A stretch of 64,000 nt of DNA. Source: Telopea speciosissima. Lineage: Eukaryota > Streptophyta > Magnoliopsida > Proteales > Proteaceae. Within the stretch, counting starts at the first letter, position 1. The number at the start of each line of letters is the position of its first letter. The notes under the pieces were generated by a model that did no database searches, was not told where the DNA came from, and saw only the letters and a program-made list of their open reading frames with translations. The DNA is taken from assembly GCF_018873765.1 (NCBI RefSeq), contig NC_057922.1:41994321-42058320 (forward strand). The letters are read 5' to 3'. Below, one piece after another: positions 1-64,000 of the stretch. The position numbers and the translations under genes are program-made.

Positions 1-1476
1 TCTCTGAGCAGAGTGGAAGTAGATCCACTTGAACTACGTCAATAGGGTATTTCCCCTGACCGAGAATGAGCTGACCTCGCTCGACCTGATCCTCCAACGT
101 CAGCCCCTCGATGTCCTCCAGCTTCAGGACAAGGGGTTCCTTCAAAGGTGGTATATGACCTCTGGTAGGAGCCCAAGCTGAGCCCATTTCTGTCGCCCGA
201 GCTGACCCCTTTGCTTAGTGTTCTTTCTTTTTTGGTTTGTTTCTAAAGTTTTATCTTTCTTGCAGTGGTCGGCCATATTCCCCCAATGGATTCAGCTCTG
301 CTCAGGGCCGAGACCATTGCAGACCGAAGGAAGAAGAACGTCGTGAAGAAACCTCGAGGTGAGTCTTCCAAGGTGCAGAAGGGCAAGGCGATGTTTTCTA
401 GCCCAGCTGATGTGGTGGTCAGCCTCGAGACCGAGAATGATAGAGCCCCGCTGAGCCCTTCCTTAAGTGGGAAGGGTCGAAAGGGCGAGCTGAGCCTGCC
501 AAGGGACATCAAACGCCAAAAGCTTTTGATCAATCTGTCGGGTGGTGGTCCTCCGTCCGTGGCCTCTCCCCCCGACATCTCTCTATACGTCCTGGGGAGG
601 GCTTCGGCCAACAATGTTCCGCTGAGGCCGACCTGGCTCCTCTTCCCAGGGGACTCGGCTTTGACATCGGCCGCGCATGCCAAGGAATTGCTGGACGTGG
701 GTTGGCTCCTAGCCAACAGGGAGAAGCTCGAGGCACTGTCCGACCCCGAGCTCCTCTCTACTCTGTTCCAAGATTTTAAAATGGTAAGTGTTCTGTTCGG
801 CTCTCGAGATTGGATCCAACCTATGGAGTCCGACCTGACCTTTGTTCGGATGCTTTCTTGTAGGGCTTCGCCAAGGCAATGGAGACCATGCTCCGTTTTG
901 AGCGGCTCTTGACTGAGAACCACTCCTTGGGCTTCCAATGTAAAAAGGCTTACCAGGATGCTCAGGAGGCCTTTCAAAGGCGTCGGGAGACTCAAGAGAA
1001 GCTCACTGCCATCGAGGCTGAGGTGAAGGGCTTTAAGGCCGAAGTGACCAGGCAGAAGGAGAAAGTCAAGGCTCTGCAGGCTCAGCTAGAGAAGGCCAAG
1101 GAGGACTTGGATCTGGCTCGGGATGAGGCGATCAATGACTACTTCCTATCGAAGGAGTATGCTGACATATGCCATGAGATCAGGAAGCCTCCTTATGCTG
1201 ATGGTTTTGAGGCAAGCCGGGCTGATCTCTTGGCCGAGATCAAGGCTGCCTATCCCAATCTCAATCTCTCGCGCTTTGACGATGATACGACCATTGTGGC
1301 TGAGGAATTAGGGGATGAGGAGGGCGCCGAGGTCATGCAGGCTCTGCTAACCGAGGACCCTACACAGGCCAATCCCCTCACCCTTGGCATTGAGCCCCAA
1401 GACCTCCTTGTCGAGTACACTACCATGGAGGTCTCCAAGGTCGCTTCTAAGAACGCTGCCGAGGAGAGTGAAATGT

Positions 1477-1478
<2 letters not shown>
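1..1478 (+). CDS. Antisense ORF of element A with introns (partial, 5' end outside the window)
   Basis: This coding-like segment runs opposite to gag-pol in element A. Visible exons are up to about 164 (degraded, with stops), 266-783 and 864-1478 (stop TAA). The last two join in phase 0 across an 80-nt intron, 784-863, with gtaagt donor and ttgtag acceptor. The acceptor at 264-265 (ttcttgcag) fits an earlier intron with a donor near 165. The open part is about 376 codons. It is charged and has a predicted coiled coil (Glu/Lys/Gln-rich, about 930-1130). Element B has the same exon plan with diverged sequence. Extra ORFs in this position are known in Tat-lineage elements; their function is unknown. 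The start codon is not in the window. Poly-T follows the stop. Confidence 0.6.
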
Positions 1479-1508
<30 letters not shown>

Positions 1509-1862
1509 GGGCTGGGCCGAGCTGCCCACTTTTGTAACCATGCCGAGCAGTCGGCTTGCAATGAATGAAAAATCTCTTTTTCTCCAAATTATCTAAGTGT
1601 TTTAGCTTGGTAATTGCTTGCTTTCCTTTTCCTTGTAGTTTTGAATGTTGAGATTGAGCTGTCGACCAGGTCTTATAGCCGGGCTTAAGGATGGCCGACC
1701 TAACAGCATGGATGCCATTCGTCAGCTCGGGTCAGATACCATTTGAGTGGCTATACTGCCGAGCTGACGCTATGGCCGAGCTCAATGCCTTAGATATTTT
1801 ACTTGATCTTTAGTTTTTGTTTAGCTTGGCCGTAACACACTTTTGTAGTTGTTGGTTTAGAC
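1479..1862. other. Spacer between antisense ORF and minisatellite of element A
   Basis: It holds a run of about 25 T (1484-1508), possible weak polyadenylation-like sequence (aatgaa, near 1560) and a few cggc/gccgag motifs like those in the following repeat. No gene is seen. Confidence 0.5.
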
Positions 1863-2165
1863 GTCGGCCAGTCTATGAGGACTGGTTTTACGACTTGGTT
1901 ACCGACCTATGAGGGTCGGTCTTCAAGATCGGCCAGGTTTAAGAGGACAAGTCTTACGACTTGGTTGCCGACCTATGAGGGTTAGTCTTCGAGGTCGGTC
2001 AGGTCTATAAGGACCGGTCTTACGACTTGGTTACCGACCTATAACGGTCGGTCTTGGGGGCCGGCCTAGTCTATGAGGACCAGTCTTATAACTTGGTTGC
2101 CGACCTATGAGGGTCGGACTTGGGGGTTGGCCAGGTCTATGAGGACTGGTCTTACGACTTGGTTT
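1863..2165. repeat. Minisatellite of element A, about 66-bp unit, about 4.6 copies
   Basis: Each unit has a gtcggccaggtctatgagg-like part, a cttacgacttggtt part and an accgacctatgagggtcgg part. Units differ by a few bases. It sits between the 3' end of pol and the end of the antisense ORF; element B has an unrelated minisatellite (17-bp unit) at the same place. Tandem repeats in the 3' untranslated part of Tat/Ogre-type elements are a known source of satellites. Confidence 0.85.
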
Positions 2166-2287
2166 TGGAGCTTGAAAATACGCCAAGTGGTGGAGAAAGA
2201 CTTGGATTTATTGAATCAAACGTCGGGGCCGAAGCCGAATATAAATATGCTCGTCATAAACCATGCCGAGTAGAATACTTAAGGAAA

Positions 2288-3530
2288 TTACTGAAAGAAT
2301 TTCTTCAAATTTTTTGAGTTCCAAGGTCTCAGTACCTTCTTGCCCCTCGGAGTCTGTAGGTGATACATCCCTGGGAAAATTTGCTTGGAGACTATGTACG
2401 GGCCTTCCCAATTTGGTGCTAACTTTCCTTGCTACCTTGGCTGGGATGCGCTGAGCTTTTTGAGGATGAGGTCCCCCTGACAACAGTGCCACTCCTTTAC
2501 CCTTGAGTCATAGTACTTTGCCGTCCTCTGTTGGTATGTTATGTTCCGGAGTAGGGAGTTTTCTCAAACTTCATCGAGAAAATCAAGGTTGGCTCTCAGC
2601 CCATCTTCATAGGTCTTCTCATCAAAATTGAGCACTTGGTATGACGACGCCGTGACTTCGACTGGGGTGAGGGCCTCGGTCCCATATGCTAGCCGAAAAG
2701 GGCTCTCCCCAGTTGGCGTTCTTACAGTCATCCTATATGCCCATAGGACACTTGGGAGCTCTTCCACCCATCTTCCTTTGGCCTCATCCAACCTCCTCTT
2801 GATGCCGATGAGTAATGTTCAGTTGGACACTTCTACTTGTTCATTTGCTTATGGATGAGCTACCGAGACTAGTCAAAAGTCAATATAAAAGTGCTCAGAA
2901 GGCCGGGTTGTTGAATTACGCACCATTGTCCGTGATGAGCACTTTTGGTAGTCCAAACCAGTAGATGACCTTATCTCGGAAGAACTTTTCCATGCTCTTC
3001 TCGGTGATGGTTGCCAGGGGCTTAGCCTCTACCCACTTGGTGAAGTAGTCGATTGCCACGACCACATACTTTCAATTCCGTGATGCCGGGGTGAAATCCC
3101 CGAGAATATCCATCCCCCACATAGCAAAGGGGATCGAGCTTAGCAATGGGGTTAGCTTTGTTGCAGGTCGGCTCGGCACTGGTGCGAAGAGCTGACATTT
3201 CTCGCATGTCTTCACATACTTCATAGCCTCTTCTTACATTCTCGGCCAATAAAATTCCTGTCGTAGTATCTTGTATGCTAGAGCTCGGCCACCCATGTGG
3301 CTTCCGCCTATTCCTTCATGTACCTCAATTAAGGCATACTCGACTCCCTTCGGATCGAGACATCGGAGAAGGGACACTGAGATGGCTTTCTTATAGAGCA
3401 CCCCGTCGATCATGGTGTACTTGGCAGCTTGGATTTTAACTTTCCTTGCTTCGTCTCGATTCTCCAGGAGTTGGTCATTCTCCAAGTAGTTGACAATGGG
3501 GTCCATCCAGGTCGACCCATCCTCCGTAAT
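2288..3530 (-). pseudogene. Integrase of element A (broken)
   Basis: Pieces of one integrase lie in several frames. The zinc-binding part is at about 3240-3400 (EVHEGIGGSHMGGRAL, then FYWPRM). The catalytic core has WGMDILGDF (near 3115), an ITDNGA piece (near 2935) and a QVEVSN piece (near 2830), so the D,D,E residues can be traced. The segment WVEELPSVLWAYRMT lies near 2750, and the C-terminal KLAPNWEGPY-like segment ends in KKFFQ with TAA at 2288-2290. It would insert element DNA into the chromosome. Frameshifts and stops make it non-functional. The same region of element B (54209-55606) is similar and less damaged. Confidence 0.85.
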
Positions 3531-3659
3531 GTGTTTGATGCTTTCCTCCTATAATAAGGGCCTCTCTAGGATTTCTATATACACTGATCGGCTCAGATGT
3601 AAGAGGTCGGCCTCGGCCAACTTTGACAAGGAGTCTGCTGCCGCGTTCTCCTTTCTCGG

Positions 3660-4062
3660 TACTCGGGTCACCTCAAAGTGCTCAAGCTCAGAGATCAAAT
3701 CTCGTGCTCAGTTCAAGTAAGCTATCATCCTTTCATCTTTCACCTCATAGTCTCCGTTGACCTGGTTGACCACGAGTTGGGAGTCTCCTCGCACCTTCAA
3801 TCGCTTTATGCCTATGGCTCTGCTGACTCGGAGTTCGGCCAAGAGGGGCTCATACTTGGCCTCATTGTTTGAGGCTAAGAACTTGAACCTTAGGGCATAC
3901 TGGACGCAAAAGCCCTCGAGGCTCACCAGGATCAGCCCTACCCCGCTTCCCCCCGGGGTTGATCGAGTCATCAACGTTCATGGTCCAGGTCGGGTCAGCC
4001 TTAGCTTCTGCATTGACCTCTTCTGATGTCTTCTCTTCCTCGACCCCGAGGTCGGGCATTGT
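3660..4062 (-). pseudogene. Second (plant-type) RNase H domain of element A
   Basis: Two overlapping frames give one domain. WTMNVDDSINPGG begins it (about 3995-3955), followed after a frameshift by GSGVGLILVS and FLASNNEAKYEPLLAELR, then a VRGDSQLVVNQVNG stretch. The NNEAEY and GDSQLV motifs mark the extra RNase H of Tat-lineage elements, separate from the RT-linked one at 4162-4608. The expected VDGSS is VDDSI here. It is frameshifted near 3960. Confidence 0.8.
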
Positions 4063-4161
4063 GCACTCGGCGATGAAGTCGGCAAGGGTTTGTCCTTTGA
4101 TTGCGGTCCTCGGGCTATAGCTTATGTCATACTCACTCAGCTCGACCGCCCAGGTGATCAG

Positions 4162-5260
4162 CTAACCTGACACATCGGGCTTATGCAATATCTTCTCGAG
4201 AGGCTGGTCGGTCAGCACTGATATTGGATGAGCTTGAAAGTATGGCCTTAGCTTTCTCGCAGCCGTGACAAGGGCGAACGCTATCTTCTCAAACTTAGAG
4301 TATCTCGTCTCGGCATCGATAAGAACATGGCTGATGTCGTATATAGGCTTCTGAGCTCGGCCTTCTTCCCTAACCAACACCACGCTGACTGCCACTAGGG
4401 TGGCAGCCAAGTAAACTTGAAGCTCCTCTTTTGGCTCGGGTCGACTGAGAAGAGGCGGGTTTTCTAAGTATTTCTTCAGCTCTTCAAAAGCTTGTTGGTA
4501 CTCGTCCGACCAGACGAAGTCCTTCGGATTTCGGATGTTCTTGATGGCCTTGAAGAATGACAGGCACTCATCCCCCAACCTCGACATGAATCGTGCCAAC
4601 GCTGGCACTCACCCGTTTAGCCTTTGTACTTCTCGGATCGTCTTTGGAGGGCTACGAGAAAGCTAAGGCCATAGGCCTCTTCTAGGTCACTTGGCGGGGT
4701 TCAGTTTCATTTGGTTCTTCCTCAATATGCCAAATGCCTCTTCTAGGTCAGCTAAGTGGTGCTCGATCTTCAAGCTCTTTACTAACATATCGTAGACTTC
4801 CATGTTTCTTCCAACCTGCTCACGAAATATATAGTTTACGAGCCGCTGGTATGTCACTCCGACGTTCTTCAATCCGAACGGCATGACCTTGTAGAAAAAA
4901 TTTTCTTGGTCAGTTCGGAATGCCGTGTATAACTCATCCTCCATATGCATCATGATTTGGTTGTAGCTAGAGTTTGCATCCATGAAGCTTAGCATTTCGT
5001 GCCCTGCTGTGGCATCGATCAAGAGGTTGATCTGAGGTAGCGGGTATTCATCTTTTGGACAAGCCTTGTTAAGGTCGGTGTAGTCGACACACATTCTCCA
5101 CTTCCCATTTGGCTTAGGGACCATGATGACGTTAGCCAACCAGGTCAAGAATTTTTCTTCTCGGATGAACCCTGATCGGCGAAGCTTCTCCACCTCTTCT
5201 TTGATCGCGGCTTACTGATCAAGGGCGTAGTTCCATCTCTTCTAACGGATCGACTTTCGG
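4162..5260 (-). pseudogene. Reverse transcriptase and RNase H of element A, catalytic motif damaged
   Basis: RT is read from about 5260 to 4687: GKWRMCVDYTDLNKACPKD, the FMDANSSYNQI block and MPFGLKNVGVTYQRLVN are all clear. Where YVDD is expected (4784-4800) the reading is EVYDMLVKS, so two codons are missing in frame and one catalytic Asp is lost. RNase H follows at 4162-4608 (KPIYDISHVL, ETRYSKFEKIAFALV, FQAHPISVLTDQPL). Frame is continuous with gag and PR, with stops between segments. The enzyme would copy element RNA into DNA in virus-like particles, but this copy cannot be active. Confidence 0.88.
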
Positions 5261-5877
5261 CTCGGATCCACATGGAGTCAGTGCTCGGCTATGTACCATG
5301 GTATGCCTGGCATGTCAGTGGCCGACCAGGCGAAGACATCGGCGTTTGCCTTTAAGAAGTTTCCGAGCTAATTCCTTTGATCCTCGCTCAGCAATGATCC
5401 GAGTTGTACCACCTTTGTTGGGTCTTCCTCGCTGAGGGGGAATGGGGTCAGGTCTTCCACGGGTCATCCTCTCCTTTCGGTGAGCTCAGCCCACTGATCC
5501 TCAAGGAGGTGCTCGACGCACATTGCCATTCCTTGGACATTGCCTTTGTTTTGCTTGACAAAAGTAGCATAGCACTCCCGTGCTTTCTTCTGGTCACCTC
5601 AGACCTTGCCAATACCATTCTCAGTAGAGAACTTCATCTGTAAGTGCGTCGGCGAGATGATTGCTTGGAGAGCGGTCAATGATAGGTGGCCGAGTATGGC
5701 ATTGAAAGCCACTACTGGCTGTACTACCATGAATTTGACCTGGATCGTCGCTTGATATGGAGCTTGTTCGATTGTGACCAGTAGGTCGATTGAGCCCTTG
5801 ATAGTGGCGACGGCTCCCGAGAACTTGTGAAGTGAGGTGCCCTCCAGTTTGAGTACTTCATCGCTGAAGCCAAATTA

Positions 5878-6633
5878 TCAGTACGCGTCTAGCGACATAA
5901 GGTCCACGGATGCGCCGGTATCGACCAATACCCGATGGATGGGTCCCTTCGCAATTTCTACCTGCACCACTAAAGCATCGTCATGAGGTAAATTTATACC
6001 TTCGAGGTCAGCCTCGGTGAAGTAGATCGTCGCCGCTAGATTGAGCTTCTTGGTGGGCATCTCGATGACTCCGACAAACCGCTCGTTTGCCTTGGTCTTT
6101 CGAGTAGACTCTTGTCCAAGTCCTCCGAGGATGGTGTAAATGGGTGCTCCTTTGTCAGTATCCGGCCCGGCCTCCTCATCTTTTTTGTCAGCTCGGGCTT
6201 TACTCTCATCCCGCTCTGCTCGCCTATTCTTGAACCTTGGCTTGTCCCTCTTTTGGTCGCGGCCCTCAGGCCTTCGACCTCCGCGGTCTTCTCGGCCTCC
6301 CCTGATGTACCTCTTCAAGTGACCTACCTTGATCAGCTCTTTGATTTCTTGCTTTAGCTGATAACAATCTTCGGTGTCGTGACCATTATCTTTATGGAAT
6401 AGACAATACTTGTTACGGTTCCGGGATGACCTGGCCTGCATTGGCTGAGGACGGCAGATGTATCCGTCATCCTGGATTTGCATTAAGATCTCTTTCCACG
6501 ACGCGTTCAAAGGGGTGTAATCTGGACTTTGAGCTAGGTCTGACCTTTCGGCCCAGTGGTCACTCCTAGTCCTCTTCTCATCCTTCCTGTCGTCGGTGGC
6601 TGACCTCTTCTTCTCTCCCTTGCTTTCAGTCAT
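5878..6633 (-). pseudogene. Gag C-terminus with zinc knuckle, and protease, of element A
   Basis: A 251-codon open stretch. Near residues 75-90 is CLFHKDNGHDTEDC, the Cys/His knuckle typical of Tat Gag (C-x2-H-x4-GH-x4-C). A basic Arg/Asp/Lys-rich linker follows, then a protease ending in LVDTGASVDLMS with the DTG active-site triplet intact. A TGA or TAA separates it from the preceding gag part at 6634-6636 and from the continuation toward RT. The frame is the same as for upstream gag and downstream RT, so one Gag-Pol polyprotein is inferred for the ancestor. Confidence 0.85.
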
Positions 6634-8199
6634 TTTTCACGCTTGGAGCACCTCCGCCATATTCATGAACTCATTACACCTTTCCAAGAGCTCGGCCATG
6701 TGTTTGGTTGGTTTTCGGGCCAAGTCCTTGATCAGGTCCATGTTGGTGAGTCCGTTGCTCATGGTTGTATGAGCTGTGGCCTTATCCAAATCCTTGATGT
6801 CTAAGAATTCCTTGTTGAAGCGAGAGACGACTACTCGGATAGACTCGTCAGACCTTTGCTTCACGCTGAGGAGGTTGACCATCGTCTTCTTGTGTTTCAT
6901 GCTACTCTGAAAGTGCGTGACGAAGGCTCGACAGAGCTGGACAAAGCCTATTATGGAGTTCGGCGGTAACTAGGAGAACCATGAGGTCGCCGCACCCTTA
7001 AGAGATGCGAGGAAAGCCCTACAAGAAACAATCTTGGTTCCCCCGTCAGGTCGGTTATCCCGTCATACCTGTAGAAAGGTGGTGGCTTGAACCCGATCGG
7101 TAGTGGCGCGGTCATGATTTCGGGAGGATAAGGGTGTCATCCGACCAGTGAATAAGTGTCTGGGGTCGCCTGTTTCTTCAATCCCTCTACCTGCTCGGCC
7201 AAGTCTTGTAGCCACATTTCCAGCTCGATTTCAGGTGCTCGGCCATTCGGCTCATCCACCTGGTGTAAATTACCTTGTTCACTAGGCCTAGGTTGGCCAT
7301 TTTGTCCTTCAGCTCAGGGTCGATATGCTCGGTCTTCCCGCTGTGGTCGGTCATTCGGGTCGGCTTGGTCAGCACCATCCCTCCTTATTCTTCTTTCCAC
7401 CTGGAAATTGGACCCATGGGGGCTCCTCTGTTGCTCTTCTCGAGGAGGCGGGCTTCAACGCCAGGGGCTATGGCGAGATCCTTCTCCTTGCCTCGCATCA
7501 CGTCTCGCATTTGGCTCATTCCCTTGTTCTCGGTTTCCCCTCGGCTGCCCATCTTCTCTGAGCAGATCGGAAAATACTGACCTTCTCGCTACCTAACCCA
7601 CTGGTTCAATTTCTTGCCCGGCCCCCAGGGTTCGGTGATGCTCTTGGTCATCCCGTCAAGCGCCTCTACTAGGGCGTGGAGGAGGAGTCTTCTGACGAGA
7701 CGGGTGTGATGACGAGGCAGCTACCATTCTGCTGCAAGTTTCCCTCTATGCGCACCGAGGCTGGAGGGGGCGCAACCAGTGGTTGGCCAATCAGCCCACC
7801 CCGGGCCATCTAGGTCGTGAAAGTACGCAGCATCTCGTTGGTGTTGAGCATCTGCAGCTGCAAGTACATAACTTGCCGGTTATTTGTCGGGGCTTTGGGG
7901 TCCAAATTCTCCGGTAAGGGCGGCAGCGGTGGTAGGCTCAGCCCGTTCAAGTTTGGCTCGACATGTGCCCGGTTAGCCGCTGCTGTGTCGAGCACACTTC
8001 CACCATTCCCACCCTCCGGTGGGGGAATGGGATTGGCCGCGGCGCCCGTGCTGGGCTGCGTACCCCCTGCCTGAGGGGGTCTTCCGGTCGTGCCCTACTG
8101 TGAGGCTTCAAGGGGCGGTGATCGCCTCACCTGTACAACGGTCTGTAGCTCATCCCCCCGGGAAGTCTAGCCATGCTGCCCTGATCTTGTGTGCACCAT
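6634..8199 (-). pseudogene. Gag of element A, N-terminal and capsid part
   Basis: The likely start is the ATG at 8199 (MVHTRSG), a common Gag start for this lineage, 50 nt after the PBS. Stop codons follow at about 8167 and 8101. Then come a Pro-rich segment (7810-7995, ending QLQMLNTNEMLRTF), a damaged middle with frameshifts (7000-7400), and the Retrotrans_gag core at 6637-6900 (VNLLSVKQRSDESIRVVVSR, FNKEF). Gag forms the particle in the cytoplasm. The start is inferred from context. Confidence 0.75.
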
Positions 8200-8248
8200 T
8201 GTTGCTGCTCTTGAAGTTGGTAGAAACGACGATGGCTTGCTGACGTCG

Positions 8249-8266
8249 TTCCCACAGATGGCGCCA
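8249..8266 (-). promoter_or_regulatory. Primer binding site of element A
   Basis: On the minus strand it reads tggcgccatctgtgggaa, starting four bases inside the LTR edge at 8271. TGGCGCC is the usual start of PBS sequences in Athila/Tat elements. The continuation differs from the tRNA-Asp-type PBS of elements D, E and F (gttgccgggga), so another tRNA, perhaps tRNA-Arg as in Ogre-like elements, is the likely primer. Confidence 0.8.
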
Positions 8267-8270
8267 AATC

Positions 8271-8977
8271 TGTTGCATGTGAAAACCTCCGTCGTCTGGT
8301 TCACCCACGGATGAGCCTGCAAAAAGACGCATGACCACAAGAGAGCCGGTGTGGCTCCGGCCTAGGAATCTCCGATGCTCAAGTCAGGTTTCCAGTGCAA
8401 CAGTGTAATAGCTTAGTAAAAGTGAGATGTGGAATTGTGCTCCATACTTGGGTATTTATAGGGGGAGATGAGGTGGTTGGGAGAGTCCTAGTATGGTAGG
8501 AGTTCTTCTTTTGGAAGGCTCTCTCGCGTAGGGCGGAGTGAAGAGTCATTTTCGGGGTTGGACTCTCGTTAAGGTAAGAGTCCTAATGGGAGCGTGATTC
8601 GATATCATGTAGGGATCATGGCTCAATCCTTATTCTGGGATATTCGGTCGGTGCTGACGTGGCTCTGCGATTCCTGGCAGGCCGTTGTGATGACCTTGGT
8701 GGAGGGCTCGGCCTAGGAGCTCGGCCATGGAGGTCGGCCATGGGAGGTCGATCTCGGCAGTCACCTTGGCCTTGACCGTCCTGTGTGTGTTCGGCCAAGG
8801 AGGTCGGCATGGATGATGTGTCGCGGGCTCAGCAGAGTGCTCGGCCCAGCCATGCGATGTGACGGAGATCAGGTCGGCCTGGTTTCTGATTCAACTCGGT
8901 TCAGTTCTTGGGATGACCCCGGCTCGGCCACGTGGCGGCTTCTGTTCCCTTAATAATGGCCAAAGTGCTTTCTTACA
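8271..8977 (-). repeat. 5' LTR of element A (about 707 bp)
   Basis: On the plus strand it begins TGTTGCATG next to the PBS and probably ends in CA at 8977. Read on the minus strand it holds a TATA-like TATAAATA (8454-8461), imperfect repeats of a gaggtcggccatgg motif upstream of it (8700-8815), and a block around 8342-8388 also found in the LTR of element B (ccggtgtggctccggcctag then ctccgatgc). The outer edge is inferred by comparison with B, since the second LTR is outside the window. Confidence 0.7.
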
Positions 8978-9520
8978 TTTTCTTCTTGTTGTGTAGTGGG
9001 GATTGATTTATCATTCCATAAGATATAGCCCCAATTTTCACTTTCTCTGTAGAGCGCCCTAACCCCCCCCCCCCCCCCCATCCCCTCCCCTCCCCCCCCC
9101 CCCCCTTTTTCCTTTCTTCCTAAAAAAGCCCACTCTGAAAGGAGAAGGAATCAGTAAAGCAAAAAATGGTCATTGAGTACCATTTTTTTTTTTAAAGTTA
9201 TCAAATGCCTCAACCTCTCCCTGTCATGCTATGTTGTAATAGTGCACCCCGAGCATAATGATACATGATGGAGAAGTACCATCACTCAAACATGTGTTTA
9301 ATTTTATTATATATCCTAAAAATATCAATTACTTAAATCCATAGAATTACAATACTCAACTTTCTCCACTGCCAACCTCTACAAAATTACTAAATTCGAG
9401 AATTCAAAAAACACTCACTATATCTCTCACCACTGCCCAAAGACCATGAAAGTACCACAATCGAAAATGCAATACTATATTGCTAGAACTTTGTTCCTTA
9501 GCCATTGGTGATTGGTTGCT
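8978..9520. other. Region between element A and the TPX2-like gene
   Basis: It contains long C runs (9063-9110, broken only by a few A and T), which may be assembly-sensitive, and a T run at 9183-9194. It presumably includes the 3' UTR of the gene at 9521-11142. No further gene is seen. Confidence 0.5.
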
Positions 9521-11142
9521 TCATAGCTTGCTTCTGAGTTTATCAAAACCGTCGAGCTCATTGCTAGAGAGGCAGCATTTGCTATTCAGGATACGAATAA
9601 AACTTGGTTCCTTGGGAACAGTCAGAGGCCTTGTTGACCTATTCATAGATAACAAGAAAAAAGTCATTAATTAAAACTAAAACACACGCTGGTGCACCTC
9701 CATAATTAGAGAGAGAGAGAGAGGGAGAGAACTTAAGATATGTTGAATTACTGGAAAGCCCAAAGCCCATATACCACTGTGCTTTATGCAAGATAATAAT
9801 GATGAAAATGCCAAGGGTGTCCTTGTTGATTACATTAACATTGGGAACTTGAAAGTGTATCTTAATTAATATGATGGGGCTAATTATAAATCTTAAATTA
9901 TGTATTGTTTTGAAGTCTGGTTTTTTACCTTTGTGGAAAGAAGGGCCTATCAAAGAAAGGCATTAATTGGGCTCTTGGGATCATTTCTTTTCTCAATGAC
10001 CGAACCTCTTCTTCTTCTATCATCTGCATGCTCCAGTTCTAATATTTCAAAGAGATTGTTTTGAAATTTATGAAAAAATTTGGTGGCAATAATATCTCTT
10101 AATTATTACCTTTTGAACCCTCTCTGTTATTTGTTTCTGTCGTTCTATGAGATACATCTTTGCTGCAACCTGCACTTTTGGGAGAAACTTGATAGCTAGA
10201 ATACTTCCTAACGGTTATTCTAGAATGCTGAAAGGAAATATAATCTATCATCAACAGTTACCAACCATATTATTGAATCCTGCACGCCTAGCTGCTCGCA
10301 GTTGGGTATGAAGCATGATTTCCAATGGCTTAGTTTGTTCTTTCGTGGGAAGCTTTTGGGTAGCCTGCACAGATGGGCATGAAATCACAGAAGATCAAAG
10401 AGAGAGAAGTTGCACAATTAAGCTTTTAACATTATAATTTACCTTGGACTTATCATGAACTTTCTCCTGTTGCTGTCCTTTAGACTGCGAAAACATGCAT
10501 GAGGCAAGGATTAACAAAAACTAAAGGAACCTAGCTAGCTACTTTGATTGAAGTAAACTACTCTTACTTGATAAGAATGAAGGCTGAAGAACCGTTGGGG
10601 TTGACTACTGGATCTCCCCACTCCTCTAACAGTAGAATGCAGGGTGTTGTATGGACTATTCTTCAAATACTATTGATAAAATAATAGATTTTATTTAGTA
10701 TAACCTCTTTATTAGTTCCACAGTGAAGAACATACAAGGAAATAAATTTAAAAAAAAAAAGAAAAAAGGCAACTATAAAAACAACTAAGAAGGTTGGGAG
10801 GACACCTCTGAACAGTCAAGATTACCCCTTATATAAGTCATCATGAACTAGATTCTATAACATATTAATTGATTGTTAGCAAATTTCTTTCACTTCTAAG
10901 GACATGGGTCTAGCTTTACATCATGCATGCAGGAAGCAAAGACCCCAGACCTAATTAGCAAGCCGAAACCAACCAAGCCTTGGGGTTGCCAGACAAGCTA
11001 GCTAGATAATACTAACAAACCAAAGAACAACTACTACTGCTACTGTGCTACTACTAGCTACCACTAGATCATGCTAATTAAAGAACAAAAAAGGGATCTA
11101 GTTCTTAACCTTTGGTGGTGAAGAATTGTTAGTGTTCTCCAT
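9521..11142 (-). CDS. Small TPX2-domain (microtubule-associated) protein, six exons
   Basis: Exons on the minus strand: 11110-11142, 10443-10484, 10266-10364, 10110-10169, 9929-10023 and 9521-9638, with TGA at 9521-9523. All introns are GT-AG and the reading frame stays open, giving 148 residues. Start MENTNNSSPPK is the first ATG. The body has KPLEIMLHTQLRAARRAGF, VAAKMYLIERQKQ, then EEEEVRSLRKEMIPRAQLMPF, FDRPFFPQR and RPLTVPKEPSF, which match the conserved C-terminal TPX2 family of plants. These proteins bind microtubules and spindle or cortical arrays; I infer the same here. The donor of intron 3 is GTTGGT; a GTAACT donor four bases on with the next AG would give one residue fewer. The gene is undamaged, unlike every neighbour. 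Which plant TPX2-like subgroup it belongs to cannot be settled. Confidence 0.85.
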
Positions 11143-12114
11143 ATTAAGCTGATGATGCATGGGAAGAAAACACACAGGATTAATGGATATAAAAAGAGGG
11201 AGGGGAATTGGTAAGTGATGGGTTTTATTCTTTCTGTTGCCACATTTCAATTGCTTAGGGTTCTTCATGAATTTCTTCTTTATTCATGATCTATTTGATC
11301 ACATTGGGACCCATCAACACCAAACATTCTGATTAAATCTCCCTCTCAGAGGTTCCCCTAATAGTCCCATATGGGTTAATTAATAGAATCTCTAATTAAA
11401 TTGTTGGGTTTAATCAGGCAATACTCCTACCATCCTATTAACAAACCTAACTGTCGGGTCAACTTCCAATCGCTGCCCTTTCAAAAACGTTAAAGAAAAA
11501 ATATTGCATTTAAAAGGACTAATAACCAACGGGTTGTTAACAGGCTCATCTTCAAGCCTTCCTTGTTTAATCAGTCATCTAATTAACAAAAATACAAAGG
11601 AACAATGAAAAGGTCCACCATGGAATGGAGACATGTCCTAAAGTTTGGTTGTGATTAGGATATTAAACTACTTATAAGGTCGATGCATGATTCCTTGTAA
11701 TTGAAGTAATTAGGACAAATAATAAATCCAAACAAGTTACTATTTTAAGATCTAAAATTGAAGGAATACGGTGAGGTCATGGGTGTGTTTATGCTTTTTC
11801 TTCAACTTGTTGCTTTAAATCTAAAAAACAAGGGATTCTAAAACTCAATGCAGTTCAACAGATTAAAAAAAGAGAATTACAGCCTCCAAGACGAGAAGAG
11901 AGACTATTAATTAACAATACATGGAATGATTTAAGAACTTGTATTGTTTCACTAAAGAAGTCGTAGTTCTAGGCCCAAAACCTAGCCCATGGGCTTAAAA
12001 CGCTTGATGTTAAAGTGGAAGGAAACTAAAGTTCAATAAAGCCCATCAAGCAGTTAGGGAGGGTTCAGTCACAAGTTCTCAATTAGCAAAGGTTAACTGC
12101 AGAAGTTGCAATCA
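11143..12114. other. Upstream region of the TPX2-like gene
   Basis: AT-rich DNA. On the minus strand a TATA-like tttttatatcc lies at about 11185-11195, some 45 nt before the ATG; this may be the promoter, but the transcription start is unknown. No ORF of note. Confidence 0.35.
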
Positions 12115-12290
12115 GGGATTGGGGTATCGTATTGGTAACAATATTGGTCTCCGATGATACTGATCTGGATCAGCCCATATCGTTCTGGAATGGTCAGTTT
12201 TACCATTACTTTCATTCAAAATCAGTTTTCCTTTTTTTTATTTTTTTTTAATATGATTTTACCCTTGATCCGTTACCAATACCCGATCCA
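12115..12290. mobile_element. MITE-like foldback sequence
   Basis: The left end ggattggggtatcgtattgg (followed by taac) and the right end gttaccaatacccgatcc are imperfect inverted repeats, and inner parts (gatctggatcagcccatat near 12164, ggatcagcc..ggctgatatgg near 12290-12318) are also inverted. An A/T run lies between them. It may be a small non-autonomous DNA transposon; ends and target duplication are not resolved. Confidence 0.35.
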
Positions 12291-12493
12291 GGATCAGCCA
12301 GGAATTGGCTGATATGGATACAATCTTGAAGGGAATTTGAATTAAATGGTAAAGAACTTCCCAACTTTGTATATTCTCTTAATTTTTTGTTTCCAAAATA
12401 CACAAACACAAAATGTTCTTAAAACTAAGACCAACAACCACAAGTGGCAATTAATATTAAGCTGACAACCTGTGGGGATGTATGTTTGTTTGG

Positions 12494-12545
12494 AGGGGGG
12501 GGGGTAGGTTGTGTAGGTGTGTTGGGGGGGGGGGGGGGGGGGGCG
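12494..12545. repeat. G-rich low-complexity tract
   Basis: Runs of 10 and about 20 G are separated by a short gt-rich piece, with potential to form G-quadruplex. Length may be unreliable in assemblies. The surrounding 12290-12962 holds no gene that I can see. Confidence 0.8.
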
Positions 12546-12962
12546 GAGAAGGGAGGGTGAAGGATGGGTGTGTGAAATATGTTACTTGGATTGGGCCAGA
12601 CAAGCTATGAATGAGCTGGGCCAAAGCATGATCTCAGGGCATGCATGTTTGTACTAACTTTCGCTCAGCAAAGTTTATATGGATAAGTAGATGAAAGTAT
12701 AATGAATGATATGTGGTGCATATGCCATATTAACAAAAAATGAGTATTTATAATGTAAGATGCATAGATATTATCTGCTAAGAATTTTATCTATGCCATT
12801 AGTTTCATTGTAAACCTGCAGCACCTTAGATCACAAAAATTAGTAGATTTCTGCATTAATGAAGCCTTGCAGTAAGAACTTTGATGAACAATTTTCTTAT
12901 CCATCTAATTAAAATGAATAGGATTGGTAAAAGAACTTACAAATTCTAACCAAATTTTATCA

Positions 12963-13345
12963 GAACAACAACAACAACTCAGCCTTATCCCAACTAAATG
13001 GGGTCGGCTACATGGATCTAAGCAAAGATAAGATAAAAGATATAAAAAGATCAACAACAGCAACAACAAATCTGTCTAAAATTCAGTAACCGGGGTCAGC
13101 AACGCGGATCCTTTCCTTCCAAACCGCTCTATTCAATGTCATACTTGAGGCAAGACCTAAACTATGCATGTCTTTCGTCACCACTTCTCCTAGGATCAGT
13201 TTAGGCCTACCCCTATCTCTTTTAACACCTTCAATCATAATCGAGTCACTCTTCTGAACTGGGGCATTTAAAGGCCTCTGTTGAATATGGCCATGCTACC
13301 TTAGCCGACTTTCTCGTAGCTTATCTTGAATCGGGGCTATAAATC
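12963..13345 (-). mobile_element. 3' end of an RTE-type LINE (5' truncated)
   Basis: On the minus strand a degraded protein end reads HIQQRPLNAPVQKSD, GVKRDRGRPKLIL, and WKERIRVADPGY, the usual C-terminus of plant RTE-clade reverse transcriptases (GHxxRRP..APV, RGRPK, W..RI..ADP). Then follows the well-known plant tail around ccatgtagccgaccccattt, ending in (TTG)n at 12963-12978. About 380 bp remain. The same tail is shared with Au-type SINEs, but the coding part here argues for a LINE. Confidence 0.75.
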
Positions 13346-13370
13346 ACTAATCACCAGTTAGGGTGTTACC

Positions 13371-13696
13371 TGAACGGAGATGGGAATGCAACGGAAGAGG
13401 ATCTCGTACAAGTTTGGTTACGAGCTTCACAAACTCGAATGATCTCCTTCACAATCTTCGAATATCTTAAAAGGTTTCTCCACGAAGAAGAACTCTACAC
13501 CACAAATCCCTAGGAAGAGATTGAATCCTAAAGAGAACACAAAACATTGGAAAGAGGGAGAATTTGGTTTCTCAGATGATGTGGTCTTAGGGTTACAGGT
13601 TTTCTATTTAAAGCCAAAACCCGAAGCGGGTCGGGTCGCATCTGACCTGCCCCTTGTGACCGGCTTGGACAGGGCCTGACCCGTGTTCTATTTACA
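13371..13696 (-). repeat. Probable 3' LTR of a Ty1/copia element
   Basis: On the minus strand it starts TGTAAATAGAACACGG directly after a purine tract (gggcaagtgagaga) and may end at ..CGTTCA (13371). A TATA-like tttaaatag lies within. The 326-bp length suits copia LTRs. No second LTR is in the window, so the ends are inferred. Confidence 0.55.
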
Positions 13697-14740
13697 TCTC
13701 TCACTTGCCCACATGGGGCACATTAGTTTAATTATGCATCCAAGTCTCTCTCAATTGTGTAACTCTTCATACAGAAAATGGGGTGTGCGACCTATCGAGA
13801 TAATACAGGGTAGGAGTACTATATCAAGCTTCCATCTAACCAACGTAGTACATCACTCACAAACAATCTCGAAATACCCCAAACAATCCAATTACACCAG
13901 ATCTAGCACTCTCGATCCCTCATGATGAGCACTGCTAACCCTTCGTATGCAATGTACTCGTGACTACGTCGATCACAAATACGACAAGTTGCCCGGGCAA
14001 TAAGCCATAAAACAAAGGTGTAATGTCGGATGGTTTTTCCTGAGCCCCTTATGTCAATCCGATTGTTCCCATCAACTTTTCCAATCATATCCTGCTGGAT
14101 CGCATCATCTATGATCCTAAGGAGTACGTCAAAGTAGCATCATTGGGTGTCCTCTTCATGACATTGTCTTAGGTAATAAGGGTACTGAGGGATTAATATA
14201 ATCCATGTGTCTCACACAGTGACAAAGCAGGGATCCATTCAATCACTCTCACTATTGGTCAGTATAAGCACATACAGTATGATATGTATGCTATGGCGTA
14301 ACTCCCACTGATGTGGGCATGCCACTTACGAAAACATAAACGCCATATGGATCTTAGCTTAGTCGCAACTTTCAGTGCCTAACCTGAGTTTCTAATGCAG
14401 TCACCCTTATGTTTTCTACCTGAAACCTCACATCCGGCTTTCCACAGGCTACATAGAAGTGTGGTATCTTCTAAGTTGGACCAAATAAGGTCTCATCTTA
14501 GCTCTAACTAAGGTGCCTTGAAGCACAAATGCTTGTAGGCTCATCTTGCTCGCTATCTATAAGCGCCAAGGCAAGTCACCCGTGTGAGTGGGTCGACTCA
14601 ATGCCTGGTGACATCTTCACAATAATGAATGTATACACACAATATTGCTCAAACAGATGTTCTCATTAATATATGTAAGAGGAATACAAATAAATGTCCA
14701 TCCATAAAAGTGTTCTAGAATATACACATCAAATCCGCTC
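13697..14740 (-). other. 3' untranslated spacer of the copia element
   Basis: About 1 kb between the end of the RNase H segment and the purine tract at 13697-13711. It has no supported coding sequence; an open stretch at 13903-14088 shows no known features. Confidence 0.45.
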
Positions 14741-15830
14741 GAGTCCTAGATTCCTAACATCAACTAGGAAAACATCTCTAGCAAAGGGCTTAGTTAAATA
14801 ATCAACCAACATATTGCCAGTGGAAATATGTTGTAGAATAACTTCAGCTTGCGCAACCATGTCTCAAATGCAGTGATATCATATGTCAATGTGCTTGGCC
14901 CTTCCATTAAACTTGGGGTTCTTCGCAAATGCAAGCGCTGTCATGCTATCACAATGTATAAGCACAACATCGTGTAAGTGAGAAGAAACACCAAGTCTCT
15001 GCACGAATCTTCTGAGCCAAACGGTTTCCTGAATTGCTATCGAACATGATATACTCTAACTCCATCGTGGATAGGGCGATGCAGGTCTGTTTCTTGCTAC
15101 TCCAAGTAACAGTTCTGCCTCTTAGAATAAATGCATACCATGGAGTGGATTTATGCTCGTCTCTATTACTAGCCCAATCAGCATCACTATAGCCTTTAAG
15201 TGTCTAGTCTGAACCATGGAAGGTGAGCGAGAGGTCCATAGTCCCATGTAGGTATCAAAGGATTCTCTTTACTGCCTGCCAATGAACTGGTCCAGGGTTA
15301 CTTTGGTAATGGCTAACAATGCCAACAACAAAGCATATATCTGGACACGTGCACATCATCACATATATCAGACTACCTATTGCTGCCGCATAGGGTATTT
15401 TGGACATTTGGTTTCTCTCTTCATCAGTCTTAGGGCATTGATCTAGGCTCAGAGTGCATGCCTTGTCCATTGGAGTGTCTATGGGTTTTAATTTGTTCAT
15501 ATGGAATCGCTCCTAGACTTTCTTTATGTAAGTCTCTTGAGATAAACTAAGAAGTCTCCTAGTGCGGTCCCTCAGGATCTTCACGCCCAAACAAAGTTTA
15601 CCTCGCCCATGTCTTTCATCTCAAAAGTAGAGGACAACCACTCTTTAGTGATGATAATCAATTCAATATCATTCCTAGCCAACAAGATGTCATCAACATA
15701 TAAGTTTAGGATAAGGAATCCTACCTTGGAAAATTTAACACACACGTAGTGGTCCACTTCAATCATATCAAAACCTATAGAGGTGATGGCGTGATGAAAT
15801 CTAATGTACCACTGCTTGGACTGTGAAACC
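14740..15830 (-). pseudogene. Ty1/copia reverse transcriptase and RNase H (truncated)
   Basis: On the minus strand, starting at about 15830: QWYIRFHHAITSIGF, then LYVDDILLARND with the YVDD motif intact, FEMKDMGE, and after a break NKLKPIDTPMDKAC, IPYAAAIGSLIYVMMCTCPD. RNase H follows, ending in RAKHIDI, MVAQAEVILQHISTGNM and DYLTKPFARDVF near 14780. Several stops are TGA where CGA is expected. Gag, protease, integrase and early RT are missing, and sequence left of the fragment has no similarity to them, so the element is 5' truncated. Confidence 0.88.
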
Positions 15831-16379
15831 CGCCTCTAAATCGGGTCTAATTCGAACTTGTGTAATTCCTGGTTCAAATTCAACTACTATATATGCCCTT
15901 GCAATCTGGGCATTGTCTGTCGAGAAAATGGATCAATTCCCCATCTCACTATTACCAGATTCTAAAGAACCATCTAATATGGCTCTGAGGGAATCCGAGG
16001 AGCCTAGTAAATGTTCACATATAGTCTTTGCATGCAATGAGTGGTGGATAGAACACATGCAGAGCCTATCTATATCGGATGTCGATTAGTAAGTAATAAC
16101 CTTGGCCAAGAACTCAAGCAAGATTTTATTTTTTCATAATCTGAGCCGATCGGCCAAGTTTATCAGACTGCGATAAAAAAAGTCATAGACTGGCCATGTC
16201 GGCCTGATATTTAGTTTTACCCCATGGGCCCCGCACGTTCTAATTTTATTAAGACCCCATGTCGTATGTTGACAAGATCCAAATATACCTGGGACCTTAC
16301 ATTCTAATTTGGCATCAAAATCCATTAAAAGCTTAATAAACATTTTACAATAACTTATTCATAAGTGCCCTAGCCAAAC
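15831..16379. other. Unassigned AT-rich stretch
   Basis: No gene or element is recognised here. A short open stretch on the plus strand (15823-16089) has no recognisable motifs and is probably chance. Confidence 0.3.
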
Positions 16380-17678
16380 ATCCCCTTAGGGCTGGGTTAT
16401 ATAACCATGCTTAGCTTTGAGAATTCATTTCACAAATTCTAAGGTTGGAATCGGTCTTAGAAGAAGAAGGATCTAAGAGGAGCTTTGCTTGGAGACCCCC
16501 CTTGATTGAATGCATGCTAATATTTCCCTTTCATTTGTGTTTGTCCTTAATTAGATAAGCTCTAAATCCTCCTAATTTCCTTTAGTTCTGGTTTTTAACA
16601 TCAATTAGGCTCTGTCCATGTTGATCCTTATATTCTTCCAACTCAATTGCCCAATTTCCTCTCCACCTTTATAAGTTCTGTTTTGATTTGCCATTGCATG
16701 TGTAATCCTTTGATTATACATGCATTTGGTCCTAACTGACCTAAATTTGGTATACACCATCTTCCCCAAGCCCTTGGACCAATTACTATGAGTGTGGAGA
16801 CCAAACTCAGCCAAAAGAACCTGCTAATCTGGGTTTTGTTACTGGACTCAGAAGGTCAGATCCGGAAGTTTGGATCCTGGCAGGGCCAGGAGATCCGGGT
16901 CCCAGTTGAGGGTGGTTTTTGGCCCAGTTTGAGCTGAGTTTGGATGCATACCCTATATGACCTATTCTAACCCTCTGTAATATCTTTCTAGGGCCTTTTA
17001 GTTGTCTTGAATCATCTCTTTAAGTTGAAGAACCTCTTCTATTTGCTTGGCTCCTTCTAAGGCAAAAGGTGAGTTGGGGGTTTGGTTGATTTTGTGTTTC
17101 CTCTTATAAGGCTGCTTGCAATTTAGTGAATCTCATGCATGTACCATTTATAGTACTTAAATCTTACCTTAAATCTTATGAACATGTTCTCTATTGTAAA
17201 TTCTAGGTTCCAACTATGTTTGATTTATATATGCCAATACATCTCTTAATTGTGCTTGCTAGAATTATATGATGTTAAAGGCTGATTTCTTGTGGATCAT
17301 TCTATTAAGCATGATTGCTAATGAATTTACATGTTGTGGATGTTTCTATAATATGAATAATGTATCGACATATATGTGTGCGAGCCTATGTCCTTGAGTG
17401 GACGTGTATATGGAACATGGTGTACTCTTGGATACAACATGTCACCATCTAGAAATGCATGGTTAGGTTGGAAACCCCAAGCTACAACCCTTACCAGTAG
17501 GGATTTAGGTGCTGGGTAATTAAGCACTAGATGGTTGGAGTAGGGGGTATACAAGGATCGGGTGTGCATGATTATCAGGGTCTGCCCGAAGGTTTGGTAA
17601 AAGGTGCCAAGCATGGAGGTGGGCTCCTTAAGGTATTAGCTGAGGGAGTATGGCGGCGATAAAAAGAAGTGACCCAAG
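16380..17678 (+). repeat. Relic H: left part of an old chromovirus-like LTR
   Basis: Distant resemblance to the LTRs of G and C read on the minus strand (for example ccagtagggatttaggtgctggg near 17493 against ccaataggggttaaggtgttgg in C). It has a TATA-like tatataa near 16388 and a possible splice donor aaaag/gtgagt near 17068. The sequence resumes at 43580 beyond element D. The left end is uncertain. Confidence 0.4.
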
Positions 17679-19222
17679 TGATTGGGCTGTAATCTTAGAT
17701 AGAAATCACTATTTATTTATGGTTTGTATTTTAATATTTATGAAGGATTTGATACTGTTATGTGATTTCTATGATTGCAGACCTGCAAGGAGAATGGCAT
17801 TAATCAATGATAGAATCAGTCCCTTTAGTCGATTTTGGATGTTTACCAGCTGGGTCAAGGGTTCACATGTGTGCAAATCGTCATCTTAAGGGCATTATCG
17901 TAATTTGACAAAAAGAAAATTTCTCAAGAAAAATCGATATTGGACTCATTGCATTAGAAAAATTAAATGGTTAATATTTAATTCTTGGGTCGAGTCAATT
18001 CGGTTCAAGGAAGGAGGGATTATGGCCAAAGATGAATTATGGCAAAGTTGGAGAGTGTGAAGAAAAACAAAATAAAAGAAAGAAAGAGAGAAATATTCTC
18101 TCAGGTAAACCTCTCTCTCTCTCTCTTTCTAGTTTGTTAATTCAAAAACAAACTATTAAATATCTTTTTACCCCTCTCTCTCTTTCTATCTTTTTACCCT
18201 TTTTTCTAAGTCATCCCATCTCACATGCCTCTCTCTCCCATCCCCATATCACACGTTGTCTCTCCCTCTCTCTTACTCTCCTAGTGGAACGCAACTTCCT
18301 TGGGTTATTTTCAATTTTATTTTTAATTCAAAATATATCACCTCTCCCCTAAAAGAAGGATGCGGATGGAGTTCAAAAAGGGGGGAGGAGAATGGAATTG
18401 GGAGATGGAACGACCAAGAACAAAAGGGGGTTGACGGTTTTGGAGAGAAGAAGACTGGAAGAGGAAGAAGAAGAGGAGAGGAAGAGCATCTACCATCGCC
18501 ATTGCTGCCATTGCTTCTACTCTCTTGTTCCCTCTAATTCTTTGGCTTGTATCCCTAGCTTCTCTTTATTTCATTTATGTTAAATGAGTAACTAAACTTG
18601 CTGCTGTTTTTGGGAAGATGATACTTTAAGGATGATTTAATTAGTCATTCTCTTTTCTTATTGATTGCTTGGAAAAGACTTAGGCATCTCATTGTGATTT
18701 TTGTGTAATCATGTTTACATCTAGTTAGGATAATTTGTTTATGTGATTCAATTTAACCTACCAAGTAATAGTATTGAATTGATTCATGTGGTTGTATCGA
18801 TGATACGGTATACCTGAGTGGATTGTGCGTACCCGAGTTCTTTAAACTTTCGATTCATTGTAGCGATCGGACGACAATTTTGCCAAGATACTTTATACCT
18901 AGAAGGGACCCTATTTTCTGTGGTTGTCATGGGGCTTGTAGTCGCCATGAGCCGAATATGAGAGAGTTTGAATGATGAATCTGAATTAAATTTTATTCAA
19001 CCTAAAAGATGTATTTTCTCACCATCTTTTATTCGCTTTACTCAGTTGCTAGTGTTAGCTTTAAATTAATTTTAAATTAATTAATTTGCGTTTTTAGTTT
19101 CATCTTAGACTTTATTTAATTTCATGCAACTTAGCCTCTGGTCCCCGTAGTTCGATACCCTTACTTTCCACTGTATTAGTGTTTAGTTAGGTTTATTTTT
19201 GATTGGTTCAAAGACTCGATCA
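17679..19222 (+). repeat. 5' LTR of element D (1544 bp)
   Basis: Starts TGATTGGGCTGTAATC and ends ..CTCGATCA just before the PBS. It matches the 3' LTR at 42062-43574 with substitutions of a few per cent and small indels (a 13-bp segment near 18023 is missing from the other). A pyrimidine-rich (ct)n stretch at 18112-18260 gives spurious open frames. Confidence 0.93.
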
Positions 19223-19227
19223 AATTT

Positions 19228-19245
19228 TGGCGCCGCTGCCGGGGA
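19228..19245 (+). promoter_or_regulatory. Primer binding site of element D
   Basis: Sequence tggcgccgctgccgggga, complementary to the 3' end of plant tRNA-Asp with one mismatch (gct for gtt). It begins five bases after the LTR. Confidence 0.9.
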
Positions 19246-20141
19246 ACTAGAGCACGATTGCTACAGTTTTATCGAGTCTTTTAAGGTTCTTTTAATAGCT
19301 TGCTTTAATCTTTATTTCTGATTTTCGTTTTAGGTATTTTAGATTTTTGCATCTCTTAGTTTAAGAGCCTACAGTAGCATTAATTTTGATTTATTTTTTT
19401 ATGTTAACATAGCTTAATTTACTATTCATTCTAAATTTGTCTTTAGTATTAGTAATAGACTAACGGCTTTATTTTCGGCTATAGGTATTGAATCGTTGGA
19501 GGTTGTTTAAGAGGGGATGCGGTTCAGCTGGATTTGGTTCTTTCAAAAAGACACCGATGCAGTCTGGATAGCCTCTGTGATATTCTCTAACTTTTCTCTT
19601 TATTTTTCTTTTAGTAGCTAATTTCAGCCTTGTGTGATTCGGTCCCACGCTGGCCTAGTTACCCTTGTATCCTTCGGTCCCATACCACTTTAGGATTGAC
19701 CTTGGTACGCTTGGATCTGCGCTAGTTTAAGATTTCATTTTATTTAGGGCAGTTTAAACTTTCATTTTTTTTTTAATTTTTTTTTTAGGATAGTTTTAAT
19801 TTTAGTTTTAATTTACATGTGTAATTTTCATTTTTAATTTAATTCTGTAATTTTTCTTTACCACTTTTGTAATTTTCTTTTTCTTTTAGTATAGGTTACC
19901 CTTGTATGTGCGGTCCTGTGAGCTTAGTTGCCCTAGTTTTTATCAGTCCCACATTAGGACATTCGACCCTACACTTACTATGTTTGGACCCCGATAGCTA
20001 GGTTGATACACTTGTATGCTCGGTCCCAGCCTAGTTTAGTTTGGTCGTTGTATGCTTGGTACGCGCTCAGCCCGACCTGACCTATTAGATTTTAACCCCA
20101 AAATTGAACGTACCTGTAGGAGGATTAGACACCGTATCAAG
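19246..20141 (+). other. Leader region of element D
   Basis: T-rich untranslated sequence with several degenerate repeats of a cggtccca / cttgtatgctcggt motif (19640-20050). No coding sequence is seen before the gag start. Confidence 0.5.
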
Positions 20142-21720
20142 ATGGGTGACGAAGCAAACCCACAGGCCAGGCCACTGAGTGATCATTTCACTCAAACTAC
20201 ATACCAACCCCAAAATGGCATTAGGCTACCTACAATTGCGGCTGCTCATTATGAAATCAAATCAAGCATTATCCAGATGCTACCATCGTTCTATGGACAT
20301 CATAATGGAGAGCCCTATAAGCACCTGGATGAGTTTTTGGAGATTTGCTCTATAGTAAAAATCTAAAACCTCTCAGAGGACGCCCTAAAATTGTTGCTAT
20401 TTCCATTTTTCCTCAAGGATAAAGCCAAGTATTGGCTGCATTCCTTGGATTCTGCACAAGTAACCACATGGGCGGAAATGCAACAGCAGTTTCTGAAGAA
20501 GTTTTTCCAAATAGGCCGAACCAATACCATTAGAAGGGCTATCACCACCTTCTCCCAGAATAGCAGTGAAGAATTTCATGAGTATTGGGAAAGATTGAAG
20601 GAACTACTTCGAAAATGGCCCCACCATGCTGTACCAAAATGGCAATTGGTACAGTGCTTCTATGATGGTCTTAGTGACCAGTATCATCAGATGGTGGATA
20701 CCTCTTGTGGAGGAACGTTCATGCACAAGAGTGAGAATGAAGCATGGGATCTTTTTGAGACCCTAAGTGAAAACTCCCAACACAGAGCTTCAGCCTCAAG
20801 GACTGAAGTCCCCACGCTTAGGCAACCGAAAAAGGTGGACTCTATGAGATCAACCAGAGTGCTGACATAAAGGCATAGGTTGACTTGCTGTAAAAAAAAA
20901 TGGACTACCTGATGTCCAGAGGACCTACCCAACCCCCATCACTCTCAAGGGGATTTTCTCCACCTGAGCAAGCTGAAGCTTGTGCCCTCTGTGCTGACCC
21001 AAATCACTATGTGACCGATTGTTATTTAGCAACACAATATCCTGAATTTATCCAGGAAAAGGTACAAGCCGCTCAGAGTTTTACCAACCCGGGTAGCGAC
21101 CCATTTTCCAATACTTATAACTCGGGAAGGCGAAACCATCCTAATTTCTCATGGAAAAACCCTTCTAATCCACCCTTTAGGCCACCGTTCAATGCCCAAC
21201 CTAATGTCTATAGGGGTGGACAACAACAACCTTACTCTCAACCTCAACATACCCCATCCTTTGAGAGTGAGGTAATGAAGGTGCTGAAAGGTATTGAACA
21301 GAAAGTAGGAATCAATGACCAATTATTGCACTCCCACGCTCAATCTGTCAATAAGTTAAAGACCCAGATTGGTCAACTTGCTGAAGCCTTTAATAAGAGA
21401 GAGACTGGCCAACTACCAAGCCAACTTATTGGGAACCCCAATAATGCTCAAATAGAGAGGCGTAAAGAACAAGTCCAGTCGGTTAGAGTGTTGAAGAATG
21501 GTAAGAGGGTGGAAATACATGACACACCACCTACCTACGAGGACTTCCCCTCTAATACCCCTCAACAGACCACACCAGTAGAGTCAACCCCAGCCCAGGA
21601 AAAAGTTGAATCAAAGGCACTGAGGCCTCTTATTGATGGGAATAGAACCATTACACCTTCTTTGGTCCATTCCCAAGAAAATACTAAGAGGAGAATGAAC
21701 AACTAGTTGGGGAGGGACCT
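20142..21720 (+). pseudogene. Gag of element D
   Basis: Begins MGDEANPQARPLSDHF at 20142. The capsid core follows: SMLP-like FYGHHNGEPYKHLDEF, then FPFFLKDKAKYWLHSLD and FLKKFFQIGRTN. A stop at 20364 (TAA) interrupts. A frameshift near 20830 and nonsense codons near 20880 lead to the second half, with a zinc knuckle CALCADPNHYVTDC (about 20980) and an Asn/Pro-rich tail. It forms the virus-like particle. Fits Athila Gag. Confidence 0.85.
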
Positions 21721-21807
21721 CAACCGGATAAGTATACACCCCGAGTCCCTTTCCCCGATGCTCTCAAAATCCCATCCTCTCCCCCATTTGGGAAGCAAGG
21801 AGAGAAG

Positions 21808-22482
21808 ATGAAGGAGATGTTGGAATTGTTTCAACAAGTCCACGTCAACCTTCCATTATTGGATGCAATCAAGCAGGTTCTAGCTTACGCTAAGTTTCTG
21901 AAAGACCTATGCACTCAAAAGCGTAAGCTGAGGAACCAAACCCCCAAAACCATGCACCTCACAGAACAGGTAAGTGCAGTTATCACTGACCTACCCCCCA
22001 AGCTGAAGGATCCTGGTGCACCACTCATCTCTTGTGTCATTGGAGACCTCTCCATTGACAAAGTATTGCTGGATCTGGGGGCTAGTGTGAATATCTTACC
22101 TGGTTCAGTTTTTGAGAGATTTGGATTAGGAGAGTTGAAGTCCATTGAAGTCATACTTCAGTTAGCTGATCATTTTGTGAAAAGATGTCGTGGACTTCTA
22201 GGGGATGTTCTTGTGAAGGTAGATGATTTATACTTTCCAGTGGACTTCCTAGTCCTTGATATCGAATCTACCTCAGCCAAGCCTCCCCCTATCATACTAG
22301 GGCATCCATTCTTGGCGATCGCCAATGCTTGCATTAACTGCAGGTCAGGTGCCATGGACATATCGTTTGGGAACAAGAAGCTTCGGCTAAACATCTTCAA
22401 TGCATCCCTAGGACCCTACAGAGAAGATGAGTGCTTTGGTCTGGATATGATTGATGAAGCTGTATCTCAGTACACTTCCTAG
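21808..22482 (+). pseudogene. Protease of element D
   Basis: After KEMLELFQQVHVNLPLLDAI, a segment usual before Athila protease, comes an aspartic protease with LLDLGASVNILPGSVFERFG, where the active-site triplet reads DLG, a form common in Athila elements, and IILGHPFLAIANACINCRSG. Stop TAG at 22480; the frame continues at 22510 toward RT. It cuts the polyprotein. Confidence 0.85.
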
Positions 22483-22509
22483 ATCCTTACTAATGATCCT
22501 CTGCAGCTT

Positions 22510-24298
22510 GTGATGTCCTATGGAGTAGAAGGCTTTGATGAAGAGGCCTATACTGAAGAGGTGAATGCCATATTAGATCTTAAACCCTCTTCTAGGCAGC
22601 CTCCCTGGACCTATAGATATGAGCCTCTGCCACCCTTAGCTACATCCCCTAAGCCCTCTTCTCTGGAGTCCCCTCCACAACTTGAACTCAAGCCTCTGCC
22701 CCATACATTAAAATATGCATTCTTGGGCAAGGAAGAGATTCTGCTAGTTATCATATCCTCTGATCTTACTGAAAGGCAAGAGTCCCTCCTATTGGAGGTT
22801 TTATCAACTCATAAAACCGCAATTGGCTGATCTTTAGCTGATCTGAAGGGTATTAACCCTTCTGTTTGTATGCATTATATCTATTGTGAAGATGGAGCCA
22901 AATCCGTCCGAGATCCATAGAGGCACCTTAACCCTAATATGAGGGAAGTGGTGAAAAATGAAGTAGTAAAGTGGCTTGACGCGGGTATTATATACCCTAT
23001 TTTGGATAGTCAGTGGGTCAGTCCAACTCAAGTTGTCCCCAAGAAATCTGGAATCACGGTCTTCCCTAACGACCAAGGTGACCTTGTCCCAACTCGTACC
23101 ACTATGAGTTGGTGTGTCTGTATCGACTACAAAAAGTTGAACAAGGTCATGCGTAAAGACCACTTCCCGCTGCCCTTTGTTGATCAGATTCTAGAAAAAT
23201 TGGCTGGGCAGTGCTACTACTGTTTTCTTGACGGTTATTCGGGATACAATCAAGTCCCCATCTTTCCCGGTGACCAAGAGAAAACCACCTTCACCTGCCC
23301 ATTTGGTACATTTGCCTTTAGGAGGATGTCGTTCGGGTTGTGTAATGCTCCGGCCACCTTTCAAAGGTGCATGATGGCCATATTTTCTGACATGGTCGGC
23401 CATTCGCTTGAGGTTTTTATGGATGACTTCTCCATCTTTGGGTCATTTTTTTATGAATGTCTCCACCATCTATCTCTTATTCTTCAGCAATGTGTGGAGA
23501 TAACCTTATTCTGAGTTGGGAGAAGAGCCACTTTATGGTTCATAAGGGTAATGTACTTTGTCACGTAGTGTCTTCTTAGGGCATTGAGGTAGACAAGGCC
23601 AAAGTGGATCTGATTGCCAAACTACCCCCTCCCACGACTGTTAAGCAGGTCCGTTCCTTTTTGGGCCATGTCAGGTTTTACAGGCGTTTCATCAAAGACT
23701 TTAGTCTCATCTCCAGGCCCTTGTGCAATCTCCTCACCAAGAATGCCCCATTTATCTTTGATGAAAAGTGCCTGATTGCTTTTCACACCCTTCGGACTGC
23801 ATTGTCTAAAGCACCTATTATCTGGTCACCAGACTGGTCTCTACCCTTTGAGATCATGTGTGACGCCTCTGACTATGCCATGGGTGCTGTACTTGGTCAA
23901 AGGGTAGATGGGAAGCCATCTGTTATTTACTATGCTAGTAGATCCTTGTCTAATGCTCAGCTAAACTACACCACTACTGAGAGGAGCTCCTAGCGGTGGT
24001 CTTTGCTTTGGATAAATTTTACTCCTATCTTTTGGGCTTGAAGGTGATAGTCTTCTCGGATCATGCAGCCCTTAGGCACCTTCTTTCAAAGCATGACACC
24101 AAGCCAAGGTTGATCCGGTGGATTCTTCTCCTTCAAGAGTTCGACTTGGAGATTAGGGATAAGAAGGGGTCAAAAAATGTTGTAGCAAACCATTTATCCT
24201 GGATTCTTCTGGATTCCTCTCCCACATCGGAGTTGGTTCGGGAAACTTTCCCTAATGAGCAATTGTTTCCTTTTCATCGAAACCGACTCCATGGTACA
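22510..24298 (+). pseudogene. Reverse transcriptase and RNase H (5' part of pol) of element D
   Basis: RT: WVSPTQVVPKKSGITVF, CVCIDYKKLNKVMRKDHFPL, FLDGYSGYNQVPI, FGLCNAPATFQRCMMAIF and FMDDFSIFG (FMDD catalytic box, intact) up to about 23510. A frameshift near 23520-23600, then VKQVRSFLGHVRFYRRFI and RNase H ([42 protein letters not shown]). Another small frameshift lies near 23990. The coding region is cut at 24298 in a conserved TPWY segment by element E and resumes at 32824. Confidence 0.88.
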
Positions 24299-26159
24299 TG
24301 ATGAGCACATTTATGTGTGAAATCTTAGGGCATAAAGCATATATTTTACCACATTAGACAAAGTTACTTTGGTGTTTTCTTATGCTTTTCAGGTTTTATG
24401 TGAATTTTTGTGAAAATAGAGCAAAAGATGCTAAGAATAGCCTAAAGCGCCCAGAAGTTGAGAAAATCAAGTTTGGCTTTAGCACTGAAAGAATCATGCC
24501 AATTAGCCAAATTTAAATAAGATTATAGTGGGCCCCTTAGCATAATTTTGAGGTGTTAATGGTATGGATGCACAACCTATTGATTCAGCTTTGCAAAAAT
24601 TCAAACGGCACTTGATTCCGAATTGAAACGAAGAAGTTATGGTCGCTTTCGTAACGACGTGCGAAAATGGTCTATAAGGGTTTGTTTGTAATTATAAACA
24701 ATCGGCCGGGGACAAAGTAAAGCGAAAGTTTGGATTTGAGGGACTTTAGCATAATTCTCAGCAATTTTTTTGTTGGACGAGAGACTCCATTTGGAAGGCT
24801 CTGGATATTCCAACTTCAACTTGAGATATCTTGGGTTCCCGAACTCCAAATTGGACGAAATTTGGATATATTTTGGGTGATTTTTTGTAAGAAACACAAT
24901 GGTGAGGCCTATATAAGCACCCCATATTCCACGTTTTTTTTGAAGGACAGATTTGGCATTTCATTAATTATGAGTGGATTCCTAGTCATTACTCTCTCTC
25001 TCCTTCAACTTTCCAAGGGCACTTCTGGAATTCTACTTGGGATAAATTTATTTTGAAAGATATTTTATCATCTATGGAAGGTTGAAAAGTCAAAGATGCT
25101 TTGATCTCATTGCTTGGAGAAGATATCTACAAAGAAAAGGAAGCATAAGTTAGAATTAGAAATTTATTTTTCTAGAAATAGAAGGTTTATGTAAACAATA
25201 TTCTCTTCTCTCCCTCTTTCCATTTTTTCTGTTTTTTTTTCTTGGGAGTCAAGCAATGTAAAAGAGGAAGGAGAAGAGAATATTTTCTTTTCTTAGGGAA
25301 TATTTCTCTTACACTTCCCTCTTCTCTCTTCTCCTCCCTTCCCCCTATAAATACCCCCTGCTTCTCTTGTAAAAATTGTTCATTCACTTAGTGAAATTTT
25401 TTTTCTTCTTTTCCTTCTAAATTGTGATTTTTTGGCTTTCTAGTTTTTAGTTTTGATTTCATAAGATAGTCCTTTCAAGTTTTTAGATTTGATTTCATAA
25501 GATTAGTTCTTTCAAGTTCTTAGTTTTGATTTCATAAGTCTAGTTTGAAGGTTGTGATAGGTTTAATTTATGCTCTAATTTCAATTCATGTCTTCAATAT
25601 GGTTGTAATAATTCTAGTTTAGGTTTTAAGCTTCCTAGTCTAAGTTCTTAAGTTGATGACAAGACTTGAAGATTTAGAAGGGGAAGCCATGCAAAGTTTG
25701 TTCAAGTATTCAAGCTCTTCAATTACATTTAAACAAGCGTATCCAGGTTTACTCTCTAACTCTTAAACTCATTCTCCCTCTCTTCTATCTCAATCTCTCT
25801 TCTTCTTCTTCTTCCTCTATTTCTTTTATTTTTTTATGTGACTATCTATTTCTTTTATTTCCTTTTATGTGATTATTATGTGTGGCTGCATTTTTTATTC
25901 CTTTCAATTTGCTTTAGTTTGATAGGTTAGCTCATGTGTTAGAACGCCAATTTAATCCCCTCTTTGCATAATTTGTTAGATGCTTGTGAGTTAGGATCCG
26001 TTTGTTTAATTGTCATTAGTTTAATTTAGTGCTTTAATTAATTTTGGTTCACTTTGCATTACTTTTAAGATTAGTTAAATAGGGTGGTGTATATCTCCTC
26101 GTATTCGACCCGTAGCTACGATTGACCCGTACGCTTGTGATTTTATTTTAACTCAAACA
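24299..26159 (+). repeat. 5' LTR of element E
   Basis: Starts TGATGAGCACATTTATGTG and ends ..ACTCAAACA. TATA-like ctataaatacccc at 25345-25357. A roughly 31-bp module (tagttttgatttcataagat..) is repeated three times at 25444-25545. Confidence 0.93.
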
Positions 26160-26165
26160 AGTTTT

Positions 26166-26183
26166 TGGCGCCGTTGCCGGGGA
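26166..26183 (+). promoter_or_regulatory. Primer binding site of element E
   Basis: tggcgccgttgccgggga, a full 18-nt complement of the plant tRNA-Asp 3' end. Confidence 0.93.
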
Positions 26184-26829
26184 GATTATTGTCCATTTTA
26201 TTTTTTTGATTTTTAAGCAGTTCGAAGTGTTTTAGTTTATTATTTTCTCTTCTTTTTTTAAAAAAAAGAAAAAAATTATTTTTTGAAAACCTCTTCTTGT
26301 TTCTCTTCTGTTTCAAATAGTGTGCGCCTAATCTAAAGTCCTTCATATGCTTTAACCCTCCATCTTTTGGTATCCCTAATAGGATTAAGTTACCTATGAC
26401 GCTACATCTTGACTTGGTTGGTTGGATTGGCATGTGACTTATCTTTGGAGGTGACCACTCTTGATAACAGGAAAGCGACATAGTGAGAGCATTGAAAACA
26501 TAAACGTATAGTAGACCTCCACTCTACATCAGAATCCACTTGGAGTCGCCCATAGGTGGCTATAGAAGACTATACAGGTTCCCTTGCTATCAATCTATAT
26601 GGTATCCTTACAGCTTTTGAACCATTGTTTCGATTTTTGAGGGATAGATGCACTATCTACCTTGGGCTCCCTCTTGTTTTTAGTATTTTTTTTGTAAGTC
26701 ATTTATTTTTCTTTAATTTTTCTAAAGGAGACCTCAAATCTGTTTAGGTGGCTAAGGTGTGGACTCTTGATTCAAGTAGCCGTCTTATTAGAATACCACC
26801 TTCTCCCACCTTTGACCATACCTTTGACC
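26184..26829 (+). other. Leader region of element E
   Basis: Untranslated sequence before gag. Close to the leader of F at 35181-35752, including a shared stretch around tggaggtgaccactcttgat (26448, 35412). No gene seen. Confidence 0.6.
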
Positions 26830-28560
26830 ATGGGTGACCAACCACCTAAGACTCTTAAGGACAGGTTTTACCCTGTTACGGCTGTACAGCCCTCTTGCAT
26901 CAATCTGCCTGTTGTTACAGGGAACAATTATGAACTCAAGACCCAATTCATTAGTATGCTACCTCACTTCCATGGGATGGCCAATGAAGATGCCTATCTT
27001 TTCCTTAGAGAATTTAAGGAGGTCTGTGTTCTAATTAAGGTTCAAAATTTGACTGATGATGCAGTTAGGCTTAGGTTTATACCCTTTGCCTTGAAAGAGC
27101 AGGCCAAGAAGTGGCTCTATGGACTGCCTACTAATTCCATTACCACATGGGATCAGTTCACTATTGTCTTCTTCAAAAAAAATTTCCCTCTTCACAAGAC
27201 CAATAAACTCAAGAGTGACATACTCTAGTTTAGGCAGAAACCACATGAGTTCTTCTCTAAATGCATGGAGAGATTCAAGGACCTCCTCTTAGAATGCCCT
27301 TACCATGGTTTTGACTTGTGGCAGCTATACCAAATTATTTTTGAGGGTATCGACTTTTAGACCAAGCAACTTGTAGAGTCCATGTGTCCTGCAGGCTTTA
27401 CTTCTTTTTCTGAGGAGAATGATGCATGGACATTCTTAACCAACTTGGCTGACAAGACTTGGGAGTGGGAATCTTCCCAAGAGGCTGAACGGACCACTAA
27501 GGGGTATCTTATTGAGAGTACGACAGCAAAAGAGGCCAAACTTGACAGCCTCATTAAAAGGTTGGAGTCCATAATTCTTAAAGAGTCTATACCAGTTAAC
27601 CAGGTCAACCAGGTGTCAATATGCAATTGGTGCCATACCCCTGGACATCTTATGGAAGAATGCCCCAACACCTTTGTGGGTAATTCCAACACTGAGAATG
27701 TAAGTGCCCTTTACCAAAATAATCCATATAGCAACACTTACAATCCAGGATGGAGAAATCACCCCAATTTCTCCTGGAATCAAGGGAACCAAGCAGGCCC
27801 ATCCAACTTTAACCATTAAGGCCAGCTTGGTGTCTAATGGTCCAACGATGCACCACAAAGCCAAGGAATGTCTCCTAACCCCTTCCCCCCTCGTCCTCAT
27901 TTAGGACCTTCTATTAATTGTGCTAGGCCACCTCTCCTTGCTCCTTATCAGCCACCCCCAGGATTTATCAATACAGGAGAGGCAACAAGATTGAGTGAGA
28001 TGGAAAACAAGATAGCCCTTCTCATAACAGGTCAAAACAATATAGAGAGACAGCTCACCTAGCTTGTCACCATCGTACATGAGAGAAAAATAGAAAATTA
28101 CTTAGCCAACCTGAGCCAAATCTTAGGTATGAGGTTCGTATTCAGCAAGGTACCCAAGCTCCTCCACTCAATGTTGTACAAGGTCAACAGCATCAAGGGC
28201 CCTCCAGCCAGTTAAATGCAATATATGTTTTGAGGAGTGGCCGTGAGTATTAATAGGTTAGTACACCTAAATCTCTATCATCTTATACTCCTGTTGATTC
28301 TCCCCCTTCTGAAGAGGCCGTTGTAATACCTTCTGTTCCTGGTTCGTTTGATAAACCTGAAGTAATTTCAGATGATTTGGTTGAGGAAACCAAAGATGAT
28401 TCTGTTGAGAAAGTGAAAGAGACCACCCCTGAAAGAGTTTATACCCCACCTGCCCCTTTTCCAAATAGGTTGGTTAGCAAGAAGTCTCCTTCTGTGGAGA
28501 AAATTTTGGATGTTTTTAAATAGGTTCAGGTAAACATTCCTCCATTGGATGCTATAGCCC
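26830..28560 (+). pseudogene. Gag of element E
   Basis: Starts MGDQPPKTLKDRFYP at 26830. Capsid core: QFISMLPHFHGMANEDAYLF, FALKEQAKKWLYGLP, FFKKNFPLHKTN. Stops at 27226 and 27358 (TAG, from CAG by the look of the context) and 27817. The zinc knuckle is CNWCHTPGHLMEEC near 27620. Then come Asn- and Pro-rich linkers. A region from about 28100 to 28660 is read in another frame, so two compensating indels are inferred. It should form the particle. Confidence 0.85.
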
Positions 28561-29151
28561 AGGTTCCCGCTTATGCTAAAGTCCTCAAAGACTTGTGCAC
28601 CCAAAAGCGGACCACCAATGTGCCCAAAAAGGCATCCGATAGTAGCCAAGCATCAGGATCCTGGAAGCCCCACCATCTCTTGTACTATAGGCAACACCAC
28701 CATTGATCATGCCTTATTGGACCTTGGTGCAAGTGTGAACCTATTGTCTTATCATGTCTACCAATAATTGGGATTGGGAGAGCTGAAATCGACCAAAATT
28801 ACTCTCCAACTTGCAGATAGGTCGGTTAAAGTTCCTAAGGGGATGATTGAGGATGTCCTGTTAAAGGTTGGGGAATTTATCTTTCCTATGGATTTTGTTG
28901 TCTTAGATACCCAACCTACTGCCAATTTTAATGACCAAATCCCAATAATATTTGGTAGACCTTTCCTTGCTACCAGTAATGCTTTGATCAATTGCAGGAA
29001 TGGTCTCATGAAATTATCTTTTGGCAATACCTCTGTGGATTTTGATGTGTTCAGGTTGGGCAGACAACCTGATATGGATGAAGAGGTACATGGGCTTCAG
29101 GAATTCCTAGATGATGAGACTCTCTTTTTTAATTTTGATTCGGGATTTTAG
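28561..29151 (+). pseudogene. Protease of element E
   Basis: SCTIGNTTIDHALLDLGAS carries the active-site triplet DLG as in element D, then after an in-frame TAA at 28765 LGELKSTKITLQLADRSVKV and IIFGRPFLATSNALINCRNG. A TAG at 29149 separates it from X in the same frame. Diverged from the protease of D but clearly related. Confidence 0.85.
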
Positions 29152-29820
29152 GACTGTACAAAGGAATTGGAAGGTATTGATGATACCACCTTATCTGAGG
29201 TTTGGAGCATCCAACTATCATTGGAGCCCCTTGAACTGCTATCCACCTCCATTCCTCAACCCTTCATATTTGGTTTTCCCATTATTACCCTGTATGTTGA
29301 TTGGTCCAAACCTCCTAGGTTTGATGATTTTATTGAGGAGGACAATGTTAGTCATGATGCTTTTGAAGCAAATTATCATGATCCTTATTTGGCAACCCAA
29401 GTTATGCAAAGAGCGGATAATTTTATTGCTAGGATTGACTTGAGTAAACCTCCCATTTTTTATGATTATTTTGATGAGGTTATTCATAATCCTTTTATGC
29501 TTATTGTGATGCATTCTTGGATGGGTTTTGCGATAATGACGTGTTCTACAATGCAAACGGGAGAGACTGGGAGGATTTATGGCCTGAGTTTTAGTGCCTT
29601 CATTTTTAATTGTCCCATGTGGACAGATTTTACTGTTGGGTATTACTCATGTGTGCTTAACTTCCATATTATTTCTCGATTTACTAAAATTCATGGTCGA
29701 GTATTTTCTAGTTCTGAAGCTATTTCTATATTTACCAGCCATGGATTGAGATTTATGTTGCTGCCCCTAGCACTTTTTGTCGAGCTCATGACTCTTCATG
29801 ATCCTGATTATATCTGGTAA
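29152..29820 (+). CDS. Unknown conserved segment X of element E (217 residues open)
   Basis: Open from 29167 in the Gag-PR frame, where RT would be expected. Conserved with element F: KPPRFDDFIEEDNVSH, HDPYLATQVMQRAD, ARIDLSKPPIFYDYF, DEVIHNPF, GRIYGLSF and ISRFTKIHGR. A one-base loss after NPF shifts the middle 25 codons out of frame, and a second change restores it. The end is hydrophobic (GLRFMLLPLALFVELM), possibly a membrane segment. I do not recognise the family; it is not RT, RNase H, integrase, or a known Athila env-like protein as far as I can see. Confidence 0.55.
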   Translation, partial: DCTKELEGIDDTTLSEVWSIQLSLEPLELLSTSIPQPFIFGFPIITLYVDWSKPPRFDDFIEEDNVSHDAFEANYHDPYLATQVMQRADNFIARIDLSKPPIFYDYFDEVIHNPFMLIVMHSWMGFAIMTCSTMQTGETGRIYGLSFSAFIFNCPMWTDFTVGYYSCVLNFHIISRFTKIHGRVFSSSEAISIFTSHGLRFMLLPLALFVELMTLHDPDYIW

Positions 29821-30962
29821 GCCCCCTCATCCCCTCCCTTGTCCTTATTCTTTATTTCTGCATGCATTGAGGACACTGCATGAATTAAGTGTGGGGGGAG
29901 TGTGTTGGACTTAATTGCTGAATTTTGTGAATTGTAATTGTGGCGATAGTTTGGTTATGTGCATAAGTCTCTCTGATTGCAAAGCGAGAGAAAGAGGGAA
30001 TTAGGTGCCCTAGCATGCGAAATAATAAAAAATCCCTTTTCAAGGACGGTAGTTGGTTTGTATCCGGTGAGAGGGATTGAGTTGGAAAATATGAGCGTTA
30101 TTTCATTTGATGCCTAGATTTCTCTATGTATTTTATAGACCCCTTGATCTTTTGGCTAGTAGTTGAGACCAATTTGTTTGTGGCAAGGCAAAGCATGAAA
30201 GTGAATGAAAAAGAAAAAGAAGGAAAAAAGAAAGGAAAGTGGAATTCCTTGGGACTAGACAGGGTACCGTGCCTCATGAAGCAGGGTGACTTGTTAGAAA
30301 TTCCTTGGAAGGAAACTCAAAAAAAAAAAACTTTTGCATCAATGTCTCAAAGTCTTATGGATATATGCAAAAAAACGAAGCTACCAAGTATTTGGGTGTC
30401 TGGTATATGCTTCACCATGTCATTCAGAGAACAATAGTGGAGTAGAAAAAGAGTTTACTGTTGTGAAAGAAAAGCTTTTGCCTTAATGCTTGAAAAGTAA
30501 GTATGGTCAAAAATACTCAAAGCCTGAGTCTTGGTTCCATCGATGCTATGAGTGGTTTACCTGAAGGTGAGTATTGTTCAGAAGATATGAGGAGATCCCT
30601 TAGTCTTGATATATGCTAGTTGCTTGAATTGATGTGGGATGATAAAATTCAAGTATGGAGAAATCTTTGGCTCCTTGATCTTTAGTTGAGTATTTCTTTG
30701 AGATTGTGTGCACTATCTTACTTATACCATGAGAAAAATTTACATCATTCTTTTTGATTTATTGAATTTTGGGTGTACATTCATTGCAAACACCCACGAG
30801 ACACAACTCGTCCACTAGGGGTAACCTAGGGGTTTAAAGGCTTGTTGCACATGCTAAATGCAACCGTGATTCCTACGAAAGTAAGTTAGGATTTTTTGCA
30901 TTTTAGATTAGTTTTTCTTTTGCTTTGCTTAAGGATAAGTAACGTTCAAGTGTGGGGGAATC
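29821..30962 (+). other. 3' non-coding region of element E, with two purine tracts
   Basis: A purine tract gtggggggagtg (29890-29902) lies soon after the X stop codon; the true PPT tgtgggggaatc (30951-30962) touches the 3' LTR. Between them a block at 30785-30907 is nearly identical to 38187-38312 in F. A weakly open stretch at 30126-30437 shares about 45 residues (WNSLGLDR, CLMKQGDLLEIPWKETQK) with F, and may be chance. Confidence 0.65.
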
Positions 30963-32823
30963 TGATGAGCACATTTATGTGTGAAATCTTAAGGCATAAA
31001 GCATACATTTTACCACATTGAACAGAGTTACTTTGATGTTTTCTTGTGTTTTTCAGGTTTTAGGTGAATTCTTGTGAAAATGGAGAAAAAGATGCTAAGA
31101 ATAGCCGGAAGCACTCAGGAGTCGAGAAAATCAAGTTTGGATTGAGCATTGAAAGAATCAAGCCAATCAGCCAAATTTGAACATGATTACAGTGGGCTCC
31201 TTAGCATAATTTTGAGGTGTTAATGGTATGGATACGCAGCCCATTGATTCAGCTTCGTAACGGTTCAAACGACACTTGATTCCGAATTGAAACGAAGAAG
31301 TTATGGTCGTTTTCGTAACGACGTGCGAAAATGGTCTATAGGGATTTGTTTGTAATTATAAAAAATCAGCTAGGGACAAAGTAGAGCGGAAGTTCAGATT
31401 CGAGGGGCTTTAGCATAATTCTCAGAAGTTTTTCTGTTAGACGAGAGATTCCATTTGGAAGGCTCTGGACAGTCCAACTTCAACTTGAGATATCTTGGGC
31501 TCCCGAACTCCAAATTGGATGAAATTTGGGTCTATTTTGGGTGATTTTTCGCAAGGAACACAATGGTGAGGCCTAGGTAAGAACCCCATGCTCCACATTT
31601 TTTTTGAAGGACAGATTTGGTATTTCATTAATTATGAGTGGAATCCTAGTCATCACTCTCTCTCTCCTCCAACTTTCCAAGGGCACTTCTGGATTCTACT
31701 TGGGATTAATTTATTTTGAAAGATATTTTCTCATCTATGGAAGATTGAAAAGTCAAAGATGCTTTGATCTCATTGCTTGGAGAAGATATCTACAAATAAA
31801 GGAAGCACAAGTTAGAATTAGAAATTTACTTTTCTAGAAATAGAAGATTTATGTAAACAATATTCTCTTCTCTCCCTCTTTCCATTTTTTCTTTTTTTTC
31901 TTAAGAGTCAAGCATTGTAAAAGAGGAAGGAGAAGAGAATATTCTCTTTTCTTAGGGAATATTTCTCCTACACTTCCCTCTTCTCTCTTCTCCTCCCTTC
32001 CCCCTATAAATACCCTCTACTTCTCTTGTAAAAATTGTTCATTCACTTAGTGAAATTTCTTTTCTTCTTTTCCTTCTAAATTGTGATTTTTGGCTTTCCA
32101 GTTTTTAGTTTTGATTTCATAAGATTAGTCCTTTCAAGTTTTTAGTTTTGATTTCATAAGATTAGTTCTTTCAAGTTCTTAGTTTTGATTTCATAAGTTT
32201 AGTTTGATGGTTGTGATAGGTTTAATTTATGCTTTAATTTCAATTCATGTCTTCAATATAGTTGTAATAATTCTAGTTTAGGTTTTAAGCTTCCTAGTCT
32301 AAGTTCTTAAATTGATGACAAGACATGAAGATTTAGAAGGGGAAGCCATGCAAAGTTTGTTCAAGTATTCAAGCTCTTCAATTACATTCATGCAAGCATA
32401 TTCAGGTTTACTCTCTAACTCTTAAACTCATTCTCCCTCTCTTCTATCTCATTCTCTCTTCTTCTTCTTCTCCCTCTATTTTTTTTTATTTTTTTTATGT
32501 GGCTGTCTATTTCTTTTATTCCTTTTTATGTGATTATTATGTGTGGCTGCATTTTTTATTCCTTTCAATTCGCTTTAGTTTGATAGGTTAGATGTTCATG
32601 TGTTAGGACGCCAATTTAATCCCCTCTTTGTGTAATTTGTTAGATGCTTGTGAGTTAGGATCCGTTAGTTTAATTGCCATTAGTTTAATTTAGTGCTTTA
32701 ATTAATTTTGGTTCACTTTGTATTACTTTTAAGATTAGTTAAATAGAGTGGCGTATATCTCCTCGTGTTTGACCCGTAGCTACGATTGACCCGTATGCTT
32801 GCGGTTTTATTTTAACTCAAATA
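30963..32823 (+). repeat. 3' LTR of element E
   Basis: Starts TGATGAGCACATTTATGTG, ends ..CTCAAATA (terminal C to T). Followed by gtacg, the other half of the target duplication. Confidence 0.93.
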
Positions 32824-33443
32824 GTACGCAACTATAGTGAACTATCTCGCTGTTGGCCAATAACCTCTTGATTGGGATAAAACAACTTGAGATAAGTTTC
32901 TCTCTACTGTGCGATACTACTACTGGGAGGATCCAGAGCTGTTCCGATACTGTTCGGACCAGGTCATTCATCGTTGTGTCCCTGAGAGTGAGTTTTAGAG
33001 TATATTATCGTTTTGTCATACTCTCGCTTGTGTGGGACACTATAGTGGCAAGAAAACTGCAGCCAAGGTACTGCAGTCTGGTTTCTACTGGCCCACATTA
33101 TTTCGGGATGCACACACCTTCTGCAAGGCGTGTGTGAGATGCCAACAAGTTGGTAATCTGTCCCGACATGATGAGATGCCCCTAAGTCCTATCATAGTGA
33201 TTGAGATTTTTGACGTCTGGGGTATCGATTTTATGGGCCCTTTTCCTGCCTCATTCGGTAATGAGTATATTCTTGTAGCAGTTGACTATGTTTTGAAATC
33301 GGTAGAAGCCAAGGCTATGAAGACTATTGACCACAAGGAGATTATCTCTATCATTCAGGAGTATATTTTTAGCCGTTTTGGACTTCCCAGGGCCATCATT
33401 AGTGATGGTGGCTCTCATTTTCGACATTGGAGGGTAGGGGCTT
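32824..33443 (+). pseudogene. Integrase of element D, zinc-binding part and start of core
   Basis: After a YATIVNYLAV segment that continues the pol cut at 24298, and a stop, the frame 33032-33443 reads [33 protein letters not shown] (CxxC), then [14 protein letters not shown] and [14 protein letters not shown], giving the first two catalytic Asp. It is cut at 33443 by element F and resumes at 40058. Confidence 0.88.
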
Positions 33444-35156
33444 TGATGAGCACATTTATGTGTGAAATCTTAGGGCATAAAGCATACATTTTACCACATT
33501 GGATAGAGTTACTCGGTGCTTTCTTGTGCTTTTCAGGTTTTAGGTGAATTCTTATGAAAATGGAGGACATGATGCTAAGAAAATGTTTTTAAGCTATTTA
33601 GAGCTATTAATGGCATGGATGCGTAGCCCATCGAGTCAGCTTCTTAATGGTTCAAACGGCACTTGATTCCGAGTTGAAACGAAGAAGTTACGGTCGTTTC
33701 CGTAACGAAGCGCGAAAATGGTCTATAGGGGTTTATTTGTAATTATTGACAGTCGGCTGGGGACAAAGTGAAGCAAAAGTTTGGATTTTAGGGGCCTTAA
33801 TGAAATAACCAGAAGTTATATTTCCTGTACCCGAAAGATTCCATTTGGAGGGCTCTGGACAGTCCAACTTCAACTTGAGATATATTGGGCTCCCCAACTC
33901 CAAATTGGACGAAATTTGGGTCTATTTTGGGTGATTTTTCGCAAGGAACACAATGGTGAGGCCTATATAAGCACCCCATGCTCCACATTTTTTGAAGGAC
34001 AGAATGGGTATTTTATTTATTCTTGAAGGAATCCTAGTCATCACCCTTACTCTCTCTCTCCACCAACTTCTCAAGGGCACTTCTGGAATTCTACTTGGGA
34101 TAGATTTATTTTGAAAGATATTCTCTCACCTATGGAAAGTTGAAAAGTCAAATATGCTTTGATTTTATTGCTTGGAGAAGATATCTACAAAGAAAAGGAA
34201 GCACTTGTTAAAATTGGAAGTTCACTTTTATAGAAATAGAAGGTCTATGTAAACAATCTTCTCTTTTTCTTCTTTCTATTTTTTTTCTTTTTTCTTAGGA
34301 TTCAAGGCATTGTAAAAGAGGAAGGAGAAGAGAATATTCTCTTTTCTTAGGGAATATTTCTCCTACAGTTCCCTCTTCTCTCTTCTCCTCTCTTCCCCCT
34401 ATAAATACCCCTTGCCCTTTGGGTTGTAACAAGTTAGTAGTTTTTTAGTTCAGTTTTTAGTTAGTTTCTAGTTCAATTTTAATTCAATTTTTTAGTGTAA
34501 TTTTTATTTCATTCACTTAGTGAAATTTTTTCTTCTTTTCCTATTTTTGGCTTAAGTTCTTAGTTTTGATTTCAAGTTCTTAGTTTTGATTTCATAAGTC
34601 TAGTTTAATGGTTGTAATAGTTTTAGTTTAAAGCTTCCTAGTATAAGTTCCTATGTTGATGACAAGACATGGAGATTTAGAAGAAGAAGCCATGGTGAGT
34701 TTATTCAAGTATTCAAGCACATCAAGGTATCTCATTCTCTAAACCCTGTATCTCATTCTCCCTTTCCTCTATCTCTCTCTATCTTCTTCTTCTTCTCCCT
34801 CTATTTCTTTTATTTTTTTTATATGGTTGTGGTATGTGGATGCACTTTTATTCCCTTATTTCTTTTTATGTGATTATGAAGTGTGGCTACGTTTTTGTTA
34901 TTCCTTTCAATTTGCTTTAGTTTGATAGGTTAGATGCTCATGTGTTAGGACGCCAATTTAATCCCTTAATTTTGTTAGATGCTTATGAGTTAGGATGCAT
35001 TAATTTTCATTAGTTTAATTAGTTTAATTTAACACTTTAATTTGGTCCACTTTGCATTACTTTTAAGTTAATTAAATAGAGTGGCGTATATCTCCTCGTG
35101 TTCGACCCGTAGCTACGATTGACCCGTACGCTTGCAGTATTATTTTAACTCAAACA
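33444..35156 (+). repeat. 5' LTR of element F
   Basis: Starts TGATGAGCACATTTATG, ends ..CTCAAACA. It has one more copy of a 20-bp unit (ttcttagttttgatttcaag) at about 34555-34595 than its partner, which accounts for the 20-bp length difference. TATA-like ctataaatacccc near 34400. Confidence 0.93.
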
Positions 35157-35162
35157 AGTTTT

Positions 35163-35180
35163 TGGCGTCGTTGCCGGGGA
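35163..35180 (+). promoter_or_regulatory. Primer binding site of element F
   Basis: tggcgtcgttgccgggga, one mismatch (C to T) to the tRNA-Asp complement seen in E. Confidence 0.9.
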
Positions 35181-35752
35181 GATTATAGTCCATTTTATTT
35201 TTCTGATTTTTAAGTAGTTCGAAGTGTTTTAGTTTATTATTTTCTCTTCTTTTTCTGAAAAAAAAAAAAATCAGTTTTTGAAAACCTCTTCTTGTTTCTC
35301 TTCTGTTTCAAATAGTGTGCCCCCAATCTAAAGTCCTTCATATGCCCAAACCCAGCCAATCTTGGTGCCCCTTGATTCATTGGGTGGTTTGGATTGGCAT
35401 GTGACTTATCTTTGGAGGTGACCACTCTTGATAACAGGAAAGCGACATAGTGAGAGAGTTTGAAAACAGAAACGTATAGTAGTCCTCCACTCTACATCAG
35501 AATCCACTAGGAGTCGCCCGTAGGTGGCTCGTGAAGACTATACGGGTTCCCTTGCTGTCAACCTATATGGCAACCTTACAGCTTTGGAACCACTGTTTCT
35601 ATTTTTTAGGGATAGATGCACTATCTACCTTGGGCTCCCTCATGTTTTTTTTTTTTTTTTTAGTGAATTTTTTTTCTAGTCTTGTATTTATTTATTTTTA
35701 TTTATTTTTCTAAGGGATACCTCAATTTGGGATAGGTGGTTAGTTTAGAATT
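35181..35752 (+). other. Leader region of element F
   Basis: Untranslated; similar to the leader of E. No gene seen. Confidence 0.6.
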
Positions 35753-37099
35753 ATGGGAGATATACTTCCATTTAAGACTTTGGGGGAAAGATGGACCTAT
35801 GCTAAGACAACCATGATTTTGGAGGAAATGTTTAAACATGTTAGAAAAATCAAAAGTAATGAGATAGAGAACAATTTTGCACCACCCCAGTACAATTTTG
35901 CTCCCTAACCCAACTATGGGCTTTCGAAAAATTTTGATTGGTCACATCACCAGACAATCCATGTTATGGAAGGATGCCCTAATCTTTATGGGGGTAGCTA
36001 TGGTGATGAGAATATGAGTCCTCAATTTCAATACAATTATTTTGGCACTTACAATCAGGGGTGGAATGATCATCCCGATTTCTTGTGGGATCAATGGAAT
36101 AACCAATCTGGACCACCCAATTTCCAATATCATGGTCAGTTTGGTCCTCCAATGCCCAACCCTCCATTAAATCTCAATGGGCCACCTCTCCTTAAATCAT
36201 ATCACCAACCCCTTAAGTTTCAAAACATGGGTGAGGAGGCCAGACTGAATGAGCTTGAGAAATACATAGACCTTCTCACAACAAGCCAAAATACCATGGA
36301 GAAGCAACTCTCTCAATTGATAACCATGGTGCAAGAGGAGGAAACGGGTACAGTACCTAGTCAGCCTGAACCACCCCATCCCCAATTTAATGATATTGAA
36401 AGTCAACCACCCCAATTTGAGGTTAATGAGAGTCATTCCCAACAAGCTGCTTTTCATGATGATTTATATGTTGAGATTGAGTCTCCTCAGGATATTAGTG
36501 AAGCGAGATTTGATGAGCTACCTGGGGAAGTCCAACTTTTTCCTGAAATTTTTGATTTTAGTGAGCCTAGTGTTTTTATTGATTTAGAATCAGATTTTCA
36601 TGATAACATAGAAACCCAGAAAATTCGATATCCCCCTCTCTCTTTGGAAAACTTAGATAATTGTCATTTTGAGGATTCCATTGTCTCACATGTTGATATG
36701 TCCAAACCTCCTAGGTTTGATGATTTTATTGAGGAGGACAATGTTAGTCATAATGCCTTTCAAACATATTTCCATGATCCTTATTTGGCAAACCAAGTTA
36801 TGCAAAGAGCGGATAGTTGTATTGCTAGGATTGATTTGAGTAAACCTCCAATTTTTTATGATTATTTAGATGAGGTTATTCATAATCCTTTTTATGCTTA
36901 TTGTGATCCGTTTTTGGTTGGTTTTTCAAAGAATGATAGGTGTTTTACATTGCAAATGGGAGAGAAGGGAAGGATTTATGGCCTGAGTTTTATTGCCTTC
37001 ATTTTTCACTGTCCCATGAGGACAGATTTTTCTATTGGATATTTCTCAGTTGTGCTTAACTTTCGTATTATTTCTCGCTTTACTAAAATTCATGGCTGA
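35753..37099 (+). pseudogene. Gag-tail/X fusion ORF of element F (one nonsense codon)
   Basis: Starts MGDILPFKTLGERW at 35753, matching the start of E Gag. The capsid core is missing; a TAA at 35906 (probably from CAA) is the only stop before 37097. After MEGCPNLYGG, the remnant of the zinc knuckle, comes an Asn/Pro-rich linker like that of E, a coiled coil-like MEKQLSQLITMVQ, an acidic stretch and X (DFIEEDNVSH, HDPYLANQVMQRAD, ARIDLSKPPIFYDY, HNPF, GRIYGLSF). The protease is deleted too. Both deletions kept the frame. The TGA at 37097 replaces a CGA seen in E; X would otherwise run to 37212. Function unknown. Confidence 0.7.
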
Positions 37100-38364
37100 G
37101 TGTTTTCTAATTCTGAAGCTATTTCTCCATTTACTGGCCATGGATTGAGATTTCTATTGTTGCTTCTAGCACTTTTTGTAGAGATCATGACTCTTCATGA
37201 TCCTCTTTGTTGATTATATCTGGTAAGCCCCTTCATCTCCTCCTTTGTCCTTATTTTTTTTCTTTTATGCATGCATTGAGGGCACTGCATGAATTAAGTG
37301 TGGGGGGGATGTTGGGCTTAATTGGTGAATTTTGATTGTGACAATAGTTTGGTTTTATGCATATGTCTCTTTGATTGCAAAATGAGAGAGAGAGGGAATT
37401 AGGTGTCCTAGCATGCGAAATAATAAAAAATTCCTTTTCAAGGATGGTAGTTGGTTTGTATCCGGTGATGGGGATTGAGTTTGAAAATATGAGCGTTATT
37501 TTATTTGATGGCTAGATTCCTCTACGTATTTTATGGACTCTTTGATCTTTTGGCTAGTAGTTGAGACCAATTTGTTTGTGGCAAGGCAAGGCATGAAAGT
37601 GGAAGTGAATGAAAAAAAAAAGGGAACAGAAAAGAAAGTGGAATTCCTTGGGACTAGACAGGGCACTGTGCCTTATGAAGCAGGGTAACTTGATCGAAAT
37701 TCCTTGGAAGGAAACTCAAAAAACTCTTGCATCAATATCTCAATGTCTTATGGATATATGCAAAAAGCGAAGCTACCAAGTATTTGGGTGTCTGGTGTAT
37801 GCTCCACCATGTCATTCAGAGAACAGTAGTGGAGTAGAAATAGAGTTTGTGGTTGAGAAAGAAAAAAACTTTTGCCTTAATGCCTGAAAAAAAAAAAAAA
37901 AAAAGTATGGTCAACAATACTCAATGCCTAAGTCTTTGGTTCCATCGATGCTATGGGGGGGTTTACTTGAAGGTGGGTAGTGTTCAGAAAATATGAGGAG
38001 ATCCCTTGAACTTGATGCATGCTTGTTACTTGAATTAATGTGGGGTGATAAAATTCAAGTGTGGGGGAACCTTTGGCTCCTTGATCTTTAGTTGAACACT
38101 TTTTGGGATTATGTGCGCTGTCCTACTTATGCCATGAATAAAATTTACAACATTCATTTACAATTGAATTTTGGGAGTATATTCACTGCAAACACCCACG
38201 AGACACAACTCGTCCACTAGGGGTAACCTAGGGGTTCAAAGGCTTGTTGCACATGCTAAGTGCAACCGTGATTCCTACGAAAGTGAGTTAGGATTTTCTG
38301 CATTCTAGGTTAGTTTTTTTTTTGCTTTACTTGAGGATAAGTAACGTTCAACTATGGGGGAATC
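37100..38364 (+). other. 3' non-coding region of element F, with two purine tracts
   Basis: The end of X in frame (to 37212), a purine tract at 37297-37310 and the PPT tatgggggaatc at 38353-38364. Same arrangement as E. Block 38187-38312 is nearly identical to the E block. Confidence 0.65.
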
Positions 38365-40057
38365 TGAAGAGCACATTTATGTGTGAAATCTTAGGGCATA
38401 AAGCATACATTTTACCACATTGGACAGAGTTACTCGGTGCTTTCTTGTGCTTTTCAGGTTTTAGGTGAATTCTTATGAAAATGGAGGAGATGATGCTAAG
38501 AAAATGTTTTTAAGCTATTTAGAGTTGTTAATGGAATGGATGCATAGCCCATCGAGTCAGCTTCTTAATGGTTCAAACGGCACTTGATTCCGAGTTGAAA
38601 CGAAGAAGTTAAGGCCGTTTCCGTAACAAAGCGCAAAAATGGTCTATAGGGGTTTATTTATAACTATTGACAGTCGGCTGGGGACAAAATGAAGCAAAAG
38701 TTTGGATTTTAGGGGCCTTAATGAAATAACCAAAAGTTATATTTCCTGTACCCGAAAGATTCCATTTGGAGGGTTCTGGACAGTCCAACTTCAACTTGAG
38801 ATATCTTGGGCTCCCCAACTCCAAATTGGACGAAATTTGGGTCTATTTTGGGTGATTTTTCGCAAGGAACACAATGGTGAGGCCTATATAAGCACCCCAT
38901 GCTCCACGTTTTCTGAAGGACAGAATGGGTATTTTATTTATTCTTGAAGGAATCCTAGTCATCACCCTTACTCTCTCTCTCCACCAACTTCTCAAGGGCA
39001 CTTCTGGAATTCTACTTTGGATAGATTTATTTTGAAAGATATTCTCTCACCTATGGAAAGTTGAAAAGTCAAATATGCTTTGATTTTATTGCTTGGAGAA
39101 GATATCTACAAAGAAAAGGAAGCACTTGTTAGAATTGGAAGTTCACTTTTCTAGAAATAGAAGGTCTATGTAAACAATCTTCTCTTTTTCTTCTTTCTAT
39201 TTTTTTTCTTTTTTCTTAGGATTCAAGGCATTGTAAAAGAGGAAGGAGAAGAGAATATTCTCTTTTCTTAGGGAATATTTCTCCTACACTTCCCTCTTCT
39301 CTCTTCTCCTCTCTTCCCCCTCTAAATACCCCTTGCCCTTTGGGTTGTAACAAGTTAGTAGTTTTTTAGTTCAGTTTTTAGTTAGTTTCTAGTTCAATTT
39401 TAATTCAGTTTTTTAGTATAATTTTTATTTCATTCACTTAGTGAAATTTTCTCTTCTTTTCCTATTTTTGGCTTAAGTTCTTAGTTTTGATTTCATAAGT
39501 CTAGTTTAATGGTTGTAATAGTTTTAGTTTAAAGCTTCCTAGTCTAAGTTCCTATGTTGATGACAAGACATGGAGATTTAGAAGAGGAAGCCATGGTGAG
39601 TTTATTCAAGTATTCAAGCACATCAAGGTATCTCATTCTCTAAACCCTGTATCTCATTCTCCCTTTCCTCTATGTCTCTCTATCTTCTTCTTCTTCTCCC
39701 TCTATTTCTTTTATTTTTTTTATATGGTTGTGGTATGTGGATGCACTTTTATTCCCTTATTTCTTTTTATGTGATTATGAAGTGTGGCTACGTTTTTGTT
39801 ATTCCTTTCAATTTGCTTTAGTTTGATAGGTTAGATGCTCATGTGTTAGGACGCCAATTTAATCCCTTAATTTTGTTAGATGCTTATGAGTTAGGATGCA
39901 TTAATTTTCATTAGTTTAATTAGTTTAATTTAACACTTTAATTTGGTCCACTTTGCATTACTTTTAAGTTAATTAAATAGAGTGGCGTATATCTCCTCGT
40001 GTTCGACCCGTAGCTACGATTGACCCGTACGCTTGTGGTATTATTTTAACTCAAACA
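38365..40057 (+). repeat. 3' LTR of element F
   Basis: Starts TGAAGAGCACATTT, ends ..CTCAAACA, followed by the duplication ggctt. The TATA-like element is changed to tctaaatacccc (39319-39331). Confidence 0.93.
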
Positions 40058-40757
40058 GGCTTTACTGAAGAAGTACTCAATTAACCACAAAATGGCCACC
40101 CCTTATCATCCCCAAACATCTGGTCAGGTGGAGGTATCGAACCAAGAGATAAAATGGCTATTGGAGAAGACAGTTAGACCGGACCGTAAGGACTGATCTA
40201 CTTGGCTGACTGATGCTTTGTGGGCTTACCGGACTGCATATAAAACTCCTATAGGTATGTCTCCATACCGATTAGTTTTTGGTAAGGCCTGTCATCTTCC
40301 GGTTGAGTTGGAACACCGAGCATATTGGGCCATAAAGACATTTAATTTTGACATGACTCAGGCTGGTTCCACTCGTCGTCTCCAACTATCTGAATTGGAG
40401 GAGTTACGCAATGATGCCTATGAGAGCTCACACATCTATAAGGACTGAACTAAGGCATTTCATGATAAACACATAGTTTGGAAGTCCTTTGTGCCTAATC
40501 AACGTGTTTGGCTCTTTAATTCTAAGTTACGTTTATTCCAAGGGAAATTGAGATCTCTGTGGGATGGGCCTTTTGTGGTTGTATCTGTTGCCCTGCATGG
40601 TGCTATTGAGATCAGAAATCCGCAGAATGGGAAAACTTTTAAGGTTAATGGTCAAAGACTGAAACCCTATGTTGATGGCCTTGCTGATGGCCAATTAATT
40701 GAGTCTTTAGACCTAGTGGATGTGGATTATGATCATGCTTCGGATGGACTACCCTGA
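40058..40757 (+). pseudogene. Integrase of element D, end of core and C-terminus
   Basis: [20 protein letters not shown] and [11 protein letters not shown] (catalytic Glu), then [40 protein letters not shown], and a C-terminal segment GKLRSLWDGPFVVVSVALHG with VNGQRLKPY. Nonsense codons at 40196 (TGA) and 40446 (TGA). It continues the frame of 33443 without the F sequence. Confidence 0.9.
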
Positions 40758-42061
40758 GCTTTACTGTCATCTGGCTGAAGACATAAAACTTAGAGCTCTT
40801 GGGAGGCAGCCCACGTTTTCTTTATTTACAGTATTTGTTATTTTCCATTTTACGTTGTTTGGTGTTTTTTTTTTTTTTGATTTATTTTGTAGAGTCATCT
40901 CCCGTAGTAGAGTTAAATTCTCATTGTGTTGTTATTTTCAATGATTTCACTCATTGCCGTACACCCACACCCCAGGTGGTTTCGTTCTTCATCCTTTGTT
41001 TCTCATGTTTTTCTTTATCTGTTATTTCTAGTCGTCATTGGGGACAATGCCATCTAAGTTGGGGAGGGAGGATTTTGGAAATTTTTTTGCATATGACTCT
41101 CTGATTCATCTACATTTTTGAAAAATCTTCATGCATTCATTTTAATAATGATACTTTTACTTTGCAGTGCATTTGACTCTAGGTTGTGAGAAAATTAATT
41201 CAACACAATGTTAAGTATTGAACCTTTATTTCTCCGACGGTCATTTGTTAGCTTGTTTAATGCTTCTAAACACATAGGTCTACCCGGTTTGGGATATTCT
41301 GAATGTTTAGGTAGACCACTATTTAATGGTGTTGCATCCTCTTTCTTTAAAAAAAAAATAAAATAAAAATTATGAGAGTTTAGTTCTGTCGCTTCAACTT
41401 AGTAACCTGGGCATCTAGGCCAAAATCCCGGAGTCTCACGTAAAATAGTTGGAGTGACCAGTTAAGTTATTATTACTAGTATTCTTGAATCCAGTTTGGG
41501 CTTGTAGCCTTTTTGGTTCGAGTGAGTAAGCTCGAGGAGTGTTTCACACTCAATCCCCTAAAGTCATTTGGCTTGGGAGTGGTTGTCTTAAAGCTCGTTA
41601 CGTGAGCCTTCTAGAAAGCTTAAAAGGCCAGAACATTGCATGGATCTGAGAATCACGTAATAAAAAAAATACAAAAAATAATAATAAAAAAAAAAAACAG
41701 AAAGAAAGAAAGAAAGGAAAAATGTTTTGAGAGAAAAATAAGTGAGCTATATTGATTATGAGGTATTACTCGAGCTAGCATGTGCATTTGTAAAAGGTTT
41801 AGATGTCACAATTCATGGTGAACCAGTGGGTTGAAAAAGCAAAAAGTGAGCACTTGATGGCTTAGGAGAAGTCCTCGTTCATTGCTTAGCTCTTGTGTTT
41901 CCACGAGCCAAGCATCCTATGAGTTGAAGTGCAATTGTAAACTATCATTATCTCTTTGAATGTATCATCTATAGATAGATTGTTTATGAACCAGAGAGTC
42001 GAGTCAGTTATTTTCTTTATTCTCTTTCACTCGAGGACGAGCAAAAGGCTAAGTTGGGGAG
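40758..42061 (+). other. 3' non-coding region of element D, with two purine tracts
   Basis: Purine tract aagttggggagggagg at 41056-41071 follows the ggggacaatgc motif usual in Athila elements. The true PPT, aagttggggag, ends at 42061. A-rich simple sequence at 41349-41371 and 41659-41720. No env-like ORF. Confidence 0.7.
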
Positions 42062-43574
42062 TGTTATTGGGCTGTAATCTTAGATAAAAATCACTATTTA
42101 TTTACGATTTGTATTTGAATATTTATGAAGGATTTGATACTGTTATGTGATTTCTACGATTGTAGGCCTGGAAGGAGAAAAGCATGAATCAGTCCCTTTA
42201 GCCGATTTTGTATGTTTACCAACTGGGTCAAGGATTCGCATGTGTGCAAATCGTCATTTCAAGGGAATTATCGTAATTTGACAAATAGAAAATTTCTCAA
42301 GAAAAATCGATATTGGACTCATTGCATTAGAAAAATTAAGTGGTTAATATTTAATTCTTGGGTCGAATCAATTCGGTTCAAGGAAGGAAGGATTATGGCA
42401 AAGTTGGAGAGTGTGAAGAAAAACAAAATAAAAGAAAGAAAGAGAGAAATATTCTCTCATGTAAACCCCTCTCTCTCTCTCTCTCTCTTTCTAGTTTGTT
42501 AATTCAAAAACAAACTATTAAATATCTTTTTACCTCTCTCTCTCTTTCTATCTTTTTACCCTTTTTTCTAAGTCATCCCATCTCACATGCCTCTCTCTCC
42601 CATCCCCATCTCACACGTTGTCTTTCCCTCTCTCTTACTCTCCTAGTGAAACGCAACTCCCTTGGATTATTTTTAGTTTTATTTTTAATTCAAAATATAT
42701 CACCTCTCCCCCAAAAGAAGGATGTGGATGGAGTTCAAAAGGTGGGGGAGGAGAATGGAATTGGAAGATGGAACGACCGAGAGCAAAAGGGGGTTGACGG
42801 TTTTAGGGAGAAGAAGACTGGAAGAGGAAAAAGAAGAGGGGAGGAAGAGCATCTACCATCGCCATTGCTGCCATTGCTTCTACTCTCTTGTTCCCTCTAA
42901 TTCTTTGGCTTGTATCCCTAACTTCTCTTTATTTCATTTATGTTAAATGAGTAACTAAACTTGCTGCTGTTTTTGGGAAGATGATACTTTAAGGATGATT
43001 TAACTAGTCATTCTCTTTTCTTATTGATTGCTTGGAAAAGACTTAGGCATCTCATTGTGTTTTTTGTGTAATCATGTTTACATCTAGTTAGGGTAATTTG
43101 TTTCTGTGATTCAATTTAACCTACCAAGCAATAGTATTGAATTGATTCATGTGGTCGTATCGATGATACGGTATACCTGAGTGGATTATGCGTACCCGAG
43201 TTCTTTGAACTTTCGATTCATTGTAGCGATCGGACGATAATTTCGCCAAGATACTTTATACCTAGAAGGGACCCTATTTTTTGTGATTGTCATGGGGCTT
43301 GTAGTCGCCATGAGCCAAATATGACAGAGTTTGAATGATGAATCTGAATTAAATTTGATTCAACCTAAAAGCTGTATTTTCTCACCATCTTTTATTTGCT
43401 TTACTCAGTTGCTAGTGTTAGCTTTAAATTAATTAATTTACGTTTTTAGTTTCATCTTAGACTTGATTTAATTTCATGCAACTTAGTCTCTGTTCCCCGT
43501 AGTTCGATGCCCGTACTTTCCACTGTATTAGTGTTTAGTTAGGTTTATTTTTGATTGGTTCAACGACTAGATCA
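42062..43574 (+). repeat. 3' LTR of element D (1513 bp)
   Basis: Starts TGTTATTGGGCTGTAATC, ends ..CTAGATCA. Followed by the duplication ccaag. Open frames at 42358-42946 are low-complexity and not genes. Confidence 0.93.
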
Positions 43575-43579
43575 CCAAG

Positions 43580-43985
43580 ATGATTCTCGAGTCAATACTG
43601 TAGCTTGAACTTAGTGACTTGGTATGTTTACTAGGTGGTTAAGTCAAAGATGGACTTTTACTTGCATCATGTGAATGATAAGTTTAAATAATGAATTATT
43701 TCATGCATCATTTGAATGTTGTGTGTTTCCCCTATCATTGGGCTCAATGGAGCTCACACTCATGGAAAATCTCTTTTTAGATGATTGTGTCGGTGATGAG
43801 CTACCTGTGTACAAGTACGTGGACGATGACAGTGAGGACTTCACACAGCAAGAACTCGAGGAACACGATGGGTCTTGTATCTGTGACTTGTGTGCCTTTT
43901 CTTAGGCAGGCCTACTGGTTAGTCTGTTCTTTTGTTATTAATTATTGTGTATATAATGCTTTAATATATGTAAGTATTTCTTGGG
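43580..43985 (+). repeat. Relic H: right part of the old chromovirus-like LTR
   Basis: Resembles the G and C LTRs in reverse: gggctcaatggagctcacac, then ctctttttag/atgattgtg at 43771-43789. The same order (ggctcacact, spacer, ttag/atgatt) is found in G and C. The right limit, where the LINE begins, is approximate. Confidence 0.45.
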
Positions 43986-44109
43986 TGGAGATGTGGAGAG
44001 GTGTGGAGGTTGGTGAGGATGGAGTTCTGGAGGATGGCTATCATCAGGATGGCTTGGAGGGTGATGCGGATGCTAGGGTCTTGGAGGGAAAGGCGGTGGT
44101 GGTGGGACT

Positions 44110-45802
44110 GTCAATCCAGTCTCCTATGCAGCGGCTGTTGGAGCCTCTAGAAAAGTAAACATTGATGACCTGCCGGAATCGATCCAGGCAGGTAATATAA
44201 TGAGGATTGTTATCCCTCAAGAAGAAAACATAGCTTGGCAAACTTTCAATTCGCCCTAATCGCTCGTGTCAACTTTCATCTTGGGTCGCTGGATGATCTC
44301 CATTCTTGGGCCAAGAAATTCTGGAATCTCTAAGGGGCGGTGACCATGACGTCACTTGGGAATGGCTTTGTTGTTTTTCAAGTTTCTTCAAAGAATGACA
44401 TGTCTCAAATTTTGAGAAGGTCTCCGGTGAAGTTTGATAGTCAGCGGATTAGATTTCAGAGATGGAAGCCGGATTTCAATATTTTTGACAATTATGTTGC
44501 CACGAAGCTGGTCTGGGTTAGATTTCCTAATCTCCCCTTCGAGTATTGGCACGAGAATGTTTTACTGTCCAAGGAAAAGGTTGTCGGCCATCTGGTGGCT
44601 TTGGATAGGCAGACTCGAAATGACATTATGGGGCACTTTGCCCGTGTGCAAGTGGAAGTGGAAGACTTGGCTTCTGTCTCAAGAATATATGAGTTTCAAG
44701 TTGAAAGAAAGCAGCCTGGTTCAGAGGTTCCTTTTTGTTTCAAGCAATTTGTTGAGTACGAGGATGAACTTAGGCGAAGTGGGTACTGTAAGAAGGTGGG
44801 TCATGTGTTGAATGCTTGCCAATTGAAAAAGGAAGACAAAGCCAAAGCTGCTCACGAGCATAACTGCCTAGGTCACCTTGCTGTGGAGGAGGATTATTCT
44901 AGGCCGCCTACTACTCGAGTTAGCGGTGTCGATTGTAGGGGTGGTACTCGTTTGACGGATTCCAGTAGGGGTGCTCTCCTGGCCGTGGAGGGTTCTATCC
45001 AGGTTGCCGCTGGTGGTGAGGTGTCTCCTGGTGGTGGGCAGGCGAGCAAGCTGATGGGGCACCACCGCCTCAGGTTGCTTAAGGTGGTGGAATTGATTCT
45101 CGTGTACAGATTCCCAATTTGGTAGGTGCGACTAATGCAGCCTTTGATGGAAGTAGGGCCCCAAATCCCTCTAATGGAGATTCAAATCTCAAGATAGTGG
45201 AAAGTTCCCCCATTCATGCTTTGCCATGTTTGGAAAGTTCAAATTTGGCTCCCAATAAAGGGGAGGAGGTGGGCAATCATGGATCCTCTGATCTTCAGAA
45301 TTTTATTCCAAATTCTTTAGAAAATCTTGAGTGAATCGATCTTGTGGTGCACTTGGGTAACCCGGTTGCTCCAAACTCGGCGGGTGTCTTGGTAGGAATT
45401 GGGCTAGATGGGAACCAGGCTTGACATGATGAGCTGGTTGGTTCGGCCTCTGAAGCTGTTTTAGTTGAAGGATCGGACCAGGATTATGACAAAGCCCTGG
45501 TGGTCGATCAGAGTTCTGGGGATGAGGAAGTTATGCCAACTTCTAATGCTCATCATGGGGGAAGAGTGAAGGGTGCTACAAACCACAGGGCTGGTGGGAT
45601 TTCTTCTCGTGGTGGTTTGTACCCAGCCGAGGAGTCCTCAAGAATAATAAGAACTCGTAGCTCGTATTTTAAAATACAAGCAATTGATGCAGCAGCAAGA
45701 TGGGTGCCACTAGGGAAGGATGTTGGAGCGGCTAAGCCCAAGAAAAGTAAGAAGAAGGGTCAGTCTAAGAGGACTTACAAACCAATCCCTGCCAAGTTTT
45801 AA
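44110..45802 (+). pseudogene. LINE ORF1 protein
   Basis: The N-terminus has the SYAAAVGASRKVNIDDLPES segment, then a DUF4283-like domain: LGNGFVVFQVSSKNDMSQIL, RWKPDFNIFDN, WVRFPNLPFEYWHE, LVALDRQT. A zinc-knuckle-like YCKKVGHVLNAC lies near 44790. A Gly/Ser/Pro-rich linker and a basic end (AKPKKSKKKGQSKRTYK) follow. It would bind element RNA. Stops or frameshifts lie near 44330, 45120, 45330 and 45424. The last part is open from 45500 and ends at TAA 45800-45802. Confidence 0.8.
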
Positions 45803-48617
45803 TGAGGGTCTTCTTCTGGAACATCAGGGGGGTGAAGAAGGTTGCTGGTAGGAGAGCCTTGAGCAAGTTTTTGAAGGATGTGTCTCCTGATATCATTTGT
45901 TTGGCTGAGCTGAAGGTAGATGTGGGGAAATTCCTGTCCCTATTTTTTAATAAACGGGGTTTTACGGCAGATGTTTTTGCTAATGATCACAGTGATGGAT
46001 GTCCGAACCTGTGGGTTATTTGGAAATCTCACTTTCAACATCCCACTGTTATTTCTTCTTTGGACCAGCAACTCTCTATTAACTTGGAGTGGCTGGGTCG
46101 ACAGGTTTCTTTTGTGCATGCAAAGTGCTTTGGTGCCAAGAGGCGGGAACTTTGGCTGGACCTTGTGAACCTTCGTTTAGGTCTGATTCCTTGGTGTATG
46201 GTGGGGGACTTCAATGCGACCTTGTTCTCAAAGGAAAAGAGAGGTCTGGATCGTTTCAATCAAGGATCGATTGCAGATTTTCAGGCCATGATTGATTCTT
46301 GTTCTCTGATCGGTGCTCCTTCCCAAGGAAATTTGCTTACTTGGTCCAATAATAGGAGGGGTAATGTGGTAGCTGTCTTGGATCGAGGTTTTTTTTCTCA
46401 AGGTTTGTTGACATTTTTTCATGACTGTGCTCAGCAGGTGTTGCCCCGTATTGCATCTGACCACTCCCCCATCCTGGTGTTTTCTGAGTGTGTTCCTCTT
46501 CCGGTTATTTGCCCTTTCAGATTTCATAAGTTTTGGTTGGAGCATGAAGATTTTTTGAGGGTGGTGTTTGAACATTGGTAGAGTCCGATTGTTGGGTTTT
46601 GCAAAAAACTTAAAGGCCTCAAATCTTTGCTGCGCTCTTAGGTCAGGAATGGGTTTCCTAATATTAATATGGCTGTCAACACTGCTGAGACCAAGTTGAA
46701 AGAAGTGCAGGTGACAATAGAGGCTGAAGATATGTCGGATGATCTCTTCAACCAAGAAGTAGATGCTAAGACGGCACTTTTAAAGGCAACTAAATTGCAC
46801 GAGAAATTATGGGCAGAAAAATCCAGAATTAGATGGCTCAAAGAGTGAGATAGAAATTCAAAGTTTTTTCATATGTTGACCCAGATTTGGAGAGGGAAAA
46901 TCCTGATTCAGTCTCTAGAAAAGGAGGATGGAGAGGTAATTTCTAACCAGGCTACCATTGTTGATTATGTTGTTAGTCATTATGAATCTTTTCATAAAAA
47001 GGTTCCTTTGGTTTTGCACAATGATCTTCTTGAGTATATCCTGCGTGAGATCGTCGATGTGGATAATGTGTTTGGAGAGGATCCCCTCTACAGAGAAAAT
47101 CAAGAAAGTGGTGTGGGACCTTGACCCTAATAGCTCTCCAGGTCCAGATGGATTTCCAGGTGCTTTTTTCAGAAAGTGTTGGGATATAGTCTACTTAGAT
47201 TTTTGTGCGGGTTGTAAAATATTTTTTCTCTTCAACAAGGATTCCGTTTGGTATTAACAATTGCTTCATTACCTTAATTCTGAAGTTTGAAAGGGATTAG
47301 TTGCTGGATAAATTCAGGCCTATTTATATGGGTAACTCTCTGTGTAAAACCATCTCAAAGGTGATGGCCATGAGATTGCTAGTGAAGCTCCCCAGACTGG
47401 TGTCTAAAGAACAAGGTACATTTCAACAAGGAAAAATTATTTCTAATAATGCTAGTCTGGCCTCTGAATTGGCTAATCTCATGTTGGCTCTACTAGAGGG
47501 GGAGGTATGGATATTAAAGTGGACATCAAGAAGGCTTATGACACTTTGTCTTGGGATTTTCTATTTGGGGTTCTAAGGAAAATGGGGTTCTCTGAAAGAT
47601 GGGTCAGCTGGATTCATCAGCTCCTCCTGTCTTCCAGAATCTCTGTTTTATTAAATGGTGGTCTGGTTGGTTTCTTTAGAGTGGAAAGGGGTCTTCAGTA
47701 GGGCAATCCCATCTCTCCGATGCTATTTATTTTGGTAGAAGTAGTTCTTTGTAGAGATCTTCGATCCTTGCTATCCTCCAAAAAGATTAAGGCTCTCCCG
47801 GGTCCGAGAGGGGTGATCACTCCCACCCACCTTTTATTTTCTGATGACAATTTTATTTTTATGAATGCTTCTAGTAGGTATATTCATAATCTGAAGATTT
47901 TTCTTGAAAAGTACCAGGACTTTTTGGGCCAAAGGGTGAGTTTGAAGAAAAGCAAGTTTTTTTTTGGAAATGTCCCTCCTCAGAGACGGAGTAGGTTTTC
48001 CAGTGCCCTTGGAATTCCTATTTTCCCCTTACCAAAAAAGTATTTGGGTGTGGAAATTTTCAAAGGACGAGTCAAGCGGGAGCATATTTTACCTTTGATG
48101 GACAAGATCAAGGCTCGTCTATCAAGTTGGAAAGGAAGGCTTCTCTCTATGGTTGAGCGGGTGGAGCTGGTCAGATCTGTGATCTTTGGTATCCCTGTCC
48201 ATAATTTCTCCATTTATTGATGGCTTGAAGTGTTGGTGAAGACCTCGAAAAGGTGGATTTGAAATTTCATCTGGTTAGGGGATACAAATTCTGGGAAAAA
48301 AATTTCTGTCAAATGGGATGTTGTTTGTAAACCCAAGTCAGAGGGCGGTTTGGGTATCCGGCGTATGAGAGATGTCAATAATGCCCTTCTTTGCAAGTTG
48401 GCTTGGCACATTCGGCAAGAGCAGTTAAGCTGGAGTTGCTTCATGAGAGCAAGATTTTTGAACAAGATGGTTCGGTCAAAATGACCTATATTTCTTCCTC
48501 GGTGTGGCCCAGTATTAACATATTTGGAATATTTTATCAAAAAATGAGAGATGGGTGATTGGAAATGGTTCGAAAATTCGATTTTGGTTTGACAAATGGC
48601 TGGGCCCCTCCTCTATT
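45802..48617 (+). pseudogene. LINE ORF2: endonuclease and reverse transcriptase (cut at 3' end)
   Basis: Starts MRVFFWNIRGVKK at 45802, its A shared with the ORF1 stop. Endonuclease motifs: WNIRG, LAELK, WCMVGDFNATLF, LPRIASDHSPIL. Nonsense codons at 46579 (TAG), 46639 and 46846; frameshifts near 47090, 47230 and 47500. RT: WDLDPNSSPGPDGFPGAFF, DIKVDIKKAYDTLSWDF, GNPISPMLF and FSDDNFIF (DD kept, FADD usual). zf-RVT-like KPKSEGGLGIRRM near 48330. The tail is missing. The protein nicks DNA and copies RNA at the nick; this one is inactive. Confidence 0.85.
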
Positions 48618-49903
48618 TGTCAGACCCCAAACCCCCCTGGGAGGATTAGGTTGCTGACCCGAATTGCATAACGGGAATCTGCCAAATCCCACGGATCTAG
48701 AAGCAGTTAATCCATTCACAGACACACATCCATCGTAATACAACAAGTACAACTCAGAGTGCTGCAGATAACTATATTTAAATTAAAAGATAAAGAAAAC
48801 ATAGCAGTACAAAAAATGATGTTATATACATAAATAGGTATGATCATTCCCTCTCTCACTCCCAGAAAAAGAACAGTAAAAACTAATATATACATCAACT
48901 AAAACAAAAGAAAAATATACACAGGGCGAGGTAACTCAAGCCCCAAAAAGAAAGAAGAAAACTAAAAGTAGTGACGGGGATAAACTCCTATCAAAGACAA
49001 AAAGGAGTCCCCAAGATAAAATGCATCAGCATCCACGTCAACACCCTTCACGGGTCATCTTCAGTAACCACTGAGAATACTCGCATCAACGGGATGACCT
49101 CCGTCGGGGTCCATACCAATATTAACCACCATGGCTCTCCTCAGGGTAATAAGCCTCCTCGCCACAGTGACATCGACCTACAGAATCATCTAATAGAAAA
49201 ACATATATAACAAAGTGTGAGCCCAACTGAGCCCGTGAATGAAACATTTCATCATGCATGCATATGCAACCACAATCATATGGATCCTACATGAAGTGCA
49301 GTCCAGTTATTTATTAGCCACCTAATATTATAGCTAAGGCAGGTTAGTGCTGCTACAATCCCCAATACATGTATCCCTGGTGCGGGCTTTTAACCCCTTC
49401 CCGTGATACACCCATTGAGTTGTCGGAGAGGACCAGTCAGCTCCCGTATTCGTTCACCAAGGTCAGCCCGACCAACCCTCTGTGATTAACCTATGAGGCA
49501 TCCTTCCCTTTTTCTCTTTTCTTTTATTTTCTGGCTTGTAGCTTGACATATAGCCCATAATCAGCATTCCGATGCAAACATATTTCTTTTCTCATATATT
49601 TGGTCATTCCTATAGGCATCCAACACCTTAACCCTTGTTGGCACTGGTGCGTAGCACGGGTGATGAAACTCTAATCCCATGTTTATATGGCATCGTATGA
49701 GTCAGGCGGTGCCAACGGCATCCCATTCTACGGGCTACCACATGCCTCATTTCTAAGCCGGCTACGGCATCTAGTTTAGCATTCACAATCAACATAGAGA
49801 ATTCAACCACAATTTCCAGCAATCAACACAGTATTGTATTAAATTTTAAGATTTATGAATTAAATATGTATCACAGTATTTATTGCGTCAGGAAATCATC
49901 AGC
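48618..49903 (-). repeat. LTR fragment G, same family as the LTR of element C
   Basis: Starts TGTCAGACCCC, aligning with TGTCACACCCT at 55647. About 1.29 kb matches the first 1.3 kb of the C LTR in the same orientation (for example tgacccgaattgcataa and atccccaatacatgtatccc). Cut at the right by the LTR of element B. Confidence 0.85.
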
Positions 49904-50763
49904 TGTCCCTTCGAGTGCCGTAACCTCCAAAAGGACCAGGGTGACAAATGAGAACCGGTGTGGTTCCGACCTAGGACTCTCCGATGCCTAAGTTAGATCT
50001 CTCTGAGCAAACAGATGAATGGTAGAATTCAAGATGGGTTTTTGGGGGTAGAGTACCTTCCCTTTTATAATACAGCATGGCGGTGTGGAGAGTCCCAGTT
50101 GATGTAGAGTGGCCTGCGTAGTTGATAGAGTCCCTGGGTAGCAGGGTTCCTCCTTGATTGGCTGTCTTCCCGTGCGATGTAGTGTCCCAGTTGGGTTGTC
50201 ATTCTTAGTAGATAGATGTTGATATGTTGTCAGATATGGTGCTTAGTGTTTATGTCCATCTAGGACTATACAGTTGATAGGTGGTGTTCAAGAGTCCTTG
50301 AAGCAGCATACGTCTAGTTGATGACGACAGTGATGATGGTGTTGGTCTCCTATCAGGATCCACGTCCGCACTTGTATCCCCGTGTATTTGAGGTCCACAG
50401 TCTGCGTGTGCATGGAAATCTACACCCGAAGAGGTTGGCGTCCAAGGGAAGCATACCCCAAGGGGTTGGCGCCTAAGGGAAGCTTACCTCAAGGGGTTGG
50501 GCCCAAGGGAAGCCGTACCCCAAGGGGTTGGTGCCCAAGGGAAGCGTATCCCAAGGGGTTAGCGCCCAAGGGAAGCGTACCCCAAGGGGTTGGCACCCGA
50601 GGGAAGCCGTACGCTAAGGGGTTGGCGCCCAAGGGAAGTGTACCCCAAGGGGTGTAGGTGGTCCGCGCTCATGCTAGTTCCTCCTTTGGTCCTATTACTA
50701 TCCACCTCCTTGGACCAGACACGTGGCAGCCTCCGATTGGTCTTCATGAATCTGGGTTTATCA
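49904..50763 (-). repeat. 3' LTR of element B (about 860 bp)
   Basis: On the minus strand starts TGATAAACCCAGATTC next to the PPT and ends near 49904. TATA-like tattataaaagg at about 50066-50077. Shares with the LTR of A a block at 49955-50000 (aaccggtgtggttccgacct, ctccgatgc). The 49904 edge is inferred. Confidence 0.7.
50429..50656. repeat. 31-bp tandem repeat inside the LTR of element B, about 7 copies
   Basis: Units start at 50429, 50460, 50491, 50522, 50553, 50584 and 50616, each near aaggggttggcgcccaaggg then aagcgtacccc. They lie upstream of the TATA-like box in the sense of the element (U3), so they may act as an enhancer. There are no spacers, so it is not a CRISPR array. Confidence 0.9.
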
Positions 50764-50777
50764 TTTGCCCCCCACTC
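50764..50777 (-). promoter_or_regulatory. Polypurine tract of element B
   Basis: On the minus strand gagtggggggcaaa, directly before the LTR start TGATAAACCC. This form of PPT is common in Tat elements. Confidence 0.75.
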
Positions 50778-51471
50778 TTTTGGGTCAGAGTGTCTAAGAG
50801 AGTAGATTCTGCATTCTCAGTGGGTTTATTGCAAATTTCCGCTCATTGGAGGGTATGCCTGTGAATCACTTGGTGAAGTGGGAGAGGTGGTGGGTTCAAG
50901 CCTCTCCTCTTGCACCCCTTCTTTTTCTTTTCTTTGTATAGATATATCTTCTCCATCTCTCTCTTCCTTTTTTACTTTTTCATCCTTTCACCTTTTTTGC
51001 TCTTCTCTCTCTTACTTTTCTACCTTTCTTCTCTTCACTTTTTGCTCTTCTCTCTCTACTTCCTTACATGCATTTGGCCTTTACCTTTTTGGTGCCCACC
51101 ATGTGTTTGTCTTTAGGCAACATAGAGTAGTCTCATCATTCCCATTGGATTTTAGTGTTGGCCCTTTGGTTGGCTTGCTAGTTAGCATAGTGCTTACCCT
51201 TGGTGTGCTTGGTGCCCCGTGCTATGCTAAGGGTCTCGATCTACACCCTACCATCTTGGTCCTCGCTTGGTACCCTAGTCTGCACCTGGGGCCTTCGGTC
51301 CACGCTCGGTACGTGTTATTTTGCTCCTCTTCTTTTTTTCTTTTTTTTTTGGGTGTCTTCCTTATGTACTTGCTTGTCAATGGTTATAGGTTGACGGTCT
51401 TCTTCTTGCGTTCGATTGCTTAACTGACCTTGGGAGGACTCCATTTTGAGTAAGTAGTCCATTTTACATTC
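50778..51471 (+). other. Region between PPT and antisense ORF of element B
   Basis: Pyrimidine-rich (50910-51060). It might hold a promoter for the plus-strand ORF (a weak tgtatagatatat at about 50936). The open frame at 50878-51423 is low-complexity and probably not a gene. Confidence 0.4.
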
Positions 51472-53598
51472 ATGTCTTCGTCTAGTGATTTTGACCTTGC
51501 CACAGTTGTGGTTGGGTCTTCTGGGGAGCCTTCCTCTGGGCCATCCTCTCCTGTAGATTCCCCCCTCCCATCGCCTTCCCCTCCCACTAGTGATGAGGAG
51601 GAGGAGGCTTTCATTGGCACCGATCCTAGAGGAGGTCCTAGTGCTTCTGGGGTGGCGACATCTGTTGCTGTCCCTTCGAGCAAGTTATCTCAGATTTCCA
51701 ATGTTATTACTACCTCGGATTTTGTTTCACTTCTCCGAGAGTTCCATAATCCTTCCGAGGTAGTGCTCCGTGCTCCTGGCCCTGACGACCGTGCTTTCTC
51801 TCATCGAGCAGATGAGGTTTGCCTCTACCATATCTTTTTCTCCCACGGTCTTTGTTTTCCCATTTCCCATTTTGTTGAGTTGGTGTTAGACCACTGGCAC
51901 CTTAGCCCTAGCCAGGTGTTGCCTAACTCCTAGAGGGTGATCTTGGGCTTTTACGTCTTCTTTGCCTGGATGGGTCGTGCTGCCACCGTTCCCCTATTCT
52001 CATACTTTTATATGTTGAAGAAGGGGGAGGGTGGATGCTATCATTTCTGTCGTCGCCTCCCTAGGGCGCGTTTCGCCGAGCTTAACCTTCTCAAGGGGAT
52101 CAACGGGTAGGTGAAGTATTGGAAGGATCGATTCTTTTTTGCTACGGTCCCCTATTGTACCTTGCGGACTACTTGGGAGGTCATCGATCTGAAGAGGGTG
52201 AACCGCAGCCTCAAGTTGAGTGACTTCGAGAGTGAGTCCCTCAAGCGGTGTCAGGGACGTGATCCATTCAACGTCCAGGAGTAGGACTCTGAGGCTTTCC
52301 TGTTCCTTTAAAAGTTGAGTCCCGGTAAGATGCTCTGTTCTCTATTTCATACTTGTACTTGTGTTTTTCTCTTGGAATCTCTATAGCTTGATTTATTGTT
52401 GTTGTTGTGCTGTGAATCTTCGACCGAATATTAATGTCTTTCGTGCTAACCTGCGGAAGAGGGCTGCTCAGGGGGGTTTAGCTTCTGGCGGGGATGTTCC
52501 TGCAGCTTCTAAACCTTCCCCTGCTGCCACTGTTGGTGTGAAGCAGAAGGGGGGTCCTGACCCACCCAGTATGAGGAGTGGTCCGCGAGTTATCCTCTTG
52601 AGACCGAGGCCTGCTGTTGATGCCCGGAGAGCTTTTGTTCCCCCTTCTACTATAGTTCAGGGGGTGGCTTCTTCTTCTGCAGGTAAGCCAGTTGATCAGC
52701 CGACTGCGTCTATTGCCGATCTGTCAACTCCATCTACTTTGGTGCTTCCTTGGGAGCTTCAGGAGGGTGCGGTCTTGACTGGTTCTAGTGTACCCCGTGA
52801 GTGGCTGGAACTGGGGAGACTTTCAGCGGAGCATTCAGCTTTGCAAGGGATGAGTGACTCAGTTCTAGTGCATTCTCTTTATCAGGACATGGCTTCGGTA
52901 AGTCAGGTTTCTTCATTTTTTATTTTCGATGTCATTGTGTGATGGGCTTCTAATGCTCTTATCATTCACAGGTCCAGCATCGCGCTACTGAGGCGATATT
53001 CCATCTTGAGCAGAGGGCGTTCCAGGAGATCCAGCAAGCTTGCAAACTACGCAGTATGGAGTGGGAGCTCCAGGAGAACTGAGTCGCCCAAGAGGAGGCC
53101 GCAATTTTAGTGAGGAGGATGGCTTAGGAGGTCAGGGCTATGTCTTCCCGAAGCGTGACTATGGAGGCTGAGAGTTCAGCTTGGATCCGTGCCTTGGAGG
53201 AGGAGCTTTGAGATATGAGGCAGGGTCATGAGGTAGAGTTAGGCGAGTCTGGCAAGCGAGCTGTGGCGGAGTACCAGCAGTCTTTGGAGCTCATGGATTG
53301 GTTCTATAAGGAGAACCAGGGGATATACGATGCGGGGATCCAAGACTTGGCCACCAACGTTCTTAAGGAAACTCCTAGTTATGACTTCTCACAGTTCGTG
53401 GGTGTTGCGGCATTGACTTCAGTCACTGCTGTGGCCACTGACGTTCCTGCGGGGGGGAGCACTGCGGTGCCCAAAGAGGGCATTACTAAGCTTGATGAGG
53501 GCACTGTTCCTGCAGAGGAGGGCATGGCACACCCGCTCGAGGATGAGATGGCTTCCCCTCCAGAGGAGGATGTGACTCCCCCAGCGGAGGTCTCTTGA
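51472..53598 (+). pseudogene. Antisense ORF of element B with introns
   Basis: Starts MSSSSDFDLATVVVGSSGE at 51472. Exon 1 runs to about 52324 with nonsense codons at 51931, 52108, 52282 and 52309. It has a putative gypsy-type transposon domain: SHGLCFPISHFV, ILGFYVFFAWMGRA, KDRFFFATVPY. Exon 2, from about 52387 to 52897, and exon 3, 52972-53598, join in phase 0 across a 74-nt intron (gtaagt..ttcacag). Exon 3 has TGA at 53080, TAG at 53125 and TGA at 53209. The end is acidic and Val/Ala/Pro-rich. As drawn, exons 1 and 2 are out of frame by one base. Exon positions match element A. Function unknown. Confidence 0.65.
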
Positions 53599-53774
53599 TA
53601 TTTTGTGCCTATGGCATGTTGGACTTCTAAATTCTAAACTATATGATTACTGCGACCTTCTTTTCTAATTATGTGTAGTTAACTTCTTACCTTCCTCATA
53701 CTGTTTCTTGTGGTTGATGTGTATGGTATATCTTCAGTAGTCATTTGCTCCTTATTGCTTTAATGGTACCCAGA

Positions 53775-54037
53775 CCTTGGTACTCCAGGTGGTCTACGGA
53801 CCTTGGTGGTCAACGGGCCTTGGGTGGTCTACGGACCTTGGTGGTCGATGGACCGTGGGTGGTCTATGGACCTTGGTGGCATTACGCCTTGGTGGTCTAC
53901 GAACCTCGGTGGTCAATGGACCTTGGTGGTCTACGGACCTTGGTGATCAACGGACTTTGGTGGCCTTGAGCCTTGGTGGTCTATGGACCTTGGTGGCCTT
54001 GCGCCTTAGTGGTCTACGGACCTTGGTGTGGTGGAAG
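53775..54037. repeat. 17-bp minisatellite of element B, about 14 copies
   Basis: Units like ggtctacggaccttggt alternating with ggtcaacgggccttgggt, 16-18 bp each. It lies at the same place in the element as the 66-bp repeats of A, with different sequence. Confidence 0.9.
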
Positions 54038-54208
54038 TGATTTGATTAAGTAGTAGAAGTAGACGAGTGTACCCAAAATCAACTATTTACTTCAAATAAA
54101 ATTTTAAGGTATCCTTGAAAACGTAATGCATCTATCGCTAACATCCGACTACGTTATCGCTACATTATCGCTACTACTACTATGCATTACTCGTGGTATC
54201 TGCTGCTA

Positions 54209-55646
54209 CTACTCTTCTTGGTAGTACTTCTTTAGGTGCTCTAAGTTCCAGGCACGGTCTACCTTCTTGTCCTCCGGAGTTTTCAAGCAATAGGTCCCTA
54301 GACGTATCTACTTGGAAACTATGTATGGTCATTCCCAGTTGGCTAACAACTTTCCTTCCTTTCGTGGCTGCGATGCACTTGCCCTCCTTAGGACTAGGTC
54401 CCCCTGGTGCAACAATCTTTCTCTTACTCTGGCATTGTAGTACTTGGCTGTTCACTGTTGTTATGCCACATTTTTTAGCAATGCCTTCTCTCATACCTCA
54501 TCCAGGAAGTCCAGGTTTGCTCCTAGTCCATCGGTGTAGGTGCGTTCATTGAAGTGCAATACTCTGTGGGATATGGCGAGGACCTCTACCGGTGCCAGTG
54601 CCTCTGTGCCATACGCTAGGCGGAATGGGCTTTCCCCTATGGGCGTACTTACTGTGGTTCAATATACCCACAGAACACTTAGTAGTTCCTCGATCCACTT
54701 CCCTTTGGCTCCTTCTAGCCTTTTCTTGATTCCACCTAGCAATGTTCTATTCCTCACCTCCACCTGACCATTGGCCTGTGGGTAGGCTACCGATATAGGC
54801 CGATAGTCAATGTTGTAGCTCTGACAGAAGGCTCTGAATTTGGGGTAGTTGAACTGCTTCTCGTTGTCTGACACTAGTATCCTTGGTACCCCGATTCTGT
54901 AGATGACATCGTCTCGAACAAACTTCTCCATTTCATTTTTTATTATTTTGGCCAATGGCTTTGCCTCGACCCATTTGGTGAAGTAGTCAATGGCGACCAC
55001 CAAGTACTTGTGGTTCCCTGATGCTGGTGTGAAGTTACCTAAGATGTCCACCCCCCACATGGCAAAGGGAATGGGGTTGAGGATCAATGTTAGTTTGGTG
55101 GCGGGTAGATGGGGTACTGGGGTGAACAATTGGCATTGCTCGCAAGCCTTGACGTACTATATTGCTTCCTCTTGCATTCGTGGCTAGTAGAGCCCCTGCC
55201 AGAGGAGTTTATAGGTTAGAGCTCTTCCTCCTAGGTGGCTTCCGCATATCCCCTCATGAACCTCTGCCAGGGCATACTGGGCTCCCTTGGGTCTTAGGCA
55301 CCAAAGCAGTGGTGCTGTGGCCCCCCACTTGTATAGTACTCCATCTAGGACAGTGTACTTTGCAGTTCTCATCCTTATCTTCCTCGCCTCGACCTTGTCT
55401 TTCAATAGGATGTCATTCTGTAGGTAGTTGAGTATAGGGTCCATCCAACTAGGCCCCTCCTCAATCTCATTAACCTGTTTTTCCTGATATGTTGGCTCAT
55501 GCAGTATTTCAACATAGACGACACTGACTAGGTCACAGAGCTCATCGTTGGCTAGCCTGGATAGGGCGCCGGCCGTGGCATTTTCGATCCTGGGAACCCG
55601 AACCATCTTGAACTTCTTAAACCCCCCATTTAATGCTTGAGCATGT
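54209..55646 (-). pseudogene. Integrase (and end of RNase H) of element B
   Basis: RVPRIENATAGALSRLAND (end of the second RNase H), then the zinc-binding part (EVHEGICGSHLGGRALTYKL) to about 55184. A stop, then the core at 54659-55129: MWGVDILGNFTPASGNHK, LVSDNEKQF and NGQVEVRNR give D,D,E, all present. The C-terminal segment ends HLKKYYQEE with TAG at 54209-54211. Frameshifts near 54540 and a stop near 55160. Less damaged than in A. Confidence 0.88.
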
Positions 55647-58600
55647 TGTCACACCCTAAACCATCCCCTAGGAGGATTGGATAGGTGACCCGAATTGCAT
55701 AATGGCAATCTGCTAAATCCCATGGATCTAGAAGCAAAGTTTACGATCATGGAACCACAACCATCTCTGTACCATAGGCAAGATCAGAGTGCAGTAGCAA
55801 ATAATCTACAATTCAATAATAGAAGGAAGCATAGCGATACGGGGAAATGGTGATAATATATACATAAGAAAGTTTGAACATTTTTCCCTAATCCACAAAC
55901 AAGAAACAAAGCTAATAAGTACAGTACTACATACATAGACCTATACAAGGTGAGCATACTCAACCCCAAAAGGAAAAGTAAAAAGAAACTACAACTGATC
56001 AGCAGTCATAATGAGGAAAACTCCTAACAAAACAAAAAGGAGTTCCCATAGCAAAACATCAGAAGTATACAGAATGGGTATGACCTCCGTCGGGATCCAC
56101 ACCAACATCATCATAACTACCAGGACTCTCCTCCTCGAGATGGCCCGCCATGCCACAGCGGTATCCACCTGTAAAATCATCTAAGAAAAATATTGCATAA
56201 CAGAGTGTGAGCCCGACGTAGCTCGTGAGAAAATAACATCAATCATGCATGCACATGCAATCACAATTCAAAGTTCAAATGATCCTATATGATGTGCAAG
56301 TCCAGTTTATTATTAGCCATCTAGCAATACAACTAAGTCAGGTCTGTGCTACTACAATCCCCAATACATGTATCCCTAGTGCGGGCTTCTAACCCCTTTT
56401 TGCAATACACCCATTGAGTTGTCGGAGAGGACCAGTCGACTCCCGTATTTATTCACCAAGGTCAACCCGACCAGCCCTTTGTGAGACAATCCATTTCTTT
56501 TCTGGCTTATAGCCCATATGCACCATTCCGGTGTTCTTTCATTCATGCACCATTTCGGTGTTCTATTCGTTTCTTTTTCTCTTTTCTCATTTTCTGAAGG
56601 TCGCCCCCACAGGCATCCAACACCTTAACCCCTATTGGAAAGGGTGCGTAGCTCGGGTGATGAAACTCTAGCCCCATGTCTATATGGCATCGTATGAGTC
56701 AGGTGGTGTCAACCGCATCCCATACTACGGGCAACCACGGGGCACATTTCCAAGCCGACTACTGCATCTAGTCTAACAATCATAATCACCATAGGAGAAT
56801 TCACAGTGTTGATCAACAGACAGTCATTATGCAGTGATTTGAGTAGTTTGAACAGAAGTAAATAACACAGTAATTACATTCAATTCTTATTAGCCGGCAT
56901 CAGATCATAATTACATATACACATATGATAGAATTATTCACTCACCTGAGTTGGGTTCTAAGACCTCAGTTGCAAACTCAGTTCCCACAACAGTTTGATA
57001 GTGGTCCTCAAGCATAGGATCAAGTCCTAGATGTAAATCAAAAGTCTGTTATGTTAAGTTGTCAGTCTGTCACTAGGAGTCCTAAGGTTACCCTAAACTT
57101 ACTGGGTTGACCCGAGGTTTAGTAGGTTCTCACTTGGAATTACTAGGCCTTGCACTGGGCCTTAGGTCATGTCCCGGTGCCTCAACTAGCGTCAGTGGCT
57201 CAAAGGGGTAAAATGGTCATTAATAAGGTTTGCACCTAGCCCTAGGTCAGAATGTGTTTACAGTGTTGTCCACAGCTTGTCTATGCTATAGGACCAAGCA
57301 CAGCGGGGCTTCATTCACCTGCGGGGCCCACTAGGATTCCAAAACATTTCCAAACAAGGTCAGATGTGGGGAAGGGCTTTTTGGATATTTTCCAGCCTTC
57401 CCATAGTGTCCAGGGGTCAAAGGGTGAGGTTCCCCAGGTCTGATCATCAATATAGCCAATTTTCCTTCACTGGGCGTTGGCTCTGGGCGATGTTTGCATC
57501 GCCCAGTGCCCTCAAATCGACATTGGGCTGAGTTCCCAAGGCTAGGCTTTTCAGACTAGGCTTATACTTGATCCTCTGCATGTTTGGGGGATCAGGTAAC
57601 CCCTGAGATGGCCTACCCATTGGTCCAATTGGATCAACCATCAGGTCCACCATCAGACTGCCAGAGCTGCCTAAGCAGTCCCAGTGAATAGTGTCATAGG
57701 GTTTTGGCAAGCTTGGGAATCCGATTTCAACCATATGCAAGGCTAGAAAAGCCTGAAAAAATAATGGTTCATGGTTGTAACCAGCTAGGGTTTGGTCTCT
57801 GCAGCCCTAGCTTGGACCCAGGACTCTAATCAGCTCATCTGGAGCAAATCTGGGCAGTGCAGTAGAGCACAGCCAGATTCAACTCCCAAGAACAGCATAT
57901 CAGACTTTTAAAATTATGAAAAAATCACAGATCTTCCATGCATAAGTTCTACAAGGGAGATCTGGAGCAGATCTGGGCAAACGCTAGCTATTCTGGGCTG
58001 CCCAGGAAATATGAACACAGTATACATAGAGAAGGAATAGGGACAACAGGTATAGGGGGTGTCTTATACCTGAAATAGGTAGAAGCAGCTCGAATTCAGG
58101 CTGGATAGGGGGTGGCAGCAGCTCCCTCTTCTTCTTCCTTCTCCTCTCTTCTTCCCCTTCCTCTTCTTCCTCTTTTTTTTTTCTCTCCTTTCTCTCCCAC
58201 GGATTCCCAATAGAGCAAGAGCTCTAAATGAGCTCAAACTTGCCTATTTATAGACCCAGCCCCAAGTAGGGCATGTTTGGCCACTAAGTCCCCTTTTAAA
58301 AATCAGTTTTGAAACTGATTCAGACTGATTCTGGGCACACTGGTGGGGTCCACAGTGAACTGAGGGCATGAAGTGGTCCCTCAAGCTTCCCTCTATCAGT
58401 GGAGGGTGCCCATGTCCATAATGGGTGGTCCCCATATTTAAAATAATTAAAAATGTACAGAATCAGTCACTGGGCGATGTCTCTGGGCCTTGCTGCATCG
58501 CCCAGTGAATTACAGCAAGCTGAAATTCAATGGGGGCTTGCACAGGGTTTAGCCCTAAGTCAGGGCATTGTCCCCGTATGCCCATTAGGGGTTTTTGGCA

Positions 58601-58855
58601 CATTTTTACATAGGTGGGTCTCATAGTAATGGGGAGGAGAGAGATTACCTGGGTTCCAGGCCATACATCAGACTATGAGCTGTGCAAGTGCAGGGGTCCA
58701 CTGTCCATCTTCTCACAGGCATAAAGGAGGACATGCACAGGGTTTCTTCATTGATCCATGTCATTGGAGTGATGCTCCATAGTGATCCCAGTTGGATGAT
58801 CAGGGGTTCCTATCCTTGAACCAGAATTCCAGCTAGTCAGGAGTAGGGTTTGACA
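55647..58855 (-). repeat. 3' LTR of element C (3209 bp)
   Basis: On the minus strand starts TGTCAAACCC after the PPT and ends ..GGGTGTGACA, so the ends form a short inverted repeat. A TATA box (TATAAATAGG) lies at about 58246-58255. A possible donor (TTTCAG/GTATAAG, 58069) and acceptor (TTCTTAG/ATGATT, 56181) lie inside. It is related to G (48618-49903) and, distantly, to H. Confidence 0.88.
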
Positions 58856-58869
58856 TTTCTCCCCACCTT
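58856..58869 (-). promoter_or_regulatory. Polypurine tract of element C
   Basis: On the minus strand aaggtggggagaaa, between the pol stop at 58868 and the LTR start. Confidence 0.85.
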
Positions 58870-59308
58870 ACAAAAATTTTGTCCTCGAAATTTGCTTACC
58901 TTGTAATCCAAAAAGTTGAGGGTACTTCTCTTTCATTTCTTCCTCACATTCCCAAGAAGCTTCTTCTACTGGGTTATATCCCCATCGAACTTTCATGAAG
59001 GCGACGGTGCGATTACGGAGGTTATGCTCCTTTCTGTCCAGTACCTCCGTGGGGTGTTCTTCGTAGGTCATATCCGTATCTCACTGTTTAGGTTCAGCTG
59101 ATAACACATATGTCAGATTGTTTAAGTACTTTCGTAGCATTGACACATGAAGCAATCCCTTAGGTGGTAATACTCGAAGGAATATTTTTTCTCTGACCTC
59201 GAACTCAATATCCTTCCTTCGATTATTTGCATAATTCTTCAGTCTTGATTGGGCTGCCTTGATCTTCTCTCTTATGACGTCCACCTTGTCACAAGTCACT
59301 TGAATCAT
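58868..59308 (-). pseudogene. Integrase C-terminus and chromodomain of element C
   Basis: FEVREKIFLRVLPPKGL, FHVSMLRKY-like segment, then after a TGA/TAG near 59078 EEHPTEVLDRKEHNLRNR and VRWGYNPVEEASWECEEEM, which form a chromodomain. It ends RTKFL with TAA at 58868. Chromodomains steer insertion of chromoviruses to marked chromatin. Same frame as the rest of pol. Confidence 0.88.
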
Positions 59309-59344
59309 TTTGGGTCTGAGATATTTCTGCTCACCAACTTCATC

Positions 59345-60076
59345 CTAATAAAGCAGAGTTCGACACTTCCTGCCATAGAGTGCTTCGAACGGTGCCATGC
59401 CAATGGTGGAGTGATAGCTATTATTGTATGTAAATTTCACCAATGCTATGTGAGCATCCCAACTGTCATTCATTTCTAGAGCACAGGCTTGGAGCATATC
59501 CTCTAAGGTTTGGATGGTTCTCTCTGACTGTCCGTCAATCTGTGGATGGAAAGTTGTGCTAAGATTTAATTGAGATCCCAATGCTTGTTGCAAACTTCTC
59601 CAAAACCTTGAAGTAAATCGAGGATCTCTGTCAGACACAATACTGACAGGCATACCATGCAAGCGGACTATGTTCTCAATGTATATCTGGGCAAGCTTCT
59701 CCATTGGATAACTTATTTTAATTGGTATGAAGTGAGCTACCTTTGTCAGTCCGCCTACGATCACCCAAATCGCGTCCATACCCTTTCTAGTGTTGGGCAG
59801 ATTCGTTACAAAATCCATAGTGATTCTTTCCCACTTCCACTCAGGTATGGGAAGTGGCTGTAATAAACCATACGGTTGGTGTCTTTCTGCTTTTATCTGC
59901 TGACAATTAAGGCACTTGGATGCGTATATTGCTATGGTCTGCTTCATTCCAATCCACCAGTAATACTTCTTCAAGTCCTTGTACATCTTTGTACTTATGG
60001 GGTGGATTGCATAGGGTGAGCTGTGCGCCTCTTTATGAATTCGGTCTTGGACATCATAGTCATCTGGCACGCACAA
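59345..60076 (-). pseudogene. Integrase of element C
   Basis: H2C2 zinc-binding part: HKEAHSSPYAIHPISTKMY, CLNCQQIKAERHQP. Core: MDFVTNLPNTRKGMDAIWVI, VSDRDPRFTSRFW, and GQSERTIQTLEDML give the D,D,E set. FEALYGRKCRTLLY ends this open stretch. An unbroken 243-codon region. Confidence 0.9.
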
Positions 60077-60142
60077 TCTATCTCAAAACTTCAATGCACC
60101 ATCTTGGGCCAAGGAAAAATCTGGGTCCTTACGGACTCCTTG

Positions 60143-61729
60143 TTATACTTCCCGAATTATCTTGGCCAGCTCAGGATCCAATGGTTGCATCACAATTATC
60201 TCCTCTCGTATCGACGGTTGCAGGTCCATTGTTGCTAATTGCATACCCGCTTTTTTGACCACGAGTTCTAAATCAAAATTTTGAGCTTCTTTTATTAATT
60301 GCTCACTTACGACCAAAGATGCGAGGGACGCAGTCTGAGATTTTTTGCTTAATGCATCCGCCACAACATTGGCCCTACCGGGGTGGTACTGAATTTCACA
60401 ATCATAGTCTTTCACCAATTCCAACCACTGTCTCTGTCTCATGTTTAGCTCCTTTTGGGTGAAGAATTACTTCAAACTTTTGTGATCGCTAAAGATTTTA
60501 CTCTTTTCACCATATAGGTAGTATCGCCAAATTTTCAACGTAAAGACTACCGCTGCCAACTCCAAATCATGGGTGGGGTAATTCTTCTCTTGTTCCTTCA
60601 ACTGCCTGGAGGTGTAGGTGACTACCTTACCTCTTTGCATTAGGACGCCACCTAATCCTGTCTTAGATGTGTTGGTGTATACCACCATTCCTCCGGTTTC
60701 GTCTGGAATGGTAAGAACTGAAGCCGATACTAACCAATTTTTCAATTCCTAAAAGCTTTTCTCGCACGCTTCATTCCATTCAAACTTAGCACCCTTCTTT
60801 GTGAGCTTCATCATGGGCGCCGAGATGCGCAAGAAATTCTCAATAAATCGGCGGTAGTAACCAGCCAATCCCAGGAAACTTTGGATCTCAGTGGCATTCT
60901 TTGGTGTCTCCCACTTGAGAACCGCTTTCACCTTGTCGGGGTCTACTTTGATGCAGTCCTTGGTGACGATATGCCCTAGGAATCCAATTTGGTGAAGCCA
61001 AAATTCACATTTGCTGAATTTGGCAAAGAGCTGGTGTTCTCGCAACCGCTGCAATACGGAAGTAAGGTGTCGTGCGTGCTCTTCCTCACTCTTAGAGTAC
61101 ACCAGGATGTCATCAATAAATACTATGACGAACTTATCCAACATGTCATGGTATACTCTATTCATCATATCCATGAATGCTGCCAGGGCATTGGTTAATC
61201 CGAACGATAAAACTAAGAATTCATAGTGTCTGTATCGAGTTTGGAACGCCGTTTTATGAATGTCACCGCTTTTGATCTTCAGTTGATGGTATCCTAACCT
61301 AAGATCAATCTTGAAGAAAACTCTTGCTCCTTCTAGTTGATCAAATAGGTCATCGATATGTGGCAATGGATATCAATTCTTGATCGTCAGTATATTCAAG
61401 TCGTGGTAGTCGATACACAACCGCATACTACCATCCTTCTTCTTTATGAACAGCACAGGTGCTCCCCAGGGTGATACACTGGGTCGAATGAATCCCTTCT
61501 TTAGTAGGTCTTAAAGTTGTGTCTGCAATTCTTTCAATTTGATAGGTGCCATTCGGTATGGTGCCTTGGATATCGGTGCTACTCCAGGAATCAGATCGAT
61601 TGCGAACTCTATATCGTGGTCCGGTGGCAGCTGAGTCAGATCTTCTGAAAATACATCAGGAAACTCTCTGATGACGTGGAGTTCATCCAGGGGTTTTATC
61701 TTTACCTTCGTGTCTATCACAGTGGCCAA
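60143..61729 (-). pseudogene. Reverse transcriptase and RNase H of element C
   Basis: Start of RT at 61511-61729 (VIREFPDVFSEDLTQLPPDH, PISKAPYRMAPIKLKEL). Nonsense at 61511 and near 61367 (TGA for CGA), then [45 protein letters not shown] and [12 protein letters not shown] (IDD catalytic motif kept; GLTN with A in place of P). RNase [18 protein letters not shown] (T for the usual D), [28 protein letters not shown]; stops near 60746 and 60466. Then [20 protein letters not shown]. All in one frame. Confidence 0.88.
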
Positions 61730-61762
61730 AAAGCCTTGGCATCCTTCTTCTAGTAACTTTTG

Positions 61763-62166
61763 CGCCTAAAGTGTGGATAATGTTATCCTTTTGGATTTCC
61801 TCCTTGGTTCACTTTGATAGGTGAAGTCTGACCCATCTTCCAGTTTAAATTTTATCTTTTTCTCAGCACATAAGACGTGTGCACCATAGGCAGATAGCCA
61901 ATCCATGCCTAGTATCACGTCAAAATCATTTATATCCATCTTTATCAATCGTGCGGTTAGTTTCCTCCCATAAATCTCAATCTGACAAGGGTTGTAGACC
62001 TCCTTCAAACTCCCAACACTCCCTATCGGTGTGCTGACTACTAGCTCATGCCCAATGTCTCTTGGTTGATCTTTCATCTTACTGGCAAAGATTGAGGAGA
62101 CGAAAGAGTGGGTTGCGCCCAAGTCGAATAATACTCGTGCGGGTATGGTCGAGACATTCAGGGTAC
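61763..62166 (-). pseudogene. Protease of element C
   Basis: Begins with TLNVSTIPARVLFDLGATHS (FDLGA active site), then IDINDFDVILGMDWL-like MDWLSAYGA. The first codons (62166-62123) come straight after the intron-like segment. TAG/TAA near 61763 ends it; RT continues in frame. Confidence 0.88.
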
Positions 62167-62243
62167 CTAGGGTTTGTAGGTGATTTAGGTTACATGAAGT
62201 AAGCTAATTATTCCCTATAGTTAAGTAGTGTTCAACAACTTAC
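62167..62243 (-). other. Intron-like segment between gag and protease of element C (77 nt)
   Basis: On the minus strand it starts GTAAGTTGTTG (62243) and ends CAAACCCTAG (62167). It is AT-rich and carries stop codons in the gag frame. Removing it joins LTS in gag to TLNVSTIPA in PR, in frame and at a place where related elements read without a break. 62244 is the first base of a codon, completed by 62166-62165. A 77-nt insertion that is not a multiple of three would otherwise separate gag from pol. Confidence 0.7.
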
Positions 62244-63586
62244 TTGTCAATACATCGGGGTTTGCCTCAGCTTCTTCATTTGTTAAAGCGTACACCTTTC
62301 CTTGCATCCGATTGTCCCGTGGCTGGAATGGCCTAGTATAGGGCTGATTTGGCAAGTTGTTGCCATATCCATGCGACCTACAATCTCTGGCCATATGCCC
62401 TTCCTTGTTGCATAGATAGCACTTAAAGGGTGGAACTCCAGGTGTCGAGGCTTTGCTCGCTTAGCTTATTACTGGTTGGGCTGGCGAGGCTGCTGTTATC
62501 GCTTGACTCGGTGTAGGTTGAGCAGGTCGGGTATATGTGGGGCGGAAAGGGGTCTGTCCCATGGTCGGCCTACGGTACAGAGTCAAAGTAGGGCTTGAAC
62601 TTGTTCCTCGGTAAACTTTATTTGGCCAGCCATAGGTTTGAAAATTACTTGGCCTTTTGTTAAACCCAGACGATGTCATAGTCTTTTCTTTCTCCTTTTC
62701 CTTGAACCTATCCTCCATTGTCTTCGCCTTATCAACCGTTTGAGCATAATCCCGAATGTCCATAATTGACAGCACTGACCCAATTTCAGTTTTGAGTCCC
62801 TTTTCAAATTTCTTAGCCTTACTAACTTCCCCCTTCAGGTGCTCTGGAGCAAAATGGAACAGGTCTTCAAACCACTATTGATCGTCCAGCACTGATTTGG
62901 TTCTTTGCACCAGTGCAATAAACTCTGCTTCTTTCCTGTCCTTAAAGCTCTCAGGGAAGTAGTTCTTAACGAAATTTTCTTTAAACTGCGCCCACATAGG
63001 ATTTGGGTGGGCAGCTTCCAAATTAGGCCTAGTTACCTTCCACCAAGCTTCAGCTTCATTCTACAACTGATAACCCGCACATATAATCTTTTGTGCGTCC
63101 GTGCACTCAAGTACTTCAAATGCCTTTTCTAGGGCACTGATCCATCGTTCTGGCTGCATTGCCTCAGAGGTTATTTTCAAAAAATATAGGCGGTTAGAGT
63201 TTCTTGAATCTCTCCATAACCTTGGCGGTGGAATTTTTGGCTAAATGCTGAGGCACAGGTGGTGGAAATAGCACGGGTCGATTGGGTGGTGGTGGTGGTG
63301 TAGCGCGCTTGTCCGTCATGGTTGCAAACTGTGTAGACATTTGACCAAAAAATTTTTGTTGTTGTTGCATGGTATGCATCATCGTGGTCATGAATGCGGT
63401 CACGTCGCCGGCTCCCACACTTGGCTGAGGTGCTGCAGCAGTAGCTTGTGCAGCCACTGGTGCTCCTGACGAAGCAGCCGATGCCTCAGAGTTTTGAGCC
63501 TCAGTTTCGTTAGGTAGCTCAACCTTCGGTACCACTCTAGGTTGTTTACCTTTACGTCCTCCACGAGAACTTCTAGTGTTGACCAT
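62244..63586 (-). pseudogene. Gag of element C
   Basis: Starts MVNTRSSRGGRKGKQPR at 63586. A Pro/Ala/Gln-rich N-terminus reaches FKKL, then a one-base frameshift lies near 63170. The capsid core follows: FEVLECTDAQKIICAGYQL, MWAQFKENFVKNYFP, FKDRKEAEFI, LKGEVSKAKKFEKGL. Nonsense codons (TAG) lie near 63065 and 62880, and a TAA at 62461. The CCHC knuckle is CYLCNKEGHMARDC at 62421-62380. The unspliced reading ends LLNTT at a TAA in the intron-like segment. Confidence 0.85.
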
Positions 63587-64000
63587 TGTTGCTTCTTTGA
63601 AAAGAGGAGCGTGTTCAATATTTCAATCTCATCTATATGGATCAACAGTTGTTTCCTAACTAAGCAGGTGCAAATCCAGTCCACAGTTCCAATGAGTATC
63701 ACAAGTCATACCAATAAGGTGGATTGTTAGATTCATTGTCTTGGTTTATTAGGTGATGTGTCTCATTAAATACTTTATGTTTCTCTTTCTTATGCCTTTT
63801 ATGTGTTAATATGCTATGCATGGCACTAATGAAAATTTTCAAATTTTTAAATAAAAACTTTTAATTATTTACCTGATCTAGCAGGCAAGCATCTCCAGCT
63901 TCTTCCTGGTTACAAACTCCATTGCCACTAGAAATTCTATGTCAGCTCTTACCTCTTCAGCTAGTCTCATAAAATACTCTCGATCCTCAGGTCCATTAAT

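Follow-up and report, generated by a model that had tools for sequence, protein, structure and literature searches.

A putative 77-nt intron between gag and pol in a chromovirus lineage of the waratah, with nested copies that suggest its exact loss through spliced RNA

Single-ORF chromoviruses are abundant in many plant genomes, and how they come to make more Gag than Pol is unsettled. A decayed Ty3/gypsy element of the waratah Telopea speciosissima raises this question anew, since its gag and the protease that begins its pol are held apart by 77 nt and, as 77 = 3 × 25 + 2, lie in two different reading frames. Could this segment be an intron whose removal links the two? We addressed this in a 64-kb stretch of contig C7 (the window) and through searches of the 823-Mb genome for further copies of the segment and of the site that it occupies.

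The element lies on the minus strand from about 55.6 kb to past the window end, with the domain order PR-RT-INT in a Pfam search and with further stop codons in both gag and pol (Table 1). No chromodomain match was obtained for the window copy at 1e-3, and the Chromo match in copy L015 (E 0.0016) falls under Pfam's cut-off, so that the evidence for a chromodomain is weak. The 5′ LTR of the element is beyond the window end; the LTR pair is 89.25% identical over 2,400 aligned nt (K2P 0.075), which at a substitution rate of 1.3e-8 per site and year corresponds to about 2.9 million years. Directly after the 5′ LTR comes the primer site TGGTATCAGAGC, which we take to be of the tRNA-Met type, and from this site, the LTR length of 3.2 kb and the style of the sequence we presume that the element probably belongs to the Tekay/Del clade. 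No relatives of the protease were found among viral contigs. The leader between primer site and gag is 3.2 kb long and holds an ORF antisense to the element (L055:1095-1562 (+), or 65095-65562 if window positions are continued past its end), with a weak match to Transposase_32 (E 7.2e-08, below cut-off); this ORF is antisense in eight of nine long loci, the ninth, L043, being a short contig.

Other features share the window with the element. About 7 kb from the chromovirus 3′ LTR, blocks at 48634-49797 match portions of it (55665-56794) with 78-86% identity; they probably represent another LTR fragment from this family. At 54659-55648 a different retroelement, which by eye looks Tat/Athila-like, has left integrase/RNase H pieces on the minus strand that border directly on the 3′ LTR end, and a plant snoRNA, snoR71, lies on the minus strand at 27205-27311.

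Table 1. Features of the waratah chromovirus and of its putative intron, in window positions (a slash marks an exon–intron boundary).
Feature	Position	Strand	Remarks
Putative intron, gag/protease boundary	62167..62243	-	77 nt; in 30/30 aligned copies
Putative 5′ splice site GTAAGT	62238..62243	-	Common context CAG/GTAAGT; fourth base T in 4/30 copies
Putative 3′ splice site CCCTAG/GT	62167..62172	-	A in 30/30, G in 28/30 copies
Candidate branch-point region CTAAAT	62183..62188	-	About 18-20 nt before the acceptor; placed by eye
In-frame stop TAA, predicted Gag end in unspliced RNA	62221..62223	-	Same codon in 29/30 copies
gag, first part (open piece, MVNTRSSRGG...)	63197..63622	-	No Pfam match at 1e-3
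gag, further piece	62464-62874	-	No Pfam match
gag end, CCHC zinc knuckle (open piece)	62224..62460	-	Pfam zf-CCHC, E 4.3e-07
pol start after the putative intron, retroviral aspartyl protease	61769..62166	-	Pfam RVP_2, E 1.1e-32 (piece 61769-62203)
Reverse transcriptase piece	60752..61372	-	Pfam RVT_1, E 3.6e-26
Integrase piece (H2C2 zinc finger)	59348..60082	-	Pfam Integrase_H2C2, E 2.5e-13
Chromodomain-like integrase end	58903..59071	-	Equivalent stretch of copy L015 matches Chromo
3′ LTR	55649..58856	-	About 3.2 kb; start set by eye

Plant U2-type introns have GT...AG ends and favour a CAG/GTAAGT context at the donor, and the ends and context of the segment fit this consensus. Read on the minus strand, the junctions are TTGACAA/GTAAGTTG...AACCCTAG/GTACCCTG, with GT at 62243-62242 and AG at 62168-62167. 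Across 30 aligned copies the G of the donor is kept in 29 and its T in all, GT and AG are both intact in 27, and the exon base before the donor is G in 27, with A in the window copy and two others. The pyrimidine tract at the acceptor is weak and not clear-cut; each letter of CTAAAT, which may serve as the branch point, is kept in 28-30 copies. The segment is richer in A+T (65.6%) than the gag side (50.6%) or the pol side (55.4%), and in its common form carries the 5-nt repeat AGGTA at both ends. In the window copy the gag frame enters the segment at 62244 and stops seven codons on, at the TAA at 62223-62221, and the pol frame restarts past the acceptor; a gag-frame stop lies within the segment in all 30 copies, two codons later in L017. 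An earlier note, made from the window's sequence, had described an intron-like GTAAGT...CCCTAG segment of 77 nt between gag and PR (62243-62167), whose removal would bring gag and pol into one frame and whose retention would end Gag at an internal TAA, and the present analysis bears this out.

The segment is a shared feature of this family. From 1,915 genome candidates for a 401-nt stretch around it, 40 copies were scored, all of which align across the segment, the 39 others being 89-92% identical to the window copy; it is present in 30 of 30 aligned loci, with a length of 77 nt in 29 and of 78 nt in one. A 26-nt pattern spanning the donor junction matches 478 genomic places at up to 3 mismatches (control 0). 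A chance or private insertion is thus ruled out by its presence in 30 of 30 copies, and neither of the two outcomes that the earlier note had named as marks of a mere insertion, a segment confined to the window copy or altered splice sites in its sisters, was found. On C1, two donor junctions stand in the same orientation only 67 nt apart (G000:C1:48320034 and 48320101), suggesting that the intron region was duplicated locally in tandem. The pol-side frame is open throughout the examined stretch in 0 of 51 loci. Protein searches for gene models, with length limited to 0.55-1.75 times that of the query, gave 3,012 and 784 matches; among the matches listed (the best 120 of each) there was no annotated protein of the intron family itself and the best Telopea protein was P0003, at 60% and 53% identity, so that the annotation is silent on splicing and speaks neither for nor against it.

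As a proxy for change during the active life of the family, we counted alignment columns with a variant common to at least 4 of the 30 copies. Such columns number 5 of 77 in the putative intron, 120 of 400 at third codon positions and 120 of 800 at first and second positions (Fisher p 3.7e-6 against third and 0.04 against first and second positions, the columns not being independent events). The deficit persists among A/T columns only (p 0.002) and is gone when transversions only are counted (3 of 77 versus 22 of 400, p 0.78), and rare variants, as expected of decay, are alike everywhere (0.38-0.48 of columns). The low shared variation of the putative intron is therefore supportive rather than decisive.

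If the segment was inserted into a working frame, relatives with an empty site might survive, and such copies, whose existence the earlier note had raised as a question, do occur. A pattern for the directly joined flanks, of the same 26-nt length and tolerance (up to 3 mismatches) as that for the donor junction, matches 21 genomic places (control 0). With exact, shorter flanks we obtained 4 matches for gaps of 0-30 nt, every one with gap 0 (patterns of a different design and stringency from those behind the 478 donor places), and no match in the genome for gaps of 31-61 nt. All 21 joined copies are in frame at the junction, reading V, then L, M or I, then T, I or A, followed directly by GTL; they are stop-free for 7 codons before and 9 after the junction, many having a decayed stop soon beyond. 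In a loose scan of 220 related plant proteins the protease-start motif was found in 56, of which 53 have G, then T (or K, I, N, R or M), then a hydrophobic residue at the place equivalent to the junction, and TGTL appears in 7 of 8 example proteins shown. Since all joined copies are in frame and the GTL link is usual in related proteins, the intron-less state looks ancestral, and the segment appears to interrupt a single-frame organization exactly.

Phylogenies of the gag-side and pol-side flanks, built separately from 51 rows each (30 intron, 21 intron-less), bear on how the segment came and went. In the gag tree a 35-row clade (support 99) contains all 30 intron copies, and 16 of the 21 intron-less copies fall outside it. 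Three intron-less copies, L043, L044 and L032, are deeply nested within it, L032 pairing with the intron copy L028, and two more, L041 and L050, stand at or near its base without resolution of their position. The pol tree again nests L043 and L044 deeply; it places the intron copies L017, L018, L023 and L028 outside the remaining 26, with an 11-row intron-less clade between L028 and those 26, leaves the placement of L032 ambiguous and, taken alone, requires 6 changes. A smaller pol tree of 36 rows, which omits the 11-row clade and comprises 29 intron copies (all except L025), the intron-less L031, L033, L034 and L042 and the three nested copies, pairs L043 with the intron copy L015 and L044 with L006 (100/99) and sets L032 among intron copies. 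For seven copies (L017, L018, L023, L028, L032, L041 and L050) the gag and pol flanks disagree in their placement between the two trees, which points to recombination between subfamilies.

Approximately unbiased (AU) tests of the intron clade on 43 of the 51 rows (excluding L025, L032, L037, L038, L041, L047, L048 and L050) reject a clade without L043 and L044 on both sides (gag p 1.6e-7, pol p 2.4e-5). Once these two copies are added, the gag tree unites the intron copies in one clade (support 99), and such a clade is not rejected for pol (p 0.13). The gag-side tree is consistent with a single gain and later exact losses in two or three nested copies, and the pol-side tree, in which the one-gain reading is not rejected, has probably been blurred by recombination. 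As to whether the losses were independent, pairing L043 with L044, L032 with L043 or L032 with L044 is not rejected for gag (p 0.15, 0.087 and 0.16; trio 0.045) and is rejected for pol (p 0.0012, 0.011 and 0.0077), so that independence is supported on the pol side and not on the gag side.

These observations argue for a genuine spliceosomal intron, gained once in this chromovirus lineage at a CAG/GT site, a reading to which we assign a probability of roughly 0.8. By this account the intron would have entered a formerly single gag-pol frame; unspliced RNA would yield Gag with a short tail (GKLLNTT) before the stop, removal of the 77 nt would yield a Gag-Pol polyprotein with the canonical link, and splicing of part of the transcripts would set the ratio of the two. 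Unspliced RNA would be the usual template of new copies, given that reverted copies number two or three and intron-bearing ones hundreds. Splicing itself is deduced from its genomic footprints, and we infer that it is partial and that the ratio is a target of selection. We hold with somewhat less assurance, though still as the likelier course, a fuller history: one gain, perhaps through an insertion whose 5-nt duplication supplied the splice-site context, recruited as a switch between Gag and Gag-Pol in the manner of Ogre elements, with intron-less and intron-bearing copies and repeated retro-spliced reversions now coexisting.

The strongest competing reading, which we regard as unlikely, accepts a real intron and denies it a role: it would be spliced constitutively or by accident and merely tolerated, its Gag-only product having no regulatory function. 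A single gag-pol frame can evidently work, as the intron-less relatives have one. If packaged RNA were nearly all spliced, however, most new copies would be intron-less, whereas the 478 places with the donor junction compare with 21 joined ones, only two or three of these nested in the intron clade; the stop inside the segment, too, has been kept in every one of the 30 copies.

Two further readings, each improbable in our judgement, concern the nested copies, and are best weighed against what surrounds their junctions. L043, L044 and L032 lack exactly the 77 nt, as expected from reverse transcription of spliced RNA, which such exact losses in two or three nested copies would suggest. In L032 both LTRs are present (K2P 0.056), and a natural open frame of 334 + 210 codons spans the junction; L044 has LTR pieces with identities of 91.2% (565 nt) and 92.5% (361 nt); and L043, on a 7.7-kb contig, has no LTR matches. 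By one alternative the segment is an inert insertion that these copies lost by deletion between its flanking 5-nt repeats, and with AGGTA at both ends of the common form the product of such a deletion would be indistinguishable from that of splicing. Against this, among 23 deletions of at least 10 nt in 30 copies across 3,395 columns, the two of at least 40 nt both lack end repeats, and end repeats of at least 5 nt occur in two short deletions (24 and 14 nt), although 334 repeat pairs similar in size and spacing are available. If 3 long repeat-mediated deletions per 30 copies are taken as an upper limit, one that is not strict because the copies were chosen by similarity and may undercount deletions, about 0.15 exact losses would be expected among some 480 copies, against the 3 seen (Poisson p 0.0005), making repeat-mediated deletion an unlikely cause.

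By the other alternative the nested copies are recombinants in which template switching brought in the empty junction of intron-less relatives, and recombination between subfamilies is indeed visible in seven copies, L032 among them. The letters near their junctions nevertheless side mostly with the intron copies. At 20 upstream and 12 downstream positions diagnostic of intron versus intron-less type, L043 carries the intron-type letter at 19 and 11, L044 at 19 and 9 and L032 at 17 and 9, like their sisters. When the 90 nt on either side of the junction are compared, the eight closest relatives of each of the three are all intron copies, with mean differences of 22-28 to intron copies versus 38-39 to intron-less ones. 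Both comparisons are blind to tracts shorter than the distance to the nearest diagnostic sites. We therefore infer that the nested copies arose from spliced RNA.

Least probable is a programmed -1 ribosomal frameshift within the segment that would link gag and pol without splicing. In 26 of 30 copies the pol frame is open back beyond the gag stop, so that the two frames overlap by 16 nt in 22 copies, by 22 nt in L017 and by 31-43 nt in L007, L013 and L028, the donors of which have no TAA; the other four, L001, L012, L025 and L026, have no overlap. But none of the 30 copies has an X XXY YYZ heptamer in such an overlap, the RNA of the window copy folds no better than its shuffled versions (z -0.27), and a frameshift accounts for neither the splice consensus nor the exact losses.

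The arrangement favoured here, an intron whose partial splicing sets Gag against Gag-Pol, resembles that of Ogre elements of the Tat lineage, which are non-chromovirus Ty3/gypsy elements. Neumann et al. 2019 describe, in the available part of their text, a mostly single-ORF organization with gaps averaging 274 bp in Ogre and 172 bp in Bianca, and cite experiments that identify the Ogre gap as an intron, removed from only some of the transcripts to give an RNA that encodes the full polyprotein (PMC6317226). Both systems place an intron between parts of a polyprotein, with partial splicing proposed for the waratah element. They differ in that the Ogre gap, 274 bp on average, lies between GAG-PROT and RT, whereas the waratah intron has 77 nt and lies between gag and protease, and in that the waratah element has a chromodomain-like end and close relatives in the same genome that are free of the intron. 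Identity with Ogre was rejected on these grounds, as the intron precedes the protease instead of separating it from RT and L015 has the chromodomain-like match; the element would work like an Ogre without being one. As the earlier note had stated, the scheme is known from Ogre, and our literature search, judged from titles and abstract openings and directed mainly at papers outside subscription, found no chromovirus intron among the papers listed.

Other plant elements offer partial parallels. According to the accessible part of a 2025 review, plant LTR elements are generally intron-free, with Ogre and EVADE as notable exceptions, and splicing of the Ty1/copia elements EVADE and BARE1 yields RNA pools that differ in Gag and Pol output (PMC12786077); there the spliced RNA gives Gag and the full-length RNA Gag-Pol, and the waratah element would do the reverse. 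Direct RNA sequencing in sunflower is reported, in the part available, to show two spliced Ty1/copia elements (PMC7730604). The single-ORF chromovirus LORE1 has a gag-pol with a C-terminal chromodomain, as the waratah element appears to have, and the available text describes a unique long ORF and mentions no intron, unlike the waratah family (PMC2832683). Introners, which are introns born from transposons, may draw their splice sites from a short duplicated target, and the available account of them reports none in land plants (PMC9860276). The AGGTA flanks of the waratah intron recall this pattern, but there is no sign of the 77-nt sequence spreading by itself: its core 27-mer matches 408 places against 478 for the donor junction, with no excess of the core as far as counts alone are compared.

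One chromovirus lineage appears to have turned to splicing to make its excess of Gag, a solution convergent with that of Ogre. Since reverted copies survive alongside intron-bearing and intron-less ones, the family also documents in nature how a coding frame gained an intron, and the frequency with which spliced RNA is packaged and copied could be estimated from the rate at which exact losses arise. If this is true, the birth, recruitment and loss of an intron would be readable from the copies in one genome.
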